Source of the DNA: Tumebacillus algifaecis
Lineage (GTDB): Bacteria; Bacillota; Bacilli; Tumebacillales; Tumebacillaceae
Direction of reading: 5' to 3'
Assembly: GCF_002243515.1 (NCBI RefSeq)
Contig: NZ_CP022657.1
Coordinates: 3,767,501-3,831,500, forward strand
DNA: 64,000 bases
Shown here: one piece after another, positions 1 through 64,000 of the stretch
Layout: each line of letters opens with the position of its first letter
How positions within the stretch are numbered: the stretch's first letter is position 1
Notes under the pieces: generated by a model
Databases searched by the model: none
The model's input: only the letters and a program-made list of their open reading frames with translations
What the model was told of the DNA's origin: nothing
Program-made: the position numbers and the translations under genes

Positions 1-1
1 C

Positions 2-1132
2 CTCAATGATAATCGGGCGGACATTTTTAAAATAGTCGGCGATCACGATCGAATAGGATTGATTCGGTTTGGCATTGAAGGTGGTATCGATCAGGGCCCC
101 CACCTGTTTGCCATAGGGAAAAACCTGCACGCGGTGCCGTCCCGGTGTCAGGGGAAAATAGTTGCTGATTCCTTCAAAATCGACGTCTTCCGCCACCTTT
201 TTGCCATCGACGACAATATCGACGCCAGGGGTATCGGGTGAGGCGTGGAAAAAGCGGACGCGGGCCTTGGCGACCGGAGGGGTGGCCGGTTTGACGACGG
301 GGACCGCCTCGATATCCACCAGTTCCGCGACCGGGATTCCTTGTTCCACGAGCGGAATCGGAATCACATCACCATCCCCGGTCATCATCGGCACAGCCTC
401 CGTGATGACCCCGCTTTGCGGGAGCGAGCTGCTCGGCTGGTACACGCCTCCTAGTGGCATCGTTCCGCTCGGCTGGTACACTCCTCCTTGCGGGATCGTT
501 CCACTCGGCTGATATAGCACCCCACCTTGTGGGATCGTTCCACTCGGCTGGTATAGCACTCCTCCTTGTGGCAACGTTCCGCTCGGCTGATACACTCCTC
601 CTTGTGGCAACGTTCCACTCGGCTGGTATACCCCTCCTTGTGGCAACGTTCCGCTTGGCTGATACACTCCTCCTTGTGGCAACGTTCCACTCGGCTGGTA
701 TCCCCCTCCTTGTGGCAACGTTCCGCTCGGCTGATACACTCCTCCTTGCGGCATCGTTCCACTCGGCTGGTATACCCCTCCTTGCGGCATCGTTCCACTC
801 GGCTGGTATACCCCTCCTTGCGGGATCATTCCGCTCGGCTTTTGACTCTTATTTGCATCACCAGCGCCGAGATGGCCTGGCGTCATCATCTGTCCTTGAA
901 ACTGGGTGTTCAACTGCTTCAGCACTTCATCAAGCATCCCTTGCAACTGATCTTGCGTACCGGCACGCGTGATCAAGGAGCTTACATCCTCATGCTGCTC
1001 TTGTAGCAAGCGGCACGCTTCCTGCATAAAGTCATACTGGTTTTGCTGGCTCTCCTGCACCAAATGAACCAACTTTTCAACCTCACGAGCCAATTGCTCA
1101 TACGCAACAAGCTGTTGTTCCTCTCTGTTCAA
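2..1132 (-). CDS. DUF4397-domain protein with 12-residue tandem repeats (C-terminus off window)
   Basis: The reading frame opens at a TTG at 1132, eight bases after an AGGAGG site, with an in-frame stop just upstream, and runs off the left edge (377 codons visible). The first ~95 residues are Gln/Glu-rich and helical. They are followed by eleven copies plus a degenerate twelfth of a 12-residue unit PSGT(M/L/I)PQGGVYQ (two copies have 13 residues), encoded by roughly 412-838. After that comes a DUF4397-like segment with the motifs RVRFFHASPDTPGVDIVVDG and YFPLTPGRHRVQVFPYG. No signal peptide is visible. DUF4397 is a beta-sandwich domain often found in surface or envelope-associated proteins. 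The Gly/Pro/Gln/Tyr repeat suggests an extended or spore-coat-like segment, which is inference. The function is unknown. Confidence 0.8.
   Translation of the reverse strand, partial: MNREEQQLVAYEQLAREVEKLVHLVQESQQNQYDFMQEACRLLQEQHEDVSSLITRAGTQDQLQGMLDEVLKQLNTQFQGQMMTPGHLGAGDANKSQKPSGMIPQGGVYQPSGTMPQGGVYQPSGTMPQGGVYQPSGTLPQGGGYQPSGTLPQGGVYQPSGTLPQGGVYQPSGTLPQGGVYQPSGTLPQGGVLYQPSGTIPQGGVLYQPSGTIPQGGVYQPSGTMPLGGVYQPSSSLPQSGVITEAVPMMTGDGDVIPIPLVEQGIPVAELVDIEAVPVVKPATPPVAKARVRFFHASPDTPGVDIVVDGKKVAEDVDFEGISNYFPLTPGRHRVQVFPYGKQVGALIDTTFNAKPNQSYSIVIADYFKNVRPIIIE
412..838 (-). repeat. Coding tandem repeat, ~36-bp unit, about 11.5 copies
   Basis: Minus-strand units of 36 bp (39 bp in two copies) encode PSGTxPQGGVYQ. 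Copies differ mainly at synonymous or conservative sites (ATG/TTG/ATC at the seventh codon pair, GTA TAC or GTG TAT), so the array has been duplicated and then drifted. The unit length is a multiple of three, so copy-number change keeps the frame. Confidence 0.9.
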
Positions 1133-1234
1133 ACCCTAGACCTCCTCGGAAGGTTGTTGTCAATTCTCCGCCACTCCCATTCCAAAGTATTACAGCGTCT
1201 AGGCAAAGGTTCATCAACTATGCAATTTGGGCTT

Positions 1235-2680
1235 TTACAAAATCGGCGACAGCAACCGCGCGCCCGACTCGCGCAACCGATCCTTCAACGGTCGGTTGAA
1301 GTATACTTCCTGCTCCACCTGTACACTATCTTGCAAGTCCTGCACAAAGTCTTTCGTCAACCGCTCCACAAACTCGTGATTGTACAAAAAGGCCCCGATC
1401 TCAAAATTCAACAAAAAGCTTCGTATATCAAAATTGGCCGACCCCAAACAGCCAACCTCATCATCGACCAATAACACTTTCGTATGCAAGATTCCTTTTT
1501 GGTACAGATACAATTTGACCCCGGCACTGAGCAGCTCGGTAAAATAAGACCGCGATGCCCAATAGGTCAGGCGATACTCTGGCACGCCCTGCACGATCAG
1601 TTTGACATCCACTCCGCTCAGCGCCGCCATCTTCAGCGCCATGATGATGCTGTCATCGGGAATAAAATAGGCCGTCTGCAAATAAATCCGCTTTTCTGCC
1701 GTCGCGCACGCCGTAAAAAACATCTGCCGAATCGAATCAAACTCCGCATCCGGGCCGCTTGGCACGATCTGCACCAGCATCGTTCCAGCCTGCTCTGGCT
1801 TTGGGTAATACTTTGGAGCGTTGATTGGCTTTCTCGTCACAAAAAACCAGTCATTTAAAAACGCCCGCTGTAACATCTGCACACTGTCCCCGTGCACTGC
1901 AAGATGCGTATCCCGCCAGAATCCAAGTTTCTGGTCCCGCGACAGGTACTCATCCCCGATGTTCATCCCGCCAAGAAATCCAACCTTCCCATCGATGACC
2001 ACGATTTTGCGATGATTGCGGAAGTTCAATCGGTTCGTCAAAAAGGGAAACTTCAAGGGGAAAAAGACCGCCACCTCGATCCCCGCACGCTCCATCTCCT
2101 GAAAAAACGCCTTGGGCGTTTTATGCGAACCCAACCCGTCCACCATCACCCGCACCTCGACGCCTTCCTGTCGTTTGCGTATCAACAGTTTGCGTGTATC
2201 CTGACCGATCTCATCATCTCGAAAGATGTAATACATCAAGTGTATATGATCTTCGGCTCGCTCCAACTCGGCAAAAAGTTCCTTAAACTTCTGCTGACCG
2301 TCGGTCAATACCGTAAAGCGATTGTTGCTCGTCAGCGGGGACAACGAGTTGTTTAACGACAGGCGCACCAGCCGCTTTTTCTGCTCCATCCCGTAGCCTG
2401 GCAACAGCTCCTCTTCACTCAACTGTTGCAGTTGCTGTTCCACGATCGACTCCAAACGATTGCCCTTGAGATGCTTGTGGCGAAACATTCTGCGCTTTTG
2501 TACATTGCGCCCGAGCAACAAATACAGCACAAATCCGAGAATCGGAAGCACCGTGAGAACGATCAACCAGGAAATCGTTTTCCCCGGGTTGCGGTTTTCC
2601 AAAAAGATTACCGCCCCGACCAAAACAACTTGCAGCACACCCAAACCAAGTACAATGATCCAGTCGATCGTCACCACCAC
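1235..2680 (-). CDS. cls: Cardiolipin synthase
   Basis: Membrane-bound phospholipase D-family enzyme that condenses two phosphatidylglycerols into cardiolipin and glycerol. Its 481 residues match the usual length. Two N-terminal membrane segments lie at about residues 5-27 and 36-57. Two HKD motifs follow: HRKIVVIDGKVGFLGGMNIG (His223, Lys225, Asp230) and HTKVLLVDDEVGCLGSANFD (His399, Lys401, Asp406). The segment LTYWASRSYF before the second motif is typical of bacterial Cls. It appears to be monocistronic. A convergent-side terminator lies upstream at 2718-2742, so it probably has its own promoter. Confidence 0.95.
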   Translation of the reverse strand: MVVTIDWIIVLGLGVLQVVLVGAVIFLENRNPGKTISWLIVLTVLPILGFVLYLLLGRNVQKRRMFRHKHLKGNRLESIVEQQLQQLSEEELLPGYGMEQKKRLVRLSLNNSLSPLTSNNRFTVLTDGQQKFKELFAELERAEDHIHLMYYIFRDDEIGQDTRKLLIRKRQEGVEVRVMVDGLGSHKTPKAFFQEMERAGIEVAVFFPLKFPFLTNRLNFRNHRKIVVIDGKVGFLGGMNIGDEYLSRDQKLGFWRDTHLAVHGDSVQMLQRAFLNDWFFVTRKPINAPKYYPKPEQAGTMLVQIVPSGPDAEFDSIRQMFFTACATAEKRIYLQTAYFIPDDSIIMALKMAALSGVDVKLIVQGVPEYRLTYWASRSYFTELLSAGVKLYLYQKGILHTKVLLVDDEVGCLGSANFDIRSFLLNFEIGAFLYNHEFVERLTKDFVQDLQDSVQVEQEVYFNRPLKDRLRESGARLLSPIL

Positions 2681-2717
2681 CCTTGCGCCTCAGTTCTCCG
2701 TAGTATGCACGAAAAAA

Positions 2718-2742
2718 GGCACCTCCATGTTGCGGAGGTGCC
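2718..2742 (-). terminator. Rho-independent terminator
   Basis: A 9-bp GC-rich stem GGCACCTCC/GGAGGTGCC with a 7-base loop is followed on the minus strand by a run of six T. It ends transcription coming from the membrane-protein genes to the right. Confidence 0.85.
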
Positions 2743-2754
2743 TGCCAAACTGGG

Positions 2755-2901
2755 CTAGACATCGACATCTATTTTCTGACCGACTGCCGTATGACTGCGC
2801 TCGAGCGAGGCTGAAGCGGAGGCAATCGTTTCTTTCGTCTCATGTTGCACAACTTTCGACCCGTTAGCTAAAGTCGTGTGAATAGCAATGTCGCGTTGCA
2901 C
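2755..2901 (-). CDS. Possible 48-residue hypothetical protein
   Basis: A GTG-initiated frame of 48 codons ends 13 bases before a strong terminator. The product is polar and hydrophilic (VQRDIAIHTTLANGSK at the start, AVGQKIDVDV at the end) with a GC-rich third-position pattern like its neighbours. No clear ribosome site is visible, and an in-frame TAA lies five codons upstream of the GTG. It sits 22 bases after the preceding membrane-protein gene and could be the last gene of that transcript. I do not recognise it. Confidence 0.35.
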   Translation of the reverse strand: MQRDIAIHTTLANGSKVVQHETKETIASASASLERSHTAVGQKIDVDV

Positions 2902-2923
2902 ATACTTGACTGGTTAAAAAAGA

Positions 2924-3889
2924 CTATTGCAAGATCATTTGTTTCTGCTCAACACCAAGTTCGCGCATCCGCGTGTCGATCAAGGACTGTACACGGCCAT
3001 CCAGTTCTTCGTAATATTGATGCGCTGGAAGCGACAACAATTCCAATGTATCTTCGTAGCGCGCCCAGATCAGCCAGTCCAACTGCTTCGGTTTTTTCTC
3101 CGCTTCTAGCAGTCGGAAGCGCACAAACGAATGGGCATCCGGCCCTTGTTCGGCCGTCTCCTCGATCGTATCCAAAAGCTCGATCTCAATCGAAATGCCT
3201 TCCGAAGCTAGCTCCGTTCGGTAACTGACTGCAACATCTTGGGCGACCGCTTGAATCTGCTGTTCGGCCGTCCGCAACACCTCTGTCGGCACTTCGTTGA
3301 CATGAATCACATCGTAGGCGTTGAGCTTCGGGATACCGAGCGAGTTGAGCGTAGCTTGCATCAGATCGCGATGCTCTCCGTACAGCTGTTCCACATGCCC
3401 GATCGGGCGCAGAGCGAACATGACATGCCCGCGAAACACCGAATAGCCAAAGCAGTCCTTCCACTCGATCCGCGTCTGAAACGCTCCTTGGGACAGCAGT
3501 CCATAGCGCGGTGCAAACATCGTCACACCATCGCGGTCGAACAGCACCACTTCCTTGCGCCGCGTGTTGCTTTTGAGATAAAACGGCCACAGCACCATCA
3601 CCACGACCAGCCCGATCAGCATGCCGCCAACCAGCTGCTCGACATCGTTGAATGAGACGATGTTCTCTCGCGTGATCACCCGCACGACGCCGATGACGAC
3701 AAACACGATGACAAACGGCACGACCATCTTTTGAAAGGTCAGCTTTTCCACAGCTCCATTGTCCACATCCACGCGTTGCAAGACTTCGTACCGTGCACGG
3801 TGGCGAGAAATCAGATAGGCCCGCACTGGCACATTTAGTCCGTACAGCGCCAGCCAGATCGCGAAGGCAATCACAAACCCCGTCATCAT
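2924..3889 (-). CDS. Hypothetical membrane protein
   Basis: The product has 321 residues and is unrecognised. The ATG at 3889 was chosen because it overlaps the stop of the upstream gene (ATGA) and follows GAGGTGG at normal spacing. A longer in-frame extension upstream lies inside the neighbouring gene and has out-of-frame composition. There is a hydrophobic N-terminus (residues 2-22) and two further segments around 57-75 and 85-103, then a soluble C-terminal domain of about 210 residues rich in Glu and Arg. It shares architecture with the preceding gene: short membrane part, then a soluble domain containing an aromatic (W)KD/DE loop. This suggests the pair works as partners in the membrane. 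Confidence 0.8.
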   Translation of the reverse strand: MMTGFVIAFAIWLALYGLNVPVRAYLISRHRARYEVLQRVDVDNGAVEKLTFQKMVVPFVIVFVVIGVVRVITRENIVSFNDVEQLVGGMLIGLVVVMVLWPFYLKSNTRRKEVVLFDRDGVTMFAPRYGLLSQGAFQTRIEWKDCFGYSVFRGHVMFALRPIGHVEQLYGEHRDLMQATLNSLGIPKLNAYDVIHVNEVPTEVLRTAEQQIQAVAQDVAVSYRTELASEGISIEIELLDTIEETAEQGPDAHSFVRFRLLEAEKKPKQLDWLIWARYEDTLELLSLPAHQYYEELDGRVQSLIDTRMRELGVEQKQMILQ

Positions 3890-4848
3890 GACACGACCAC
3901 CTCTCTCGCCTTCTGTGCGTCGCGCATCGTCATTTTGATCCACTCCTGCAAGCGGTCGATCAACTCCTGCCCGCTTGTGCCGAGCAGATACCCGACACTG
4001 CCTGTCGAATGCCACAGCGGGAAGACACCGCCGACGATTCGTTCGCCGGAGTCGCCATCGATCAGATTCAACTGCAACCACGAACGAGCCTGTTCATCGA
4101 AGAGACGGTCGCCAGGCATGTTGCGCATCACGCCGAACTCGGGCCGCAAGTTCATGAGCTGCAGTTCATCATGGAACAGGTCGAGCAGATCCCAGCCTAA
4201 GTCGTTGACTTCATCTTCTGCCGCGTAGAAACGCTCCTCATCGACCTGCGCCGACCACAATCGGTCGGTCAACTCCAAGCGGTCCACGCCCAGTTCATAT
4301 AACGCCTCTTTGACCCGCACATAGTCGGCCGCCCGGTATTCGACCTGCGCCACAGCGTCGCCTTCACCTGAAAACTGGATGAAGCTCCCATCGATCTTGT
4401 ACCCGATGATCTCGTCCCAAGCTGTGAACAGCGCGGGACCCTGTTTCCAAAACGGCCGACCTAAATTTTCAGGAAACAGCCAGACGCCGCGATCGGTCAA
4501 CAGATAGCTCTGCACGTTTTGAAACGGGCGACCGCGATGATAGTAACAAGTCAGCGCCCCCATATATACGAAACAACCAATCACCAAAAGTTCGCTCTCC
4601 ACCCCGATCAGCAAAAACGCGAGAAACGCGATCGTCCAAAGGACGACTCCCCAATAGTTTTTGCCGATGCGATAGCCGACCAACTCCGTGTTCACATCTG
4701 ACGCGAACCCCACATGCTCCGAGGTAAAAATCTTGCGCTTCATGCGATTTCTTCGGAATGGTAGCAGGCCAAACGCTGCCGTGCCGATCAGATAGCCCAG
4801 CACGCCTGCGATGAAAAGCGCCTTCCAGATTGCCAGCACTTCGGTCAT
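3886..4848 (-). CDS. Hypothetical membrane protein, coupled to the next gene
   Basis: The product has 320 residues. An N-terminal membrane segment (about 8-30) is followed by a cytoplasmic patch RRNRMKRK and a hydrophobic hairpin (about 66-100). The remainder is soluble and contains FTAWDEIIGYKIDG, which resembles the IEWKDCFGY stretch of the downstream protein. The two may be diverged paralogues. The ATG follows AGAGGTGG by eight bases. It overlaps the downstream gene by four bases, so the two are translationally coupled. I do not recognise the family. Confidence 0.8.
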   Translation of the reverse strand: MTEVLAIWKALFIAGVLGYLIGTAAFGLLPFRRNRMKRKIFTSEHVGFASDVNTELVGYRIGKNYWGVVLWTIAFLAFLLIGVESELLVIGCFVYMGALTCYYHRGRPFQNVQSYLLTDRGVWLFPENLGRPFWKQGPALFTAWDEIIGYKIDGSFIQFSGEGDAVAQVEYRAADYVRVKEALYELGVDRLELTDRLWSAQVDEERFYAAEDEVNDLGWDLLDLFHDELQLMNLRPEFGVMRNMPGDRLFDEQARSWLQLNLIDGDSGERIVGGVFPLWHSTGSVGYLLGTSGQELIDRLQEWIKMTMRDAQKAREVVVS

Positions 4849-4960
4849 CTGTCAGACCACCTCTTTCAAACTCACAAGTAACTAAACAAACTTAGACTAT
4901 AAGTATAGCAGAAGACAAATGATAACTGACTACTTATTTGCTACCAATCTGCCCAATAAA

Positions 4961-4990
4961 AAAAAGCCGCCCCATTCGGGCGGCCTTTTT
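4961..4990 (-). terminator. Terminator of the ABC exporter operon
   Basis: Stem GCCGCCC/GGGCGGC with a five-base loop, followed on the minus strand by eight T. It lies directly after the stop of the exporter gene at 4997. Confidence 0.9.
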
Positions 4991-4996
4991 CCTCTC

Positions 4997-6769
4997 TTAT
5001 ACAGCCAAATTCTCGCCGATCTCCGCTTCCCGTTTGAACAGGCGCGCATAGACGCCATCTTGTTGCAGCAGAGCTTCATGTGTGCCCGTTTCGACCACAC
5101 AGCCGTTCTCCAGCACCACGATCCGGTCAGCGGTCAACACGGTGGACAGACGGTGTGCGATGACCAGCACCGTCTGCTTGCGGCGACGTTTGGTGATCGC
5201 TTCGTTGACCAGCACTTCGGTGATCGGGTCAAGCGCCGAACTGGCCTCATCGAGCACCAACAGCGGTGCGTCCGCAACCAGCGCACGAGCCAGCGACAAG
5301 CGTTGCTTCTGACCACCAGACAGCAAGTTGCCGCGCTCACCGACCGGTGAGTTCAGCCCATTGGGCAGAGCGTCATAAAACTCCTGCAAGCCGCTGTCCC
5401 GAATCGCCTGCAACAGCGTCTCATCGCTGGCATTCCGATTGCCAAGCCGCAGGTTGTCGGCCAGCGTCCCGTTGCGCAGTTGTACATCCTGAGACACGAC
5501 CGCAACCTGTTTGCGGAGCCAGCGTGCATCCAGATCGCTTAGCGGTTGGCCGTCGAGGTAGAGTTGCCCCGCGTCCGGCTCATACAGCCGCAACAGCAGA
5601 TCGACCACCGTCGATTTGCCCGAACCGCTCGGCCCGACCAGCGCCACCGCTTCACCGCGCTGGATCGCAAAGGACAGCTCCTTCAACACGCGATCCGTTT
5701 TGCCCGGATAGGCAAAAGCGACCCCTTCGAGCAGCAGGTCCCCTTGCACCTCAGGCAAAATCAGACCTTGTTCCGTTTCGGCAGGTGACGTCTGTTCGGA
5801 CAGCAAGATCTCCGAACGGTCGAGCGCAGGCCCTGTGCGACGCACCGACAGCCAGTGACGCAGCATGCGTTGCAACTGGTTCGCCGCCACCCCGACCAAC
5901 GTCGCGGCCGCCAGCATCTCACCTTGCGTCAAGTTGTCATTCCAGATCAGCCACGCCGAGATCGCGTAGACGACGCCGATCGCCACGCCATTAAACGAGC
6001 CGATCACCACATAGGACTGCATCCGTGCTTTCAGTTCGCGGTGGCTTGCTTGGATAAAGCGCTTGCGAATCACGGCGACCGACTCGATCTCCGACTCTGC
6101 CACGCCGAGCACGCGTGACAGATGAATCCCCGTCACCGATTCGCGCAGCCGCTCCAGATAGCTCGACGCTTCCCGTCTGGCATCGGCGGAGGCGGTTCGC
6201 GTTCTAGCCCCGACCAGATTCGAGCCGTAATAGAAGATCACGCCTAACACCAAAGACGTCACCATCAACAGCGGGTTGATCCACGCCAGCACCGCCGAGT
6301 AGATCACCACGCCTTGCACCGAAGCCATCAAGGACGAACCTTCCCAGGCTAAGAAATTGTGGAGCGTATCGGGATCATCGGAGACGCGGGCCAGCAATTC
6401 GCCCGATTGGTTGCGGTGGTAGAAGCTGAACGGAAGCTTTTGCAGATGGCGAAACAGTTTCAATTTCTGCTGGATCGTCACGCCTTTGGCGACATAATGA
6501 CAAAAATACTCGTCGATGACCATGAAGACCAAGTCGAGCACCGCCGCGATCACCAGCAGGATCGCCAACCCCCAGAGCAGGTTGCCATTCCCCTGATCGG
6601 GCAGAATGGAATCGACCAGCCAAGTCATCGCAAGCGCCGGAATCAAGTCGCCGCAGACCTGGCTGATCGCAATCACAAACGAGTCGGCTGCCACCCATTT
6701 GGTGTAGGGCCGCAAAAAGGCTAACACCCGTTTGCCATCGCTCAACTTTTTCGTCGCTGTCTGACTCAT
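4997..6769 (-). CDS. ABC exporter half-transporter (permease fused to ATPase), subunit 2
   Basis: The product has 590 residues: an N-terminal six-helix exporter domain (about residues 20-310), then a nucleotide-binding domain. The latter has Walker A GPSGSGKST, signature LLSGGQKQR, Walker B LLVLDEASSALD and switch His in VIAHRLST. The catalytic Glu is present. It overlaps the upstream half-transporter by four bases (ATGA), so the two probably form a heterodimer like BmrCD or YheIH. Such exporters move lipids, drugs or peptides out of the cell. The substrate cannot be read from sequence, and no peptidase domain or precursor peptide is adjacent. Confidence 0.92.
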   Translation of the reverse strand: MSQTATKKLSDGKRVLAFLRPYTKWVAADSFVIAISQVCGDLIPALAMTWLVDSILPDQGNGNLLWGLAILLVIAAVLDLVFMVIDEYFCHYVAKGVTIQQKLKLFRHLQKLPFSFYHRNQSGELLARVSDDPDTLHNFLAWEGSSLMASVQGVVIYSAVLAWINPLLMVTSLVLGVIFYYGSNLVGARTRTASADARREASSYLERLRESVTGIHLSRVLGVAESEIESVAVIRKRFIQASHRELKARMQSYVVIGSFNGVAIGVVYAISAWLIWNDNLTQGEMLAAATLVGVAANQLQRMLRHWLSVRRTGPALDRSEILLSEQTSPAETEQGLILPEVQGDLLLEGVAFAYPGKTDRVLKELSFAIQRGEAVALVGPSGSGKSTVVDLLLRLYEPDAGQLYLDGQPLSDLDARWLRKQVAVVSQDVQLRNGTLADNLRLGNRNASDETLLQAIRDSGLQEFYDALPNGLNSPVGERGNLLSGGQKQRLSLARALVADAPLLVLDEASSALDPITEVLVNEAITKRRRKQTVLVIAHRLSTVLTADRIVVLENGCVVETGTHEALLQQDGVYARLFKREAEIGENLAV

Positions 6770-8505
6770 ACGGCCCCCTCCTTCTCCAGTTCGCTGTACT
6801 GCGCCATATAGAGCCGGTAATACTGCCCTTGCAGTTTTAAGAGCTCTTCATGCGTGCCGCGCTCGGCGACCACGCCACGATCGAGCACAAGAATCTGATC
6901 GGCCTCGCGCACCGTGACCAGACGATGAGCGATCGTGATCGTCGTCCTACCTGGCATCAACTGCTCCAACGACTCCTGTACACGCTCTTCTGTCGCCCCG
7001 TCCAGCGAGGAGGTCGCTTCGTCAAAGATCAGCACCGGAGGATGGCGCAAAATCGCCCGAGCGAGCGCGACCCGTTGTCGTTGCCCACCGGATAATTTCA
7101 ACCCGCGTTCACCGACGACCGTCTCATAACCTGCTTCCAAACCCTCAAGAAACTCAGACAATCCAGAAGCCTGCACCGCCGCATCCAATTCCGCTTGCGA
7201 CGCATCGGGACATGCGTACAGCAAATTTTGACGCAACGTGCTGTTCAGCAAAAAGGTCTCCTGTGACACCACACCCACTTGCTGACGGAACGAGTTGCGA
7301 TCATGAGTCATCATGTCCTTGCCATCGACGCGCACCGTCCCCTGCTCCGGTGAGTACAGGCCGAGTAGCAATTGAATCAACGTGCTCTTCCCACCGCCCG
7401 AAGCGCCGACGATGCCGATATGCTGTCCGGCTTGCACTTCAAGCGTCACGCCGCGCAGCACCGGTTCTTCTGTGCCCGGATAGGTGAACCAAATGTTCTC
7501 CATTTCCAGATCACCGCGCACCGTGCCAACCACAGGCAAGCCTGCCGCCTGTTCTTCCGGTAGATCTAAGTATTCATAAATGCGGTGCAAAGCCGGAATC
7601 GCCTGTTGAATCAGCAAGGCATTTTCAGCAAGTGCGCGAATCGGATTGAACATCGCCGGAATAAACCCGATGCACGCGACCAAGGTCCCGACTGTGATGT
7701 CCTCTTGCCAGACGGCAAAACCGCCGACCAACATCACAATGCCCGGTGATGCGATCTGCATCATTTGCCCCAAGCGCCAGTTGACTTTGCTGATCAACGC
7801 CGCGTAGATCGCAAACTTCTTCCACGCGTTCAGCTTCACCGTCTGCGTGTTTGTCTCCTCTTCCTCCGTCACGAACGAGCGCACGAGACGAATCGACTCG
7901 ATGCTCTCCTGCATGTGCGCATAGAGATCGGCGAGCATGTCGCGTTGCACCTCGCTCAGTTTGCGCACCTTGCGCCCAAGCAGATAGGACGGGCCAAGAT
8001 AGATCACAAACACGCACAGCATGATCAAGGCCGCTGGCCAATAGATCGCGATCACCGCCACAAACGCTGCGATCGCCCCCAACATTTGCTGTAAAAAGCG
8101 CGGGATGACCGTTGAGTTTAAATTTTGGATCGCTTCCACATCGTGCGTCAACCGAAACAGGATGTCCCCGCGAGGCGTGGTGGCAAACATCGACATCGGA
8201 GCACGGTGGAGCTTACGAAAAGCGTGCAACTGCAAATCAGTAATAATATCAAGACCGATTTTAACTTGTACAAACTCTTGCAAAGATTCAAATATTACTT
8301 TGCCCAAAAAAGCGAAAAACACGCTGGCAACCAACCATCCGATAACATGGGTCAACACTCCAGGCAGCACAACATCGACCAGTTTCCCCAGCAAGATCGG
8401 CGGAAGCGTCGCAAAAGCGCCTCCCAGTATCGCATACAAAAGAACCAGCAACAGTCGCCATTTATAGGGCTGGAACAGAGCTATCGTCTGCTTAAACATC
8501 GTCAT
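6766..8505 (-). CDS. ABC exporter half-transporter, subunit 1
   Basis: The product has 579 residues with a membrane domain (about 15-300) and an ATPase domain. The latter has Walker A GASGGGKST, signature [15 protein letters not shown], Walker B VLIFDEATSSLDG and ITIAHRL. Both this subunit and its partner keep a Glu after Walker B, so neither site looks degenerate by that test, unlike many heterodimeric exporters. The start follows a GGGGGG site. It is the first gene of a two-gene operon that ends at the 4961-4990 terminator. Confidence 0.92.
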   Translation of the reverse strand: MTMFKQTIALFQPYKWRLLLVLLYAILGGAFATLPPILLGKLVDVVLPGVLTHVIGWLVASVFFAFLGKVIFESLQEFVQVKIGLDIITDLQLHAFRKLHRAPMSMFATTPRGDILFRLTHDVEAIQNLNSTVIPRFLQQMLGAIAAFVAVIAIYWPAALIMLCVFVIYLGPSYLLGRKVRKLSEVQRDMLADLYAHMQESIESIRLVRSFVTEEEETNTQTVKLNAWKKFAIYAALISKVNWRLGQMMQIASPGIVMLVGGFAVWQEDITVGTLVACIGFIPAMFNPIRALAENALLIQQAIPALHRIYEYLDLPEEQAAGLPVVGTVRGDLEMENIWFTYPGTEEPVLRGVTLEVQAGQHIGIVGASGGGKSTLIQLLLGLYSPEQGTVRVDGKDMMTHDRNSFRQQVGVVSQETFLLNSTLRQNLLYACPDASQAELDAAVQASGLSEFLEGLEAGYETVVGERGLKLSGGQRQRVALARAILRHPPVLIFDEATSSLDGATEERVQESLEQLMPGRTTITIAHRLVTVREADQILVLDRGVVAERGTHEELLKLQGQYYRLYMAQYSELEKEGAV

Positions 8506-8645
8506 AAGTAGTTCCCCCCTACAAAAAGATTTCTCTCAAATATACTGCCGCCATACACAAATTGGAAGTGTTTTTACAAAAGTTCAATTATTCAGTTTCT
8601 AGAAATCCTGGCCTGTGCCATACGTAACTTCTTATTTAAATGCAG

Positions 8646-8677
8646 AAACGCCTCTTCTCAAGTGAGAAGAGGCGTTT
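8646..8677 (-). terminator. Terminator at the end of the cytochrome oxidase operon
   Basis: A near-perfect palindrome, AAACGCCTCTTCTCA paired with TGAGAAGAGGCGTTT, lies 15 bases after the last small gene of the cta operon. Confidence 0.8.
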
Positions 8678-8691
8678 TCCCTGTGTGCTGC

Positions 8692-8787
8692 TTAGTTCTT
8701 TTGCGTAAAGGAGCCAGTGTAATAAAAAATTCCACAGAGCAACGCTACGAATACGAACGCACCAGCAGCAAATCCGAGCAGAGCCAT
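8692..8787 (-). CDS. 31-residue single-span membrane protein of the oxidase operon
   Basis: ATG at 8787 follows an AAGGGGG site. The product begins MALLGFAAGAFVFVALLCG and ends with a short polar tail, SFTQKN. One membrane helix fills residues 3-24. It sits 17 bases after ctaE and just before the operon terminator, so it is probably co-translated as a small accessory or assembly subunit. It is far shorter than the usual subunit IV (CtaF, about 100 residues), and no ctaF is present otherwise. Role by position only. Confidence 0.75.
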   Translation of the reverse strand: MALLGFAAGAFVFVALLCGIFYYTGSFTQKN

Positions 8788-8804
8788 TTCGGTTAACCCC
8801 CTTG

Positions 8805-9437
8805 TTACTGAACGAGTTCCATGATACGAGTACCGCACCATTCTGCGAACTCGCCCACGGAGATCATGTCGGTGAGGACCAGCGTGAGGACGCCGGTTGC
8901 AACAGTGTACAGAAACACAGACAGTGCAGCCGGAACCAGACGGTTCAGCGCTTTGATGTTGCGTTCGCTGTAGTATTTACCGATTGCCATCATGAAGCCG
9001 ATGCAGACGAGCGACAGGGCGAGTTGCAGGAAGTAGATCCCCATGTGGGTCGTCCAAGCATGTTCGCCTTGTTCATGGGTGTAGAACAACAGCCAAATTT
9101 GCATAACAGCATACGCGGTGATCGCAAGGGTGGACAAGACCATCATAATGTTGAACTTGCCCATCGCTTTCGAACGGAAGAAGCTAGCCGCCAGCAACAG
9201 CAGGAGACCTGCAACCAGCAGAATAATCGTCGTGATCGCCGGGAGATCTGCATTAGGTCCGAAGTCTACGGTAAACTTATCCGGTGCCCAGCCGCGCAGA
9301 TACACGTTTGCCGCAACAAACGTTGCGAGAAAAAACGTGAAGGAGATCAGGCTCAGCCAAGTAGCAAAGATCCCGTTGTCTTTAATGCCTGTGCCTTCGC
9401 GATGCGGCACCCAATCGGGAGCGTGATGTGCAGACAT
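8805..9437 (-). CDS. ctaE: Cytochrome c oxidase subunit III
   Basis: The product has 210 residues with five predicted membrane helices, the short form found in Bacillales. The start follows AGGAGG. The conserved helix region with WTTHMGIYFLQLALSL matches subunit III. It stabilises the catalytic core and the proton-uptake path of the oxidase. It lies 24 bases downstream of ctaB and before a tiny membrane protein gene. Confidence 0.93.
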   Translation of the reverse strand: MSAHHAPDWVPHREGTGIKDNGIFATWLSLISFTFFLATFVAANVYLRGWAPDKFTVDFGPNADLPAITTIILLVAGLLLLLAASFFRSKAMGKFNIMMVLSTLAITAYAVMQIWLLFYTHEQGEHAWTTHMGIYFLQLALSLVCIGFMMAIGKYYSERNIKALNRLVPAALSVFLYTVATGVLTLVLTDMISVGEFAEWCGTRIMELVQ

Positions 9438-9461
9438 CTTCGTTCCTCCTTTTCTTCAAGA

Positions 9462-10406
9462 TTACAGGTACGGTTCTACGATCATCACGATGCTAAGCAC
9501 CGTGAGGTAGATCAGCGAGTAAACAAACGAAATGCGAGCCCATTTGATCGTATCTTTCACTACGAAACCGACGCAAGACAACACCAGCCAGCCGAAACCG
9601 AGCACGAGCGAAGTGATCAGGTAGGTGTAGCCAACATTCGGAACCAGATACATCAAGAACGAAACGGGAACCATCGCAGCCACATAACGAATCATGTGAC
9701 GCTTCGTCACTTCAAAACCTTTTACAACCGGAAGCAGCGGAATGCCCGCTTTCCCGTAATCTTCCGCCCGGCGAATCGCCAGCGCCAAGAAGTGCGGCGG
9801 CTGCCAGAGGAACATCCACAGGAAGAGCACCCAAGCGCCAAAATCCATGTTGCCCGTAGCTGCCGTCCAACCCATCACGATCGGCACAGCGCCGGAGACG
9901 CCGCCCCAGATCGTAGAGGTGGTAGATGTGCGCTTCAGCCACATCGTATAGACGACAACGTAATCGAACAGACCGATCAAACCAAGGAACGCCGTAAGCG
10001 GATTGACGAAAAACGTCAAGATCAACGTGCCGACCACTGCGAACGCCACGCCCAGCCAGAGAACGTGTGTTGCGTTCAAGCGGCCGCTCGGCAACGCACG
10101 CTTCGACGTGCGCTCCATGTTTTTGTCCAAGTCACGGTCGATATAGTTATTCAAGCAAGTACCCGCCATGATCACAAGCGCGGTACCGATCAGTGCGTAG
10201 AAGATCGTAGCGCCAGCTGCTTGACCGTTCGAGGCAAGCCAAAGACCTGCAAAGACGGTCATCATGTTGGCCAACGTAATTCCGATTTTCGTTACCGTTA
10301 CAAAGTCACGCCAGGTGCCAGTCGGTGATTCCGACAACGGACCCGGTTCCATGACCGGATTCGAGACGCGAGAAGCGGTCGAAGTAGATTGTACAGTCTG
10401 TTCCAA
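9462..10406 (-). CDS. ctaB: Protoheme IX farnesyltransferase (heme O synthase)
   Basis: UbiA-family membrane prenyltransferase that adds a farnesyl group to heme B, making heme O for the oxidase. The TTG at 10406 is preferred because GGGAGGGG lies seven bases upstream. An ATG nine codons earlier has no ribosome site. The Asp-rich motif NNYIDRDLDKNME marks the prenyl diphosphate site, and about nine hydrophobic helices follow. The second UbiA motif is less sharp. It lies within the cta operon between ctaD and ctaE. The heme A synthase CtaA is not in this window. Confidence 0.93.
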   Translation of the reverse strand: MEQTVQSTSTASRVSNPVMEPGPLSESPTGTWRDFVTVTKIGITLANMMTVFAGLWLASNGQAAGATIFYALIGTALVIMAGTCLNNYIDRDLDKNMERTSKRALPSGRLNATHVLWLGVAFAVVGTLILTFFVNPLTAFLGLIGLFDYVVVYTMWLKRTSTTSTIWGGVSGAVPIVMGWTAATGNMDFGAWVLFLWMFLWQPPHFLALAIRRAEDYGKAGIPLLPVVKGFEVTKRHMIRYVAAMVPVSFLMYLVPNVGYTYLITSLVLGFGWLVLSCVGFVVKDTIKWARISFVYSLIYLTVLSIVMIVEPYL

Positions 10407-10687
10407 ATAGTTCCCCTCCCAGCAATGTTTCATGAGATCTCTCTGTTGAAGATGACCAGAAGGAGCCGGAACGACCAGGACCCACTTCCTGATCTTGAAT
10501 ACCGAACAGGAATCGATGCGACTTGCTTACACGTTTGTGTCAGCAAGCGGGGAACAACTGGCCAGGCTCCGATCCCGGTCTATCATTGACAAGTGCGACT
10601 GATCAAAACGACAGTTGACCACCATGACGACCCCTTCCGCGAGCTGCCAGTATTCCACCGCTAGTAACGGCTGTTTCACAAGATGAG

Positions 10688-12334
10688 TTAGGCGGTGACA
10701 CCGTCGTCATCGAGCGTTTTACCGTCCTTTTTCTCACCGAATTGATACGGGTCGGAAGTAACAACCGGCATCTCTTCAAAGTTGAACTCGGTCGGCGGCG
10801 AAGAAGCGTTGGTCCACTCGAGGGTTTGTGCACCCCACGGGTTTTGAACCGCTTTTTGGCCTTTGAAAATCGCATGCACCAAGTTTGCGATCAACAGGAG
10901 CGACGCGATCCCGATGACGAAGGAACCGATGGTTGCCACTTGGTTCAGCGTGGTCAGTTCCGGCTGATAGAAGAATACGCGGCGCGGCATACCAGCCATA
11001 CCGATGAAGTGCATCGGGAAGAAGGTCAAGTTCGTACCGATGAAGTACATCCAGAACGCGACTTGTCCAAACTTCTCATGGTACATACGACCGGTCACTT
11101 TCGGGAACCAGAAGAACATACCCGCCATGATCGCGGTCATCGAACCGCCGAAGACGACGTAATGGAAGTGAGCGACAACGAAGTAGGTGTCGTGCAGGTG
11201 AAGGTCAAGCGGAACTGCACCCAGCATGATACCCGAGAGACCACCGATGGTGAACAGACCAAGGAAGCCCAAGGAAACGAACAGCATCGGAGTCGTATAC
11301 TTGATCTGACCGCCCCAGAGGGTTGCCAGCCAGTTGAAGATCTTGATCGAGGTCGGAACCGCGATGATCATGGAAGTGATCATGAACGGAATCCCCTCGG
11401 TCATTTGCATACCTGCTACGAACATGTGATGCGCCCAAACCATGAAGCCGAGCAGACCGATCATAATAGAAGAATATGCAATCGCTTTGTAACCGAAGAT
11501 CGGCTTACGTGCGAAGACCGGCAGGATTTCGGAGACGATACCCATCGCCGGGATGATCATGACGTATACGGCCGGGTGAGAGTAGAACCAGAACAGATGT
11601 TGATACAACATCGGGTCCCCGCCCGCCTGTACATTGTAGAAGACCGTGCCAAAGTGACGGTCGAGAAGCAAGGTGGTAACCGCACCTGCCAGTGCCGGAG
11701 TACCGAACAGCTGGATGAAAGAAGTTACCAAGTTCGCCCACACAAACAGCGGCATGCGGTTGAAGGTCATGCCTTCAGTACGCATGTTCCAAGTGGAGAC
11801 GATAAAGTTGATCGCTGCGAGGATCGAGGACAGACCCAAGATATGCACCGATGTGATCCAGAAGTCAAGCCCAGCTCCTTGTGACTCGATCGAATACGGC
11901 GGATACGCCGTCCAACCTACGTCCGGAACAGCTCCAACGAAGAAGCTGACGAAAAGAACCAGACCGCCCAGCAGGAACAGCCAGAAAGACAGTGCGTTCA
12001 TTCTCGGGAACGCCATATCGTGTGCACCGATCATGATCGGTACGAGATAGTTACCAAAGGCACCAGTGAGCATCGGAATGATCCAAAGGAAGATCATGAT
12101 GGTACCGTGCACGGTGAACGCTTGGTTGAATTGCTGCGGCTCGAGTACCTGAGTATCAGGCAATGCGAGCTGCGTGCGGATCAGGATCGCCGCCAGACCG
12201 CCAAAGAAGAAGAAGATAATCGAGGTGAGGGCGTACATAATCCCGATCTTCTTGTGGTCAACGGTTAGAATCCAATCGCGGAAGAAAGACTTGCGCTTAA
12301 CATCTCCCGTCGCTGCCAACGTTTCCACCCCCAT
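10688..12334 (-). CDS. ctaD: Cytochrome c oxidase subunit I, A2 type
   Basis: Catalytic heme-copper subunit with 548 residues and about twelve to thirteen helices. Visible ligands include the early HGTIMIFLW helix (heme a His), the [10 protein letters not shown] segment at about residues 249-258 (CuB His and the cross-linked Tyr) and [15 protein letters not shown] (heme a3 and heme a His). The usual Glu of HPEVY is replaced: the motif reads YSHPAV. In the heme-copper oxidase classification this marks subfamily A2, in which Tyr-Ser takes over the role of the D-channel Glu. It follows ctaC by 16 bases in the same operon. Confidence 0.95.
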
Positions 12335-12350
12335 CGTTTTTCAGATAGTG

Positions 12351-13334
12351 TTATTGAAGAGACTTGATATACTCGACAACATTTTTAATTGCCTCCGGTT
12401 CCATTTGGAACGCAGGCATCATACCAGTGCTATAGCCTTCCGGAGTTTTTGCATCCGGTTGGACAATCGCTTCTTCCAGGTATTTTTCGTCGACCGTAAC
12501 TTCTTGGCCGTTTACGATTTGTTTTTTGCCGAAGAGACCTTTCCAGGTCGGGCCTGCCGACTTGCCGCCATCGATAGTGTGGCAAGAGGTGCAACCGTTC
12601 GCTTGAACGACATATTGCGCGTCAGTCTTCGGACGGGTCAATTCTGCGTCTACCCATGCGGTGAACTCTTTCGCCGGCATGATCTGCAGGTCAGCCAGCA
12701 TCAATGAGTGCTGATTACCGCAGTATTCGGCGCAGATGACGCGTTTTTCGTATTTGTTCTCCCCACCACTGAGCTGGTCAGCGTTTACCCAGAAACGCGT
12801 CTCACGGCCCGGAACCGCGTCTTGCTTGATACGGAATTCCGGAATCCAGAACGAGTGGATAACGTCTTTGGAGTAGATTTTGAAAAGGACATTCTCGCCT
12901 TCCGGGATGCGCAGGTCGTTAAACGATTTCGCACCGTTCGGATATTCGAATTCCCATGCCCATTTCATACCGGTTACCTTAATTTCGTAAACATTTTCCG
13001 GCGGCTCTTGAATGGTGTAAACCATACTGGTGGAGTAAATCCCGATAAACACCAAAATCAATGCGGGAATCAATGTCCAAATGACTTCAGCCTTGGTATT
13101 GCCATCGATCGCCTTACCGTGCTTATCCGGATGTTTTCTCTTGTACCGAATAAGGAAGATAACCAAGAGCGCTTCTACCAAGATGAACATAACGAGAGCA
13201 ATCCAGACGATCATCCCAAACAGACCGTCGATGTCTTTCGCCGTTCCGGTCAGGGCTTCTGGAAGATAAAAGTTACTCAGTCCCACTTGTCCTCCTCCTA
13301 TCTGTGAAATTTCCTTTTGTGCTGCGGAAGACAC
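12351..13334 (-). CDS. ctaC: Cytochrome c oxidase subunit II fused to cytochrome c (caa3 type)
   Basis: The product has 327 residues: two membrane helices (about 42-65 and 85-107), a cupredoxin domain and a C-terminal cytochrome c domain. The CuA site reads CAEYCGNQHSLM (about residues 197-208). The heme c site is NGCTSCH (about 244-250), and the Met ligand probably lies in GMMPAFQM. The fused cytochrome makes the enzyme a caa3-type oxidase that carries its own electron donor. The GTG start follows GGAAGAG. No lipoprotein signal is visible at the N-terminus, unlike Bacillus subtilis CtaC. It is the first gene of the cta operon. Confidence 0.95.
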   Translation of the reverse strand: MSSAAQKEISQIGGGQVGLSNFYLPEALTGTAKDIDGLFGMIVWIALVMFILVEALLVIFLIRYKRKHPDKHGKAIDGNTKAEVIWTLIPALILVFIGIYSTSMVYTIQEPPENVYEIKVTGMKWAWEFEYPNGAKSFNDLRIPEGENVLFKIYSKDVIHSFWIPEFRIKQDAVPGRETRFWVNADQLSGGENKYEKRVICAEYCGNQHSLMLADLQIMPAKEFTAWVDAELTRPKTDAQYVVQANGCTSCHTIDGGKSAGPTWKGLFGKKQIVNGQEVTVDEKYLEEAIVQPDAKTPEGYSTGMMPAFQMEPEAIKNVVEYIKSLQ

Positions 13335-13616
13335 GTTGCACTCTTCCTGTTATCACCACAGGACAATAGGTTCGACGTGTTCAGACAGCATTCTACTTTT
13401 CGATTATACTAGTTCTTCCCGCTTTCATGTTTTCTTTTTTATGTCCATTTTGGTCATTTTCTTGACAAAAATGTGACCGACCGCACGTAATCTTCGTTTT
13501 TTGACGAAACAGCACAATTTACTCAAGAAAACGTCTCGCAAAGCAGGAAATACCGCCAGTATATCTACTAGATTATAGAATGCAGTTTCCTCAGACTCGC
13601 CTCCCATTGTACACCA
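13335..13616. other. Intergenic region between cta operon and the methyltransferase gene
   Basis: No convincing gene is present on either strand. The stretch is AT-rich and holds the likely cta promoter. The methyltransferase terminator begins at its right end. Confidence 0.5.
13403..13408 (-). promoter_or_regulatory. Candidate -10 box of the cta operon
   Basis: A perfect TATAAT on the minus strand lies about 70 bases before ctaC. The -35 region 17 bases upstream (ACATGA) is weak, so an activator or alternative contacts may be needed. Confidence 0.45.
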
Positions 13617-13642
13617 AAAAGCCCCCTTGCAAACAAGGGGGC
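13617..13642 (-). terminator. Terminator after the RlmL-like methyltransferase
   Basis: Stem GCCCCCTTG/CAAGGGGGC with a four-base loop, followed by TTTTT on the minus strand. Confidence 0.9.
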
Positions 13643-13660
13643 ATCTGGAAGTGGTAACAA

Positions 13661-14806
13661 TCATGTGAAACTTCGACGCGGCGGTAACGGACCGAAGTAT
13701 TGGTAAAGGTCGCACTCGATCCGACCATTATACAGCTTGCGTTTTTTATCGGTGCGTTTGCCGTACAATTTCTCGAACGATTTGTTCGAAGTGAGGATGA
13801 ACACCGACCATGTGTCGAGTTTTTGCGTGATCAGGCCAAAGTCTTTGTACATCTCCTCCACTTCGCGGCGCTCGCCAAGACGCTCACCGTACGGCGGGTT
13901 GCCGACCAGAACGCCGTATTGTGATTCCACTTTCAACTGCTTCACAGGCAGGTTTTTCAAACGGATGCCGTCCGACACTTTGGCCTGCCGAATGTGGTAG
14001 TTGGCGAGTGACAACACCTCAGGGTCGATGTCAGAGCCGATGATTTCGAGCGGTCGATCAAACTGGGCCAGGTCTTTCGCTTCTTCGCGCGCCTTGTCCC
14101 AGATCCGCTGCGGCACGACCGGCCAGTTCGATGCTGAAAAATCGCGGTACAGGCCGGGTGCGATGTTGCGTCCGATCAGCGCTGCTTCGATCGGAATCGT
14201 ACCCGAACCGCAGAACGGATCGATCAGCGGACGATCCGGCTTCCAACGCGTCAGGTCGATGATGGCCGCTGCCAGCGTTTCTTTGAGCGGCGCCTGCGCG
14301 GTCAACTGACGATAGCCGCGCTTGTGCAGACCTGCGCCAGACGTATCGAGCGTGATCGTGGCGATGTCTTTGTTCAGCGCCACCTGAATGCGGTAGAGTG
14401 GTCCGTTTTCATCAAACCACTCGATGCCATACGCCTCTCTCATCTTCTCGACGACCGCTTTTTTCACGATGCTTTGGCAGGCCGGCACGGAGGAAAGCTG
14501 CGATTTTTGCGACTTGCCGTCCACCGGGAACTCAGCATTCTTCGGCAGCCACTGCTGCCAATCGACCGCTTTGACCCCTTGGAACAGCTCTTCAAAGGAA
14601 GTCGCTTTAAATTCTGCCATCTTGATCTGCACGCGGTCGGCACTGCGCAGCCACAGGTTGGCGCGGGCGATCGCCGTTTCGTCGCCTTGAAACTCAACGC
14701 GTCCGTTTTCGGTCACCACATCGGTGTAGCCGAGGTTTTTCACTTCGCGGGCCACAATCGCTTCGAGTCCCATCGGAGCGGTGGCTATCAACGTAAATTT
14801 TGACAT
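13661..14806 (-). CDS. Class I SAM-dependent RNA methyltransferase with THUMP domain (RlmL/YpsC-like)
   Basis: The product has 381 residues. The ATG at 14806 follows GGAAGAGG; an upstream in-frame extension is not supported. An N-terminal THUMP-like domain (about 1-155) should bind structured RNA. The C-terminal Rossmann methyltransferase has PFCGSGTIPIEAALIG (SAM-binding motif I) and the catalytic VGNPPYGERLG (NPPY, which flips out an amino-group base). Such enzymes make N2-methylguanosine in 23S rRNA. It is likely monocistronic and divergent from the next small gene. The precise target base is inferred from the family. Confidence 0.9.
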   Translation of the reverse strand: MSKFTLIATAPMGLEAIVAREVKNLGYTDVVTENGRVEFQGDETAIARANLWLRSADRVQIKMAEFKATSFEELFQGVKAVDWQQWLPKNAEFPVDGKSQKSQLSSVPACQSIVKKAVVEKMREAYGIEWFDENGPLYRIQVALNKDIATITLDTSGAGLHKRGYRQLTAQAPLKETLAAAIIDLTRWKPDRPLIDPFCGSGTIPIEAALIGRNIAPGLYRDFSASNWPVVPQRIWDKAREEAKDLAQFDRPLEIIGSDIDPEVLSLANYHIRQAKVSDGIRLKNLPVKQLKVESQYGVLVGNPPYGERLGERREVEEMYKDFGLITQKLDTWSVFILTSNKSFEKLYGKRTDKKRKLYNGRIECDLYQYFGPLPPRRSFT

Positions 14807-14898
14807 TCGTGATCCTCTTCCGTTCTCAGAATGTTGCACGCAGCTTCCGTCCTGAGTACCCATATTGGGTGTGTAATTTGCTTTCAGGAGGTTGAAAC

Positions 14899-15144
14899 GT
14901 GCACAAAAAGCTGCAACCCAAACTGTTGCCGCCTAAAACGTTACAAATGAAGGGCATCTCTCCCCGCACGATGCAGGAGCATGACAAGCTGTATGAGGGC
15001 TATGTAAATAAAGTCAATGAAACTCGGAAGCAACTCGCCAGCATCGATGTGTCCAAAGGCAATCCCAGCTACAGCTCCGTGCGGGAGCTCAAGCGCTCTG
15101 CCAAAGCGCTAAAAGATAGGTCACGCTTCAAGATCTTCGGGTAG
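14899..15144 (+). CDS. 81-residue protein resembling the N-terminal helices of Fe/Mn superoxide dismutase
   Basis: GTG start preceded by AGGAGG at good spacing. The segment ISPRTMQEHDKLYEGYVNKV followed by KGNPSYSSVRELKR recalls, from memory, the N-terminal helical hairpin of a Bacillus Fe-superoxide dismutase-like family. The protein then ends in the basic tail KALKDRSRFKIFG, where the iron-binding catalytic domain would begin. No metal-ligand set is present. It is either a stand-alone helical protein or a truncated remnant. The stop codon abuts the convergent gene at 15145. Confidence 0.55.
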   Translation: MHKKLQPKLLPPKTLQMKGISPRTMQEHDKLYEGYVNKVNETRKQLASIDVSKGNPSYSSVRELKRSAKALKDRSRFKIFG

Positions 15145-15621
15145 TTACTCCATTTCGAAGAGCAGTTCCCCTTCTTTGTCATAAAATCCTTCGCCATCCA
15201 CCTGCAGGTGGCCATCGGTCGCGTCGAGCAGCTGCTCGAGCAGTTTCTCCGCGACTTCCCAGCCCCGCTCGGTGATGTCATTGGGGATCAGACAAGCAAA
15301 AATCTGCTCGGTGCTGCTCAAGATGGCAGCGACCTCCGCTTTGCCTTGACCTTCGAGCGCTTGCAAGTTTTCCTGAAACTCGGCGATCTCTTCGGCCAGT
15401 TCGCCCGTTTCATCGCCCGCCTTTGAGCGGTCGAGAATCAGCGACATCTTGTTGGCATCATAAGCGATGTGCAACGTCTGCCAGTTCGGGTCGGCAAAGC
15501 GCTCCTCTTCGTGATCTGGAAAGGTCTCAAATTCAAATCCTGCCCGCTTCAACACTTCGGTCAGTTCGGCCAGTGCAGGCGCAGTTTGCTGTTTCGTCAT
15601 CACACGTAAAAAATGGGCCAT
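15145..15621 (-). CDS. Hypothetical acidic protein
   Basis: The product has 158 residues, is Glu-rich and has no membrane segment or signal peptide. Secondary-structure feel is alpha/beta: an N-terminal LKRAGFEFETFPDHEE, a central helical region with repeated EE/EF pairs and a C-terminal DGEGFYDKEGELLFEME. It probably follows its own promoter in the 100-base gap upstream and ends against the convergent 81-residue gene. I do not recognise it. Confidence 0.7.
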   Translation of the reverse strand: MAHFLRVMTKQQTAPALAELTEVLKRAGFEFETFPDHEEERFADPNWQTLHIAYDANKMSLILDRSKAGDETGELAEEIAEFQENLQALEGQGKAEVAAILSSTEQIFACLIPNDITERGWEVAEKLLEQLLDATDGHLQVDGEGFYDKEGELLFEME

Positions 15622-15675
15622 GAAGTTGCTCCTTCAATTCAATAGTCTCTCTGCTAGTATTGCCCAATCCTCGAA

Positions 15676-15712
15676 AAAAGACCAGCGCAAGTGCGAAAAC
15701 TGCGCTGGTCTT
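15676..15712 (-). terminator. Terminator of the aromatic amino acid hydroxylase gene
   Basis: Stem GACCAGCGCA/TGCGCTGGTC followed by a short T run on both sides. It lies 17 bases after the hydroxylase stop. Confidence 0.8.
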
Positions 15713-15728
15713 TCGATATTGTTGCCCA

Positions 15729-17492
15729 TTAACGAGCCAAGTTGATGCCGTTCTCGATCAATTCCTGCAAGCCTTCATCTGTAGCAGCCAGTTCGTTCAA
15801 CCACTGTTCAATGTGCGCTTGTAAGTCTGGAGCAAGTCCTTTTGGCGCGAGGAGTTCCAAGATCTCAACACGCAGGAGCCAGTCGTTCGGGAACGCTTCG
15901 TCAAGAACTGCCACCGTGCGCGCCGTCAAATCCTGCACGCCGCTGTCATCCGAATTCGCTTCACGAAGGTTGCGAATCGACTGGTAGAGGTCGTACAGTT
16001 TCTGCTCATCGGCCGTCACCTCATGACGCTGAGTGTTCAGCGCCGATTTGGTGAAGGTAGATGAAGCCCATGCCGCACGGTCTGCCGCACCTGCATACAC
16101 CGAGGTGATCACAGCGCCGACCGCCATATCGAATGTGCCCCACTCCGCTTGGAAGAGGACATGGTCGCCGTGCGTCACCGTGCAGTTGTCAAAACCGATC
16201 AGCACGATCTTGCCAGCTTCGCGCAGAATGTAGGTCACTTCACCGGATACGGTCACGCCCGAAACAAATGTCAGATCGGTGACGTTGCCTACTTGCAAGC
16301 CTGCCGCATCAAGTTGCGTATCGCTAAAGTCTTCCAGCGGTGTGTCATGCCCTTTGATCAAGCCGATCGGGGAACCGAAACCTTCCCCGTGGTACTCAAG
16401 GTCGTGGCCGCTCAGCATTTGGTTGGCGACCGCCAGCATCGTTGGGCCTGTGGTCTTCAAGTAGACCGCCTCACCTTGAGCATCATACTCAAGGTGAGTA
16501 AACGTGCCGCTCACTTGCAGACCGGACGAATAGACGGCCGTCGCGAGGTTGTCCGAGCGAAGCGCTTTTTTCAACGACACGGTGCCGCCGACTTGGTACG
16601 CCATCGTTTTCGCAAACTCTTTCACCGCTTCAGTCAACTGATCGAAGTTCTCACAGACGTACAACTGCGGCTGGGGTTCGGTGATGTTGTAATCCTTGGT
16701 CGAGCAGGTGTGCAGATCGAAAGCAACCTTTTGCACGTGCGGTCTGTACAGAGCGCGGCTTTCTCCCATCGAGGAGAGCAGTCCGGCGCCGTAAATCTTC
16801 GGATCGCTGACCGAGCCGATCAAGCCGTATTCCACCGTCCACCAGTACAGCTTGGAGATGTCACCCGCTTCGGACGACTCGATGACTGCAGCTTCGGCAC
16901 GCTTCAGATTTTCTTCCGCTTCCTCGACCTGCAACGCCGTAGCCCGCGGATCTTCTTTGACGATGGACAGCAGACGGATCGCTTCATACAGATCATGATC
17001 TTCTTTGGAAGCGAGTGCCTTGGCGCCTATTTCGCCAAAAAATTGGAGGAACTCTGCGTAACCTGGATCGTGCAGCATCGGAGCATGTCCGGCCGACTCA
17101 TGGATGATGTCAGGCGCCGGGGTGTAAGCGATATGATCCAAGGTGCGGATGTCGCCCGCGATCGGGAGCAGTCGGTGCGCTTGAAAATCGAAAAAAGCAA
17201 CCGGAGGAATAAAGCCGTCGATCGCAACAGCCCCCCAACCCATTTTCGAAAGCTGGAGATTCATCTGTTCAATATTCGGTACCGACTCGGTAGACATGCC
17301 GGTCACACGCATCCCGTCTTCGTAAGAGCCATAGCCCTTCTCCGCCAAAAATGCACTGTTTTGGCGAAGTACATAGCGCCAGACCGCATGGTCGATCGGT
17401 GAGTATTTGTCATAGTTTTGTTCCACGCAGAATGGTGTCAAATGCGGCGGAACTGGAATCAATGCAGCAGTAGTTGTTGAATGGCTTTTCAA
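15729..17492 (-). CDS. phhA: Biopterin-type aromatic amino acid hydroxylase (phenylalanine 4-monooxygenase family), long form
   Basis: Non-heme iron monooxygenase that hydroxylates phenylalanine to tyrosine with a tetrahydropterin cofactor. The iron ligands are visible: His131 and His136 in IIHESAGHAPML, and Glu221 in YWWTVEYGLIG. The catalytic domain occupies roughly residues 15-290. The protein is 587 residues, about twice the usual bacterial PhhA. The extra C-terminal ~290 residues contain a beta-rich stretch (TDLTFVSGVTVSGEVTYI) and a helical tail and have no function I can name. The TTG start follows AAGGGGG. Pterin recycling genes are not adjacent. Confidence 0.9.
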   Translation of the reverse strand: MKSHSTTTAALIPVPPHLTPFCVEQNYDKYSPIDHAVWRYVLRQNSAFLAEKGYGSYEDGMRVTGMSTESVPNIEQMNLQLSKMGWGAVAIDGFIPPVAFFDFQAHRLLPIAGDIRTLDHIAYTPAPDIIHESAGHAPMLHDPGYAEFLQFFGEIGAKALASKEDHDLYEAIRLLSIVKEDPRATALQVEEAEENLKRAEAAVIESSEAGDISKLYWWTVEYGLIGSVSDPKIYGAGLLSSMGESRALYRPHVQKVAFDLHTCSTKDYNITEPQPQLYVCENFDQLTEAVKEFAKTMAYQVGGTVSLKKALRSDNLATAVYSSGLQVSGTFTHLEYDAQGEAVYLKTTGPTMLAVANQMLSGHDLEYHGEGFGSPIGLIKGHDTPLEDFSDTQLDAAGLQVGNVTDLTFVSGVTVSGEVTYILREAGKIVLIGFDNCTVTHGDHVLFQAEWGTFDMAVGAVITSVYAGAADRAAWASSTFTKSALNTQRHEVTADEQKLYDLYQSIRNLREANSDDSGVQDLTARTVAVLDEAFPNDWLLRVEILELLAPKGLAPDLQAHIEQWLNELAATDEGLQELIENGINLAR

Positions 17493-17651
17493 GGTGAAGA
17501 CCCCCTTCGAGATCAGAATGCCTAACTATTACTCTACCACATCAGAACGTAGAAACGAAACAACATTTAACTCATTACAATTTCAAAATATACACGGAAC
17601 TTTCATATTTGTCGATGCTGTGACTTCGTGTTGAACCGAAATTCGTTATGG

Positions 17652-17657
17652 TATACT
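17652..17657 (+). promoter_or_regulatory. Candidate -10 box of hemQ
   Basis: TATACT lies about 50 bases before the hemQ start. A TTGAAC hexamer stands 15 bases upstream, slightly short spacing for a -35 box. Confidence 0.4.
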
Positions 17658-17707
17658 AACGGGGAAAGCGAGGGTTCGTACGTACATATTAAAGGAGTTG
17701 TCACGAC

Positions 17708-18460
17708 ATGAGTCAAAACGAAGCATTGCTTACGCTGGAGGGCTGGTTTGCCCTGCACGATTTCCGCAAGATGGATTGGGACGCATGGAAGGCTGCGTCC
17801 GAAGAAGACCGCAACCAAGCGATCGACGAATTGCTGGCTCTGATCAACAAATGGAACCTGAACGAAGAAGCGAAAGAGGGCAGCACTGCGCTGTACTCGA
17901 TCCTCGGCCACAAAGCTGACATGGTGTTTATGTTCCTGCGTCCGTCCTTGGAAGAGCTGAATGCGATCGAAACCGAATTTAACAAAACGAGCTTTGCCGA
18001 CTTCACCTACCAGGATTATTCCTACGTGTCGGTCGTCGAGCTCTCTAACTATGTCAACAGCCCGGATGCCAACCCATATGAAGACCCGCAAGTGCGTGCG
18101 CGTCTCTACCCGTCTCTGCCGAAATCGAAGCACATCTGCTTCTACCCGATGAACAAAAAGCGCTCCGGCGAAGACAACTGGTACATGCTGACCATGGAAC
18201 AGCGCCGCGAAATGATGCGCTCGCACGGGATGATCGGCCGCACCTATGCAGGCAAGATCAAACAGATCATCACCGGCTCCGTCGGTTTCGACGACTGGGA
18301 GTGGGGCGTGACCCTCTTCTCCGATGATGCGCTGCAATTTAAGCACATCGTCTACGAAATGAGATTCGACGAAGTGTCCGCTCGCTTTGGCGAATTCGGC
18401 AACTTCCTCGTCGGGAACATTTTGGATGCTGAAGGCGTCCGCAAGATGTTGAACATCTAG
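17708..18460 (+). CDS. hemQ: Coproheme decarboxylase (HemQ/ChdC)
   Basis: Last step of the coproporphyrin-dependent heme pathway of Gram-positive bacteria: two propionates of coproheme are oxidatively decarboxylated to heme b using peroxide. The product has 250 residues, typical length. Tyr146 in HICFYPMNK is the catalytic radical Tyr, and His173 in RSHGMIGR is the proximal iron ligand (equivalents of Tyr145/His172 in Geobacillus). AAAGGAG lies ten bases before the ATG. Monocistronic, with a strong terminator at 18609. It supplies heme to the caa3 oxidase encoded nearby. Confidence 0.95.
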
Positions 18461-18923
18461 TTTCGGGCATTTGTTTGGCTTGAAACCCATACATTTCGAC
18501 TGAAACAACAGAGCTTATCAGACCGCACGAACGAATCGTAAGACTGCCTAAAATCGCTACGATGATCTGCTGGCAACATCACACGATACGTTCGAATCGC
18601 AGTTTACACCCCTCCAGGGTCCACATTGGAGGGGTTTTTTCATGACCAAAAGGGCTTTTCATGATCATAGCGAAAGACTTCCTGCACGACAAGATTTGGA
18701 AGGTACAACCATTGAAAGTAGTAGTCTGATGAATCGGACCTAAGATCCAACGGGCAGTCACTATAACTAGACATAGGGCACCTTTAAACCCTGTATCTCA
18801 AGGCTCAGTGGTGCCCGCTTTGATCTATTGTGATTGCAAAAATGGAAAAGTTAGGCTCATCTCTTCTGCACGCTGCTGGGTAAACGCACATAAGTTGCCT
18901 ATGACAAAAGGAGGAGAGACGAC
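18461..18923. other. Intergenic region after hemQ
   Basis: Contains the hemQ terminator and a 7-bp stem GGGCACC/GGTGCCC (18776-18782 with 18810-18816) enclosing 27 bases, about 110 bases before the next gene. No credible coding frame is present. The stem could be part of a leader RNA of the DUF2935 gene, but no known riboswitch motif is evident. Confidence 0.4.
18609..18640 (+). terminator. hemQ terminator
   Basis: Stem CCCCTCCA/TGGAGGGG with a 10-base loop, then TTTTTT. Confidence 0.9.
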
Positions 18924-19730
18924 TTGCCTACCCATCAACAGGCCGCCTTGTTTGAACACCGTTTTTGGCTCCAGATCATGGGCGATCATGCCCGATTCAT
19001 TCTGGCCACCCTCTCGTCACAAGAAAAGCGGGAAGTTGAGCGCACTCTCGCGTTTCGCTCCTCATTTGACCAGCTGTTAGCAACGTCACGCCATCACTTG
19101 TCGGACGAGGAACTGATCGTGCTCGCTCAGCAAGCGGCCCAACTGACCCACGAGTTTCGCCAATTCAAACTGCATCTCGTCTCCCGCCAACTGACCGGAG
19201 AGATCGCGCTCACACTCCCACCGACGTTCCTCAATCATATGGTCAACGAACTTGAGGAATACAGCCGCATCCTGAACCATCTGCTACAAGGCAAAGAACC
19301 GCCCGTCTTCCATGCTGTCCACCACCACCTGCTCTGGCTGCCCGATGCGTCCGGTCATGCGGACGGCTTGGCCTCCTACACCGATATGAGCGAGAAGTTG
19401 GTCATCGCCAGAGCGAAATCTTTCTCCGCACATTTCAGCGACCTTTATCTAAAAGCGATCGAGATGGCAGGCTTCTTGCGCACCGGACTTCAGGAGTTCC
19501 CACCGCTTGCTCGATTGAACAAAGAAAGCGAACTGGAGATCCTGCTGTTCATGGAATTCCTCAATGAACTGGAACAGATGGAACTGGACCACACCCTCCT
19601 CAGCACCCTATCCCCGCTGATGCCCGATCACATGTATCGTGAAGAATGCTATTACCTGACCAAGCTAGGCGCAGTGTCGAACCTCTGCCAACCGAATTGC
19701 GACCCGACCCGGCCTCGCGTCCAAGACTAG
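18924..19730 (+). CDS. DUF2935 family helical protein
   Basis: The product has 268 residues. The TTG start follows GGAGGAGAG. The opening FEHRFWLQIMGDHARFI is the hallmark of DUF2935, a duplicated four-helix, His/Glu-rich fold. A second copy begins near residue 150. The repeated E-H-H/D pattern suggests metal binding, but no function is established. It appears monocistronic, ending at a bidirectional terminator shared with the convergent sir2 gene. Confidence 0.85.
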   Translation: MPTHQQAALFEHRFWLQIMGDHARFILATLSSQEKREVERTLAFRSSFDQLLATSRHHLSDEELIVLAQQAAQLTHEFRQFKLHLVSRQLTGEIALTLPPTFLNHMVNELEEYSRILNHLLQGKEPPVFHAVHHHLLWLPDASGHADGLASYTDMSEKLVIARAKSFSAHFSDLYLKAIEMAGFLRTGLQEFPPLARLNKESELEILLFMEFLNELEQMELDHTLLSTLSPLMPDHMYREECYYLTKLGAVSNLCQPNCDPTRPRVQD

Positions 19731-19741
19731 GGTGCGCAAAA

Positions 19742-19763
19742 GGCACTCGCCATTCGAGTGCCT
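19742..19763. terminator. Bidirectional terminator between DUF2935 gene and sir2
   Basis: Stem GGCACTCG/CGAGTGCC with a five-base loop lies between two convergent genes. T runs are short on both sides. Confidence 0.65.
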
Positions 19764-19773
19764 TCTCCACGGA

Positions 19774-20484
19774 TCAAAGCTGTGAGTTGAGCGCTTGCAG
19801 CAATTCGCCCGCCTTGCCTGTCACCACCAGATCAAACCGATCATCGTGCTCGGTCGGCTCCGCATTGAGCATCACTAGCCTCCCCTGTGTCATCATTGGC
19901 AGCTGTGCGACCGGATAGACTTGCAAACTCGTCCCGATCACCACCATCAATTCTGCGCTGCGCATGTCGTTCAGCGCTCGTTGCCAAGGCAGCGCGGGCA
20001 GTTGCTCCCCGAACAGCACCACATCGGGCCGCAGTTTGCCCTGACAGAGCGGACAAGCTTTCCCCGCCAAAAAGTCGGTCTGTGCGGTCTGATGCGCACA
20101 GGTGTTGCAACGCACCGTGCGAAGCGAACCGTGCAGTTCGTATACCTGTTGACTGCCCGCCTGCTGATGAAAGCCGTCCACATTTTGTGTCGCCACGCTA
20201 TGCAAAAAGCCGCGCTGCTCCCACTCCGCCAAAATGTGATGACCGCGGTGCGGCTTGCAAACGTCCAACCCACGTATGCGCATCGCATAGAACTCTTGAA
20301 ACAGTCGATAGTTCGATTCCAGCGCCTCCACCGTTGCCACCGTACGCGGGTCGATGTTCTGCCACCAACCGCTAGCGGAGCGAAAGTCGGGCAGCCCGCT
20401 CTCCGTAGACATCCCTGCCCCGGTCAATACGACGGTGTACCTCGATTCCTTGATCCAGCGGGCCAGCGTTTGAATCGCTTCCAT
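19774..20484 (-). CDS. cobB: Sir2-family NAD-dependent protein deacylase
   Basis: Sirtuin that removes acyl groups from lysines using NAD, releasing nicotinamide and O-acyl-ADP-ribose. The product has 236 residues. Visible motifs are GAGMSTESGLPDFR (NAD binding, about 21-34), TQNVDGFHQQAG (catalytic His in ELHGSLRTV) and two CxxC pairs, CNTC and CPLC, that hold the structural zinc. It lies three bases after a GNAT acetyltransferase gene, so an acetylation/deacetylation pair is encoded in one transcript. The name cobB here means the sirtuin, not cobyrinate synthase. Confidence 0.93.
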   Translation of the reverse strand: MEAIQTLARWIKESRYTVVLTGAGMSTESGLPDFRSASGWWQNIDPRTVATVEALESNYRLFQEFYAMRIRGLDVCKPHRGHHILAEWEQRGFLHSVATQNVDGFHQQAGSQQVYELHGSLRTVRCNTCAHQTAQTDFLAGKACPLCQGKLRPDVVLFGEQLPALPWQRALNDMRSAELMVVIGTSLQVYPVAQLPMMTQGRLVMLNAEPTEHDDRFDLVVTGKAGELLQALNSQL

Positions 20485-20487
20485 CGC

Positions 20488-21033
20488 TTACTGTCCTGCC
20501 CACTCGGAAGCAAGCATCGAATAGACCACATGATCGAGCCAGCGATCATACATCCATTCGCGCTGGCGGAGCACACCTTCTTTGACAAATCCGAGTCGCT
20601 CCGGAATAGCTTGGCTCTTCACGTTGCCTGTCGCGACCCGAATCTCCACCCGATTCAGTTGATATTCCTGAAACGCCTGATCGACCAGCGCCTTGACTGC
20701 TGCTGTCATCAAGCCACGCCCTGTGAATGACCGGCCCAGCCAATAACCGATCGAAGTGCCACGGTTGCTCCAATCGATAAAATGATAGCCGATCACGCCT
20801 GCGAGCTGACCTTCATAAAAGATCCCGTAGTGTGTGCCTTGGTTGTTCGCATATTGCTCTCGGCCCATCTTAATGAATCCGAGCGTGTTCTCCACCGCCT
20901 GCACTCCATCTACGAACGGCAACCACTCGCGCAGATGCTCACGATTCGCATCGGTCAAACGAAAGAACTCCTCAGCATGAAATTCCTCCAGTAGACGCAA
21001 TTCAGCGCCTTCAAATAATACGTGTTTCAGCAT
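20488..21033 (-). CDS. GNAT acetyltransferase, RimJ/RimL type
   Basis: The product has 181 residues. The ATG at 21033 follows GAGGAGG by about nine bases. The fold signature includes GVIGYHFIDWSNRGTSIGYW (beta 4), the acetyl-CoA loop LGRSFTGRGLMTAAVKALVD and NRVEIRVATGNVKSQAIPER near the C-terminus, typical of N-terminal-alanine or ribosomal-protein acetyltransferases. It is cotranscribed with the Sir2 gene downstream. The specific substrate is not evident. Confidence 0.9.
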   Translation of the reverse strand: MLKHVLFEGAELRLLEEFHAEEFFRLTDANREHLREWLPFVDGVQAVENTLGFIKMGREQYANNQGTHYGIFYEGQLAGVIGYHFIDWSNRGTSIGYWLGRSFTGRGLMTAAVKALVDQAFQEYQLNRVEIRVATGNVKSQAIPERLGFVKEGVLRQREWMYDRWLDHVVYSMLASEWAGQ

Positions 21034-21179
21034 GACGCACATCCTCCTCAACGACGAAAAATTTTACTCATTGTACCATAAACATCTACTGCATGACCGA
21101 GTTGGACACTTGTCAGTTGCAAACTTGTCCTCTTTGACATCTACTGTATCATCAACATTTCGAAGGGGGTGACTTTGTT

Positions 21180-21269
21180 ATGTACGGTGCACTTGGTCCA
21201 CACACGCGTTGGGCGGTCGTCTTCCTGATCATCTTCGTGTTGTTTATCCTGCTCATTCCTCCCTGCTAA
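21180..21269 (+). CDS. 29-residue YjcZ-like small membrane protein
   Basis: ATG at 21180 follows AAGGGGGTG by eight bases. The product starts MYGALGPHTRW and then has one hydrophobic helix ending FILLIPPC. It resembles the YjcZ/YjcM family of tiny Bacillales proteins, many of which are expressed during sporulation and found in the spore. The gene stands alone: a strong terminator begins 12 bases after its stop. The 10-base sequence ACATCTACTG occurs twice upstream (about 21083 and 21137), possibly marking regulator sites. Confidence 0.75.
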   Translation: MYGALGPHTRWAVVFLIIFVLFILLIPPC

Positions 21270-21280
21270 TCAACGGGTCA

Positions 21281-21328
21281 CCCACGAAAAAGGGATTTGC
21301 TCCACCGAGCAGATCCCTTTTTCGTGGG
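21281..21328 (+). terminator. Terminator of the YjcZ-like gene
   Basis: Long stem CCCACGAAAAAGGGAT paired with ATCCCTTTTTCGTGGG, with an inner TGCTC/GAGCA extension. The T run is inside the descending arm. Confidence 0.85.
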
Positions 21329-21482
21329 CAGATCAAATAAGCCCGTTCCGCACAGCTCTGACCCATTTGCCACGCCCGAGACTTTGCGCATTCGGAAGGA
21401 TGAAAAATCGGAAGGGTTGCTTTTTTCTTGGCCGCTCTTGGAGTAAGATAGGGAGAACGTCAAATCGGAAAAAGGATGATCG

Positions 21483-22640
21483 ATGATGGAACACTTGCTC
21501 AACCAGCGCGTACGGGACATTCAAATGTCGGGCATTCGCAAGTTTGCGATGATCGCAGCCGAATACCCAGACGCGATCTCACTCACACTCGGCCAGCCCG
21601 ACTTCCCAACTCCAGAGCATATCAAGACGGCAGGTCAAACTGCCATCGCAAACAACCGCACTTCTTACACACCCAACGCCGGACTGCCTGAGTTGCGAGC
21701 AGCAGCCAGCGCTTTTTTGTCTGCCAAATACGGTCTTTCCTACTCCCCGGACACGGAGATCATCGTCACCAACGGCGCATCCGAAGCGCTCGACATCGCG
21801 CTGCGCACGATCTTAACTGAAGGAGTAGAAGTGCTACTGCCAGGCCCGATCTACCCAGGCTACGAGCCGCTGATCTCCCTGTGCGGTGCAGTTCCAGTCT
21901 ATTTGGATACGACAGAAACCGAATTTCGCGTCACCGCCGAGATGGTGCAACGGGCGTTGACCGACAAGACCCGTTGCCTGATCTTGCCCACACCGTCCAA
22001 TCCGACCGGAGTGGTTCAAGATGCGGACAGCTTGCAGGCGATCGCCGAAGTGTTGCGCGACCGCGATGTCTTCGTCATCTCCGATGAGATTTATAGCGAA
22101 CTACTATATGAAGGAACGCATGCGTCGATCGCCGCGCAGCCTGCGATGCGCGAAAAGACGATCGTCATCAACGGGTTGTCCAAATCACACTCGATGACCG
22201 GCTGGCGCATCGGCCTTACGTTTGCCCCCGCCTATCTAACAAAACAGATGGTCAAAGTCCATCAATACAATGCCGCCTGCGCTTCCTCGATCTCGCAGTA
22301 TGCTGCGTTAGAAGCGCTGACAGCAGGGATCGACGACGCCGCACCGATGCGTGAAGAATATCGCCAGCGCCGCGATTACGTCTGTGCTCGCCTGCTCGCC
22401 ATGGGCTTTGATCTGGTCAAGCCGAGCGGAGCGTTCTACCTTTTCCCCTCGATCCGAAAATTCGGCCTGTCCTCCTTCGACTTCGCCACCCGCCTGCTCG
22501 AACAAGCTCGGGTCGCCGTCGTGCCCGGCGTTGCATTTTCTCCACTGGGTGAAGGATTCATTCGCATCTCCTATGCTTCGTCGATGGAGCAGTTGCAAGA
22601 GGCGATGGATCGCTTGGAAACGTTTATGAAATCACTCTAA
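21483..22640 (+). CDS. patA: Class I/II pyridoxal-phosphate aminotransferase, PatA-like
   Basis: The product has 385 residues. Conserved features are the N-terminal GQPDFPTPEHI, GASEALDIALRT, the PNPTG-like PSNPTGVV (about 173), SDEIYSELLY and the PLP Lys in NGLSKSHSMTGWRIG (about residue 238), with the carboxylate-binding Arg near GFIRISYA. Its closest match by memory is Bacillus PatA, the N-acetyl-LL-diaminopimelate aminotransferase of lysine and peptidoglycan precursor synthesis, but aspartate or kynurenine activity cannot be excluded. The start is the ATG at 21483 or the adjacent one at 21486, after AAAGGATG. Monocistronic. Confidence 0.88.
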   Translation: MMEHLLNQRVRDIQMSGIRKFAMIAAEYPDAISLTLGQPDFPTPEHIKTAGQTAIANNRTSYTPNAGLPELRAAASAFLSAKYGLSYSPDTEIIVTNGASEALDIALRTILTEGVEVLLPGPIYPGYEPLISLCGAVPVYLDTTETEFRVTAEMVQRALTDKTRCLILPTPSNPTGVVQDADSLQAIAEVLRDRDVFVISDEIYSELLYEGTHASIAAQPAMREKTIVINGLSKSHSMTGWRIGLTFAPAYLTKQMVKVHQYNAACASSISQYAALEALTAGIDDAAPMREEYRQRRDYVCARLLAMGFDLVKPSGAFYLFPSIRKFGLSSFDFATRLLEQARVAVVPGVAFSPLGEGFIRISYASSMEQLQEAMDRLETFMKSL

Positions 22641-22645
22641 CCAAA

Positions 22646-22685
22646 AGAAGCGAAGCACAACATGTGTGCTTCGCTTCTGCTTTTT
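22646..22685 (+). terminator. patA terminator
   Basis: Stem AGAAGCGAAGCACA/TGTGCTTCGCTTCT with a five-base loop, followed by GCTTTTT. Confidence 0.9.
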
Positions 22686-22744
22686 AGCAAGATTCAATTG
22701 TCAGCCCCATTGATTACACTTATGAAAAAATATGTTTACAACCA

Positions 22745-22773
22745 TTGCATAAGCAGATTGTTCCAGTTACAAT
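22745..22773 (+). promoter_or_regulatory. Promoter of the 47-residue peptide gene
   Basis: TTGCAT (22745-22750), 17-base spacer, TACAAT (22768-22773). The predicted start of transcription is about 30 bases before the TTG codon at 22814. Confidence 0.55.
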
Positions 22774-22813
22774 CAAAACGATGTCATGCAGGCCAGAAAA
22801 GGGAGTTTTTGTT

Positions 22814-22957
22814 TTGAACAAAAAACTATGGCTCCAACTGAACACCAAGCGTTTCCAAACAAGGCTGCTCATCTTTTCACTGCTCAGCGCAGCGACGGCT
22901 GAGACACTCAAATGCATTTATTGGGGGATCAAAGTGTTGCAAGCATCCGCACTCTAA
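22814..22957 (+). CDS. 47-residue small exported or membrane peptide
   Basis: TTG start eight bases after AAAGGGAG, with a good promoter just upstream. The N-terminus is basic (NKKLWLQLNTKRFQTR). It is followed by a hydrophobic stretch LLIFSLLSAATAE and a short tail, CIYWGIKVLQASAL. The basic-hydrophobic-AxA order looks like a signal sequence, so the tail could be released outside the cell, but one membrane span is equally possible. A branched inverted-repeat element begins 20 bases after the stop, and two XRE regulators follow. I know no homologue. Confidence 0.5.
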   Translation: MNKKLWLQLNTKRFQTRLLIFSLLSAATAETLKCIYWGIKVLQASAL

Positions 22958-22977
22958 TCCCCTTGTAAAACAATAGA

Positions 22978-23107
22978 AGAGGCGGGTCAGGATTGCACCT
23001 GTTGCAAGAAAGGCGCTCCATCAGGTACCCATCCGTCCAAAGAGAGTCACCTGATGGAAGCCAATCATCGGACTGCATGATGTCCAGGTACAATCTGACC
23101 TGTCTCT
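22978..23107 (+). ncRNA. Candidate branched structured RNA (unassigned family)
   Basis: The two ends (22978-23001 and 23085-23107) pair in a ~23-bp helix with one bulged G and mostly G-U differences. Inside, TCCATCAGGT (23017-23026) pairs perfectly with ACCTGATGGA (23049-23058), and ATCAT (23064-23068) with ATGAT (23077-23081), giving a three-way junction. The pentamer CAGGT/ACCTG occurs in both the outer and the inner helix, so two mutually exclusive folds are possible. It does not match the riboswitches, 6S, SRP or tmRNA motifs I know. It could also be the 3' region of the upstream peptide mRNA, or a small inverted-repeat element. Confidence 0.45.
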
Positions 23108-23271
23108 CCTAAGCTCTAGTAACCGTAATGAGTCTACCTATTATCCATACTGCCCATACACACAGGTAATCCTACTCTCCGCGATCAAAATTTGTCAAGC
23201 GAGCGACGGAGCAGAGTTCTCCGTGTGCCAAGCCCTTCCGAGCTGGGCCAATCGAACCGCTATGCTGTCAG

Positions 23272-23481
23272 CTACTCCTTCTCCTCCACACCTGCTTGGT
23301 CGAAAAACAACTCATCGACCGTCAGCTTGAAAAACCGCGCCAACTTGATCTGCAGTTCCCTGCGCGGAAACCTGTGCCCTGCCTCGATCATCGCATAAGT
23401 GCTGACCGGAATCCCAATCTCATTCGCCATTTCCTTTTGCGTTCGATCACCGCGCAATGCTGCCATCTTCTCGTTTTTCAT
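23272..23481 (-). CDS. Small XRE-family transcription regulator
   Basis: The product has 69 residues. The ATG at 23481 follows GGGAGG, and the upstream in-frame extension lacks a site. A helix-turn-helix spans about residues 8-60 (RTQKEMANEIGIPVSTYAMIEAGHR). It is nearly the whole protein, as in Cro/YgzD-type regulators. It is divergent from another XRE gene, with operator-like palindromes in the shared 188-base region, and its own promoter carries one of them, so autoregulation is likely. Target genes are unknown. Confidence 0.85.
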   Translation of the reverse strand: MKNEKMAALRGDRTQKEMANEIGIPVSTYAMIEAGHRFPRRELQIKLARFFKLTVDELFFDQAGVEEKE

Positions 23482-23519
23482 GCGCCCTCCCGCCCACACT
23501 TCGAAACCTATATGCAATC

Positions 23520-23548
23520 ATTATAGATACGTATCGTGAACAGTTCAA
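23520..23548 (-). promoter_or_regulatory. Promoter of the small XRE gene with palindrome in the spacer
   Basis: Minus strand TTGAAC (23543-23548), 17-base spacer, TATAAT (23520-23525). The perfect palindrome GATACGTATC (23526-23535) abuts the -10 box, a classic repressor position. Confidence 0.7.
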
Positions 23549-23563
23549 CGCAAAGTACAGCAA

Positions 23564-23580
23564 GTACACATTATGTGTAC
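23564..23580. promoter_or_regulatory. Palindromic operator candidate
   Basis: GTACACATTATGTGTAC: perfect 8-base arms around one central base, midway between two divergent XRE genes. Confidence 0.6.
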
Positions 23581-23669
23581 CATTTTGCTCTATACGAATG
23601 AGAATCACCATGATAGGATGGGGAGGAAATGGCAATCACATTACGTGATTTTAAGAAGGGGGCGTATGT

Positions 23670-24071
23670 GTGACAAACACATTTTGTGAACGATTATCAG
23701 CACTTCGAGTCAAAAGCGGCCTTTCGCAGCAGAAGTTTGCAGACATCTTGAATCTGACCAAAAGCGCACTCTCCAACTACGAAAACGGCACTCGCGAGCC
23801 TAACTATGCGACCTTGGTCAACATTGCGGACAACCTCAACGTCTCGCTCGATTACTTGCTCGGGCGCACCGACGACCCTCGCCCCGTCAAACTAACTGTC
23901 GGCACTGAGCGACCTTTCGAATTTCCCTACAGAGAACTTCTGAAAAGCTTAAAAGACGACCAATATACGTTGGGTGGACGCCCGATCCCACATTTGATGA
24001 AGACGATGATTCAAATCCCGCTCGAATCGATTCAAAAAATCATCAACGCCTTTTTGGCGGAGAACAAGTAA
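23670..24071 (+). CDS. XRE-family regulator with C-terminal extension
   Basis: The product has 133 residues. The GTG start follows AAGAAGGGGG. The N-terminal helix-turn-helix (about 5-65) reads RLSALRVKSGLSQQKFADIL and ends SLDYLLGRTDDP, close to SinR/ImmR/phage repressor domains. The last 60 residues hold RELLKSLKDDQYTLGG and a helical tail ending AFLAENK, perhaps for oligomerisation. It diverges from the smaller XRE gene. No phage or integrative-element genes are nearby, so it may be a free-standing regulatory switch or a remnant. Confidence 0.85.
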   Translation: MTNTFCERLSALRVKSGLSQQKFADILNLTKSALSNYENGTREPNYATLVNIADNLNVSLDYLLGRTDDPRPVKLTVGTERPFEFPYRELLKSLKDDQYTLGGRPIPHLMKTMIQIPLESIQKIINAFLAENK

Positions 24072-24111
24072 TCGCGTTGCCCGTTTGTTTCCTCGCGTGT
24101 ATAAAATGCAG

Positions 24112-24149
24112 AAACAGCAAAGGAGTCCACGCGGGCTCCTTTGCTGTTT
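24112..24149 (+). terminator. Terminator after the XRE gene
   Basis: Stem AAACAGCAAAGGAG/CTCCTTTGCTGTTT with a 10-base loop. The downstream T run is short. Confidence 0.7.
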
Positions 24150-24232
24150 GGGGTCCTCTCCATCCTCTGTCGTTTGCGCTCAGCTGCAGACGCCCTTGCG
24201 AACAGAAGGTGCAAAGAGATCACTCCATTCGC

Positions 24233-24724
24233 TTACAATTGTTCCTGCGCCATCTTCTTCCGACGTTCCATCCGCACCGCATAGCGTCCTTCTGCCAATT
24301 CGTACTGCCTGCGCTCCTCAGCAGATTGCGGTACAACTTGCGGCACCGCAGTCGGCTTCCCTTCCTCATCTAATGCGATAAACGTCAGATAGGCCCTTGC
24401 CGTCAATTGTCGCTCTCCGGTCAGCAGGTTCTCCGATTCCACCTTCACATAGACTTCCATCGAGGTTTTGTGCACCCATGTGACATACGCCTCCAGATTG
24501 ATCGCTTCCCCCGTCTTGATCGGCGCTAAAAAATCGAAATTGTCACTGCCGACCGTAACCACCGGTTTGCGACTGTGCCGCATCGCGGCGATGCAGGCGA
24601 TTTTATCGACATAGGCCATCACTTTGCCGCCAAAGATCGTTTTGTGATGGTTGGTGTCCGGTGGAAATACGAGATCGGTCATGCTGGTTCTCGACTCACT
24701 ACTTGGCTTGCTGAACTGTGTCAT
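24233..24724 (-). CDS. Acyl-CoA thioesterase, hotdog fold (YkhA-like)
   Basis: Hydrolyses acyl-CoA to free acid and CoA. The product has 163 residues. The ATG at 24724 follows AAGGAG, and the extension upstream runs through a terminator and is rejected. The hotdog signature is FGGKVMAYVDKIACIAAMRH with the catalytic Asp, then FLAPIKTGEAINLEAYVTWV and the C-terminal basic RMERRKK tail of this family. It lies 41 bases behind a terminator hairpin, which is itself behind a cobalamin riboswitch on the same strand, so its expression is probably reduced by B12. That link is unusual for this family. Confidence 0.9.
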   Translation of the reverse strand: MTQFSKPSSESRTSMTDLVFPPDTNHHKTIFGGKVMAYVDKIACIAAMRHSRKPVVTVGSDNFDFLAPIKTGEAINLEAYVTWVHKTSMEVYVKVESENLLTGERQLTARAYLTFIALDEEGKPTAVPQVVPQSAEERRQYELAEGRYAVRMERRKKMAQEQL

Positions 24725-24764
24725 CGTAATACACTCCTTTTTGAACGATACTGCTGTAGCCAAA

Positions 24765-24792
24765 CAAAAAACCCAACCGATAGGGTTGGGTT
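24765..24792 (-). terminator. Attenuator of the cobalamin riboswitch
   Basis: Stem AACCCAACC/GGTTGGGTT with a five-base loop and TTTT on the minus strand, 88 bases after the aptamer and 41 bases before the thioesterase start. It forms the expression platform. Confidence 0.85.
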
Positions 24793-24880
24793 GGGGCGTG
24801 TACAACGAAGTGGACGACATCAAAATGAGATCGTCAAGTGGACACACCGTTCCTTTCCGCGAAGGTTGCTTGGTGTAGCG

Positions 24881-25047
24881 AGCAAGGTAGGTCTCCTGGC
24901 TTCCGAATCATCGCGTTCTCTCGTCTTCCCCAACGTGGATTGAGTGACATTGCTGAGAGATAGCTCCCCGGTTACAGTGGCGGGACCGCTCGGGATTTGC
25001 ACCCGATTCCCTGTTACCCCTCGTGCTATGTGCGAGGGCACCTTACT
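24881..25047 (-). promoter_or_regulatory. Cobalamin (B12) riboswitch aptamer
   Basis: On the minus strand the conserved blocks appear in order: P1 5' arm AGTAAGGT, GTGCCCTCGCAC with GCACGAGGGG, AACAGGGAA, GGTGCAAATCCCGAGCGG, TCCCGCCACTGTAACCG, then GGAAGCCAGGAGACCT and the P1 3' arm ACCTTGCT. These are the B12-box and core signatures of the cobalamin riboswitch. A terminator follows. No other gene lies between it and the acyl-CoA thioesterase. A weak promoter (TATAGT near 25075) may start transcription just after the upstream gene. Confidence 0.93.
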
Positions 25048-25088
25048 GCCGACTTATGCAGTTGTAGTTTTACTATACCAGCTCACTC

Positions 25089-26321
25089 CTAAAACGCAAA
25101 CATGCACATCATCTTCTCATTGGTGCGGAACAGCCGGGTCAGCGTCTCCACATGCGCCGCATCGGACAGCTTGGCCAAACCTAAGCGGTGCAGGCGGTCG
25201 AACGTGGTCGTGCCTGCGAGCAAGCTGGAAAAATCGGCGACAGGAAGCGTCAGTTCGGCATCGACCGGACCCTCGGTCACCATCTGCGGACGGCCTTCGT
25301 CGAAATACAGCAACGTGCTGGCCTCGTTTTGCGGGAGAAAGCTGTCTTCGAGGGTCAGCTTCAGCTTGAACGTCTCCCCGTTGAAGTTGTGTTTTTGCAA
25401 TTCGGCAAACAACTTTGGAACATCGACCACGCGCACCATCAACCCGCAACCACTGACGCTGGTTTCGAGGAAGATCGAATCGAACACATCGTGCATGTTC
25501 GTCGATGTGGTGCTCAACAAGTAATGAATCCCCTCATCTTGTGTGCTGATGTTGACGCGGTGGAACTGGTCCGCTTGGCTGTGCAAGAAGGTGAACAGCT
25601 CCTGCAAGGCCTGATCGCTCTCGTAGACGATGTGCGGGATATAGATCTGGTTGACCAGCATGTGATCTTTGATGAAACGCATCAACATATAGCCTTTCAA
25701 CACACCGTCTTCGCGGAAGCCGACGACGCGGGCGCTGTCCGCCTTGAAGAACCCTTCGAGATGGTGCGCAGACAACGGGGTCAGTCCATTGCGCGTCAGA
25801 CTGTAGCGGTTGTAGCAGGCGACCACTTCTTCGAGGTTGTCGCTCGTCAGAATTTCCAAATTGTCCTTGCTCGTATAGCGCGGCAGGTTGGACGGCTCGA
25901 TGCTGAAGCGACGGTGCTCGACGCCCGCACCGAAGCCCATCTGATTATAGAAGGACATGCGAAACGGAAACAGCGTGACAAAGCTGGTCCCTTTTTCACG
26001 GAAATGCTGAAGTGAGAAAGTCATGATCTCCTTGGCGATCTTCTCTTTTTTATACAAGAGATCGACTGCGACCAACGCGACGCCGCCCACCGGAACCATG
26101 CCTTGACCGCGCAGGTTCATCTCAAAATCGAGCAGGCACATGCCGCCGACCATCGTTTGCTCACGGAAGACTCCGTAAAACGTGCGCTCCGGAAAGCTGA
26201 AAAAGCGCTTCATCGAAGCTACCACTTGCTCCAGCGTGCCGCCAAAACCCGGGTACGCGTTGCGGTACAGTTTGGCAAATAATTCTGTATCTTCAAGTCC
26301 TAACTTTTTGATCTCAAGCAT
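25089..26321 (-). CDS. Eis-like GNAT acetyltransferase with SCP2-like C-terminal domain
   Basis: The product has 410 residues. The ATG at 26321 follows AAGGAG. Two GNAT-type domains occupy the first ~290 residues: PVGGVALVAVDLLYKKEKIAKEI is the acetyl-CoA binding strand-loop-helix, and FVTLFPFRMSFYNQMGFG is the second family motif. A sterol-carrier-like C-terminal domain follows and ends FRTNEKMMCMFAF, giving the free C-terminal carboxylate used as general base in Eis proteins. These enzymes acetylate amino groups on varied amines. The physiological substrate is unknown here. Monocistronic. Confidence 0.88.
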   Translation of the reverse strand: MLEIKKLGLEDTELFAKLYRNAYPGFGGTLEQVVASMKRFFSFPERTFYGVFREQTMVGGMCLLDFEMNLRGQGMVPVGGVALVAVDLLYKKEKIAKEIMTFSLQHFREKGTSFVTLFPFRMSFYNQMGFGAGVEHRRFSIEPSNLPRYTSKDNLEILTSDNLEEVVACYNRYSLTRNGLTPLSAHHLEGFFKADSARVVGFREDGVLKGYMLMRFIKDHMLVNQIYIPHIVYESDQALQELFTFLHSQADQFHRVNISTQDEGIHYLLSTTSTNMHDVFDSIFLETSVSGCGLMVRVVDVPKLFAELQKHNFNGETFKLKLTLEDSFLPQNEASTLLYFDEGRPQMVTEGPVDAELTLPVADFSSLLAGTTTFDRLHRLGLAKLSDAAHVETLTRLFRTNEKMMCMFAF

Positions 26322-26443
26322 GCTGGACGACTCCTTCAATTTTTAATTCTATTATAAACGAAACCTTCCATTTTTGGATATGCTCCCCTTCATATCTATA
26401 CAGCCGCTTCCTGCGTTCTACCACTGTTTTTTGTACAGAATCC

Positions 26444-26473
26444 TTGACAACGAGAATCATTATCACCTATGCT
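26444..26473 (+). promoter_or_regulatory. Promoter with Fur-like box, FhuF-like gene
   Basis: TTGACA (26444-26449), 18-base spacer, TATGCT (26468-26473). The spacer contains GAGAATCATTATCA (26452-26465), a good half of the Fur consensus, so iron should repress the gene. Confidence 0.75.
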
Positions 26474-26528
26474 ACAAGTAACGAATCTAACCGAACCCTC
26501 TTTTCCTGGAAAGGAGTTTGTATACAAG

Positions 26529-27353
26529 ATGAACCAGCTGCCGCAGCATGTGAAAATCATCGAACGTTTGCGTCAAGAAGGGATGCGCCTGCCCTTCCAT
26601 TTTGCAGAGGAGCAAGATCGTCCAGAAGGCATTGCGATCGAACGTCTGCTCAAGGACGTTACTTTGTTGCGCAATCTGATGCAAAATGTGGCGACGCAGA
26701 TGCAGTCAAACAACCTAGTCGCTGCCGCATCGCTGTTTCAAAAGCGGCTGGCTTCCGTCTTGCTCGCTTCCGTTCTCACGCCGCTGTCAACCGTCGGGCT
26801 TGGCCTGATCGCCGATGCCGACTCGACGGAGATCGTGCTCGTGGACAACCTGCCTGCCCGTGTGATCCTTGATAGCAGTCACCTGCAACTGCTCGTCAAT
26901 CGCCTGCCCCACGATTATCAAAACCTTGGCCCTGGCCATGTCCATCACGATTCTGCACAGGTGCAACTTGTGCTCAAAGCGCTGTTCGATCGGACGCTCG
27001 GGCCGTTGATCTATCAGATCGCCTCCGAGTTCAAACTGTCCCCAAAAGTCATGTGGGGCAATGTCGGTAACTTTGTCGGCTATCTGTACGGGGAACTGTG
27101 CGACCACCCCGTCTATCAACAAGCCGCACAAGCCGACAAAGAGGTACTCTTTCACTCGGTCGGTTTCACTGCGCCGCCGCTTTCCCAAACGTTCCACGAA
27201 GTCTGGCTGGAAGAGATCACTCCAGCTCGCAAAATTCGTGTGCGCAATTCCTGTTGCCTGTGGAACCAGTTCCCCGGCAACAAATCCTGTACCACCTGTC
27301 CGCTTGTCTGCAACGCCGAGCGAGCAGAATTGCTCACCGCTTACAACGCCTAA
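26529..27353 (+). CDS. fhuF: FhuF-like ferric siderophore reductase
   Basis: Cytoplasmic [2Fe-2S] protein that reduces ferric siderophores so that iron is released. The product has 274 residues. The C-terminus holds the family-specific cluster motif, CC-x10-C-x2-C (NSCCLWNQFPGNKSCTTCP). The ATG at 26529 was chosen because it is the first methionine after AAGGAG, though the spacing of 12 is long. A Fur-like promoter precedes it and a terminator follows, so it is a monocistronic iron-regulated gene beside the siderophore operon. Confidence 0.88.
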   Translation: MNQLPQHVKIIERLRQEGMRLPFHFAEEQDRPEGIAIERLLKDVTLLRNLMQNVATQMQSNNLVAAASLFQKRLASVLLASVLTPLSTVGLGLIADADSTEIVLVDNLPARVILDSSHLQLLVNRLPHDYQNLGPGHVHHDSAQVQLVLKALFDRTLGPLIYQIASEFKLSPKVMWGNVGNFVGYLYGELCDHPVYQQAAQADKEVLFHSVGFTAPPLSQTFHEVWLEEITPARKIRVRNSCCLWNQFPGNKSCTTCPLVCNAERAELLTAYNA

Positions 27354-27369
27354 TCGAATATGCCTACCC

Positions 27370-27406
27370 AAGCCTTGCCTTCCTTCGGAAGCGCAAGGCT
27401 TTTTTA
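27370..27406 (+). terminator. Terminator of the FhuF-like gene
   Basis: Stem AGCCTTGC/GCAAGGCT with an inner TTCC/GGAA extension, followed by TTTTTT. Confidence 0.88.
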
Positions 27407-27446
27407 CTATTTTTTTATTAAAAAAAGAGAAGCGCGAACAAAGTTA

Positions 27447-28513
<1,067 letters not shown>

Positions 28514-28556
28514 ATCGACCAACTACAATTTCCACCCCTGAGAGGAGAACCATACA

Positions 28557-29570
28557 ATGAACAACCCTTCCATTCTCTACCTGAGCAAAGCTGACATCAT
28601 CTCCGTCGGCGGTGGCACTTCCGACCTGTACGTCAAAGCGCTGTCGAACGCCCTTGAACTGCACAGCAAAAAAGATATCGTCCAACCGCTCAAGCCCTAC
28701 CTGCGTGTCGATGAGAAAAACGGCCACATCGCCGACCGCATCATCGCGATGCCTGCCTATGTCGGCGGTGAAGCGCCGGTGTCGGGTATCAAATGGATCG
28801 GCTCGAAAGCGGACAATCCGCAAAAGCGCGGCATGGAACGCGCCTCTGCGCTGATCGTGCTCAACGATCCTGAGACCAACTACCCGATCGCCGTCATGGA
28901 AGGCAGTCTGATCTCCGGCATGCGCACCGCCGCGGTCACGGTGCTGGCCGCTCGCTATTTGGCGCGTGAAGGCTTCACCACCGTCGCTTGCATGGGTTCG
29001 GGCATCATCGCTAGCATGCAACTCCGTTCCCTGCTCGAACAGTTCCCGTCGATCACGACCATTCACCTTTTCGACCTCAACGAAGCGGCAGCCCACCGCC
29101 TCGCCGACACCTTGAAAGAGCAGCGCGAAGGTCTTGAGGTGATCGTGGCGACCGATGCGGAAAGCGCGGTGCGCCAAGGCGACCTCGTCGTCACCTGCAC
29201 CGTCACCGACAAGCCGTACATCCCGTTTGCTTGGTTGAAAAAGGGCGCGTTTGTCTCCAACATCTCGATCATGGACGTGGAAAAAGAAGTCTTCCTCAAA
29301 GCGGACAAAGTGGTCGTGGACGACTGGGATCAGTGCAACCGCGAGAAGAAGGTGATCAACCAGCTCGTGCTCGAAGGCACCTTCTCCCGCGAAAAGCTCC
29401 ACGCAGAACTAGGGGAAATTTTGACCGGAAGCAAGCCGGGTCGGGAAAATGAAGACGAGATCATTCTGCTCAACCCGATGGGCCTCGCGATTGAAGACAT
29501 CGCTTCCGCTCATGAAGTGTACCAACGGGCCGTGTCTGAAAATGCAGGCACACGCCTGAACCTGTACTAG
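28557..29570 (+). CDS. sbnB: SbnB-like N-(2-amino-2-carboxyethyl)-L-glutamate dehydrogenase
   Basis: Ornithine cyclodeaminase/mu-crystallin family enzyme that oxidatively cleaves the SbnA product to L-2,3-diaminopropionate and 2-oxoglutarate with NAD. The product has 337 residues. Visible features are KWIGSKADNPQKRG near the substrate site, the Rossmann motif MGSGIIASMQLRSLL (about 141-155) and VVDDWDQCN. GAGAGGAG precedes the ATG. It follows sbnA by 43 bases and overlaps the region of the next start, so translation of the operon is close-coupled. Confidence 0.92.
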   Translation: MNNPSILYLSKADIISVGGGTSDLYVKALSNALELHSKKDIVQPLKPYLRVDEKNGHIADRIIAMPAYVGGEAPVSGIKWIGSKADNPQKRGMERASALIVLNDPETNYPIAVMEGSLISGMRTAAVTVLAARYLAREGFTTVACMGSGIIASMQLRSLLEQFPSITTIHLFDLNEAAAHRLADTLKEQREGLEVIVATDAESAVRQGDLVVTCTVTDKPYIPFAWLKKGAFVSNISIMDVEKEVFLKADKVVVDDWDQCNREKKVINQLVLEGTFSREKLHAELGEILTGSKPGRENEDEIILLNPMGLAIEDIASAHEVYQRAVSENAGTRLNLY

Positions 29571-29581
29571 AGGTGAACGCG

Positions 29582-31417
29582 ATGACCGATCAGCATCTGC
29601 ATCAGGCCAGTTCTGCAGCACAATCGGCTGCTGCTGAACGCCTGTTCAATACGTTTTTGCGAGAAACGGGCCAAGCGCCAACCGTCCTTTTGCCAGTCGA
29701 CCCCCGCTGTAAGGCGTTGCCAGCTGTAACACTGGAAACCCTGCAAGCGGACGGACACCTCTTCTGCCTTGAACTTCCCGCCACCAAGACGCGCCTGTAT
29801 GGTTCGCTCCGCTACTCCTCCTTGTTCGGGCATCACCGCTACGGCCAGCATTTTTGGATCGAAACGGCAGAGCGCTCCCTGCAACCGGCCGACGCTTTGC
29901 AAGTGGCCAATGCCATTCTGCTCGAAGTCGGACAGCGCGATCCAGACCCGTTGTCACGCAAGCACCGCACGGAAGCCTTGTCCGAGCAGGTGCAAAACTC
30001 GATTGAAAAAACGACTTTGTTCGTCCAGCACCACCTAAAGCACGGCGCCAAGCTGTGGGAGCTGACAGGTGGCGAACGAACCAAGCGCTCCGAAAGCGGG
30101 TTGGTGTTCGGACATCCGTTCCATCCGACCCCCAAAAGCTCGGAAGGATTCTCAGCGGAAGATTTGCCGCTCTATGCACCGGAACTGAATGCTTCCTTTG
30201 TGCTCAGTTACTTTGCGGCAGCGCCGGAGATCGTGCAGGAAGCATGGGTGGAAGGGACCGACATCGACCCGTTCCCAGCCGACCTGTTGGAAGAAGCGAA
30301 GCATCGCCTCTCGTCCGACCGTCAGCATTACAAATTGTTGCCTTGCCATCCATGGCAGGCCAAACATCTGCTGGGCTGGCCGGAAGTACAGGAACTGATC
30401 CAATGCGGGCAGTTGGTCTACCTCGGACCGCTCGGCGTGGCGGTGCACCCGACCTCATCGGTACGCACCGTCTGGTCGCCAGGTCTTGGTGTGTACATCA
30501 AACTCCCGATCAATGTCCGCATCACCAACTTCATCCGCGTCAATCCGCTCGATCAACTGCAGCGTACGCTCGATGCGGCGACCTACACCGAACGTTTGCG
30601 TCCGATGCCCTATGGAGGTTTTACCGTGCTCGCTGAAGCGGGGTATCGAACGCTCGTCCCACCAGGTCTGTCCGAAGCGGCAAAACATCGGCTGATCGAA
30701 AGCTTTGCTGTCATCTTCCGGCAAAATCCGGTTCGGATTGGGCAGGAGGAGGAACAGACGCCCGTCGTCGTCGCCTCGCTTTTGGAAACGCCGCCTGGCG
30801 AAGACGTGACAGCGTTGTACCGCTTTATCGAGCAGGCCGCACAAACGAGCCTTGAGCGGCTCGATGCCGCTTTTGTAAAAGCATGGCTGCATCGCTATAT
30901 CGGCATCTCCCTCCTGCCGTTGCTCGACCTATTTTTCCGCCACGGGTACAGCGCCGAAGCGCATGTGCAAAACTCGATGATCGCATTCGACCGAGGTTGG
31001 CCCTCCCATTTTTATGTCCGCGATTTAGAAGGCGTCTCCGTTTCGCGCGATCTGGGTGGGAGCGTTCTCCGAGCAGACAGCGCAGCGCTTTTCGATGACG
31101 AGCAGGCGTGGCACCGCTTCAAATACTACATTTTCGTCAATCACATCGGCCATCTGCTCCACACGTTGGCGCATGACACCGATGTCTCCGAACGCGAACT
31201 GTGGCAAGTCGTGGCAGAAGCGATTACCGCCCACAAAGGCTTTACTTCGGAACGTGCCACGCGTTGCTTGGAAGATCTGTTCCACACCGCGTTTCTCCCT
31301 GCGAAGGCCAACCTGATCTCGCGCTTCCAAGGGCGTGCCGAAACGCCGCTCTATGTGGATCTTCCCAACCCTCTGTACAGATCCGTTCACCAAGCCAAGG
31401 AGGGAGCGACCGCATGA
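29582..31417 (+). CDS. NIS siderophore synthetase (IucA/IucC family)
   Basis: ATP-dependent ligase that adenylates a carboxylate (usually citrate) and joins it to an amine. The product has 611 residues, usual length. The ATG at 29582 follows AGAGGTGA. Family features are GHPFHPTPKSSEGF (ATP/carboxylate loop, about 182-195), the LLPCHPWQ segment, SSVRTVW and KLPINVRITNFIR, and the C-terminal FhuF-like helical part with EAHVQNSMI. It is related to SbnC/SbnE/SbnF, but this locus has only one such gene, so it may act more than once or make a simpler product. The downstream gene overlaps it by four bases. Confidence 0.92.
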   Translation: MTDQHLHQASSAAQSAAAERLFNTFLRETGQAPTVLLPVDPRCKALPAVTLETLQADGHLFCLELPATKTRLYGSLRYSSLFGHHRYGQHFWIETAERSLQPADALQVANAILLEVGQRDPDPLSRKHRTEALSEQVQNSIEKTTLFVQHHLKHGAKLWELTGGERTKRSESGLVFGHPFHPTPKSSEGFSAEDLPLYAPELNASFVLSYFAAAPEIVQEAWVEGTDIDPFPADLLEEAKHRLSSDRQHYKLLPCHPWQAKHLLGWPEVQELIQCGQLVYLGPLGVAVHPTSSVRTVWSPGLGVYIKLPINVRITNFIRVNPLDQLQRTLDAATYTERLRPMPYGGFTVLAEAGYRTLVPPGLSEAAKHRLIESFAVIFRQNPVRIGQEEEQTPVVVASLLETPPGEDVTALYRFIEQAAQTSLERLDAAFVKAWLHRYIGISLLPLLDLFFRHGYSAEAHVQNSMIAFDRGWPSHFYVRDLEGVSVSRDLGGSVLRADSAALFDDEQAWHRFKYYIFVNHIGHLLHTLAHDTDVSERELWQVVAEAITAHKGFTSERATRCLEDLFHTAFLPAKANLISRFQGRAETPLYVDLPNPLYRSVHQAKEGATA

Positions 31418-32601
31418 AGAAGATCGTTGAGTATATCAATACTGCCAAACAGGAAAGCGACAAACCGTTCTGTGCCTTTCTGTACGACATGGAGCACCTG
31501 TGCACGCATGTGCAGGCCCGCGTACAATCGATGCCTGCCAACACGCGTTATTTCTATGCGATCAAAGCCAACTCCGAGCTGCCGATCTTAGCGGCGCTGG
31601 CACCGATCGTCGATGGCTTCGAGGTGGCATCGATCGGTGAGGTGCGCAAAGTCCGCTCCGTTTCGCCAGACATTCCGATCATTTTTGGCGGCCCTGGCAA
31701 ATCGGACGAAGAACTGATCGGAGCGCTTGAGCATCACGTGTCGCTGATCCATGTGGAAAGCCTACATGAACTGCGCCGCTTGAACGAACTGTGCGGCAAG
31801 CGCAACACGGTCATGCCGATCTTGTTGCGCGTCAACCTGCGCGGCCCCCTGCCGACCGCCACACTTGCGATGGGCGGGCGACCGACCCAGTTCGGCATCG
31901 ACGAAGGGCAGATTGCCGAGGCGATCCAACTGGCGAAAACTTTGCCGCACGTAAAGCTCGAAGGTTTCCATCTCCACTCGCTCTCCAACAACTTGCACGC
32001 GGCGGAGCACGTCAAATTGGTACAATACTACATCCAGCTCATCAAAGGGTGGGCGGCCGAATTTGAACTCACCCTCTCCACGCTCAATGCCGGCGGTGGG
32101 ATTGGCGTCAACTATGCCGATCTGAACGACCAGTTCGACTGGGAGCTTTTTGTCAGCGAATTGGGGCCGATGTTGGAAGCAGAACTGCCTGAGGGGCTGA
32201 CCGTGCTCTTCGAATGCGGGCGCTATAACACTGCGTCTTGCGGCTACTATGCTGTCGAAGTGCTGGACATCAAAGAAAACCACGGCAAAACGTATGCGAT
32301 CGTGCGCGGCGGCACCCAACATTTCCGCCTGCCCGTCTCGTGGCAACATAGCCATCCGTTTGTGGTGCTGCCCTCGGAGCGTTGGGACTACGCGTTCGAG
32401 CGCAAAGAAGTCAACAACATCCCGCTCACCGTCGTCGGGCAACTCTGCACGCCCAAAGACGTGCTGGCCAGCGACATCACCGTGCCCCACTTGCGCATCG
32501 GCGATGTGATCCTGTTCCTCTATGCGGGCGCATACGGATGGTCGATCTCACATCATGACTTCCTGAGCCATCCGCACCCGGATCATCTGTATTTGGAATA
32601 G
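31414..32601 (+). CDS. sbnH: SbnH-like type III PLP decarboxylase
   Basis: Alanine-racemase-fold decarboxylase related to diaminopimelate decarboxylase. In staphyloferrin B synthesis SbnH decarboxylates a citryl-diaminopropionate intermediate to the diaminoethane form. The product has 395 residues. PLP Lys51 is in YFYAIKANSE, and GFHLHSLSNN, LNAGGGIGVNY and FECGRYNTASCGYY carry the phosphate and substrate contacts, with Cys in the last motif. AAGGAGG lies nine bases before the ATG, which overlaps the synthetase stop (ATGA). Last gene of the operon; a terminator follows at 32654. Confidence 0.9.
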   Translation: MKKIVEYINTAKQESDKPFCAFLYDMEHLCTHVQARVQSMPANTRYFYAIKANSELPILAALAPIVDGFEVASIGEVRKVRSVSPDIPIIFGGPGKSDEELIGALEHHVSLIHVESLHELRRLNELCGKRNTVMPILLRVNLRGPLPTATLAMGGRPTQFGIDEGQIAEAIQLAKTLPHVKLEGFHLHSLSNNLHAAEHVKLVQYYIQLIKGWAAEFELTLSTLNAGGGIGVNYADLNDQFDWELFVSELGPMLEAELPEGLTVLFECGRYNTASCGYYAVEVLDIKENHGKTYAIVRGGTQHFRLPVSWQHSHPFVVLPSERWDYAFERKEVNNIPLTVVGQLCTPKDVLASDITVPHLRIGDVILFLYAGAYGWSISHHDFLSHPHPDHLYLE

Positions 32602-32653
32602 GGAACAGCGACGTGTAAAATCAGGGTTCTCATGGGCAGAGCAATACGGAAAT

Positions 32654-32694
32654 GCAAAAAGACCTTTGCGGCAGTGGTCGAAAGGTCTTTTTGC
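32654..32694. terminator. Bidirectional terminator between siderophore operon and CRISPR array 1
   Basis: A perfect 14-bp stem GCAAAAAGACCTTT/AAAGGTCTTTTTGC with a 13-base loop. It should stop both the siderophore mRNA (plus) and the array transcript (minus). Confidence 0.9.
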
Positions 32695-32759
32695 GATGCG
32701 TGTGGAGATGAAGGGCGGGGGAGTTGCTTAGCTATGGTCTGCTTTAAATGCGCTTTGCA

Positions 32760-33446
32760 TCGGGTCTGCCATTGTTACGTCGTTTGTCAGGTTTTTTTCC
32801 ACATGTTCCAACAGAACTTTCAGTCCCCTATATATCGGGTCTGTCATTGTTACAAACACAGTGAAAAGGATTCAGCATACCGATCGAGACTTTCAGTCCC
32901 CTACATAACGGGTCTGCCATTGTTACCTGCGGAGATTTTTACCGACTTCGTTGAATTCTTTTACTTTCAGTCCCCTATACAACGGGTCTGCCATTGTTAC
33001 TCGGCCTCAAAGCGCTGAAAAGGCTGTCCGCTTTTCACTTTCAGTCCCCTATCTTACGGGTCTGCCATTGTTACATTGAGTCGACATCAAAAGAACTGTA
33101 CTACGAGATCCACTTTCAGTCCCCTATATATCAGGTCTTCCATTGTTACAGTATTACACCTGCCGCGAAGCGTGGTTGCTCTTCACCTTTCAGTCCCCAA
33201 TCTAACGGGTCTGCCATTGTTACCTTCATGCGGGAGACAATGGAGTTTCGTTACTTTATCTTTCAGTCCCCTATACAACGGGTCTGCCATTGTTACGATA
33301 ACGGACACCAACTCGCCGCTACACAAGAACAATATCTTTCAGTCCCCTATACAACGGGTCTGCCATTGTTACTATGGGACACCGCGTTTACAAGATCGAC
33401 ACCGAGGAACTTTCAGTCCCCCATATATCGGGTCTGCCATTGTTAC
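32760..33446 (-). CRISPR. CRISPR array 1: nine 37-bp repeats plus one degenerate end repeat
   Basis: Repeats start at 32817, 32890, 32964, 33038, 33113, 33187, 33260, 33336 and 33410, each 37 bp. Spacers are 36-39 bp and unrelated to one another. On the minus (crRNA) strand each repeat is GTAACAATGGCAGACCCG, then a variable core, then GGGGACTGAAAG. The half-conserved repeat at 32760-32778 marks the distal end, so the leader is on the right, agreeing with the ACTGAAAG 3' end. The core of eight bases differs between repeats while the flanks are kept. No cas genes occur in the window. The ending resembles type I-B/III-like repeats, which is an inference only. Confidence 0.95.
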
Positions 33447-33521
33447 CGACCGAATCGGCCAACGATAAAACGAGGCATAGCAAGGCTTCTGGCGCTCTTT
33501 GATTCGGACTGCATCTTGCTT

Positions 33522-33607
33522 TTTTCGAGGATCGACTTTTTGCTTCAAAATAGGGGGTATCCTCGAAAAGATACCTTGTTGCTTTTATTGTTTCCTCCTA
33601 TAGTATA
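33522..33607 (-). promoter_or_regulatory. Leader of array 1: -10 box and conserved stem-loop
   Basis: Minus strand: TATACT (33602-33607), 32 bases later an 11-bp inverted repeat TTTTCGAGGAT...ATCCTCGAAAA (33522-33569), then 75 bases to the first repeat. The loop holds GCAAAAAGTCG, shared with array 2. The same three elements at the same distances occur before array 2, so this is the transcribed leader. Confidence 0.75.
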
Positions 33608-33766
33608 AGGTATTCTTTCCCTGGATAAAATAGCTAAGTTTATCTTGTAACCGCATCACGAGACTTTCGTACGGCCTTCGAAACCGATCAGTAAAGCGGG
33701 ATTTTAAAAATTGCGCTACAACTATCGAAAAATTTTTTCGTTACGCCAGATCAGTATGTACTCAAC

Positions 33767-33791
33767 AAAAAGACGACCAACAAAGGTCGCC
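33767..33791 (-). terminator. Terminator after the 126-residue gene
   Basis: Stem GGCGACC/GGTCGTC (one G-U pair) followed by TTTTT on the minus strand. Confidence 0.8.
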
Positions 33792-33802
33792 GTCGATGAT
33801 TC

Positions 33803-34183
33803 CTAACCGTCCAAACCTTCAAGATGCAACTTCGCATCTGTTTCCGTCCCCGCTTCGAACTCGTGCCCGCACCACATCCAATTTCCTTGTCGCGCCTTGC
33901 GCTTGTACAGATACCCCCAACTGCCATTGACGCCGACCATCGCGCCTGCTCTTTCCCATAAAACACCGTCAGCTAAGCCCGCTACGCCGAAAATTCTCTC
34001 TTCAAATTTGGACATGGCCTGATAAAAATTTTGTGCTTGCACTCGATGACCGCGAAAGTACCAACGATCCTGATCCTTCTTATGGATGAACAGGCAACCT
34101 GCTAACCTCCCGATCCTCACCTTCGTTCGAGAATAGCACTCCCAATTCAGTCTCTCATAAGGAGTCATCAGCTTTACTTTCAC
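33803..34183 (-). CDS. Hypothetical 126-residue protein coupled to an XRE-TPR regulator
   Basis: GTG start overlapping the stop of the regulator gene (GTGA). The product is soluble and very rich in Trp, Tyr and Arg (CYSRTKVRIGRLAGCLFIHK, RWYFRGHRVQAQNFYQ, NWMWCGHEFEAG). There is no signal peptide, unlike typical Rap/PlcR-system propeptides. The strict coupling suggests it is the partner or effector of the regulator. A terminator closes the two-gene unit. No family recognised; codon use is AT-richer than the siderophore genes. Confidence 0.75.
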   Translation of the reverse strand: MKVKLMTPYERLNWECYSRTKVRIGRLAGCLFIHKKDQDRWYFRGHRVQAQNFYQAMSKFEERIFGVAGLADGVLWERAGAMVGVNGSWGYLYKRKARQGNWMWCGHEFEAGTETDAKLHLEGLDG

Positions 34184-35463
34184 AACACAATCCCACGCTG
34201 GTCGAGTTGCTCGATCAGGTTCTGCTGAAATCGAACCATCCGTTCATATGCTTTTTGATGCTCTCCCTTCCTGTCCAAGTACTGGCACATTTGCCGATTC
34301 ACTTCGTCAAGCTCCGCCATCTTGCCGTGCTGCTCAAAAATCTTGATCGCGTTGGTCAGGTGTTTTTCTCCCTTCAACTCGTCATTGTGATGAAAATAGA
34401 CAAAGGAGAGAACACGGTGGACTTTCCCTATTATCGGATCAGTGTCTGAAAGCGCCATTCGAGCTTTTTCTGCGTATGCCCAGGCTTCGTCTAGTTCATT
34501 ATGTTCCAAGCAGATCATCGCTATGTCTGCCATGATGTCTCCAGCTTTAGATTTGTCCCCATCTCGCTCATACTGATCCGCTATGGATAACAGTTTTTGA
34601 ACGGACATCTTCCAATCGCTCGACGCACGTTGCAGCATGACCAAGCGATGTTGCATCGCGTGGCACTGTTGCCTGTTCGCTTGTTCCTCCAACAGCACTT
34701 TTGCCTTCATCGCATATTCTTCTGCTTGTTCATACTTCTTTTGCCGATCATAGAGCTCTGCCAAACGGATGTATGTCTTCCCTCGTTCTTCACCATTGCA
34801 CCGATTGAGTAACAATGCCTGCTCGTAATACTCGACCGCCTCCGAACCCTTCCCCATCCGCTCATGAAGGGTCGCGAACTGCATCAGAATCTTTGCTTGA
34901 AAATCTGCGTCAAGATCTTCAACTCTTTGTACTTCATCCCAAGCTCGGCTCGTATGAAAGAGTGAGATCGGATATTCATTTTTCAACAAAGCGACCTGCC
35001 CAAGAGCTAACATCACTTCAGCGAGCAAATGGTTGTTCCGTCCCGTGTTGCAAATTTGATAGAGCTGATTCAACACTTTTTCCGCTTCAAGAAGATTCCC
35101 CAACGCAATGTGGCATCGTGCAAATTCTATCTGCAAGTTCTCTTGTGGAATCCGATGCTGTGTGTGTTCTAATAGATCATGCAACAACGGCATGGCTGTT
35201 TGAAATTCCTTCGCTCGGACCATGCTCATCGCCAATTTGTATTTGCTGGAGTATTCGAGATCCAGATTCACCTCTTTTAAGAGTTGCTCAAGTGGAACTT
35301 CGAGGCGATTCGCAATCGCAACCAGCGTTTTATACGAGGGACGCGCCCGGTCACTTTCAATTTGCGAAATTAAAGATGGTGTGCATATGCCAGAAGCAAG
35401 CTCAATTTGAGTAGTACCTTTTTTCAGGCGAAGTTCACGAACTCTTTGACCGAGTGACATCAT
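34180..35463 (-). CDS. XRE-TPR regulator, RNPP/PlcR-like architecture
   Basis: The product has 427 residues. The ATG at 35463 lies nine bases after GGAAAGG; another ATG three codons earlier is too close to the site. The N-terminal helix-turn-helix (about 5-65) reads RVRELRLKKGTTQIELASGI and SLISQIESDRARPSYKTL. The remaining ~350 residues are helical tetratricopeptide repeats (for example ALGQVALLKNEYPISLFHTS, YEQALLLNRCNGEERGKTYI). This layout matches intracellular peptide-sensing regulators such as PlcR, NprR and AimR. No exported propeptide is adjacent; instead a 126-residue protein overlaps its end. It is flanked by the two CRISPR arrays. Confidence 0.88.
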   Translation of the reverse strand: MMSLGQRVRELRLKKGTTQIELASGICTPSLISQIESDRARPSYKTLVAIANRLEVPLEQLLKEVNLDLEYSSKYKLAMSMVRAKEFQTAMPLLHDLLEHTQHRIPQENLQIEFARCHIALGNLLEAEKVLNQLYQICNTGRNNHLLAEVMLALGQVALLKNEYPISLFHTSRAWDEVQRVEDLDADFQAKILMQFATLHERMGKGSEAVEYYEQALLLNRCNGEERGKTYIRLAELYDRQKKYEQAEEYAMKAKVLLEEQANRQQCHAMQHRLVMLQRASSDWKMSVQKLLSIADQYERDGDKSKAGDIMADIAMICLEHNELDEAWAYAEKARMALSDTDPIIGKVHRVLSFVYFHHNDELKGEKHLTNAIKIFEQHGKMAELDEVNRQMCQYLDRKGEHQKAYERMVRFQQNLIEQLDQRGIVL

Positions 35464-35494
35464 TCCCATCATCCTTTCCAGAATTAAGTATCTA

Positions 35495-35522
35495 AGATTA
35501 GGATAATTGGGATGGATTGCAA
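35495..35522 (-). promoter_or_regulatory. Candidate promoter of the XRE-TPR/126-residue unit
   Basis: Minus strand TTGCAA (35517-35522), 16-base spacer, TAATCT (35495-35500), 30 bases before the start codon. Confidence 0.4.
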
Positions 35523-35590
35523 ATAATATATTTTAAATTAAGTGCCTTGCCATTGCGTAAAACGCCATATGTCAATTCGGAAAATGACAT

Positions 35591-35620
35591 AAAAACGCCC
35601 TCGCTAAAATTAACGAGGGG
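35591..35620 (-). terminator. Terminator of the receptor/propeptide unit
   Basis: Stem CCCTCG/CGAGGG with an AT-rich loop and CGTTTTT on the minus strand, eight bases after the propeptide stop. Confidence 0.88.
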
Positions 35621-35628
35621 TCGATTGT

Positions 35629-35754
35629 TTACCGATATGCGGCGATTCCAGGTTCAGGTGGAGAGGTTTGCGCTTGGTTGCTTACAGACAAACTGCCTGT
35701 AAGCAAGCTAAGAATGGCTGCAAACATCAATCCCGATAGTACCCATTTTCTCAC
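35629..35754 (-). CDS. 41-residue exported propeptide, putative signalling peptide of the TPR receptor
   Basis: GTG start that shares its first G with the TAG stop of the receptor gene (TAGTG), so it is translationally coupled. The product starts MRKWVLSGLMFAAILSLL, a basic N-terminus and hydrophobic core. It continues TGSLSVSNQAQTS and ends PPEPGIAAYR. This is the size and layout of Phr, PapR, NprX and AimP precursors, where a short C-terminal peptide is released outside, re-imported by the oligopeptide permease and bound by the TPR receptor. The mature signal is perhaps the last 5-8 residues. A strong terminator follows directly. Confidence 0.8.
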   Translation of the reverse strand: MRKWVLSGLMFAAILSLLTGSLSVSNQAQTSPPEPGIAAYR

Positions 35755-36941
35755 TAAAATCCCTCCTCATTTAGAAACTCACTTTTGGTACCAGAAAGCA
35801 TACGACTCTTTTCATAGTATCTTATCGCACTTTCTCCGTCATCTTTCAAAAAATAATATTCCATCAGTGATTTACAAGCGAGATAACGGAGCGTTTGGCT
35901 AATGTTCGGATTATTAATTACCGACTCTGCATAAGACGGATCATCTCTGACGACAGTTTGCATCACCTGTAAACGTCCCCAATATTCTGGATACTCCTGT
36001 GCAAGTGACTCGTATTCATTTAGAACTTGCATCGCCATGTCGTAATCACGAAGTTGCAGTAACGACTTAACATATTCTTTTACTGCAAGGATCAGTATAC
36101 CTTCAAACTCCTGCACTGTATTGATTGCTGAAACTAACAATCTGGCAGACGTTTTGTAATCACCCGCAATGTATTCATAATGCGCGACATTAATTAAGGC
36201 GTGTCCAATTTGTTTTTTGTCATTTGTCTGCTCAAAAAGTTCCAGTGAACGATACGCAAGTTTTTTTGCCTGTACCAACTCGCCGCGATCCTCGTACATT
36301 TTCATTCGAGTGTAATACGCCCGCCCAAGTTTATTTGGGTCATCAGAAAACACTTCTTCAACGAGTTTTAGCATCTCTTCGATCTGACTATATTCTTTAC
36401 GAATGGAGCTAGTTAACATCAAGTTCGAGGTAACAAGATACAGCAGTTGTTTATCATCAAATTCTGTTTCAACGCTTTTTGCATACTCGTAAGCAGTCAA
36501 CCATGTTTGGTGTGCTTCCTCGAATCTTTCTTGAACAAAAAGGACCCGGCCTAAAAGATTCAGGCTATTTCCTCTCTCCGTCATGCCTTTAGCAACTTCG
36601 ACCAACTCCATTGCAAGGGCATTCGCTCGAATCAACATCACTTTTGTTCTTTTTTTGCCAGTCAGAACTTTTACCAATTCTTGCTCTTTTTGAAAGGTAT
36701 CCTCCTGTTTCAAGCGTTCAGGGGACACGTTTAGCCCTTTCGAAATAAGTTCTAATTCCGAAGGAGCAATACGTCTCGTGCCAAGAAGCATTTGACGGAA
36801 TGTCTCGCGATTCATCCCAATTTTCTCCGCAAATGCACGAATGCTATACGCATCGCCTTTCTCGGTCATCAATTCTGAAATACGTCTCCCTAACTTGATT
36901 TTGGCAAGCGTCGAACTTGCCGTATATTCAACCGTAGACAT
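35754..36941 (-). CDS. TPR peptide receptor with N-terminal helix-turn-helix (RNPP-like)
   Basis: The product has 395 residues. The ATG follows AGGAGGG by seven bases. The N-terminal ~75 residues form an XRE-like DNA-binding domain (LGRRISELMTEKGDAYSIRA, IGMNRETFRQMLLGTRRIAP). The rest is tetratricopeptide helices with paired aromatic/Leu positions (GRAYYTRMKMYEDRGELVQA, GHALINVAHYEYIAGDYKTS). Size and layout fit the RNPP group (Rap, NprR, PlcR, PrgX, AimR). The overlapping propeptide gene downstream strongly supports a quorum-sensing pair. The gene is AT-richer than the genome average, suggesting horizontal origin. Regulated genes are unknown. Confidence 0.88.
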   Translation of the reverse strand: MSTVEYTASSTLAKIKLGRRISELMTEKGDAYSIRAFAEKIGMNRETFRQMLLGTRRIAPSELELISKGLNVSPERLKQEDTFQKEQELVKVLTGKKRTKVMLIRANALAMELVEVAKGMTERGNSLNLLGRVLFVQERFEEAHQTWLTAYEYAKSVETEFDDKQLLYLVTSNLMLTSSIRKEYSQIEEMLKLVEEVFSDDPNKLGRAYYTRMKMYEDRGELVQAKKLAYRSLELFEQTNDKKQIGHALINVAHYEYIAGDYKTSARLLVSAINTVQEFEGILILAVKEYVKSLLQLRDYDMAMQVLNEYESLAQEYPEYWGRLQVMQTVVRDDPSYAESVINNPNISQTLRYLACKSLMEYYFLKDDGESAIRYYEKSRMLSGTKSEFLNEEGF

Positions 36942-37010
36942 AAAAATGCCCTCCTATTACAAATAATCCAGTGTATATATAAAAAGTTCCTCACAGTTAT
37001 ACATTCGGTA

Positions 37011-37039
37011 ATTATATATAATAGTTATTCATTTGTACA
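37011..37039 (-). promoter_or_regulatory. Promoter of the receptor/propeptide unit
   Basis: Minus strand TGTACA (37034-37039), 17-base spacer, TATAAT (37011-37016). An inverted repeat ACAATTC/GAATTGT (37042-37048 with 37060-37066) lies just upstream and could bind a regulator, possibly the receptor itself. Confidence 0.55.
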
Positions 37040-37066
37040 CAACAATTCTAACTCTTGAGGAATTGT

Positions 37067-37436
37067 AGATGTGTAGAGTCTCTTCAGTTATTTTTTGTTA
37101 CTGCCCGCTTTGAATATAGATTTGCTAAGTATCAGACCTCAAGAGATGTAATTTCTGAAAGCACAAGTTTCCCCAAACAGATGTAGCAATCATAATCGGA
37201 GCAGGTGTAGCCTTTTGATTTTTCCCATGAAACTGAAATTTCGTTTGACATCGATTCGAGATCGACCCAGCATTCAATACTCCCTGTCGTTAGTTTGTGA
37301 TAGGAAGGAAACTTGGATTAAGAAATCGGAGATAGAGATACAAGTTGTCATTTTCATGTGGGTTTCTTCTAATCACGATGTCCGATTCTTATCACCCTTG
37401 AACGCGACCGTCAATCTAATCTGACCACTTAGAAAC
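37067..37436. other. Non-coding stretch between receptor promoter and array 2
   Basis: AT-rich with no supported gene. A 69-codon frame on the plus strand (37215-37424) has no ribosome site and poor composition, so I do not call it. Confidence 0.4.
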
Positions 37437-37469
37437 ACAAAAAAGAGGAGTGTCAAAAGACTACTCCCC
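37437..37469 (-). terminator. Terminator of the array 2 transcript
   Basis: On the minus strand GGAGTAGTC pairs with GACACTCC (one bulged A) around TTTT, followed by TCTTTTTT. It lies about 75 bases beyond the distal repeat. Confidence 0.7.
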
Positions 37470-37542
37470 CAATGACTTTTATCGCTCAATAACTTAATAG
37501 AAACATCTACACAGAGCTTATGCTTGAGTTGGCTGATTATCG

Positions 37543-37866
37543 CTATCGAACGGGTCTGCCATTGTTACAACCAGCTTCAACAACAACTAAACAACAGGAT
37601 CAGGCACTTTCAGTCCCCTATATATCGGGTCTGCCATTGTTACGGCCAAGATCATGCGGTCATTGCGATCAACGCCGGAGATTTTCAGTCCCCTATATGA
37701 CGGGTCTGCCATTGTTACATGATGATACATACAAAATGCCGATAACGATTACATCTTTCAGTCCCCTATATAACGGGTCTGCCATTGTTACTTCTGGGTT
37801 CAGCACTTGGGCAAGGGCTACCCACTGCCCTTTCAGTCCCCTATCTAACGGGTCTGCCATTGTTAC
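37543..37866 (-). CRISPR. CRISPR array 2: four 37-bp repeats plus one degenerate end repeat
   Basis: Repeats start at 37607, 37682, 37755 and 37830, with 36-38-bp unique spacers. The partial repeat at 37543-37568 marks the distal end. The repeat is the same family as array 1 (GTAACAATGGCAGACCCG, variable core, GGGGACTGAAAG on the minus strand), again with a different core in every copy. Orientation equals array 1, with the leader on the right. The spacers are not those of array 1. The array lies 4.1 kb from array 1 with only regulator genes between them. Confidence 0.94.
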
Positions 37867-37942
37867 CGACCTCGGCCGGGATAAGAAAACGCAGTCGTGG
37901 CGCGGCTTCACGAGACGTTGCGTCCCTGCTGGAAACTGCTTT

Positions 37943-38030
37943 TTTTCGAGGATCGACTTTTTGCACCAACAGGTGGGGGCATCCTCGAAAACCGTATCCT
38001 GCATGATAAAGAATTTCCACTTTCAGTATA
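37943..38030 (-). promoter_or_regulatory. Leader of array 2: -10 box and conserved stem-loop
   Basis: Minus strand: TATACT (38025-38030), 33 bases, inverted repeat TTTTCGAGGAT...ATCCTCGAAAA (37943-37991), then 76 bases to the first repeat. Elements and spacing match array 1 almost exactly, while most intervening sequence has diverged. Confidence 0.75.
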
Positions 38031-38202
38031 ACGGATACCGAGCATAGAAAGAATAGCGAGTTGGATTTTCCTTCGTCGTTTTGCCACAAACAGATGGCCT
38101 CCATCACTCGCTTGACCCCTCCCCTCCTCCTTGTTGTCCCCTTATGAGAAACTGTCGAGTACCTCGATGCTCCCCATTCTCATTTCCGAAAAAACACTCC
38201 CC

Positions 38203-38261
38203 TTGACTTCAAGCTCCAACGCGAGATATGATCTGAGTAATGACTCACTCATTGAGTGAGT
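38203..38261 (+). promoter_or_regulatory. Promoter and palindromic TetR operator
   Basis: TTGACT (38203-38208), 18-base spacer, TATGAT (38227-38232). The perfect 19-base palindrome ACTCACTCATTGAGTGAGT (38243-38261) covers the transcription start, as expected for autorepression by the TetR protein that follows. Confidence 0.82.
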
Positions 38262-38285
38262 GCTCAATTACATCGGAGGTTGACC

Positions 38286-38963
38286 ATGGCAGATACCACC
38301 AACGATCAAAATCAACGTGACAACATCGAAACTGAATTTGACCTCCTTCCCGATTCTGAACTGACCGAAAAACATTGGAAAATCCTCGAAGCTGCTGTGC
38401 GGGTTTTTTCTGAAAAAGGGTTTGGTGCCAGCCGCACGAGCGAGGTGGCAAAGGAGGCAGGTGTTTCGGAAGGAACGATCTTTAACTACTTCAAAACCAA
38501 AAAGGATTTGCTTGTCGGCTTGCTCATCCCGCTCGTGACTCGCTTTTTCCGACCGTTGATCTTGAGTAGCTTGGAGCGGATATTGAGCACGCGAAAAGAG
38601 CGGAGCATTGAAGAGGTCTTGCACGATGTGACGCTGGATCGTGTCCAACTGATTCAAAAAAATCTTCCTTTGATCAAAACGGTTGCGGCTGAAGCCGCTT
38701 TTCATCCTGAGTTGATCGACCCCTTGCGAGAACAGGTCGCACCCAAGGTGATCGAAACGATGAGCCGCTATTTTCAAGCTGAGATCGACAACGGCACCTT
38801 CCGCGATATCGATCCCAAACTGCTCTTCCGCACGTTTGCCAGCATGGTCGGCGGCTACATACTGACTCGAAATGTCTTGCCAGCAGAATATGAGGATGCG
38901 GACGAGGAAGCGGAACTCAAGCAAATGGTTGACATTTTCCTGAATGGAGTAAAGAAGCAGTAA
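38286..38963 (+). CDS. TetR-family repressor
   Basis: The product has 225 residues. The ATG at 38286 follows GGAGG. The DNA-binding domain (about 25-80) contains ILEAAVRVFSEKGFGASRTS and AKEAGVSEGTIFNYFKTKKD, the classic TetR signature. The C-terminal ligand domain is helical and unassigned. It stands at the head of a cluster of four transporter genes on the same strand, so it probably represses them and is relieved by their substrate. The operator is described at 38243-38261. Confidence 0.92.
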   Translation: MADTTNDQNQRDNIETEFDLLPDSELTEKHWKILEAAVRVFSEKGFGASRTSEVAKEAGVSEGTIFNYFKTKKDLLVGLLIPLVTRFFRPLILSSLERILSTRKERSIEEVLHDVTLDRVQLIQKNLPLIKTVAAEAAFHPELIDPLREQVAPKVIETMSRYFQAEIDNGTFRDIDPKLLFRTFASMVGGYILTRNVLPAEYEDADEEAELKQMVDIFLNGVKKQ

Positions 38964-39002
38964 GGAAACTTCTACAGTTTTCCAAAATGAGGAGGGTATC
39001 AA

Positions 39003-40175
39003 ATGGATGGTGTAAAGAATCGAAAGTGGATGTTGGCACCGATTCTGGCGTTGATCGTTGTTTTTATTTTTTCTCTGGTCCAAATACCTGCGGCGAAACA
39101 AACTCCCAAAAACGTCCCGATCGCCATCGTCAATGAAGACGCGGGAATGAACACGCCGAATAACGGCCAGATGAATGCAGGTGACATGATCGTGAAGATG
39201 ATCACCCAAGCTACGAACGAGAAGACGGACGACAAGGCACCGACTGTCCAGTGGATCACCGTATCGAACTTGGAGACGGCTCAAAAAGGAATGCTTGAAC
39301 AAGAGTATTATGGCGTACTGATGATTCCAAGCGACTATACGGTCAAACAAGCATCTCTGCAAACGCCGACTCCTTCATCACCTGAGATTAACATTTACGT
39401 GAATCAAGGGATGAATGCGATGGCTGCCAATACGGTCACACAAATGCTCAACGGAATTGTTGATAACATCAACAAAGAGACCCGTACTAAGTTATTAGAA
39501 GCTGCGAAGCAAAAGGGGCCGTCGCTGACAATCGAACAAGCCGCGATCTTTGGCGCTCCGATCACCAAAAACGTTCATTATGTCAATCAAACGGGCACAT
39601 TGGCCAGTGCGCCCACCGCACTGTTTCAGCCGCTTTGGATGGGAAGTATAGCAGGTGCGCTCCTCATGTGGTTCGGACTGAGAAAAGCAGGACCATCCAC
39701 TCCAAAGAACAGGCTGACTGCGATTGCAAAGCAAATTGTCACCGGAGCGATCGCCGCGATCGTGGTCGGCTTTGGCCTGGCCTGGATTGCCGATGGAATA
39801 CTCGGATACGATCTTCCTGATTTTACATCCACCGCACTATTCTTGACGCTTGCTTACTTTAGTTTTATCTTGATGATTTCGGCCATTCTCACTTGGATAG
39901 GAATTGCCGGGATGCCGATTCTGGTGCTGTTACTGTTCTTTGGCGCACCTTTGCTGGCCCTTGCACCAGAATTTATGCCCACTTTCTATCGGGATTGGGT
40001 GTACTCTTGGCTACCGATGCGTTTTCTGATCGATGGACTGCGCGAGATGTTTTTCTTTGGCAAAGAGTTTAGTTGGAATCAGCCGACCTCCACATTGGTC
40101 TGGATCGGTATCGGAAGTATCGTTGTCTCCTGTCTGTCGATCTTGAAGCCAACGACTCAAAAGAAGACTGCTTAA
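39003..40175 (+). CDS. ABC-2-like membrane protein, YhgE/Pip or DUF3533 type
   Basis: The product has 390 residues. One N-terminal membrane helix (about 9-29) is followed by a ~180-residue extracellular domain starting PKNVPIAIVNEDAGMNTPNN, characteristic of the YhgE/Pip family, then five to six C-terminal helices. It lacks an ATPase domain. AGGAGGG precedes the ATG. It lies 36 bases after the TetR gene, so it is probably an efflux or surface-assembly permease under TetR control. Related proteins act in drug or solvent tolerance and in type VII-like secretion loci, but no such genes are nearby. Confidence 0.83.
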   Translation: MDGVKNRKWMLAPILALIVVFIFSLVQIPAAKQTPKNVPIAIVNEDAGMNTPNNGQMNAGDMIVKMITQATNEKTDDKAPTVQWITVSNLETAQKGMLEQEYYGVLMIPSDYTVKQASLQTPTPSSPEINIYVNQGMNAMAANTVTQMLNGIVDNINKETRTKLLEAAKQKGPSLTIEQAAIFGAPITKNVHYVNQTGTLASAPTALFQPLWMGSIAGALLMWFGLRKAGPSTPKNRLTAIAKQIVTGAIAAIVVGFGLAWIADGILGYDLPDFTSTALFLTLAYFSFILMISAILTWIGIAGMPILVLLLFFGAPLLALAPEFMPTFYRDWVYSWLPMRFLIDGLREMFFFGKEFSWNQPTSTLVWIGIGSIVVSCLSILKPTTQKKTA

Positions 40176-40240
40176 TAATTAGAGACCGCAGGTGCACTGT
40201 GGTCTCTTTCTCAATAAAGGATAGGAAAGGGGACTATCAT

Positions 40241-41191
40241 ATGCCGGTCATTGAGATTGAGCATTTAACGAAGGATTATGGTCATCATCGAGGGATTTTC
40301 GACGTTTCCTTTAGCATTGAAAAAGGGGAAGTTTATGGATTCTTAGGCCCGAACGGAGCAGGTAAAACGACCACCATCCGTCATATCATGGGCTTTTCAC
40401 GTCCGCAGCAAGGACGCACCTTAGTGAATGGGCTTAATAGCTGGGAGCGTGCGAGCGATATCCAAAAGGACCTCGGTTATTTACCAGGGGAAATCGCGTT
40501 GCCCGAGTCTCTGACCGGCCATCAATTTATCAAAATGATGGCCGAATTACGGGGCATCACTGATATGACGCACACGAAAACCCTGATTAAGAAGTTTGAG
40601 TTAGATCCATCCGGAAGCTTGAAACGGATGTCGCTTGGCATGAAGCGGAAGCTCGCCATTGTCACGGCGTTCATGCATGACCCCGCCGTGCTTGTGCTAG
40701 ATGAACCTACAAGTGGATTAGATCCGATCATGCAAAACCTCTTTATCGAGTTCATTAAGGAGGAAAAAGAGAAAGGTAAAACCATTTTAATTTCGAGTCA
40801 TATTTTTTCTGAGATCGATGCGACCTGTGACAAGATCTCCATCATCAAGGATGGCCGATTAATCTCTTCATTCATGGCGGATGATTTGCGCCATAGTGAA
40901 ATCAAAACTTATGAGATCGAATTTAAAACCGAAGAGGAATTCAATCGATTTGAGCACGCAGTAAAGGATTGTGAAAAATTTGAAGCTCTGTCTCTAACCC
41001 CTCACAAACATCAAACAATCTTGCGTATCTACGATACGGATATCAATCGTTTTATCTCATTTATTTCCGATTATGACGTGAAGTTCTTTTCGGAAATCAA
41101 GTTTACGTTGGAGGATTATTTCATGAAGTTTTATGACCGTACCTCAAACGAAACGGGAGGTGTCGAACCTTATGCCGCTTATCGAAATTAA
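40241..41191 (+). CDS. ABC transporter ATP-binding protein 1
   Basis: The product has 316 residues. The ATG at 40241 follows GGAAAGGGG. Walker A GPNGAGKTTTIR, signature RMSLGMKRKLAIV (a variant LSGGQ), Walker B VLVLDEPTSGLD and switch ISSHIFSE are visible. A ~95-residue C-terminal extension with repeated EIEFKTEEEF follows, as in NatA/YtrE-type drug or antibiotic ABC-2 systems. It overlaps the next ATPase gene by 20 bases. Confidence 0.92.
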   Translation: MPVIEIEHLTKDYGHHRGIFDVSFSIEKGEVYGFLGPNGAGKTTTIRHIMGFSRPQQGRTLVNGLNSWERASDIQKDLGYLPGEIALPESLTGHQFIKMMAELRGITDMTHTKTLIKKFELDPSGSLKRMSLGMKRKLAIVTAFMHDPAVLVLDEPTSGLDPIMQNLFIEFIKEEKEKGKTILISSHIFSEIDATCDKISIIKDGRLISSFMADDLRHSEIKTYEIEFKTEEEFNRFEHAVKDCEKFEALSLTPHKHQTILRIYDTDINRFISFISDYDVKFFSEIKFTLEDYFMKFYDRTSNETGGVEPYAAYRN

Positions 41192-42053
41192 AAATTTAAC
41201 GAAAGATTTCGGTCGCGGGCAAGGTGTCTTTAACCTCAACCTAACGATCGAGAAAGGCGAGGTTTTTGGATTCGTAGGAACGAATGGAGCCGGTAAAACC
41301 ACGACGATTCGCCATATGATGGGCTTTTTGAAACCGATAAGCGGTACCGCGACGATCAATGGAATGGATTGTTGGACAGATTCTGCCGAAATTAAGAAGT
41401 TGCTCGGTTATATTCCAGGAGAAATTACATTTCCCGATGCACCGACCGGAACCGAGTTCTTAAGAAGGCAAGCGGAGTTATTGGGAGTAAAGGATATGTC
41501 CTATGCGGAGAGCATTATTAAAAAGTTACAGCTTGATCCTACAGCCAATTTGAAAAGAATGTCCAAGGGGATGAAACAGAAAACGGCGATTGTCGCAGCT
41601 TTGATGGCCGATCCCGATATTTTGATTCTCGATGAGCCTACTACAGGATTAGACCCCCTCATGAGAGCTGAATTCGTAGATATATTGAAGGAAGAAAAAA
41701 AGAAGGGCAAGACGATTTTCATGTCGAGTCACATGTTTGAGGAAGTTGAGGATACTTGTGACAAGGTCGCGTTAATCAAGGGAGGAAAGGTGGTTGCGGT
41801 CAAATCGACCGCCGAGGTAAAGCACAACGAGAACAAGGTGTATAAAATCGAGTTCCTTTCCCGCGAGGATTATCTGCGCTTTTTGTCTAAGACGTTTGAT
41901 ATCGCGGAGAAACGAGAGAGTCGCAATCAAGTGCTTGTTCGGATTAACGACCGCGATATCAATTTATTATTTCGGGCACTGAAGCAGTGTCCAATCAAAT
42001 TTATTGCGGAAATGAAGTTAACGCTTGCTGACTATTTCAAGGGGTTATTATAA
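41172..42053 (+). CDS. ABC transporter ATP-binding protein 2
   Basis: The product has 293 residues, paralogous to the preceding ATPase. Walker A GTNGAGKTTTIR, RMSKGMKQKTAIV, Walker B ILILDEPTTGLD and MSSHMFEE are present, with the same C-terminal extension ending TLADYFKGLL. GGGAGG lies before the ATG, which is inside the end of the previous gene. Two different ATPases next to one permease suggest an asymmetric ATPase pair. Confidence 0.92.
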   Translation: MPLIEIKNLTKDFGRGQGVFNLNLTIEKGEVFGFVGTNGAGKTTTIRHMMGFLKPISGTATINGMDCWTDSAEIKKLLGYIPGEITFPDAPTGTEFLRRQAELLGVKDMSYAESIIKKLQLDPTANLKRMSKGMKQKTAIVAALMADPDILILDEPTTGLDPLMRAEFVDILKEEKKKGKTIFMSSHMFEEVEDTCDKVALIKGGKVVAVKSTAEVKHNENKVYKIEFLSREDYLRFLSKTFDIAEKRESRNQVLVRINDRDINLLFRALKQCPIKFIAEMKLTLADYFKGLL

Positions 42054-42067
42054 GGAGGGTGCACCCA

Positions 42068-42853
42068 ATGTTTAGCAAACCGATTTTCAAACAAACATTC
42101 AAGGCGAATTTTAAGTTATGGCTCATTTTTACCGTCATCATGACGTTGTTGCATATCGCGCTAATTGCAGTATTCGATCAAAGCACCATAATAGACATGT
42201 CAGGTATGGTTAAGGACACCCCGCTTGCCAACCTGCTCGGAGAGGCCACTTTCCTCGGCATGCTTGCCAGTACCTTCTATGGCATTCATGGTGTACTCCT
42301 GCCTATCGTATTCATCATTATGACCGCCAACAGTTTGATTGCATCGCAGGTGGATAGAGGTTCTATGGCATATTTACTCTCTACCCCGACGAAAAGAAGT
42401 ACCGTTGTTCGTACTCAAGCGACCTACTTGATCGCATCGCTCATTATTATGTTCTTGATCATTACCTTGGTTGGTCTTTCTTCCATCCAAATATTCCAAG
42501 GCGACGTCGACATAAACGAGAAGGATTATCTTATGCTCAATTTAGGTTTGTTTCTCTTGATGTTTGCAACAAGCGGCATTTCATTCTTTTTCTCCTGCGT
42601 ATTCAATCTCTCCAAAAACTCTTTGGCATGGGGGGCGGGAATACCGATGGCTTTTTTTCTCCTTCATTTGATGGGAGACGTCGATAGCAGTTTAGAAGGG
42701 TTAAAATATGTATCCATGAACACGCTGTTCGACACGCATGCGATTTTAAACGGAGGCAATTATGCGGTTCAGTTTGCCGCACTTGCTGTTATCGGAATTG
42801 TTCTTTATGTGCTTGGCATACGTGTGTTCAAACAAAAGGATTTGCCGCTATGA
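42068..42853 (+). CDS. ABC-2 type transporter permease
   Basis: The product has 261 residues with six hydrophobic helices (about 17-40, 62-85, 100-125, 140-165, 175-195, 230-252) and no ATPase. AAGGAGGG precedes the ATG. It contains the ABC-2 hallmark SQVDRGSMAYLLSTPTKRS. It partners the two ATPases upstream, 14 bases away. The whole cluster is AT-richer than the cobalamin genes. The substrate is unknown; an antimicrobial peptide or antibiotic is plausible by analogy. Confidence 0.87.
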   Translation: MFSKPIFKQTFKANFKLWLIFTVIMTLLHIALIAVFDQSTIIDMSGMVKDTPLANLLGEATFLGMLASTFYGIHGVLLPIVFIIMTANSLIASQVDRGSMAYLLSTPTKRSTVVRTQATYLIASLIIMFLIITLVGLSSIQIFQGDVDINEKDYLMLNLGLFLLMFATSGISFFFSCVFNLSKNSLAWGAGIPMAFFLLHLMGDVDSSLEGLKYVSMNTLFDTHAILNGGNYAVQFAALAVIGIVLYVLGIRVFKQKDLPL

Positions 42854-42976
42854 CGAAGCGAAACAGGCTGTCGGAGACGGCAGCCTGTAGCCGCTGTTCG
42901 GGTGAGCCACATCGTACAACTTTTCGCCTTCGTTCAGATACGAAGTATACGTCTCGTTAGCCTAAAACGCAAAAAA

Positions 42977-43005
42977 GAGCCCTTGCCAGCAGCAAGGGCT
43001 CTTTC
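42977..43005. terminator. Bidirectional terminator between transporter cluster and siderophore-binding protein
   Basis: Stem GAGCCCTTGC/GCAAGGGCTC with a five-base loop, A6 on the left and TTT on the right. A second stem CAGGCTG/CAGCCTG lies at 42864-42887. Confidence 0.85.
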
Positions 43006-43013
43006 GATTGCAA

Positions 43014-43988
43014 CTATTTCAAGATGTAGGTCGAGAGGTCATCCAGCAGCAGGTTGGCCGCTTTGATACCACCAGCGGTGTTCCAGATCGCATCGTCAAC
43101 ACGGTGCGCTTTGCCCGCTTTTACAACGTTCAGGTTTTTGAACAGGTTGTCGTTCATCCACTCTTGTTCGGTCTTGGTGCCTTCGCCATTGCCCGTATCG
43201 TAGGTGAAGTAGAACATGATGTCGCCTTCCATTTCCGGCATGCGCTCTTTGCCGATCTCCGCGACGAAATCTTCTTTGTTCTGTGCCGCCGGACGTGCTA
43301 GGCCGAGCTCTTTAAAGATGATGCCGGAGAAGGTGTTGTTCAGGTAGAGACGAGTTTTGCCTGCCATGAAGCGAACCATCGAAACTTCGGTCTTCAGTTT
43401 ATCGCCCGCTTTTTCTTTGAACTCAGCGATGCGCTTATCCCAGGCAGCCAGTTGCTTGTCGCCTTCGTCTTTCTTGTTCAACGCTTCTGCATACAGCTTG
43501 TAGTTGATCTTCCAGTTGCCACGCAGGTCTTCTGAGAAGACGGTCGGCGCGATCGCTTTCAACTGCTCGTATACTTTCTCTTGGCGCATCTTGTTGCCCA
43601 GGATCAGGTCAGGCTTCAGCGCTGCGATCGCTTCAAGGTTCGGCTGGCTCTCGTCGCCAACCACTTGGACGCCTTCCATCTCCGATTTGATGTGCGCATA
43701 CCACGGATCACCCGTCCAGGATTTGACCGCACCAACCGGTTTGACGCCCATCGAAAGCAACGCTTCGGTGCCTTCGTTGGTCAGAACGACAACGCGCTTC
43801 GGTGTACCTTCAATCGGCGTTTCGCCCATCGAATGTTTGACCGTGTATTTTACTTCTTGTTTTGCAGGCTCTGCTCCCGGTTGCTCTTCCGATTTCGTTC
43901 CGCAGCCGGACAGGATCAGCATAGAAGATAAGAGTACCGTAAACATGGTGAAGCCGGACTTCTTCAGCCGGTTCATATTCGAAAACAT
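43014..43988 (-). CDS. Iron-siderophore ABC transporter substrate-binding lipoprotein
   Basis: The product has 324 residues. The ATG at 43988 follows GAGGGGG. The lipoprotein signal is clear: a basic N-terminus, FTMFTVLLSSMLILSGCG with the lipobox Cys at about residue 29, then an acidic/Lys linker. The mature domain has the FecB/TroA-like fold motifs RVVVLTNEGTEALLSMGVKP and LEAIAALKPDLILGNKM. It captures the ferric siderophore outside the membrane and hands it to the divergent permease operon. Fur-like boxes lie in the shared control region. Confidence 0.93.
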   Translation of the reverse strand: MFSNMNRLKKSGFTMFTVLLSSMLILSGCGTKSEEQPGAEPAKQEVKYTVKHSMGETPIEGTPKRVVVLTNEGTEALLSMGVKPVGAVKSWTGDPWYAHIKSEMEGVQVVGDESQPNLEAIAALKPDLILGNKMRQEKVYEQLKAIAPTVFSEDLRGNWKINYKLYAEALNKKDEGDKQLAAWDKRIAEFKEKAGDKLKTEVSMVRFMAGKTRLYLNNTFSGIIFKELGLARPAAQNKEDFVAEIGKERMPEMEGDIMFYFTYDTGNGEGTKTEQEWMNDNLFKNLNVVKAGKAHRVDDAIWNTAGGIKAANLLLDDLSTYILK

Positions 43989-44004
43989 TGTGTTTCCCCC
44001 TCGT

Positions 44005-44062
44005 TGAAAATGATTCTCATTTACAGCCATATCCTAACTCTTCGCAGCGTACCTTGTCAATA
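44005..44062 (-). promoter_or_regulatory. Promoter and Fur-like box of the binding-protein gene
   Basis: Minus strand TTGACA (44055-44060), 18-base spacer, TAGGAT (44031-44036). The Fur-like box TGAAAATGATTCTCATTTA (44005-44023, plus strand) overlaps the transcript start. Confidence 0.75.
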
Positions 44063-44070
44063 GGGGATTT

Positions 44071-44127
44071 TGATAATTGATAATGAGTCTCAAATTCATT
44101 GACAGGATGTTCCCCATTTTCTACACT
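44071..44127 (+). promoter_or_regulatory. Promoter and Fur-like box of the permease operon
   Basis: TTGACA (44099-44104), 17-base spacer, TACACT (44122-44127). Just upstream lies TGATAATTGATAATGAGTCTCA (44071-44092 region), rich in Fur half-sites. Confidence 0.72.
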
Positions 44128-44191
44128 AAGTAGGTATCCTCGCTACAACATGAGCAACGTCAATCAAAACCATCAGGAAGAAGGACTTATT

Positions 44192-45202
44192 ATGTTTGTA
44201 CTATTACCTAACTCTTTTGGTAAGATCGCTGGATTGTTGGCGTTGGTCGCATCGGTGATCTGCCTGTTGTTTATTTCGATCGTCTTTGGTGTGATGGACA
44301 CCACCTGGCAGACGGCCGTCGAAGCTTATACAAATTTTAGCGGTACCAATGAGCAACTCGTCATCAAAGAGGTACGCGTGCCGCGCGCGCTGATCGCCGC
44401 CGCTGTCGGGGCCTCGCTCGGTATGGTCGGGGTGTTGATGCAAACGCTGACCCGCAATCCGCTGGCCGATCCAGGTATTTTCGGGATCAATGCGGGTGCT
44501 TCGTTCTTTATCGTGCTGTCGATCTCTTTTTTCTCGGTCAACTCGCTGTCCCAGTTTGCATGGATCGCCTTTTTGGGCGCGGCGGTGAGCGGTGTGGTCG
44601 TCTATGTGCTCGGAGCGTTAGGTAAAGACGGCTTGACTCCGCTCAAGCTGACGTTGGCAGGCGCGGCGATGACCGCCCTGTTTTCTTCGATGATGCACGG
44701 GATGCTCGTCGTCAATGAACGGACGCTTGAAGAAGTGCTGTTCTGGCTGGCCGGATCGGTCGCAGGCCGCAAACTGGAATTTTTGGTATCGGTGCTTCCC
44801 TACTTGGCTGTCGGCTGGGTCGGCACGCTGTTGATCTCGGGTCAGCTCAACGTCCTGATGATGGGGGATGATGTGGCCAAAGGTCTCGGCCAGCGCACGG
44901 CGCTTTTGAAAGTGACGACCGGATTGCTGATCATCCTGCTCGCCGGTTCATCGGTCGCCGTCGCCGGTCCGATCGGTTTTGTCGGGCTCGTCATCCCGCA
45001 CATCGCCCGCTTTTTGGTCGGGATCGATCTGCGCTGGGTGCTGTTGTACAGCGCGGGACTCGGAGCGGTCCTGCTACTTGGGGCAGACATTGCTGCCCGA
45101 TGGATCACGATGCCCGACGAACTGCCACTGGGTGTGATGACAGCGCTGATCGGCGCACCGATCTTTGTGTATGTGGCACGAAAGGGGCTTAGCAGGCAAT
45201 GA
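44192..45202 (+). CDS. FecCD-family iron-siderophore permease 1
   Basis: The product has 336 residues with nine to ten helices. The ATG at 44192 was chosen for GAAGGA upstream; other in-frame ATGs upstream lack sites. Family motifs are RVPRALIAAAVGASLGMVGV, QTLTRNPLADPGIFGINAGAS and GFVGLVIPHIARFLVGIDLR. It forms the membrane channel with the next gene. The overlap with it is four bases (ATGA). Confidence 0.92.
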   Translation: MFVLLPNSFGKIAGLLALVASVICLLFISIVFGVMDTTWQTAVEAYTNFSGTNEQLVIKEVRVPRALIAAAVGASLGMVGVLMQTLTRNPLADPGIFGINAGASFFIVLSISFFSVNSLSQFAWIAFLGAAVSGVVVYVLGALGKDGLTPLKLTLAGAAMTALFSSMMHGMLVVNERTLEEVLFWLAGSVAGRKLEFLVSVLPYLAVGWVGTLLISGQLNVLMMGDDVAKGLGQRTALLKVTTGLLIILLAGSSVAVAGPIGFVGLVIPHIARFLVGIDLRWVLLYSAGLGAVLLLGADIAARWITMPDELPLGVMTALIGAPIFVYVARKGLSRQ

Positions 45203-46236
45203 AGAAATACATGACATTTCGCACCAGCAAACTGCCGATCTCCTTTCTGATCGACAGAAAAGCGCTGCTGCTCACCCTTGTGCTCGCCTTGCTTCTGTTT
45301 GTAGCCGTGGTGGTTTCCACCGGGCTTGGCACGATGTTTATCGCACCGCTCGATGTGCTGAGCGTCCTTTTTGGTGGCGGCTCACCAGGCGACCAACTGG
45401 TCGTCTTGAACCTGCGCCTGCCGCGCATTCTCGTCGCACTGCTCGTCGGGATCGGACTTGGCGTCTCCGGAGCGATCATGCAAAGCTTGATCCGCAATCC
45501 GCTCGCCTCTCCCGATATTATCGGCATCACTGGCGGCGCTTCGGTCGCCGCGGTCGCTTTCTTCACGATGGTTGAAGGTGTCAGCATCCATTATGTGCCG
45601 TTTGCAGCAATTGTCGGGGCGGCGATCGTGACGCTTCTGATCTATGTCCTGGCGTGGAAGAACGGCGTCACGCCACTGCGCCTCGTGTTGGTCGGGGTGG
45701 GCATCGGGGCCGCGATGAGTGCGCTGACGACGCTTCTGATCGTGACCGCTCCGATTCAGTTGACCGCCCGTTCGATGATCTGGCTCTCCGGTACGGTGTA
45801 TGGCTCTTCTTGGCAAAACGTGTGGACACTGCTACCGTGGACCCTCGTGTTTGTCCCGCTATCGATCATCTTTGCGCGCAGCATCAACGCCCAGCAGTTG
45901 GGCGATGAGGTGGCGACAGGCATTGGCAACCCGGTACACCGCCACCGCTTCCTGCTCTTGATGTTCTGTGTGGCGCTGGCCGGATCGGCGGTCGCAGTGG
46001 GCGGCGCGATCGGTTTTGTCGGATTGCTCGCCCCGCACATCGCCCGCAAACTGGTCGGCTCGGCGCTTGGCGCCTTGATCCCCGCAGCCGCTCTGTGCGG
46101 CGGTCTGCTCGTCGTTCTCGCCGATCTGATCGGTCGGATGGCGTTCGCTCCGCTCGACGTTCCAGCCGGAATTTTTACGGCAGCGATCGGCGCTCCGTTC
46201 TTTATCTTCCTGCTGTATAAACATCGCAATCGATAG
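45199..46236 (+). CDS. FecCD-family iron-siderophore permease 2
   Basis: The product has 345 residues. After a cytoplasmic start it has about nine helices with the same family motifs: LRLPRILVALLVGIGLGVSG, QSLIRNPLASPDIIGITGGA and GFVGLLAPHIARKLVGSALG. It pairs with permease 1 to form the importer core. The ATPase gene follows 15 bases after the stop. Confidence 0.93.
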   Translation: MKKYMTFRTSKLPISFLIDRKALLLTLVLALLLFVAVVVSTGLGTMFIAPLDVLSVLFGGGSPGDQLVVLNLRLPRILVALLVGIGLGVSGAIMQSLIRNPLASPDIIGITGGASVAAVAFFTMVEGVSIHYVPFAAIVGAAIVTLLIYVLAWKNGVTPLRLVLVGVGIGAAMSALTTLLIVTAPIQLTARSMIWLSGTVYGSSWQNVWTLLPWTLVFVPLSIIFARSINAQQLGDEVATGIGNPVHRHRFLLLMFCVALAGSAVAVGGAIGFVGLLAPHIARKLVGSALGALIPAAALCGGLLVVLADLIGRMAFAPLDVPAGIFTAAIGAPFFIFLLYKHRNR

Positions 46237-46251
46237 ATGGGAGAGATTCAC

Positions 46252-47076
46252 ATGGAGGCGTTAGAAACCAAAAACCTATCCTTGTCCTATGGCGAGGCCA
46301 CGATTATTGACAGCTTGAATCTGTCGATCCCTAAAGGAAAAGTCACCGTCTTCATCGGCAGTAACGGCTGTGGCAAATCGACACTGCTTCGCTCGTTAGC
46401 CCGCCTGCTGAAGCCCGTTTCGGGCGCCGTTTTGCTCGACGGTGAAGCGGTGGCCAAACTGCCGACGAAAGAAGTCGCCAAGCGCCTTGCCATCCTGCCG
46501 CAGGGTCCGGTCGCACCGGAAGGGTTGACCGTCCTGCAATTGGTGAAGCAAGGTCGATATCCCTACCAAAACTGGCTTCAGCAGTGGTCAGAAGCGGATG
46601 AAAAAATGGTGCGCGATGCGCTCCTCGCCACGGGAATGGCTCCCTTTGCAGAAAAAGCGGTCGATTCGCTCTCCGGCGGGCAACGGCAACGGGCCTGGAT
46701 CGCGATGACGCTCGCGCAAGGCACGAGCACGATCTTGCTCGATGAACCGACGACCTATCTCGACCTGACCCATCAGATCGAGGTGCTCGACATTTTGTTC
46801 GATTTGAACCGCACCGAACAGCGCACCATCGTCATGGTGCTGCACGATCTCAATCTTGCTTGTCGCTATGCCGATCATATCGTCGCCTTGTCCAATCAAA
46901 AAGTGTACGCACAGGGCAAGCCTGAAGAGATCATCACGACCGATCTGGTCAAAGACGTGTTCCACATGGACTGTCAGATCATCGCCGACCCGGTCTTTGG
47001 CACCCCGATGTTAGTTCCGTTTGGCAAAGGGCGTCAGGTAAAGCGTGAAGAAGCGGTCGCCCTAGCGATCGGATAA
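46252..47076 (+). CDS. Iron-siderophore ABC importer ATPase (FecE/YusV type)
   Basis: The product has 274 residues. The ATG at 46252 follows GGGAGAG. Walker [10 protein letters not shown], signature [17 protein letters not shown], Walker [13 protein letters not shown] and switch His in [16 protein letters not shown] are present, typical of the FecE/FhuC group. It powers the two permeases. Last gene of the operon; a strong terminator follows at 47082. Confidence 0.95.
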
Positions 47077-47081
47077 TAGAG

Positions 47082-47120
47082 AAACGGCCAGTCACTCGAT
47101 GGAGTGACTGGCCGTTTTTA
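47082..47120. terminator. Bidirectional terminator between iron importer and cobalamin operon
   Basis: Sixteen-base arms AAACGGCCAGTCACTC/GAGTGACTGGCCGTTT with a four-base loop and T run; serves two convergent operons. Confidence 0.92.
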
Positions 47121-47865
47121 GGTTGGCAGGATCGAACCAGTGCAGATCGTGCCGCAAGTTGACAACATCGCCGACGAGGATGATCGACGGGTTTTGCACC
47201 TTTTGCTCACGCGCGATCTCGGTGATCGTCTCCAAGGTGCCTTGAACGGTCACCTGCTCTGGCATCGTGCCCCAATGGATGAGTGCGACGGGCGTCTGCG
47301 GGTCGCGTCCGTGGGCGATCAATTGCTCGCAGATCAGCGGGAGATTTTTCACCCCGAGATAGAAAGCCAGCGTGTCAATCCCGGTGGCGATCTTATCCCA
47401 GCGAATGCTGGATTGCGGTTTGTTCGGAGACTCGTGCCCGGTGACGATCGCAAAGGAGGACGCGATGTGACGCTGTGTGACCGGAATGCCCGCGTAGGCA
47501 GGCGCGGCGATGCCCGCTGTGATGCCGGGCACAACCTCATAGGGGATACCGTGCTCGCGAAGGCACAGCGCCTCTTCCCCACCTCGCCCGAAGACGAACG
47601 GGTCACCGCCTTTGAGTCGCGTCACCACTTTGCCCGCTGAAGCTTGGGCCACCAGCAGGGCATTGATCTCTTCCTGCGGCAAAGAATGGCGGTCGGGGAG
47701 TTTGCCGACGTAGATCAGCTCGGCTCCCGCTTTGGCGTGTTCGAGCAGCTTGGGATTGGCCAAGCGGTCATAGAGGATCACATCCGCTTCGCGAATGCAC
47801 TCGACACCTCGCAAGGTGATCAGTTTTGGGTCACCTGGACCTGCTCCCACCAGATAGACTTTCAT
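47092..47865 (-). CDS. cobA: Uroporphyrinogen-III C-methyltransferase
   Basis: Methylates uroporphyrinogen III at C2 and C7 with SAM to make precorrin-2, the entry to the corrin and siroheme branches. The product has 257 residues, a stand-alone SUMT. Motifs are VYLVGAGPGDPKLITLRG, VTRLKGGDPFVFGRGGEE and YEVVPGITAGIAAPAYAGIP. It is the last gene of the operon and overlaps the terminator region. No precorrin-2 dehydrogenase is seen in the window. Confidence 0.95.
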   Translation of the reverse strand: MKVYLVGAGPGDPKLITLRGVECIREADVILYDRLANPKLLEHAKAGAELIYVGKLPDRHSLPQEEINALLVAQASAGKVVTRLKGGDPFVFGRGGEEALCLREHGIPYEVVPGITAGIAAPAYAGIPVTQRHIASSFAIVTGHESPNKPQSSIRWDKIATGIDTLAFYLGVKNLPLICEQLIAHGRDPQTPVALIHWGTMPEQVTVQGTLETITEIAREQKVQNPSIILVGDVVNLRHDLHWFDPANLKTASHSIE

Positions 47866-47880
47866 GTTGGTTCCCCCTTC

Positions 47881-48813
47881 TCAAGCAAGCAGCCAGTTGA
47901 TCGATAGTAAAAAAGCGAGATAAAGTGCGGTCGAAACGTACAGCATCCGGATCGTTTGCAAAATGTGATCGGGCGTGATCTCCCGAGTTGGGTCGCCCAA
48001 ATAGGCACGAAAGGATGGCACGCCGTGGTAGCGATTTTCTCCGCCGAGGCGGATGCCAAGCGCGCCTGCGACGGCCGCTTCTGCCCAGCCGCTGTTCGGG
48101 CTCGGATGCTTGCTTGCGTCGCGTCGGGCGATCTGCCAAGCGCGTTTCCCGCGGCCACCAGCGGCGAGGACGAGAAAGGGCACGGTCAGGCGGGCCGGGA
48201 TGTAGTTGGCGATATCATCAAGGCGAGCGGATGCCCAGCCCAGATGGAGGTACTTATCGTTCTTATAGCCGACCATCGAGTCGAGCGTGTTGACCGCACG
48301 GTAGGCCAAGGCGAGCGGCGCACCCCCAAGCAAGGCGTAAAACAGCGGTGCGGTGACGGCGTCCACGATGTTTTCTGCGACCGTTTCGATGCCGCCGCGA
48401 GCGATTTCCCGTTCGTCTAGATGTTCGGTGTCGCGTCCCACGATCCAAGAGAGGCGCTGACGGGCGAGCGCCAAGTCCCCTTTTTTCAACGCTTGGTACA
48501 CACCTCTTCCCGCGTCGGCAAGCCCTTTGACAGCGATGGTGGTCGAGATGAGCCAGATCTCCAGAGCGATGCTGAGCCAAGGGTGGATCGCGTACAGCAG
48601 TTGGAGCAACCAATAACTGAGTGCAAACACGCCGCCTGCGATCACCAGCGGGAACAGCGTGCCGATCAAACGCTCCGGCCATTTGCTGCGCTGGCGTTTG
48701 GAAAGCAGGCGGTCAAGTTGAGTGATCGCTTTGCCCATCCAGACCACAGGATGTGGCAACCAACGCGGATCGCCGACGAGCAGATCGATCAAGTAGGCGA
48801 GGGCAAGGTTCAT
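47881..48813 (-). CDS. cbiB: Adenosylcobinamide-phosphate synthase
   Basis: Integral membrane enzyme that attaches (R)-1-amino-2-propanol phosphate to adenosylcobyric acid. The product has 310 residues with four to five helices and the family start MNLALAYLIDLLVGDPRWLP and HPVVWMGKAI, then RGGIETVAENIVDAVTAPLF. GAAAGGAGG lies before the ATG. It lies 15 bases before cobA. Confidence 0.93.
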   Translation of the reverse strand: MNLALAYLIDLLVGDPRWLPHPVVWMGKAITQLDRLLSKRQRSKWPERLIGTLFPLVIAGGVFALSYWLLQLLYAIHPWLSIALEIWLISTTIAVKGLADAGRGVYQALKKGDLALARQRLSWIVGRDTEHLDEREIARGGIETVAENIVDAVTAPLFYALLGGAPLALAYRAVNTLDSMVGYKNDKYLHLGWASARLDDIANYIPARLTVPFLVLAAGGRGKRAWQIARRDASKHPSPNSGWAEAAVAGALGIRLGGENRYHGVPSFRAYLGDPTREITPDHILQTIRMLYVSTALYLAFLLSINWLLA

Positions 48814-48882
48814 CGGTACGTCCCTCCTTTCGAGGCAGCGGTGATCAGCAGATAAGGCAGGAGCGAACGATCAGCGACGGTG

Positions 48883-49554
48883 CTAGGCATGTTCGTGCCG
48901 CTCCCGCAAGGAGATCAGCAACGATTGGTAGACCGTGTCGGCGATCGCACTGCCAAGTTCGGTCGCCAGTCCCGCATACTGGTGGATACCTTCGTATAGC
49001 GGGTTCTGTGTGGCGGCGACGATCACCGCATCGGTGGTCGTTCCCGTCGCGAATCGACCACTGCCATCATGGATCGTCACTCCGCTGTCTTGCAGGGCGG
49101 CCGCCTTCGCCTCGGTGATGGTGATGACCGCATTGATCAGCGCGGCTTCGGTCAAGCGACCATCGATGGCGACGATGATGTTGATCGTGCCAGCTCGGTA
49201 GCCAGGATAGGTTTTACGTGCCACACCTGCGCGGGCGGCGTTGCCAACTCCGGCGGTGACATACGACTGCAAGCGGAACTGGTCGCCGCTGGCAGCCCTT
49301 TCGACCACGTCGTCAACGTCTGCCGCTGTCATCATCGCGGCCGTCTCGTCGATCGTCAGGCCGAGGTCAAGAACGCGGTGTTCCAAGTCGAGCCAAGGGT
49401 CGTCCGAACTGTAGCCGTGCGGCACCTGGGCGTTGACGATGTATGATTTCTGCTGACAGCCCCCGCCGAACAGCGCCGAACTCACCGTCTGAAAAGGTCT
49501 GTCTGCGGAGATGATCAAGGCACCTCCGGCCACTTGGCGATGAAACGGGCTCAC
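48883..49554 (-). CDS. cbiZ: Adenosylcobinamide amidohydrolase
   Basis: Salvage enzyme that removes the aminopropanol arm of cobinamides, returning cobyric acid to the pathway. The product has 223 residues. The GTG at 49554 overlaps the cobQ stop (GTGA) and follows GGGGTG; the longer upstream frame lies inside cobQ. Visible features are AALFGGGCQQKSYIVNAQVP, the middle MMTAADVD and the C-terminal TGTTTDAVIVAATQ. CbiZ is common in archaea and rarer in bacteria. It is unusual here because the operon also makes cobinamide de novo. Confidence 0.88.
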   Translation of the reverse strand: MSPFHRQVAGGALIISADRPFQTVSSALFGGGCQQKSYIVNAQVPHGYSSDDPWLDLEHRVLDLGLTIDETAAMMTAADVDDVVERAASGDQFRLQSYVTAGVGNAARAGVARKTYPGYRAGTINIIVAIDGRLTEAALINAVITITEAKAAALQDSGVTIHDGSGRFATGTTTDAVIVAATQNPLYEGIHQYAGLATELGSAIADTVYQSLLISLRERHEHA

Positions 49555-51059
49555 GCTTGCTTCACCCCGTTCCAGTTGTTGAGGATGGTGTAGATCCGCT
49601 CCATGTCCAAATGCTGGCGAAGATGGGCAGCCAATTTTTGATAGCTGTCCTCGCGGCGCTCCGCTTCCCCTGTCACCTCGTCGCCGCACGGAGGCAGTCC
49701 TTTTTCCGATCGAATCGCATTGAGGTAGGCGCGGGTGAAGGCGCGGTTTTGGAACAGACCGTGGAGGTAGGTGCCGAAAACTTTGCCGTCTGCCGAAACC
49801 GCTCCATCCTGCTCGCCTGAGTCAAATTGCAAGAAAGGTTCAGCCGCATGACGCTCGGTGCGGCCAAGGTGGATTTCGTAGCCTTCGACCTCGACTCCTT
49901 GGAAGGAGCCGAGCAGTTGGCCCGCATTGCGGACAGTGCGTTTTTCTGCGTGAAACGTGGTCGAGGTGGCCAACAGACCGAGTCCGTCGAGCGTGCCGCG
50001 AATAGATTCGACATGCTCCGGATCGTACAGCGTCTCCCCCAGCATCTGAAAACCGCCGCAGATGCCTGCGATATGGCTCCCTCGTTCATGGGCGCTGCGA
50101 ATCGCTTCGGCAAGCCCCTGTTCTTGCAGCCAGATCAGGTCCTCCACCGTGTTCTTACTGCCCGGCAACACGATCAGGTCGGGGTCACCAAAGCCGCGCA
50201 GAGACGTGATGTAGCGAACGCTGGTGCTAGGCTCTTCCTGCAACGGCGAGATGTCGGTGAAGTTGGAAATGCGCGGTAGCTTGATCACCGCAATGTCGAG
50301 GTCGGCGCCCGTGCGGTCCCTTTTCTTCAATTTGAGGGCGTCGAGCGCAAGCGAATCCTCCGGATCGATGTCATGCTCAAAATGCGGGATGACGCCCAAC
50401 ACCGGGATTCCCGTGCGCTGTTCGAGCCACTCCAGCCCACTGTCGAGCAGTTCTTTGTTGCCGCGAAATTTGTTGATGATAAAACCTTGAACGCGCGCGC
50501 GCTCATGCGGGTCGAGCAGTTCAAGGGTGCCGACGATCGAGGCGAACACACCGCCGCGTTCAATATCGGCGGCGAGTAAGACTGGGCAGTCGAGCAGGTC
50601 GGCCATGCGCATGTTGGCGATGTCGCGGTCTTTGAGGTTGATCTCAGCCGGACTTCCCGCGCCTTCGACGACGAGCATGTTGTAATCCTGCGCGAGGCGG
50701 GAGATCGACTCCTCGATCTTCGGCATGACGGTCGGCACAAACTGACTGCGGTAGGAGAACGCCTCCATGTCCGCATGGTGGCGCCCGTGGACGATCACTT
50801 CGGAGACCATGTAGGCCTTCGGTTTGAGCAGGATCGGGTTCATATCGACCGTCGCTTCGATGTTGCACGCTTCCGCCTGCACGCCTTGGGCGCGCCCGAT
50901 CTCACCGCCATCTTGGGTGATGTAGGAGTTAAGCGCCATGTTTTGCGATTTGAACGGGGCGACGCGGTGGCCGTCTTCGTAGAAAATGCGGCACAGGCCG
51001 GTGCAGAGCAGACTTTTGCCCGCATCGGACGTGGTGCCTTGGATCATGATGCTTTTCAT
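49551..51059 (-). CDS. cobQ: Cobyric acid synthase
   Basis: ATP- and glutamine-dependent amidation of four side chains of adenosylcobyrinic acid a,c-diamide. The product has 502 residues. The N-terminal P-loop-like IQGTTSDAGKSLLCTGL, an ATPase half, then a class I glutamine amidotransferase with the active Cys in HIAGICGGFQMLGETL and the His in TYLHGLFQ. It overlaps the cobC stop by four bases and cbiZ by four. Corresponds to CbiP in anaerobic nomenclature. Confidence 0.95.
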   Translation of the reverse strand: MKSIMIQGTTSDAGKSLLCTGLCRIFYEDGHRVAPFKSQNMALNSYITQDGGEIGRAQGVQAEACNIEATVDMNPILLKPKAYMVSEVIVHGRHHADMEAFSYRSQFVPTVMPKIEESISRLAQDYNMLVVEGAGSPAEINLKDRDIANMRMADLLDCPVLLAADIERGGVFASIVGTLELLDPHERARVQGFIINKFRGNKELLDSGLEWLEQRTGIPVLGVIPHFEHDIDPEDSLALDALKLKKRDRTGADLDIAVIKLPRISNFTDISPLQEEPSTSVRYITSLRGFGDPDLIVLPGSKNTVEDLIWLQEQGLAEAIRSAHERGSHIAGICGGFQMLGETLYDPEHVESIRGTLDGLGLLATSTTFHAEKRTVRNAGQLLGSFQGVEVEGYEIHLGRTERHAAEPFLQFDSGEQDGAVSADGKVFGTYLHGLFQNRAFTRAYLNAIRSEKGLPPCGDEVTGEAERREDSYQKLAAHLRQHLDMERIYTILNNWNGVKQA

Positions 51060-51610
51060 CGCAGATCTCCTTCCGTGAGCATTAGGATGGCGTGTCCGCC
51101 TGGCGGAAGTTGCAAGGTCTGAAACATTGCGGTGTCGCGGTGCCCATATTTGGCTAAAAGCCAGCGCAACGGTCCACCGTGCGAGACGGCGGCGATCGTT
51201 TGCTTGGGGTGGACGATGAGCATCTCGTGGAGCCAGTCGGTCAAGCGGCTGTCGAGTTGTTGCAACGTCTCACCACCGGGCGGCGCGAGGTGCCAAGGAT
51301 CGTCGTACCACGCGAAGAGGTGAGCGCGGTCTGCGATCTCGTCATAGGTCTGCGCTTCCCAAGCGCCAAAATGCAACTCGGAAAGGCGAGGGTCAGCCTG
51401 CAAATTGATCCCCAGATGCTTGGCGGTGTCGCGGGTGCGTTGGTAAGGACTGTGGTAGATGGTCGCGATGTCATGTTCGGCGAGCGTCTGGCGAAGTCGA
51501 ACGGCTTGTTGGCGACCCGTTTCATTGAGCGGGACATCGGTGTGTCCGATGTAGCGGCGTTGCACGTTGGCGTCCGTTTCGCCATGTCGAATGAGCAACA
51601 GGGTCGTCAT
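51056..51610 (-). CDS. cobC: Alpha-ribazole phosphatase
   Basis: Histidine phosphatase that removes the 5'-phosphate of alpha-ribazole (or the cobalamin phosphate) in lower-ligand assembly. The product has 184 residues. The ATG at 51610 overlaps the cobS stop (ATGA); the longer upstream frame is inside cobS. The N-terminal LLIRHGETDANVQRRYIGHT carries the catalytic His, and AVSHGGPLRWLLAK the second His. Related to phosphoglycerate mutases, but its place in the operon fixes the role. Confidence 0.92.
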   Translation of the reverse strand: MTTLLLIRHGETDANVQRRYIGHTDVPLNETGRQQAVRLRQTLAEHDIATIYHSPYQRTRDTAKHLGINLQADPRLSELHFGAWEAQTYDEIADRAHLFAWYDDPWHLAPPGGETLQQLDSRLTDWLHEMLIVHPKQTIAAVSHGGPLRWLLAKYGHRDTAMFQTLQLPPGGHAILMLTEGDLR

Positions 51611-52416
51611 GCGAGCAAGCACCCGAGCAGAAAGGTCACTTCTGCCAGTTCGCACAAGGCACCGTAGACATCGCCTGTCAAACCGCCGATCTTGCGCTTC
51701 GCCGTGGCGATCAGCATCCAGCAGGCGAGCACAGAAATGAGCAGTGCCCCTTTTAGCAAAAACAGAGCGGGAAGCGCAAGCACCAGCGGCCACAGTTGAT
51801 ACCAGACCGGGCGCGTCCGCAACGTTTGCGCGAGGCCGTCAGCCCGCGCATACGGAAATGCGTACAAAGCGACCAACATCACCGCGCGGCCCCAAACGGT
51901 GGCCATGAGCAGTCCAAGCCATAGCTCAGTACCGTGCAGATGCGCGAGGACCATCGCTTTGTTCCCGAGCAACAGCACCGCCGCCAGCACGCCCATCCCG
52001 CCGACGCGCGAGTCTTTCATGATCTCCAACACCCGTTCCCGCGGGCGATGGCTGCCAAAACCGTCTGCCGTGTCCATCAGCCCATCGAGGTGCAAACCCC
52101 CGGTGAGATAGACCCACAGCGTGACGAGGAGCATGGCGAGCACGAACGGAGGCAATCGGTCTTCCAACAACAGGGCGACGCAGGCCAGCACGCCTCCAAG
52201 CACGACTCCTACCACTGGATACAACGGTGAGCTGTGCCGCCATGCCGCAGGATCAAGCTGCTTGGGAACTGGAATGCGCGTCAAAAACGCGATCGCGTGC
52301 CAGAAGGCATGAAGGTACAGCTTGAGCGACATCGCTTCCCGCTCGGCTTTCCCGCCCTCTTGCTCTGCAAGCGATCCGTCGGCGCGACGCTCATGCCCGT
52401 CGAGAGGTGTGCTCAT
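51607..52416 (-). CDS. cobS: Adenosylcobinamide-GDP ribazoletransferase (cobalamin synthase)
   Basis: Membrane enzyme joining adenosylcobinamide-GDP with alpha-ribazole (phosphate). The product has 269 residues by the ATG at 52416, which overlaps the cobU stop (ATGA). An alternative ATG at 52332 would give 241 residues and lacks the odd charged first 28. The family motif GGLHLDGLMDTADGFGSHRP (Asp-rich, Mg binding) is visible, with five to six helices. Overlaps cobC by four bases. Confidence 0.92.
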   Translation of the reverse strand: MSTPLDGHERRADGSLAEQEGGKAEREAMSLKLYLHAFWHAIAFLTRIPVPKQLDPAAWRHSSPLYPVVGVVLGGVLACVALLLEDRLPPFVLAMLLVTLWVYLTGGLHLDGLMDTADGFGSHRPRERVLEIMKDSRVGGMGVLAAVLLLGNKAMVLAHLHGTELWLGLLMATVWGRAVMLVALYAFPYARADGLAQTLRTRPVWYQLWPLVLALPALFLLKGALLISVLACWMLIATAKRKIGGLTGDVYGALCELAEVTFLLGCLLA

Positions 52417-52946
52417 AGCTGCAACGCCCTCCCGGCGACGACCAGATGAACCTCATCCGCATGGCGAGCTAAAAGCTGGTTGACCTCGCCTAACAGGTCG
52501 GCGAACACGCGGCCTAGTCTGGTGAGCGCGACGCCGCCAAGACCCGTTTCGGTGGTGACGAGCACCGCTTCGAGGTCCGGTCTGCTGAGCAGGTCGGCCA
52601 GACGTTCCGCTTCGGCCAGGACGAGGTGACGAGTGCCAGCGTCGCGAAGTTCCGTTTCCGGAATGTTGATCAGGATGTTCGAAAGCCAAGTCGAGAGGCA
52701 ATCGATGAGAATGCAATCCCAGTCTGCAAGCTGGGAACTGATCGCTTCGGTCAGTGCAGGGCCCGATTCGAGCAGACCCCAGCTGGCAGGACGGCGCTGT
52801 TGGTGCAGGGCGATGCGGTGGTGCATTTCGTCGTCCCACGCTTGACCGGTTGCAACGTAGAGCACGCGTCGCTCAAGTCCGGCCCGTCGCTCAGCAAAAC
52901 CACTTTTTCCAGAGCGAACCCCGCCCGTTACGAGCACGAATGACAT
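52413..52946 (-). CDS. cobU: Adenosylcobinamide kinase/guanylyltransferase
   Basis: Bifunctional enzyme phosphorylating adenosylcobinamide and transferring GMP to it. The product has 177 residues. P-loop VTGGVRSGKSGFAERRA, YVATGQAWDDEMHHRI (contains the GMP-accepting His) and CLSTWLSNIL match the family, as does the C-terminal EVNQLLARHADEVHLVVAG. Overlaps cobD by 19 bases and cobS by four. Confidence 0.93.
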   Translation of the reverse strand: MSFVLVTGGVRSGKSGFAERRAGLERRVLYVATGQAWDDEMHHRIALHQQRRPASWGLLESGPALTEAISSQLADWDCILIDCLSTWLSNILINIPETELRDAGTRHLVLAEAERLADLLSRPDLEAVLVTTETGLGGVALTRLGRVFADLLGEVNQLLARHADEVHLVVAGRALQL

Positions 52947-53971
52947 GCGATCACCTCCTTGACCTTTTGTAACAACAGCAGGTTTTCCGCTCTAGTGCGC
53001 ACCGCCACCCGGTAGAAACCTGCCCCAAGCCCCGGATAGTCGGCACAGTCGCGGATCAGGATGCCCCGCTCGCCCAAGCGTTCGGTCAAATCGGTCAGCT
53101 CCGTCTGGAACAGGATGAAGTTGACTGTGCCGCTGTAGACGGTAAAACCAAGCTCCCGCAAGCCTTGTTCGAGAAAGGGGCGCTCCCGATTCAGCCAGGC
53201 AAACGTGCGCTCCGCATATTCCTCATCTTGCAGTCCGGCAACGCCCGCCTCTTGGGCCAACGTGTTGACCGACCACGGTGGCAGTTCTTGTGCGATGCGT
53301 TCGCGCAGGGCAGGTGTTGCGACGAGATAGCCCAGCCTAAGACCTGGAATCGAGTAAAATTTGGTCAAGGAGCGCAGCAGAATCACATGTTCACGCATGA
53401 GACTGCTCTGCTCAGGCAGAAAGTCAAGAAACGCCTCGTCGATCACCAAATAAGCCCCGCGCATCGCCAAAACGTCAGCCATCTGCGCCAGCCAGTCCAG
53501 CGGCACGAGGCGGCCGTTCGGATTGTTCGGGGAGGCGATCACAAAGACATCGACCTGTGCACACACATCCAACAACTCGGACAGCTCAGGCAGAAAATCT
53601 TTTTCTGCCCGCGCCATGACGGTGAGCAACTCCGCTTTGGCCGCTTCCGCATATTCGGAAAAACAGGGTTGCAGCAGTCCGACCCGCTGTGGGCGCAACG
53701 CGTGGAAGATCGCAAACAGCAACTCGGCCGCTCCGTTCCCCACCAGCAACTGCGAGCTGGACAGCCCCGTTTTTTGCGCCAGTGCCCGATACAATTCGGT
53801 GGCCTCTGGGTCCGGGTAGTGCCTTACCGACTCGCCCCCGTTTACGATCGCCTGCAAAACGGACTTCGGCGGCCCGAGCGGATTGATGTTCGCGCTGAAG
53901 TCCAACAACTTCTCGCGCGCCACCCCATACCGCTCTGCAGCCGCCTGCAGATTACCGCCGTGTTTGGCCAT
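52928..53971 (-). CDS. cobD: L-threonine-O-3-phosphate decarboxylase
   Basis: PLP enzyme that makes (R)-1-amino-2-propanol phosphate for the CbiB step. The product has 347 residues. The ATG at 53971 follows AAGGAG; the longer frame upstream runs inside cbiA. Opens with HGGNLQAAAERYGVAREKLL, typical for this group, then SANINPLGPP, PNNPNGRLVPLDWL and the PLP Lys in LLRSLTKFYSIPGLRLGY. The start lies inside the end of cbiA. Confidence 0.92.
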   Translation of the reverse strand: MAKHGGNLQAAAERYGVAREKLLDFSANINPLGPPKSVLQAIVNGGESVRHYPDPEATELYRALAQKTGLSSSQLLVGNGAAELLFAIFHALRPQRVGLLQPCFSEYAEAAKAELLTVMARAEKDFLPELSELLDVCAQVDVFVIASPNNPNGRLVPLDWLAQMADVLAMRGAYLVIDEAFLDFLPEQSSLMREHVILLRSLTKFYSIPGLRLGYLVATPALRERIAQELPPWSVNTLAQEAGVAGLQDEEYAERTFAWLNRERPFLEQGLRELGFTVYSGTVNFILFQTELTDLTERLGERGILIRDCADYPGLGAGFYRVAVRTRAENLLLLQKVKEVIACHSCS

Positions 53972-55346
53972 AGCGTTTCGCTCCTTCAACGAAGCGTTTG
54001 GCAATCGCCGGATTGGACGGAAAATAAAGATGCGTGTAGCCTGCGACAAGGTTGTGCGACGCATAGCCTTCCGCTTTTTCCCCGCGCAGCCCTTTGATGT
54101 GATAAGCGGCGGGAAACGGCTCCGCTTCCACAAGCGTCGAGTAGTGGAACTCATGCCCTCGCGCCTGGTCGCTTTTGGTAAACAAGAAATTGTCGGTAAG
54201 CGCGGTCACTTCACGGTAGCCGAGCGCGGCCAGCTTTTTTTGCATCCCCACAGCGCCAGGCACCACGCCGCTCATCGCATACGTCTCGCCCGCACGGTCG
54301 GTGATCGTGTCGCAGAGGTACATGTACCCACCACACTCCGCCAGCGTCGGCAGGCCATCCGCGATGCGCTGTTTCAAATCGGCACGCACCGCCTCATGCC
54401 CCGACAACTCCGCCGCAAACTCTTCAGGAAAACCGCCGCCGATATACAGACCTTCCGCCTGCTCAGGGACTTTTTCGCCCGCGAGCGGCGAGAAGAACAA
54501 CAGCTTGGCCCCGTTCTGCTCTAAAAGTTCTAAGTTCTCCTGGTAGTAGAAGTTGAACGCCGCATCTCTTGCCACCGCGATGTTCGTGACAGGCGCAGAC
54601 GCTTGGCCAAACAACACAGCGGACGCTGGCTCTACATCGGGTGCCGCATTTGCGATCTGCAAGATGGCATCCAGATCGAGCGCAGACTCGACCAGATCGG
54701 CCAGTTTCTCAAACAAAGGAGTCAGTTCGCCGCGCTCGATGGCTGGTACCAGCCCGAGATGGCGTTCGGGAATCTCGATTCCCGCTTGGCGAACGAATCC
54801 GCCGATCACTGGGATGTCGCACTCCTGCTCGATCGCCGTTTTCGCTAAGGAGATGTGTCCAGCACTGCCCGCTTGATTGGCCACTACTCCGGCGATCTGC
54901 ACCTCTTCGGTCAGCGTGGCAAACCCTTTGACGATCGCCGCGGCCGACCGCGCCATGCTCGCGATGTTGACGAGCAACAGGACGGGCGCCTCAAGCAGCA
55001 TCGAAATCTCCGCCGTGCTGCCGCGGTTCGTCTTGGGATCTTTTCCGTCATAAAAGCCCATCACGCCTTCGATGATCGAAAGGTCAGCCCCGGCACTGCC
55101 CCGCCAGAACACTTCGCGCATCACATCAGGTTCGACCATCCACGTATCGAGATTGCGTGAAGGGCGCCCTGTGACGGCGGTGTGATAGGTCGGGTCAATG
55201 TAGTCAGGGCCTGCTTTGAAGCCTTGTACCTTTAGACCGCGCCGTTTGAAGGCAGCCATCAACCCGAGTGTCAGCGTCGTTTTGCCGACACCGCTCCCCG
55301 TGCCGCCGATGACCAGCCGGGGTCGGTTGGAGATGAAATCGCTCAT
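53952..55346 (-). CDS. cbiA: Cobyrinate a,c-diamide synthase
   Basis: Amidates the a and c acetates of cobyrinate using glutamine and ATP. The product has 464 residues. The N-terminal VIGGTGSGVGKTTLTLGLMA (P-loop) with GFKAGPDYIDPTYH, and a C-terminal glutamine amidotransferase with the active Cys in TLAECGGYMYLCD and the His in HEFHYSTL. Overlaps the start of cobD. Confidence 0.95.
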   Translation of the reverse strand: MSDFISNRPRLVIGGTGSGVGKTTLTLGLMAAFKRRGLKVQGFKAGPDYIDPTYHTAVTGRPSRNLDTWMVEPDVMREVFWRGSAGADLSIIEGVMGFYDGKDPKTNRGSTAEISMLLEAPVLLLVNIASMARSAAAIVKGFATLTEEVQIAGVVANQAGSAGHISLAKTAIEQECDIPVIGGFVRQAGIEIPERHLGLVPAIERGELTPLFEKLADLVESALDLDAILQIANAAPDVEPASAVLFGQASAPVTNIAVARDAAFNFYYQENLELLEQNGAKLLFFSPLAGEKVPEQAEGLYIGGGFPEEFAAELSGHEAVRADLKQRIADGLPTLAECGGYMYLCDTITDRAGETYAMSGVVPGAVGMQKKLAALGYREVTALTDNFLFTKSDQARGHEFHYSTLVEAEPFPAAYHIKGLRGEKAEGYASHNLVAGYTHLYFPSNPAIAKRFVEGAKRYGQTRR

Positions 55347-55350
55347 GTGC

Positions 55351-56442
55351 TCAGCCTCCCGGTACGATGGCGATGGACAGCGTCACATTGCCAGATTTTT
55401 TCTTTTCAAGCAACCAGTCGGTAGCGCCCGCCGAACGCAGTGCCGCCGGTTCACTGACCCCGTAAGCGCCTGTGAATTTGTACACCGTTTCGGACGGGTT
55501 TTTGATCGAAATTTCGTTGAGTTCGTCGGGCGTGTAGGTCACAAGCGGCCAGCCGTATTTGGTGCAGAGCGCAAGCAGGCCCACTTCGTCTTTTTTCAAA
55601 TCGATCGTCGCCACATTGCGCACCGACTTGATTGACAGGCCCAACTCTTCTAGCGTATGCCGCACTACCGCTTCAATCTCCTCCTGCTCCGTACCGCGGT
55701 TGCAACCGATGCCGAGCACGATACTTTTCGGGCGGTAGAGCACCCCGTTTGCCAACAGCGTCTTTTCTTCCGCTTCGGACAGCAGGCGGTGCGTGATCAC
55801 AAGCGCCGCGTTCCACTCGCCCGCGCTGGCCAACGCTTCTGCTGTGGTCACACGGCGGATGTGGTCGGGCAGCGGTTTGTCATACTGCCACCAGTTGCGC
55901 TCGCCCGCTTCCTGCACGACGACGACCGGCTCCTCGTTGACCACCGCAGCCGAGACGGGCGTCGCGCGATCGAAGCTTTCGATCTCCCAGCCGAATTGCC
56001 GTCCAAACAGATCGACAGGAATCGTTTTTTGCACATCCGATGCGGTGGTGATCACAGGCACAGCCCCGATCAGTTCCGCGATGTGGCGCGTCAATTCATT
56101 GGCACCGCCGAGATGGCCGGACAGCACGGAGATCGCATGTTGACCACGGTCATCGATGACGACGACGCCAGGGTCCGTTTTTTTATCTTGCAAAATCGGA
56201 GCGATCATCCGCACGACCGCCCCGAGCGAGATAAACAAAACGATGCCGGAGTAGCGAGCAAACAGGTCGGGCAGGATCAGACGCACCGAGCCTTCGAACA
56301 GCTCGATGCCTTTGCTATCCTCATCGCCGCGCGCAAATTTGCTCATGTAATAGAGATCAGCACCGGGCAGCAGGTCGTACAGTTCGCGCGCCTTTTCGAC
56401 CCCGTGCTTGGTGATCGCGACGAGGGCGTACGGATTACTCAT
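55351..56442 (-). CDS. cbiG: Cobalt-precorrin-5A hydrolase
   Basis: Opens the delta-lactone of cobalt-precorrin-5A, releasing acetaldehyde, a step specific to the anaerobic pathway. The product has 363 residues: an N-terminal region with LFISLGAVVRMIAPILQDKK, the central VVIDDRGQHAISVLSGHLGG and ANELTRHIAELIGA, and a C-terminal CobE-like domain with LGIGCNRGTEQEEIEAVV. Overlaps cbiF by eight bases. Its presence with cbiD, cbiX and cbiH60 marks the early-cobalt route. Confidence 0.93.
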   Translation of the reverse strand: MSNPYALVAITKHGVEKARELYDLLPGADLYYMSKFARGDEDSKGIELFEGSVRLILPDLFARYSGIVLFISLGAVVRMIAPILQDKKTDPGVVVIDDRGQHAISVLSGHLGGANELTRHIAELIGAVPVITTASDVQKTIPVDLFGRQFGWEIESFDRATPVSAAVVNEEPVVVVQEAGERNWWQYDKPLPDHIRRVTTAEALASAGEWNAALVITHRLLSEAEEKTLLANGVLYRPKSIVLGIGCNRGTEQEEIEAVVRHTLEELGLSIKSVRNVATIDLKKDEVGLLALCTKYGWPLVTYTPDELNEISIKNPSETVYKFTGAYGVSEPAALRSAGATDWLLEKKKSGNVTLSIAIVPGG

Positions 56443-57238
56443 GGGTGGGTACCCCTTTGCGGAAGCGGTGCGTGAACGATTTGTCGTACAGCTTGGAACG
56501 ATGTCCGTCCTGATCGATCAAAGTCGGGTCGAGCGCCCAGCCCGCGAGGATCATCGCATGCGAGCGGATTCCGTTTTCGCGCATCGCATCGTCCAACTGG
56601 GCGAGCGTCGTGCGGACGATCAACTGATCGGGCCAGGAGGCGCGTTGCACAACGGCGACCGGGGTGTCCGGGCTCCAGCCTGCATCCATCAATTCGCGCA
56701 TCACCTTTTTGGTCAGCGTGGAACTCAAGTACAGCGCGAGCGTACAGTGGTGGGAAGCGAGGCTTTGCAACTCTTCGCGCTCCGGCACGGGAGTTCGTCC
56801 CGATGCGCGGGTGAGGATCAGCGTCTGTGTCAGTTCCGGCACGGTCAATTCTGCTTGCAGTGCAGCTGCGGCAGCAAAAACTGAGGAAACGCCGGGGATG
56901 ATCTCAAACGCCACATCCGCTTTTTTCAGCAGGCTCATCTGCTCCAAAATCGCTCCGTACACAGCCGGGTCACCGGTGTGAACGCGAGCGACGCTTTGGC
57001 CTGCTTGGACGCGGGCGATCATCAGCTCGACCATCTCGTCGAGATCCATGCCCGCGCTCTTTAACACTTCTGCGCTCGGTTTGGCGCGGGCGATCAAGTC
57101 TTCAGAGACCAGCGAGTCGGTGTAGAGCACGACGTCTGCCGCTTGCAGGATGCGCAGACCTTTGACGGTGATCAGATCAGGGTCACCAGGGCCAGCGCCG
57201 ACAATGTAAACTTTCGGTTGTAAGGTAAGTTCGGTCAT
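56435..57238 (-). CDS. cbiF: Cobalt-precorrin-4 C11-methyltransferase
   Basis: SAM methyltransferase of the corrin ring family, 267 residues. Motifs are VYIVGAGPGDPDLITVKG, VARVHTGDPAVYGAILEQMS and the FEIIPGVSSVFAAAAALQAE. Overlaps cbiL by four bases and cbiG by eight. Confidence 0.93.
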   Translation of the reverse strand: MTELTLQPKVYIVGAGPGDPDLITVKGLRILQAADVVLYTDSLVSEDLIARAKPSAEVLKSAGMDLDEMVELMIARVQAGQSVARVHTGDPAVYGAILEQMSLLKKADVAFEIIPGVSSVFAAAAALQAELTVPELTQTLILTRASGRTPVPEREELQSLASHHCTLALYLSSTLTKKVMRELMDAGWSPDTPVAVVQRASWPDQLIVRTTLAQLDDAMRENGIRSHAMILAGWALDPTLIDQDGHRSKLYDKSFTHRFRKGVPTHE

Positions 57239-57969
57239 TTGCGCACCACCATCAGCGTGAGATAGTTCAGTTCGGAGCCTTTCAGCTCGGTGATATTTTT
57301 CCAGACTTGCTCGTCGCCGGACGTGACTTTGGTGACGACAGACGCTTTGTCGGTCAGGCCGAGTTCCTGTAGCAAGTCAATCATCTGGTCGAGGACTTTC
57401 GCCACTTTCAGGAAGACGATGCAGTCGTGATTTTCGATCGCCTTTTTCATCTCGTCGCGGTCGTCCGTTGCCGGGATGATCGCAAACTGTTCGTCTCCGT
57501 CCGCGAGGAAAATTCCGAGTCGGGCTGCTGCGCCCAGTGCGGAGGAGATGCCCGGCACGGAGTGGATTTCCACTTCGGGATGTGCCGCTTGCATCATGCG
57601 CGCCATGTGAATCCAAGTCGAGTACAGGTTCGGATCGCCTTCGGTGACAAAAGCGACGTCTTTGCCTGCCGACAGATGCGACCAGATCTCTTCGGTCGTC
57701 TGTGCCCAGTGCGAGTTGAGCGTGGCTTTGTCTTTCGTCATCGGAAAGACAAGGCCGAGCATCTCTTTTTCACCGGGCTGGATGTACAGCTCAGCGATGG
57801 CATGCGCATAGCTCTTGCTGCCCATGCGCTTCTTCGGATAGGCGATGACGTCCGCCTCTTTGAGCAGACGAAACGCTTTGACGGTGATCAGTTCCGGATC
57901 GCCCGGGCCGACGCCCAGTCCGTAGAGGCGGCCCAGCGATTGCGATTGCGCGGTATTGGCTGTGGTCAT
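57235..57969 (-). CDS. cbiL: Cobalt-factor-II C20-methyltransferase
   Basis: SAM methyltransferase, 244 residues. [34 protein letters not shown] and [17 protein letters not shown] are the family motifs. The [11 protein letters not shown] start is typical of the C20 enzymes. Overlaps cbiET and cbiF by four bases each (ATGA). Confidence 0.93.
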
Positions 57970-59180
57970 GTCTGGCTTTCCTCCTTGTAGGCGGTGATGA
58001 TGTAGATCGGGTTGAGCCCTTCGAAGCGGGTCATGTGCAGGATCGGCTTGCTGCGCGACGTTTGCAGTAAAGTGACGCGCGTGCTCAAACCGACTTTGCT
58101 GAACGTTTGCGTCGCTTCGTACAGCGTTTCGATCGTGGCGGCGTTCAGCACGATCCGTCCGTTCGGGCGCAGGCGGTCGGCGCAGATTTGCAACAGTTCG
58201 GCCATCTCGCCGCCGCTACCTCCGATGAAGACCGCGTCCGGGTCGGGCCAGTCGGTCAGCCCTTCTGGTGCTTTTCCGTGGACGAACGTGATGTCGGCGC
58301 GAAACTTCGCGGCGTTCGCACGGGCGTTGCCGAGGTCAGGTTCATTTTTTTCAATGGCGTAGACTGCTCCGTCGCGGGCGATCCGTGCCGCTTCGATGGA
58401 GACCGAAGCGGTGCAGGTGCCGATGTCCCAGACCGTGCTATCGCGATGTAGATTGAGCTCGGACAGGCTGAGCACCCGAACTTCCTTTTTCGTGATCAAG
58501 CCCTTATCCGGCTTGCGTTGGGAAAATTGGTCATCGTCGATCCCCAGTCCCCAGCGCGGTGCGGTGTGTCCGGGCTTTTGCAACAGCAGGACGACATTGA
58601 GCGAGGAAAAGCTTTGACCTTGCAACTCCTCTAGCTCGTACAGGCCGCAGCGCTCCGTCGCCCCGCCGAGATTCTCAGCGACGAACGCTTGGTACTCGGT
58701 CATGCCAAAGGACAGCAGATAGTCGGCGATCACAGACGGTGTGTTCGTGTCATCGGTGAGCAGGGCGACTTTGTGCTGTCCATCAATTTTTTGCGCGAGA
58801 CCTTTGATCGATTTGCCGTGCAGTGAGGTGATGTAGGCGTCTTGCCAACTCACACCAAGGCGGGTAAACGCAAGCTGCACCGAGGTGAAGTGCGGGTGGA
58901 TGACCACTCCATCCAATTTTTTCGCCAAATAGCCGCCGATGCCGTAGAAGAGCGGATCGCCCGAGGCGAGGATGGTCACCGTGCCTTGCGCGGCTTCGAT
59001 CTTTTTGACCAGTTCGGTCAGACCGCCTTTGATCACCCACTTTTCTCCGGTAGCATCTGGGAAAAAAGCAAGGTGGCGCTCGCCGCCGATCAGGATGTCC
59101 GAACTTTTGACCAGCGTATGTTGTTCCGGCGCGAGAACGCCGTCATCGCCGATGCCGATCACATGGATTTTACCGTTCAT
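57966..59180 (-). CDS. cbiET: Fused cobalt-precorrin-7 C5-methyltransferase and C15-methyltransferase/decarboxylase
   Basis: The product has 404 residues: N-terminal CbiE (about 1-200, VIGIGDDGV start and [19 protein letters not shown]) and C-terminal CbiT (about 210-400, a class I methyltransferase with [19 protein letters not shown], [13 protein letters not shown] and [15 protein letters not shown]). Together they methylate C5 and C15 and decarboxylate the C12 acetate. Equivalent to CobL. Overlaps cbiD by 11 bases. Confidence 0.94.
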
Positions 59181-60273
59181 CGATGTCTGCCCTCCCTAAC
59201 ATATCGCCTTTCATCGTCGTCAGCACCGTCTCGACCCAGAGACCCCCGCCCATTTCGTTTAAGGCGTGGCGCGAGGCGTGCCAGCTCAATATTTCAAAAA
59301 AACGGCGGTGACCGCTAGCATGCATGATGTCACCCACTTGCGCAGCCGTGTTGGCGGTGCGGATTTCCTCGAGCATCTCCTCGGTGGCGCCGCACTCGGC
59401 GGCGATGTCAGCGAGAAAATTGAAATCGACCGCAGCCGACTTGGAATGCACCATCATCACGCCTTGCGCGACTTTGGAAAATTTGCCCATCATGCCGACG
59501 AGCGAAACTTGGGTCGCTCCCTGACGCTTGCAGTGGCGCAAGGAGAAGCCGACAAAATCGCCCATTTGGATAAACGCCTCCTCGGGCAACTCCGGGTAGA
59601 TCCGCATCGCATACTTCTCACTGGAACCACCTGTGGTCAACACGAGATGGTCACATCCGCTGGCTCGGGCCACGCGGATCGCCTGCACCACCGACGCTTG
59701 GTAGGCCGCACTGGAGAAGGGGACGACGATGCCTTTCGTGCCGAGGATCGAGATGCCGCCGATGATGCCAAGCCGCCCGTTCAGCGTCTTTTTCGCGATC
59801 TCTTCCCCGGCGGGAACGGAGATGACGACGCGAACGCCGCGGTTGATGCCGTACTCATTTTGCAAGTCAGCGACCACTTGGCGGAGCATCCGGCGCGGCA
59901 CCGGATTGATCGCCGCTTCACCGATCGGAACGGGAAGACCTGGCTTGGTGACGCGGCCGATGCCGATGCCACCATCCAGTTCAAGCTCGCCTTCGCGGTC
60001 GGGATCGAGCCAACTCACTTCGGAGCAGATCAGCGCGCCATGCGTGGCATCTGGGTCGTCGCCTGCGTCTTTGATCACCCCGCAACTGGCTTTGTTGTCA
60101 CCGACCTGCAGATCTTCAATTTGAAAAGTGGCCGTCTCTCCGATCGGCAAAAGCAGTTCGACCGCCTGGACAGGCTCTCCTGTGATCAAGGCGGTCAAAG
60201 CAGCTTTGGTAGCGGCCGCAGCGCATGAGCCGGTGGTGTACCCGTAGCGCAAGGGCTTGGCTTCGTCGGTCAC
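59170..60273 (-). CDS. cbiD: Cobalt-precorrin-5B C1-methyltransferase
   Basis: Anaerobic-pathway methyltransferase with its own fold, 367 residues. The GTG start overlaps the cbiC stop (GTGA). Hallmarks are [18 protein letters not shown] near the N-terminus, [20 protein letters not shown] and [20 protein letters not shown]. No usual SAM motif is expected in this family. Confidence 0.94.
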
Positions 60274-60938
60274 TGCCCCTCTGCTCCTTCTACAGCCATC
60301 AAGGACAGCGCGTTGACCGCCGCGACGGAGACGGGCGAGCCGCCTTTGCGCCCGATGTTGGTGATGAACGGCACGTCGCCGTCGATCAGTTTGGCCAACT
60401 CTTCTTTCGACTCTGCTGCGGACACGAAGCCGACCGGCATGCCGATGATCAGCGACGGTTTGGCCTCACCGATTTTGATCAGGCGGATCAGTTCCAGCAG
60501 GGCGGTCGGCGCATTGCCGATCACGAAGATGCCATCCGGTTGTTCGCGCACCGCTTTTCTTGTGGCCATGATCGCGCGCGTCAGGTTGGCCGCTTTCGCT
60601 TCAGCCGCGACGTCGGCGTCCGAAATGTACACCTTCACGTCACCACCGAACTTGTCGAGTCGCGGTTTGGAGATGCCGACTTGCACCATCTGTACGTCTG
60701 CGTAGATCGTCTTGCCGCGACGAATCGCCTCGATGCCCGCTTCGACCGCTTGCGGATGGAAGACGAGGCTGCGACCGAGGTCGAAGTCGGCCGACGCGTG
60801 AATCACGCGCTGAACGACAGGATACTGTCGGTCTGTAAACGGGTGTGCGCCAAGTTCCTCGGTGATGATGTCGAAGCTTTTGCTTTCGATCTCTTGCGGC
60901 TGTACGGTAAGCGGGACAAAATCAGTTTTAAAGTCCAT
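60270..60938 (-). CDS. cbiC: Cobalt-precorrin-8 methylmutase
   Basis: Moves the C11 methyl to C12, giving cobyrinate. The product has 222 residues. VVQRVIHASADFDLGRSLVF carries the catalytic His, and IIGMPVGFVSAAESKEEL is the second family motif. Overlaps cbiJ by 11 bases. Confidence 0.95.
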   Translation of the reverse strand: MDFKTDFVPLTVQPQEIESKSFDIITEELGAHPFTDRQYPVVQRVIHASADFDLGRSLVFHPQAVEAGIEAIRRGKTIYADVQMVQVGISKPRLDKFGGDVKVYISDADVAAEAKAANLTRAIMATRKAVREQPDGIFVIGNAPTALLELIRLIKIGEAKPSLIIGMPVGFVSAAESKEELAKLIDGDVPFITNIGRKGGSPVSVAAVNALSLMAVEGAEGQ

Positions 60939-61713
60939 GGGAAATCTCCTCTCTCATTGCGTTGACCTGTTCGATGATCGCTTCGAAGTCATGGAAGGCA
61001 AGACCGTATTGGAGCTTAGGACGACCGATGACGATGACGTGGAGGCCCAGTTCGAGCGCCGCATCCACTTTTTCATCGACAGAACCTTGCTGACCGCTTT
61101 CTTTGGTGATCACGACGTTCGTCTTGTACTGGCGGTAGAGCGCTGTGTTCAGGTCTTTCGAAAACGGGCCTTGCATAGCGATGATGTCTTTTTGTGGGAG
61201 GCCGAGCTCGGCGCATTTTTCCATGTTGTCGAGACGGGGGAGCATGCGGGCGGTGAGGTTGATCCCCTCCAGACCGAGCAGTCGTTGCGTAAAGATTTGC
61301 AACGTTTTGGAGCCGGTGGTGAGCATGATGTTGCCTTTCAGCTCGGCAGCTTTTTCGGCAGCGGCAGCGTAGTCCTCGACGAAGTGCAACAGCGGATTGT
61401 GATCGAAGTTGATCGACTCACGCTCAAAGCGGAGATAAGGCACGTTGCACGCGCGACTCGCCGCCATCGCGTTTTTGTGCGCCTCTTCCGCAAAGGGATG
61501 GGCGGCATCGACGACAAGGCGAACGCCGTGTTCCGTGATGTACGCGGCCATTTCGTCTGCGGTCATGCGCCCGATGCGGACCGGGACGCCCGCTTCGGTC
61601 AAGGAGTTCGCCGCCGAATCGGTGACGACCGATGCGGTCAGCTCATACCCCTCTTGGCGCAGCTTGACGGCCAATTCGCGCGCATCGCTGGTACCTGCGA
61701 GATGAAGAATCAT
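60928..61713 (-). CDS. cbiJ: Cobalt-precorrin-6A reductase
   Basis: NADH/NADPH-dependent reductase of the macrocycle, 261 residues. LHLAGTSDARELAVKL at the start, RLVVDAAHPFAEEAHKNA and IMLTTGSKTLQIF are family motifs. Its ATG overlaps the cbiX stop (ATGA). Confidence 0.93.
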   Translation of the reverse strand: MILHLAGTSDARELAVKLRQEGYELTASVVTDSAANSLTEAGVPVRIGRMTADEMAAYITEHGVRLVVDAAHPFAEEAHKNAMAASRACNVPYLRFERESINFDHNPLLHFVEDYAAAAEKAAELKGNIMLTTGSKTLQIFTQRLLGLEGINLTARMLPRLDNMEKCAELGLPQKDIIAMQGPFSKDLNTALYRQYKTNVVITKESGQQGSVDEKVDAALELGLHVIVIGRPKLQYGLAFHDFEAIIEQVNAMREEISHGL

Positions 61714-62663
61714 TTGCGTACCTCCGCGTGATCATGCTCGTGATGGTGGTCATGGTCGTGGTTATGATCGTGATCATGGTCGTGGTCATGATCGTGATGG
61801 TGGTCATGGTCATGATCGTGGTCATGATGATGGTGGTGGTGATGATCCTCCATCGCGGCCAGACGGTATTTGCACAGATCGCAGTTCATCTTCGTCTCAC
61901 CCTGCGCCGCTTCGACCGCCCGTTCATGAATGATGTTGACGAGGTTGTCATGGAAGCCGAAATAATCGGCCATCACCATCTGCACATCCGGGTAGGTCTG
62001 TTGAAACGCCTCCGTCATCGACTCCATCCGCTTGATCAACACGCCTGTGAACAGGAAATAGGGCAAAATGAAAATCCGCTTCGCACCCAGCTTCACACAG
62101 CGCTCCACCCCGCCTGCAAAATCGGGTTCGGTCACACCGATGTAACAGGTCTCCACGAAGCCGACCGGAACTTGCTCAAACAGCAGTCGCGAAATTTTGC
62201 ACAGATCGCTGTTCGCATCCGGATCTGAACTTCCGCGCCCAACGATCAGCACCGCATCATCCGTTCGTTCCGTGCCCGATGGGGAAAAACCAGCTTCGGC
62301 CAAACGCGAGCTCAAGATGTCCAGCGCCTTCGTATGCACCCCGATCGGTTTGCCATAGGAGAAAGCGACGTGCGGATGGCGTTCTCGCGCTTCATCGATC
62401 TCATGCGGGATGTGCAGTTTCGAGTGCCCGGCACCGAACAGAATCACCGGAACCAGCGTCACCGCTTCTGCACCGCGCGCTACGCAGGTGTCGATGCCCT
62501 TGGGGATGCTCGGCGCGGCAAATTCGAGAAAACAGGTCTCCACAATCGGAAACTCTTGCGCCAACTGCTCCTGTACCCGCTCAGCGAACACCAGCAGTTC
62601 CTGATTGCCTTCCGGGTCGCGGCTTCCGTGTCCAACCAGCAAAATCGCGTGTTTTTTCGACAT
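61710..62663 (-). CDS. cbiX: Sirohydrochlorin cobaltochelatase, long form with His-rich tail
   Basis: Inserts cobalt early in the anaerobic pathway. The product has 317 residues made of two chelatase-like halves. LLVGHGSRDPEGNQELL (catalytic His about 12) and LVPVILFGAGHSKLHIPHEI in the first half; VGRGSSDPDANSDLCKI and FILPYFLFTGVLIKRM in the second. The C-terminus has CDLCKYRLAAMEDH, a CxxC pair known to carry an Fe-S cluster in the Bacillus megaterium enzyme, followed by about 35 residues almost all His and Asp. The tail should bind cobalt or other metals. Confidence 0.95.
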   Translation of the reverse strand: MSKKHAILLVGHGSRDPEGNQELLVFAERVQEQLAQEFPIVETCFLEFAAPSIPKGIDTCVARGAEAVTLVPVILFGAGHSKLHIPHEIDEARERHPHVAFSYGKPIGVHTKALDILSSRLAEAGFSPSGTERTDDAVLIVGRGSSDPDANSDLCKISRLLFEQVPVGFVETCYIGVTEPDFAGGVERCVKLGAKRIFILPYFLFTGVLIKRMESMTEAFQQTYPDVQMVMADYFGFHDNLVNIIHERAVEAAQGETKMNCDLCKYRLAAMEDHHHHHHHDHDHDHDHHHDHDHDHDHDHNHDHDHHHEHDHAEVRK

Positions 62664-62674
62664 GTGTAGTCCTC

Positions 62675-64000
62675 CTAGTCTCCGCAGACCGTATCGACGG
62701 TGATGGCGGGAACGTGTTCGTTGTGGTGATAACCTGCGACCGAACCAATTCGTTTGAAAAATTTATGAAAACGCTCGTCAGGGTGACCTTTTTCTTTGTA
62801 CTCGGCCAAAACGCGGCCCACCGTATCGACGAGCTCGTCAGCCGAGATCCCTTCGGCGACCGGCTGCGCGGGATGGGCGTTTCTGCCGATCGTCTTCCCA
62901 CCGAGGAACAGGTCAAATTTGCCACGGCGATAGATGACAGCGAGGTCTTCATGCACCGAGCCGTAGCAGGCCATCGCACAGCCTGCAAAACCGATCTTCA
63001 GTTCCTTAGGAACGGCAAGCCCTTGGAATCGTTTGGCGATTTCATCCGCTTCCGGGATCGACTGCGACTTCTCCCCATTGCAGAAGTCGCATGCTTTGAT
63101 CTGCACCACGTCACCGATCGGCTGCACGAGGAGCCCGACAGCTTGCAACTGGGCGGCGATCTGCTCCGGCTCTTTGGTCGTCACGCGCAGCAACACATAA
63201 TGGTGCGGCGTGTACTCGATCTCGCCGTCCTCACCCGCCGCTTCGATCAGCGTGGCCAATTGACGCGCGTTCAACTTCTTGTTGCCCACCCCAGGTGAGA
63301 CGGCGATTTCCAAAATGGCTGGCATCGCGTCAAACGGGTTGAGGGTCGGCTGTTGTACCGCTTTGCTGCTCACAACCCCGCGTTCGGCCAGCATCTGAAC
63401 GGCCTGCAGAGCCAAGTCGAGCGGTTGCGCGCTTTTCGCAGGCGCTGTGCGAAGCACATCCTCACCTTCGCACACCCCGCTTACAACACTCGCCCCGTCC
63501 TGCTCGGGCTCGCTCCTTTGCGTTTCGGCCAGCGTCTCAGCCGCCGTGTTAGCATCATCTGGCAACGTGACCGATCCGCTATCTCCTCCAGTCGGTCGCT
63601 CCGTGACGCCGCCGTGGAGTGCCCACGGTTCGTGCTCCGCTTTCAGGCGCTCATTCGCTCGGATCGGTTGCTCCGCTCGGTCCAACGTGTACTTGCGCTG
63701 ATACCCGCGCGGCGTGATCATTTTTCCGTCATACACAAACGTAGTGCTGTTGCCGATGATCACCGTCGTCAGCATTCCGATGTCATGTTCGAGCATCTCG
63801 CCGAGTGTGGTCAGAATCACCGACTGGCGATCGCGATACGCGCTTTTCACCAGTCCGACCGGAGTATCGGCCGCACGGTATTTCAGCAAAATCTTTTGTG
63901 TCTCCACGATCTGCCGCGTGCGCTTTCCGGAGCGCGGATTGTACAGCGCGACAATAAAGTCACCCATACCTGCCGCTTCCACCCGGCGTGCGATCAGCTC
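62675..64000 (-). CDS. cbiH60: CbiH60-type C17-methyltransferase fused to an Fe-S/siroheme-like domain (N-terminus off window)
   Basis: The frame continues through the right edge; 441 residues are visible. The N-terminal part is the end of a precorrin-3B/cobalt-factor-III C17-methyltransferase (DFIVALYNPRSGKRTRQI, ILTTLGEMLEHDIGMLTTVI, NSTTFVYDGKMITPRGY). A ~70-residue acidic linker follows. The rest resembles a half nitrite/sulfite reductase, with Cys in IKACDFCNGEKS and GFAGCAMACYGSVHEDL for a [4Fe-4S] cluster. This is the CbiH60 layout of Bacillus megaterium, which performs ring contraction. It is the first operon gene visible. Confidence 0.93.
   Translation of the reverse strand, partial: ELIARRVEAAGMGDFIVALYNPRSGKRTRQIVETQKILLKYRAADTPVGLVKSAYRDRQSVILTTLGEMLEHDIGMLTTVIIGNSTTFVYDGKMITPRGYQRKYTLDRAEQPIRANERLKAEHEPWALHGGVTERPTGGDSGSVTLPDDANTAAETLAETQRSEPEQDGASVVSGVCEGEDVLRTAPAKSAQPLDLALQAVQMLAERGVVSSKAVQQPTLNPFDAMPAILEIAVSPGVGNKKLNARQLATLIEAAGEDGEIEYTPHHYVLLRVTTKEPEQIAAQLQAVGLLVQPIGDVVQIKACDFCNGEKSQSIPEADEIAKRFQGLAVPKELKIGFAGCAMACYGSVHEDLAVIYRRGKFDLFLGGKTIGRNAHPAQPVAEGISADELVDTVGRVLAEYKEKGHPDERFHKFFKRIGSVAGYHHNEHVPAITVDTVCGD

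Follow-up and report, generated by a model that had tools for sequence, protein, structure and literature searches.

The presumed receptor gene and the small gene that overlaps it

The window, a stretch of 64,000 nucleotides from Tumebacillus algifaecis, carries on its minus strand a gene for an HTH-TPR regulator (R1) and, overlapping its stop codon, a 41-codon gene for a propeptide-like product. They stand in a module with the order promoter, R1, propeptide, terminator, palindrome TGTCA(N10)TGACA, second regulator (R2) and small gene D. The features and the evidence for them are as follows.

37011..37039, minus strand: sigma-A-like promoter of R1 (TGTACA, 17 nt, TATAAT); TATAATT is conserved in 19/19 upstream regions in an alignment of 19 modules
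35754..36941, minus strand: R1, 395-aa HTH-TPR regulator, presumed pheromone receptor (translation, Pfam, structure model, fold matches)
35761..35768, minus strand: Shine-Dalgarno site GAGGAGGG of the propeptide gene, within the last R1 codons (homologue comparison)
35629..35754, minus strand: 41-codon propeptide gene with GTG start on the R1 stop; likely signal core QTSPPEPG (frame, homologues, controls, dN/dS)
35598..35619, minus strand: terminator-like hairpin 3' of the propeptide gene (sequence and fold; the stretch folds at -15.9 kcal/mol)
35570..35589, no strand assigned: palindrome TGTCA(N10)TGACA, presumed operator between propeptide and R2 (locus statistics)
34180..35472, minus strand: R2, 430-aa HTH-TPR regulator with a PlcR-like HTH (Pfam; PlcR HTH profile match, E 7.9e-14)
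33803..34183, minus strand: D, small gene after R2, 126 codons when counted from the overlapping GTG (no domain match)

R1 matches the Pfam family TPR_14 above cut-off and HTH_3 just below it (22.8 bits against a cut-off of 23, E 9.5e-5), and PHROG regulators match the same N-terminal part as HTH_3. In an AlphaFold2 model built from 27 sequences (mean pLDDT 90.6), an HTH region at the N-terminus leads into a superhelix of about eight TPR-like helix pairs. R1 shares in this way two traits of RRNPP(A) receptors, a TPR domain of five to nine repeats and the N-terminal HTH found in most subfamilies. Among bacterial folds, the model fits that of apo RapI best (Z 22.5, rmsd 3.7, 308 aligned), with apo NprR likewise among the best (Z 21.6, rmsd 4.2, 303 aligned). 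Because LGN, a eukaryotic TPR protein, scores above both (Z 23.9), the fold is to be read as TPR first of all. AimR is absent among the 50 fold matches listed, which carries no weight against an AimR-type fold. The sequence profiles of Rap and NprR are reached weakly from R1 (E 1e-4 to 1e-3, NprR about 1e-3), and NCBIfam and PHROG models gave HTH/TPR-type or weak matches only. The earlier note had found that the receptor does not look near to a named subfamily; none could be assigned in the analysis.

The small frame translates as VRKWVLSGLMFAAILSLLTGSLSVSNQAQTSPPEPGIAAYR and then a stop. Its GTG begins on the final base of the R1 TAG stop, so that the one-base overlap and the coordinates given in the earlier note are correct; the signal sequence which that note had read in the product is likewise called by a hydrophobicity rule (SignalP was not the basis of the calls). 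In 48 of 56 homologues a Shine-Dalgarno match of at least 5 nt stands before the start of the small gene, compared with 6.7% of control windows. In 10 of the 56 homologues R1 ends in EEGF, a region that is weak in the R1 model (block pLDDT 67 and 46). Since the last R1 codons also hold the Shine-Dalgarno site of the small gene and the model is uncertain there, this ending may be conserved for the small gene's sake. The small frame is open in four close copies, with dN/dS of 0.19-0.44 in five of six pairs (one pair undefined); R1 in the same four copies has dN/dS of 0.04-0.16 in five defined pairs.

Homologous pairs and their proline core

R1 matches were found at 8 places in its own genome and at 6 to 17 per genome in six others of its family, and one of 54 further genomes gave a single weak match. 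The seven R1-bearing genomes include Tumebacillus avium, T. permanentifrigoris, T. flagellatus and T. lacus; the window genome and T. avium fall into the same GTDB genus group. A search of 299 Bacilli genomes with the R1 profile at E 1e-12 had matches in 7 genomes from 2 of 118 genera, all in the window's own family and none outside it. Above this sequence threshold the R1 family is confined to that family in the genomes searched.

The counts below are based on 60 regions (L035-L094), in which 66 R1 frames reach a length of 300 aa or more. A signal-peptide-like frame adjoins the R1 stop in 56 of the 66 (seven genomes, one family) and starts at +2 or +3 from the first stop base in 39 of the 56. 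An adjacent small ORF with a secretion signal is a further RRNPP(A) trait, called here by the hydrophobicity rule only. The frame was retained at these 56 homologous loci, 52 with a shared motif, when losses or frameshifts in relatives were looked for, which the earlier note had named as the result that would speak against it. At loci of this kind (L095-L118), 89 genes served as controls; 2 of them have a signal-peptide-like downstream frame and none has the motif. Left out of the 66 were the own-genome tandem pair L004/L005, behind which no signal-peptide-like frame was seen, the fragments L006/L007, the weak L008/L015, a broken copy (G006:C60) and weak or short places (G006:C33, G006:C45, G005:C21, G002:C1 near 2091380 and G001:C1 near 1036571). 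A recognised propeptide is missing at 10 of the 66 frames, which counts against the reading as a pair; the ten are L075 (at a contig end), L069 (a broken neighbour copy), seven in the tandem clusters L089/L092, and L094. R1-like tandem clusters with no recognised propeptide are present at L089, L092 and G000 C1 2706512-2709159, and those at L089 and L092 terminate in an R2-type gene.

A chance frame would be in keeping with a length of only 41 codons and a GTG start. It was rejected on the dN/dS values, the conservation in homologues (56/66, 52 of the 56 with the core, against 2/89 and 0/89 in controls) and the Shine-Dalgarno enrichment, and we regard its probability as negligible.

The shared motif is a proline core, found in 52 of the 56 tails, with the fullest form A-[EQD]-[TW]-x-P-[PI]-x-P-x-G-I. 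The loose motif x-[PDGT]-[PIVLDE]-x-P matches these 52 tails and 28% of shuffled tails. Columns that played no part in anchoring the alignment are also conserved among the 52: A at -7 (47), E/Q/D at -6 (36), T or W at -5 (34), G at +2 (23) and I at +3 (28). The core is repeated in tandem in the propeptides of L067, L072, L074, L077, L079, L081 and L087, and a second propeptide behind L054 has four units of the kind W-x-D-P-D-P-S-G-V. In the own genome, repeat propeptides also lie beside the R2-type regulators L169, L171 and L174; the five tandem units of L171 are AFINGGEPLSPKF.

Because conservation and tandem repeats centre on the SPPEPG core, the signal of the window is probably centred on QTSPPEPG and not solely on the last 5-8 residues, and the IAAYR tail is perhaps part of it (the cleavage site is predicted). 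The earlier note had suggested modelling the receptor with C-terminal peptides of 5-8 residues; a signal made of the last 5-8 residues only is not favoured. C-terminal peptides of 5-8 residues alone may miss such a signal, which may be a longer C-terminal peptide containing the PxxP core.

R1 distances rise with those of the propeptide cores (rho 0.34 over 46 pairs with propeptides of at most 50 aa; 1 of 1000 permutations was as high). The signal part of the propeptide follows R1 about equally (rho 0.32), so the co-divergence is not specific to the core. An alternative is that R1 only regulates the gene of a secreted peptide that does not signal back to it, such as a small bacteriocin or membrane peptide; a secretion signal and a hydrophobic core would fit that as well. 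The tandem short cores, the co-divergence with an HTH-TPR receptor and the many copies per genome fit pheromones better, and we think this alternative quite improbable.

The palindrome and the second regulator

Among the 34 loci with an R1 score of 320 bits or more, 21 have the exact palindrome (spacer 9-11); none of the 32 other loci has it, and of 2792 control windows it occurs in 1. Its absence from 13 of the 34 and from all 32 others counts against the mechanism proposed below. The own genome has 20 exact palindromes, compared with 3 for a backward control. Three of the 20 lie in the three peptide-bearing R1 modules (in one of these, L046, R2 is a 91-aa fragment only) and one lies upstream of such a module. 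A regulon beyond the modules was rejected: 11 of the remaining 16 palindromes sit in open frames of at least 250 codons, and a wider regulon is thus not claimed.

An R2-type gene, in some cases a fragment only, starts within 700 nt downstream of R1 at 41 of the 66 frames, and at 32 of the 41 the distance is 250-344 nt. At the other 25 none was found within 700 nt, which also counts against the proposed mechanism. Before R2 at several loci (L040, L047, L051, L061) there is a hairpin CCACC...GGTGG followed by TTTATTGTGTTTATAGG.

The palindrome could be bound by R2 itself (autoregulation) or be merely part of the R2 promoter, with R1 acting elsewhere; its position is upstream of R2, and TTGACA is similar to a -35 box. 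However, the palindrome tracks one R1 clade, although R2 also follows R1 at many loci of the other clade. It also occurs at L045, with no R2 found there within 700 nt, and among the matches listed no exact palindrome lies upstream of the R1-less R2-D copies near G000 1295337 and 467369. On this evidence we consider binding by R2, or a promoter part, rather unlikely, and R1 the most likely protein to act there.

R2 might also be a receptor of the R1 peptide, an orphan in the sense that two regulators read one signal. No propeptide was found directly 3' of the module R2 in the window, yet R2 lies about 284 nt behind the propeptide of R1. Of 20 R2-type regulators inspected in the own genome, eight (L163, L164, L169, L171, L173, L174, L176 and L177) are themselves overlapped by a propeptide-like frame, and several of these frames have PxxP cores or tandem repeats. 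Against this, R2 distances do not track R1 distances (rho 0.002 over 35 modules in which both genes are near full length; 468 of 1000 permutations were as high). The R2 copies of a genome are also much alike though the peptides differ, which would be odd for peptide-specific receptors. We judge a second receptor for the same peptide to be unlikely.

D has no match in Pfam, NCBIfam or PHROG. It follows R2 in 6 of 60 regions and also follows the R1-less R2 copies L159, L160 and L162; near 467369 in the own genome, the receptor that precedes an R2-D unit belongs to another class and has a repeat propeptide (L174). At 8 of 24 named loci the downstream position of D is taken by a TPR gene of about 190 aa. 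An integrase-like gene recurs at 4 of 24 and two further genes at 3 of 24 each. These recurrent neighbours (D, the TPR gene, the integrase-like gene and the two others) were considered as targets, and none suggests a function. Genes of the tyrosine recombinase (phage integrase) family follow the modules at L095 (8516-9340), L115 (8514-9338) and L100 (8756-9517).

Taken together, R1 and the 41-aa peptide very probably form a pair of receptor and secreted pheromone of RRNPP-like type. This reading draws on the unanchored A, E/Q/D, T/W, G and I columns, the tandem repeats, the Shine-Dalgarno sites and dN/dS values, the R1-core co-divergence, the model and its folds, the palindrome statistics and six SBP_bac_5 oligopeptide-binding proteins encoded in the own genome. 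The earlier note had proposed a probable quorum-sensing pair of RNPP type, with which the overlapping start, the HTH-TPR receptor, the RapI/NprR folds and the conserved frame agree. The pair itself stood; it is not isolated, being one of many paralogous pairs and part of an R1-propeptide-R2 module.

In the mechanism that we propose, R1 and the propeptide would be translationally coupled and the propeptide presumably exported by Sec. Trimming at a predicted cleavage site would give a short proline-rich pheromone centred on QTSPPEPG; candidate fragments outside the cell would cover QTSPPEPGIAAYR. The peptide would re-enter through an oligopeptide permease and bind in the TPR groove of R1, whose HTH most likely acts at the palindrome that comes directly after the terminator of the propeptide gene (R1 as the binder is our supposition). 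R1 acting there would control R2 and D, with a sign of regulation that is conjectural, and R2 would relay the signal onward. To this R2 step alone we give slightly less than an even chance.

Mosaic loci and relation to known systems

R2 and R1 differ in how they vary within and between genomes. Mean R2 identity within a genome is 47% (g1, 28 pairs) and 65% (g2, 62 pairs), compared with 38% and 35% for R1, and between genera (286 pairs) it is 29% for R2 and 37% for R1. On quick trees, with long-branch warnings on the R2 tree, genus changes number 3 for R2 and 8 for R1 (the starred branches force 2 and 6).

Individual loci show the same pattern. In the T. permanentifrigoris pairs L100/L104 and L104/L116, about 400-450 nt upstream of R1 are 80-95% identical, R1 mostly 46-63%, propeptide plus spacer 38-57%, and R2 with the next gene 73-97%. 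In T. avium L095/L115, R1 is 39-57% and the R2 start 53-71% identical, followed by 93-100% through R2 and D into the integrase gene. The window and its own paralogue L043 form a mild mosaic (R1 0.50-0.65, R2 0.69-0.78); the values for the window and its T. avium orthologue L095 are 0.74-0.86 for R1 and 0.65-0.82 for R2. Nucleotide homology between these last two runs from 37084 to 33813 and then ends, so the surroundings of the module differ between them.

As R2 is alike within a genome while R1 and the propeptide vary, we regard the loci as mosaic. The pattern could have arisen by conversion of R2 genes, by the spread of a block containing R2 or by a swap of R1-propeptide cassettes, and the data choose none of these. 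Our tentative proposal, which we hold as possible and somewhat short of evenly probable, is that hypervariable R1-propeptide cassettes lie before a common R2, which recombination keeps uniform inside each genome, so that private signals lead to similar output, possibly with two regulators per peptide. Pherotype switching is known from agr and comQXP. If the cassette reading is true, these loci would be an intragenomic counterpart of it with a cytoplasmic receptor.

Carriage of R1 by phages or plasmids was looked for and gave no match in either, apart from one weak viral contig (L119). None of 12 inverted repeats in 33450-37530 brackets the module as terminal inverted repeats would. CRISPR-like repeat arrays flank the R1-propeptide-R2-D module at 32753-33460 and 37543-37880 of the window (about 10 and 5 units of about 37 nt, spacing 73-76, with a variable mid-repeat and a common 38-nt flank). 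Downstream of the module, the frames at 27509-32601 look by eye like a siderophore operon, perhaps of the staphyloferrin B kind.

In NprR-NprX the propeptide is encoded downstream of the receptor, as here. R1 shares with NprR the HTH, the TPR superhelix and the apo fold, with weak sequence similarity, and its propeptide core is, we presume, unlike NprX. The likeness to PlcR-PapR is that of R2, in its HTH and part of its fold (3u3w, Z 16.7, rmsd 12.4); unlike PlcR, R2, at 430 aa, exceeds a five-TPR receptor in its number of helices, and in the window it is not accompanied by its own propeptide. The likeness to Rap-Phr, whose receptors are of phosphatase or anti-activator type, is in the fold, RapI being the best bacterial match. 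Rap proteins are described in the main text of PMC12700828, which names neither Tumebacillus nor Alicyclobacillaceae, as lacking a DNA-binding HTH, and R1 differs from them by its HTH region. Rap-Phr pairs are reported to multiply by duplication and divergence (PMC5199041).

The Alo system (AloR-AloP) of the Paenibacillaceae, as described in PMC7425212, also has an HTH-TPR receptor, a short secreted propeptide directly after it and many paralogous pairs per genome. There AloR controls the next gene (spo0E-like in Alo13), and a profile search found AloR essentially only in Paenibacillaceae. Compared by description, the modules here differ in their PxxP cores and in that R1 and propeptide are often followed by a further HTH-TPR regulator, with a palindrome between. 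RRNPP_detector predicts RRNPP pairs in complete genomes and gave 10 biosynthetic clusters with an adjacent RRNPP pair in Alicyclobacillaceae (PMC10075063, in the text examined), the family in which the NCBI taxonomy places Tumebacillus. The window pair may already be in its tables; the main text does not name Tumebacillus, and the R1-propeptide-R2 module, the palindrome and the mosaic were not met in the text examined. Among the matches listed in our literature searches there was no report on such systems for Tumebacillus. RRNPP systems already show the principle, and Alo systems show that one genome can have many paralogous pairs (PMC7425212); the R1-propeptide-palindrome-R2 module and its mosaic were not met in the literature searched, part of which was in excerpt.

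What the pairs add is a large group of probable peptide signals that is restricted to one lineage and can be recognised by a proline core; the tandem-repeat propeptides in it are a built-in guide to the mature signals. With dozens of pairs in the relatives, often before a second regulator, this would be a large and fast-changing set of private signals. Since receptor and pheromone change together while R2 is uniform within a genome, these loci would allow a direct test of how new pairings of signal and receptor come about and stay separate in one genome.
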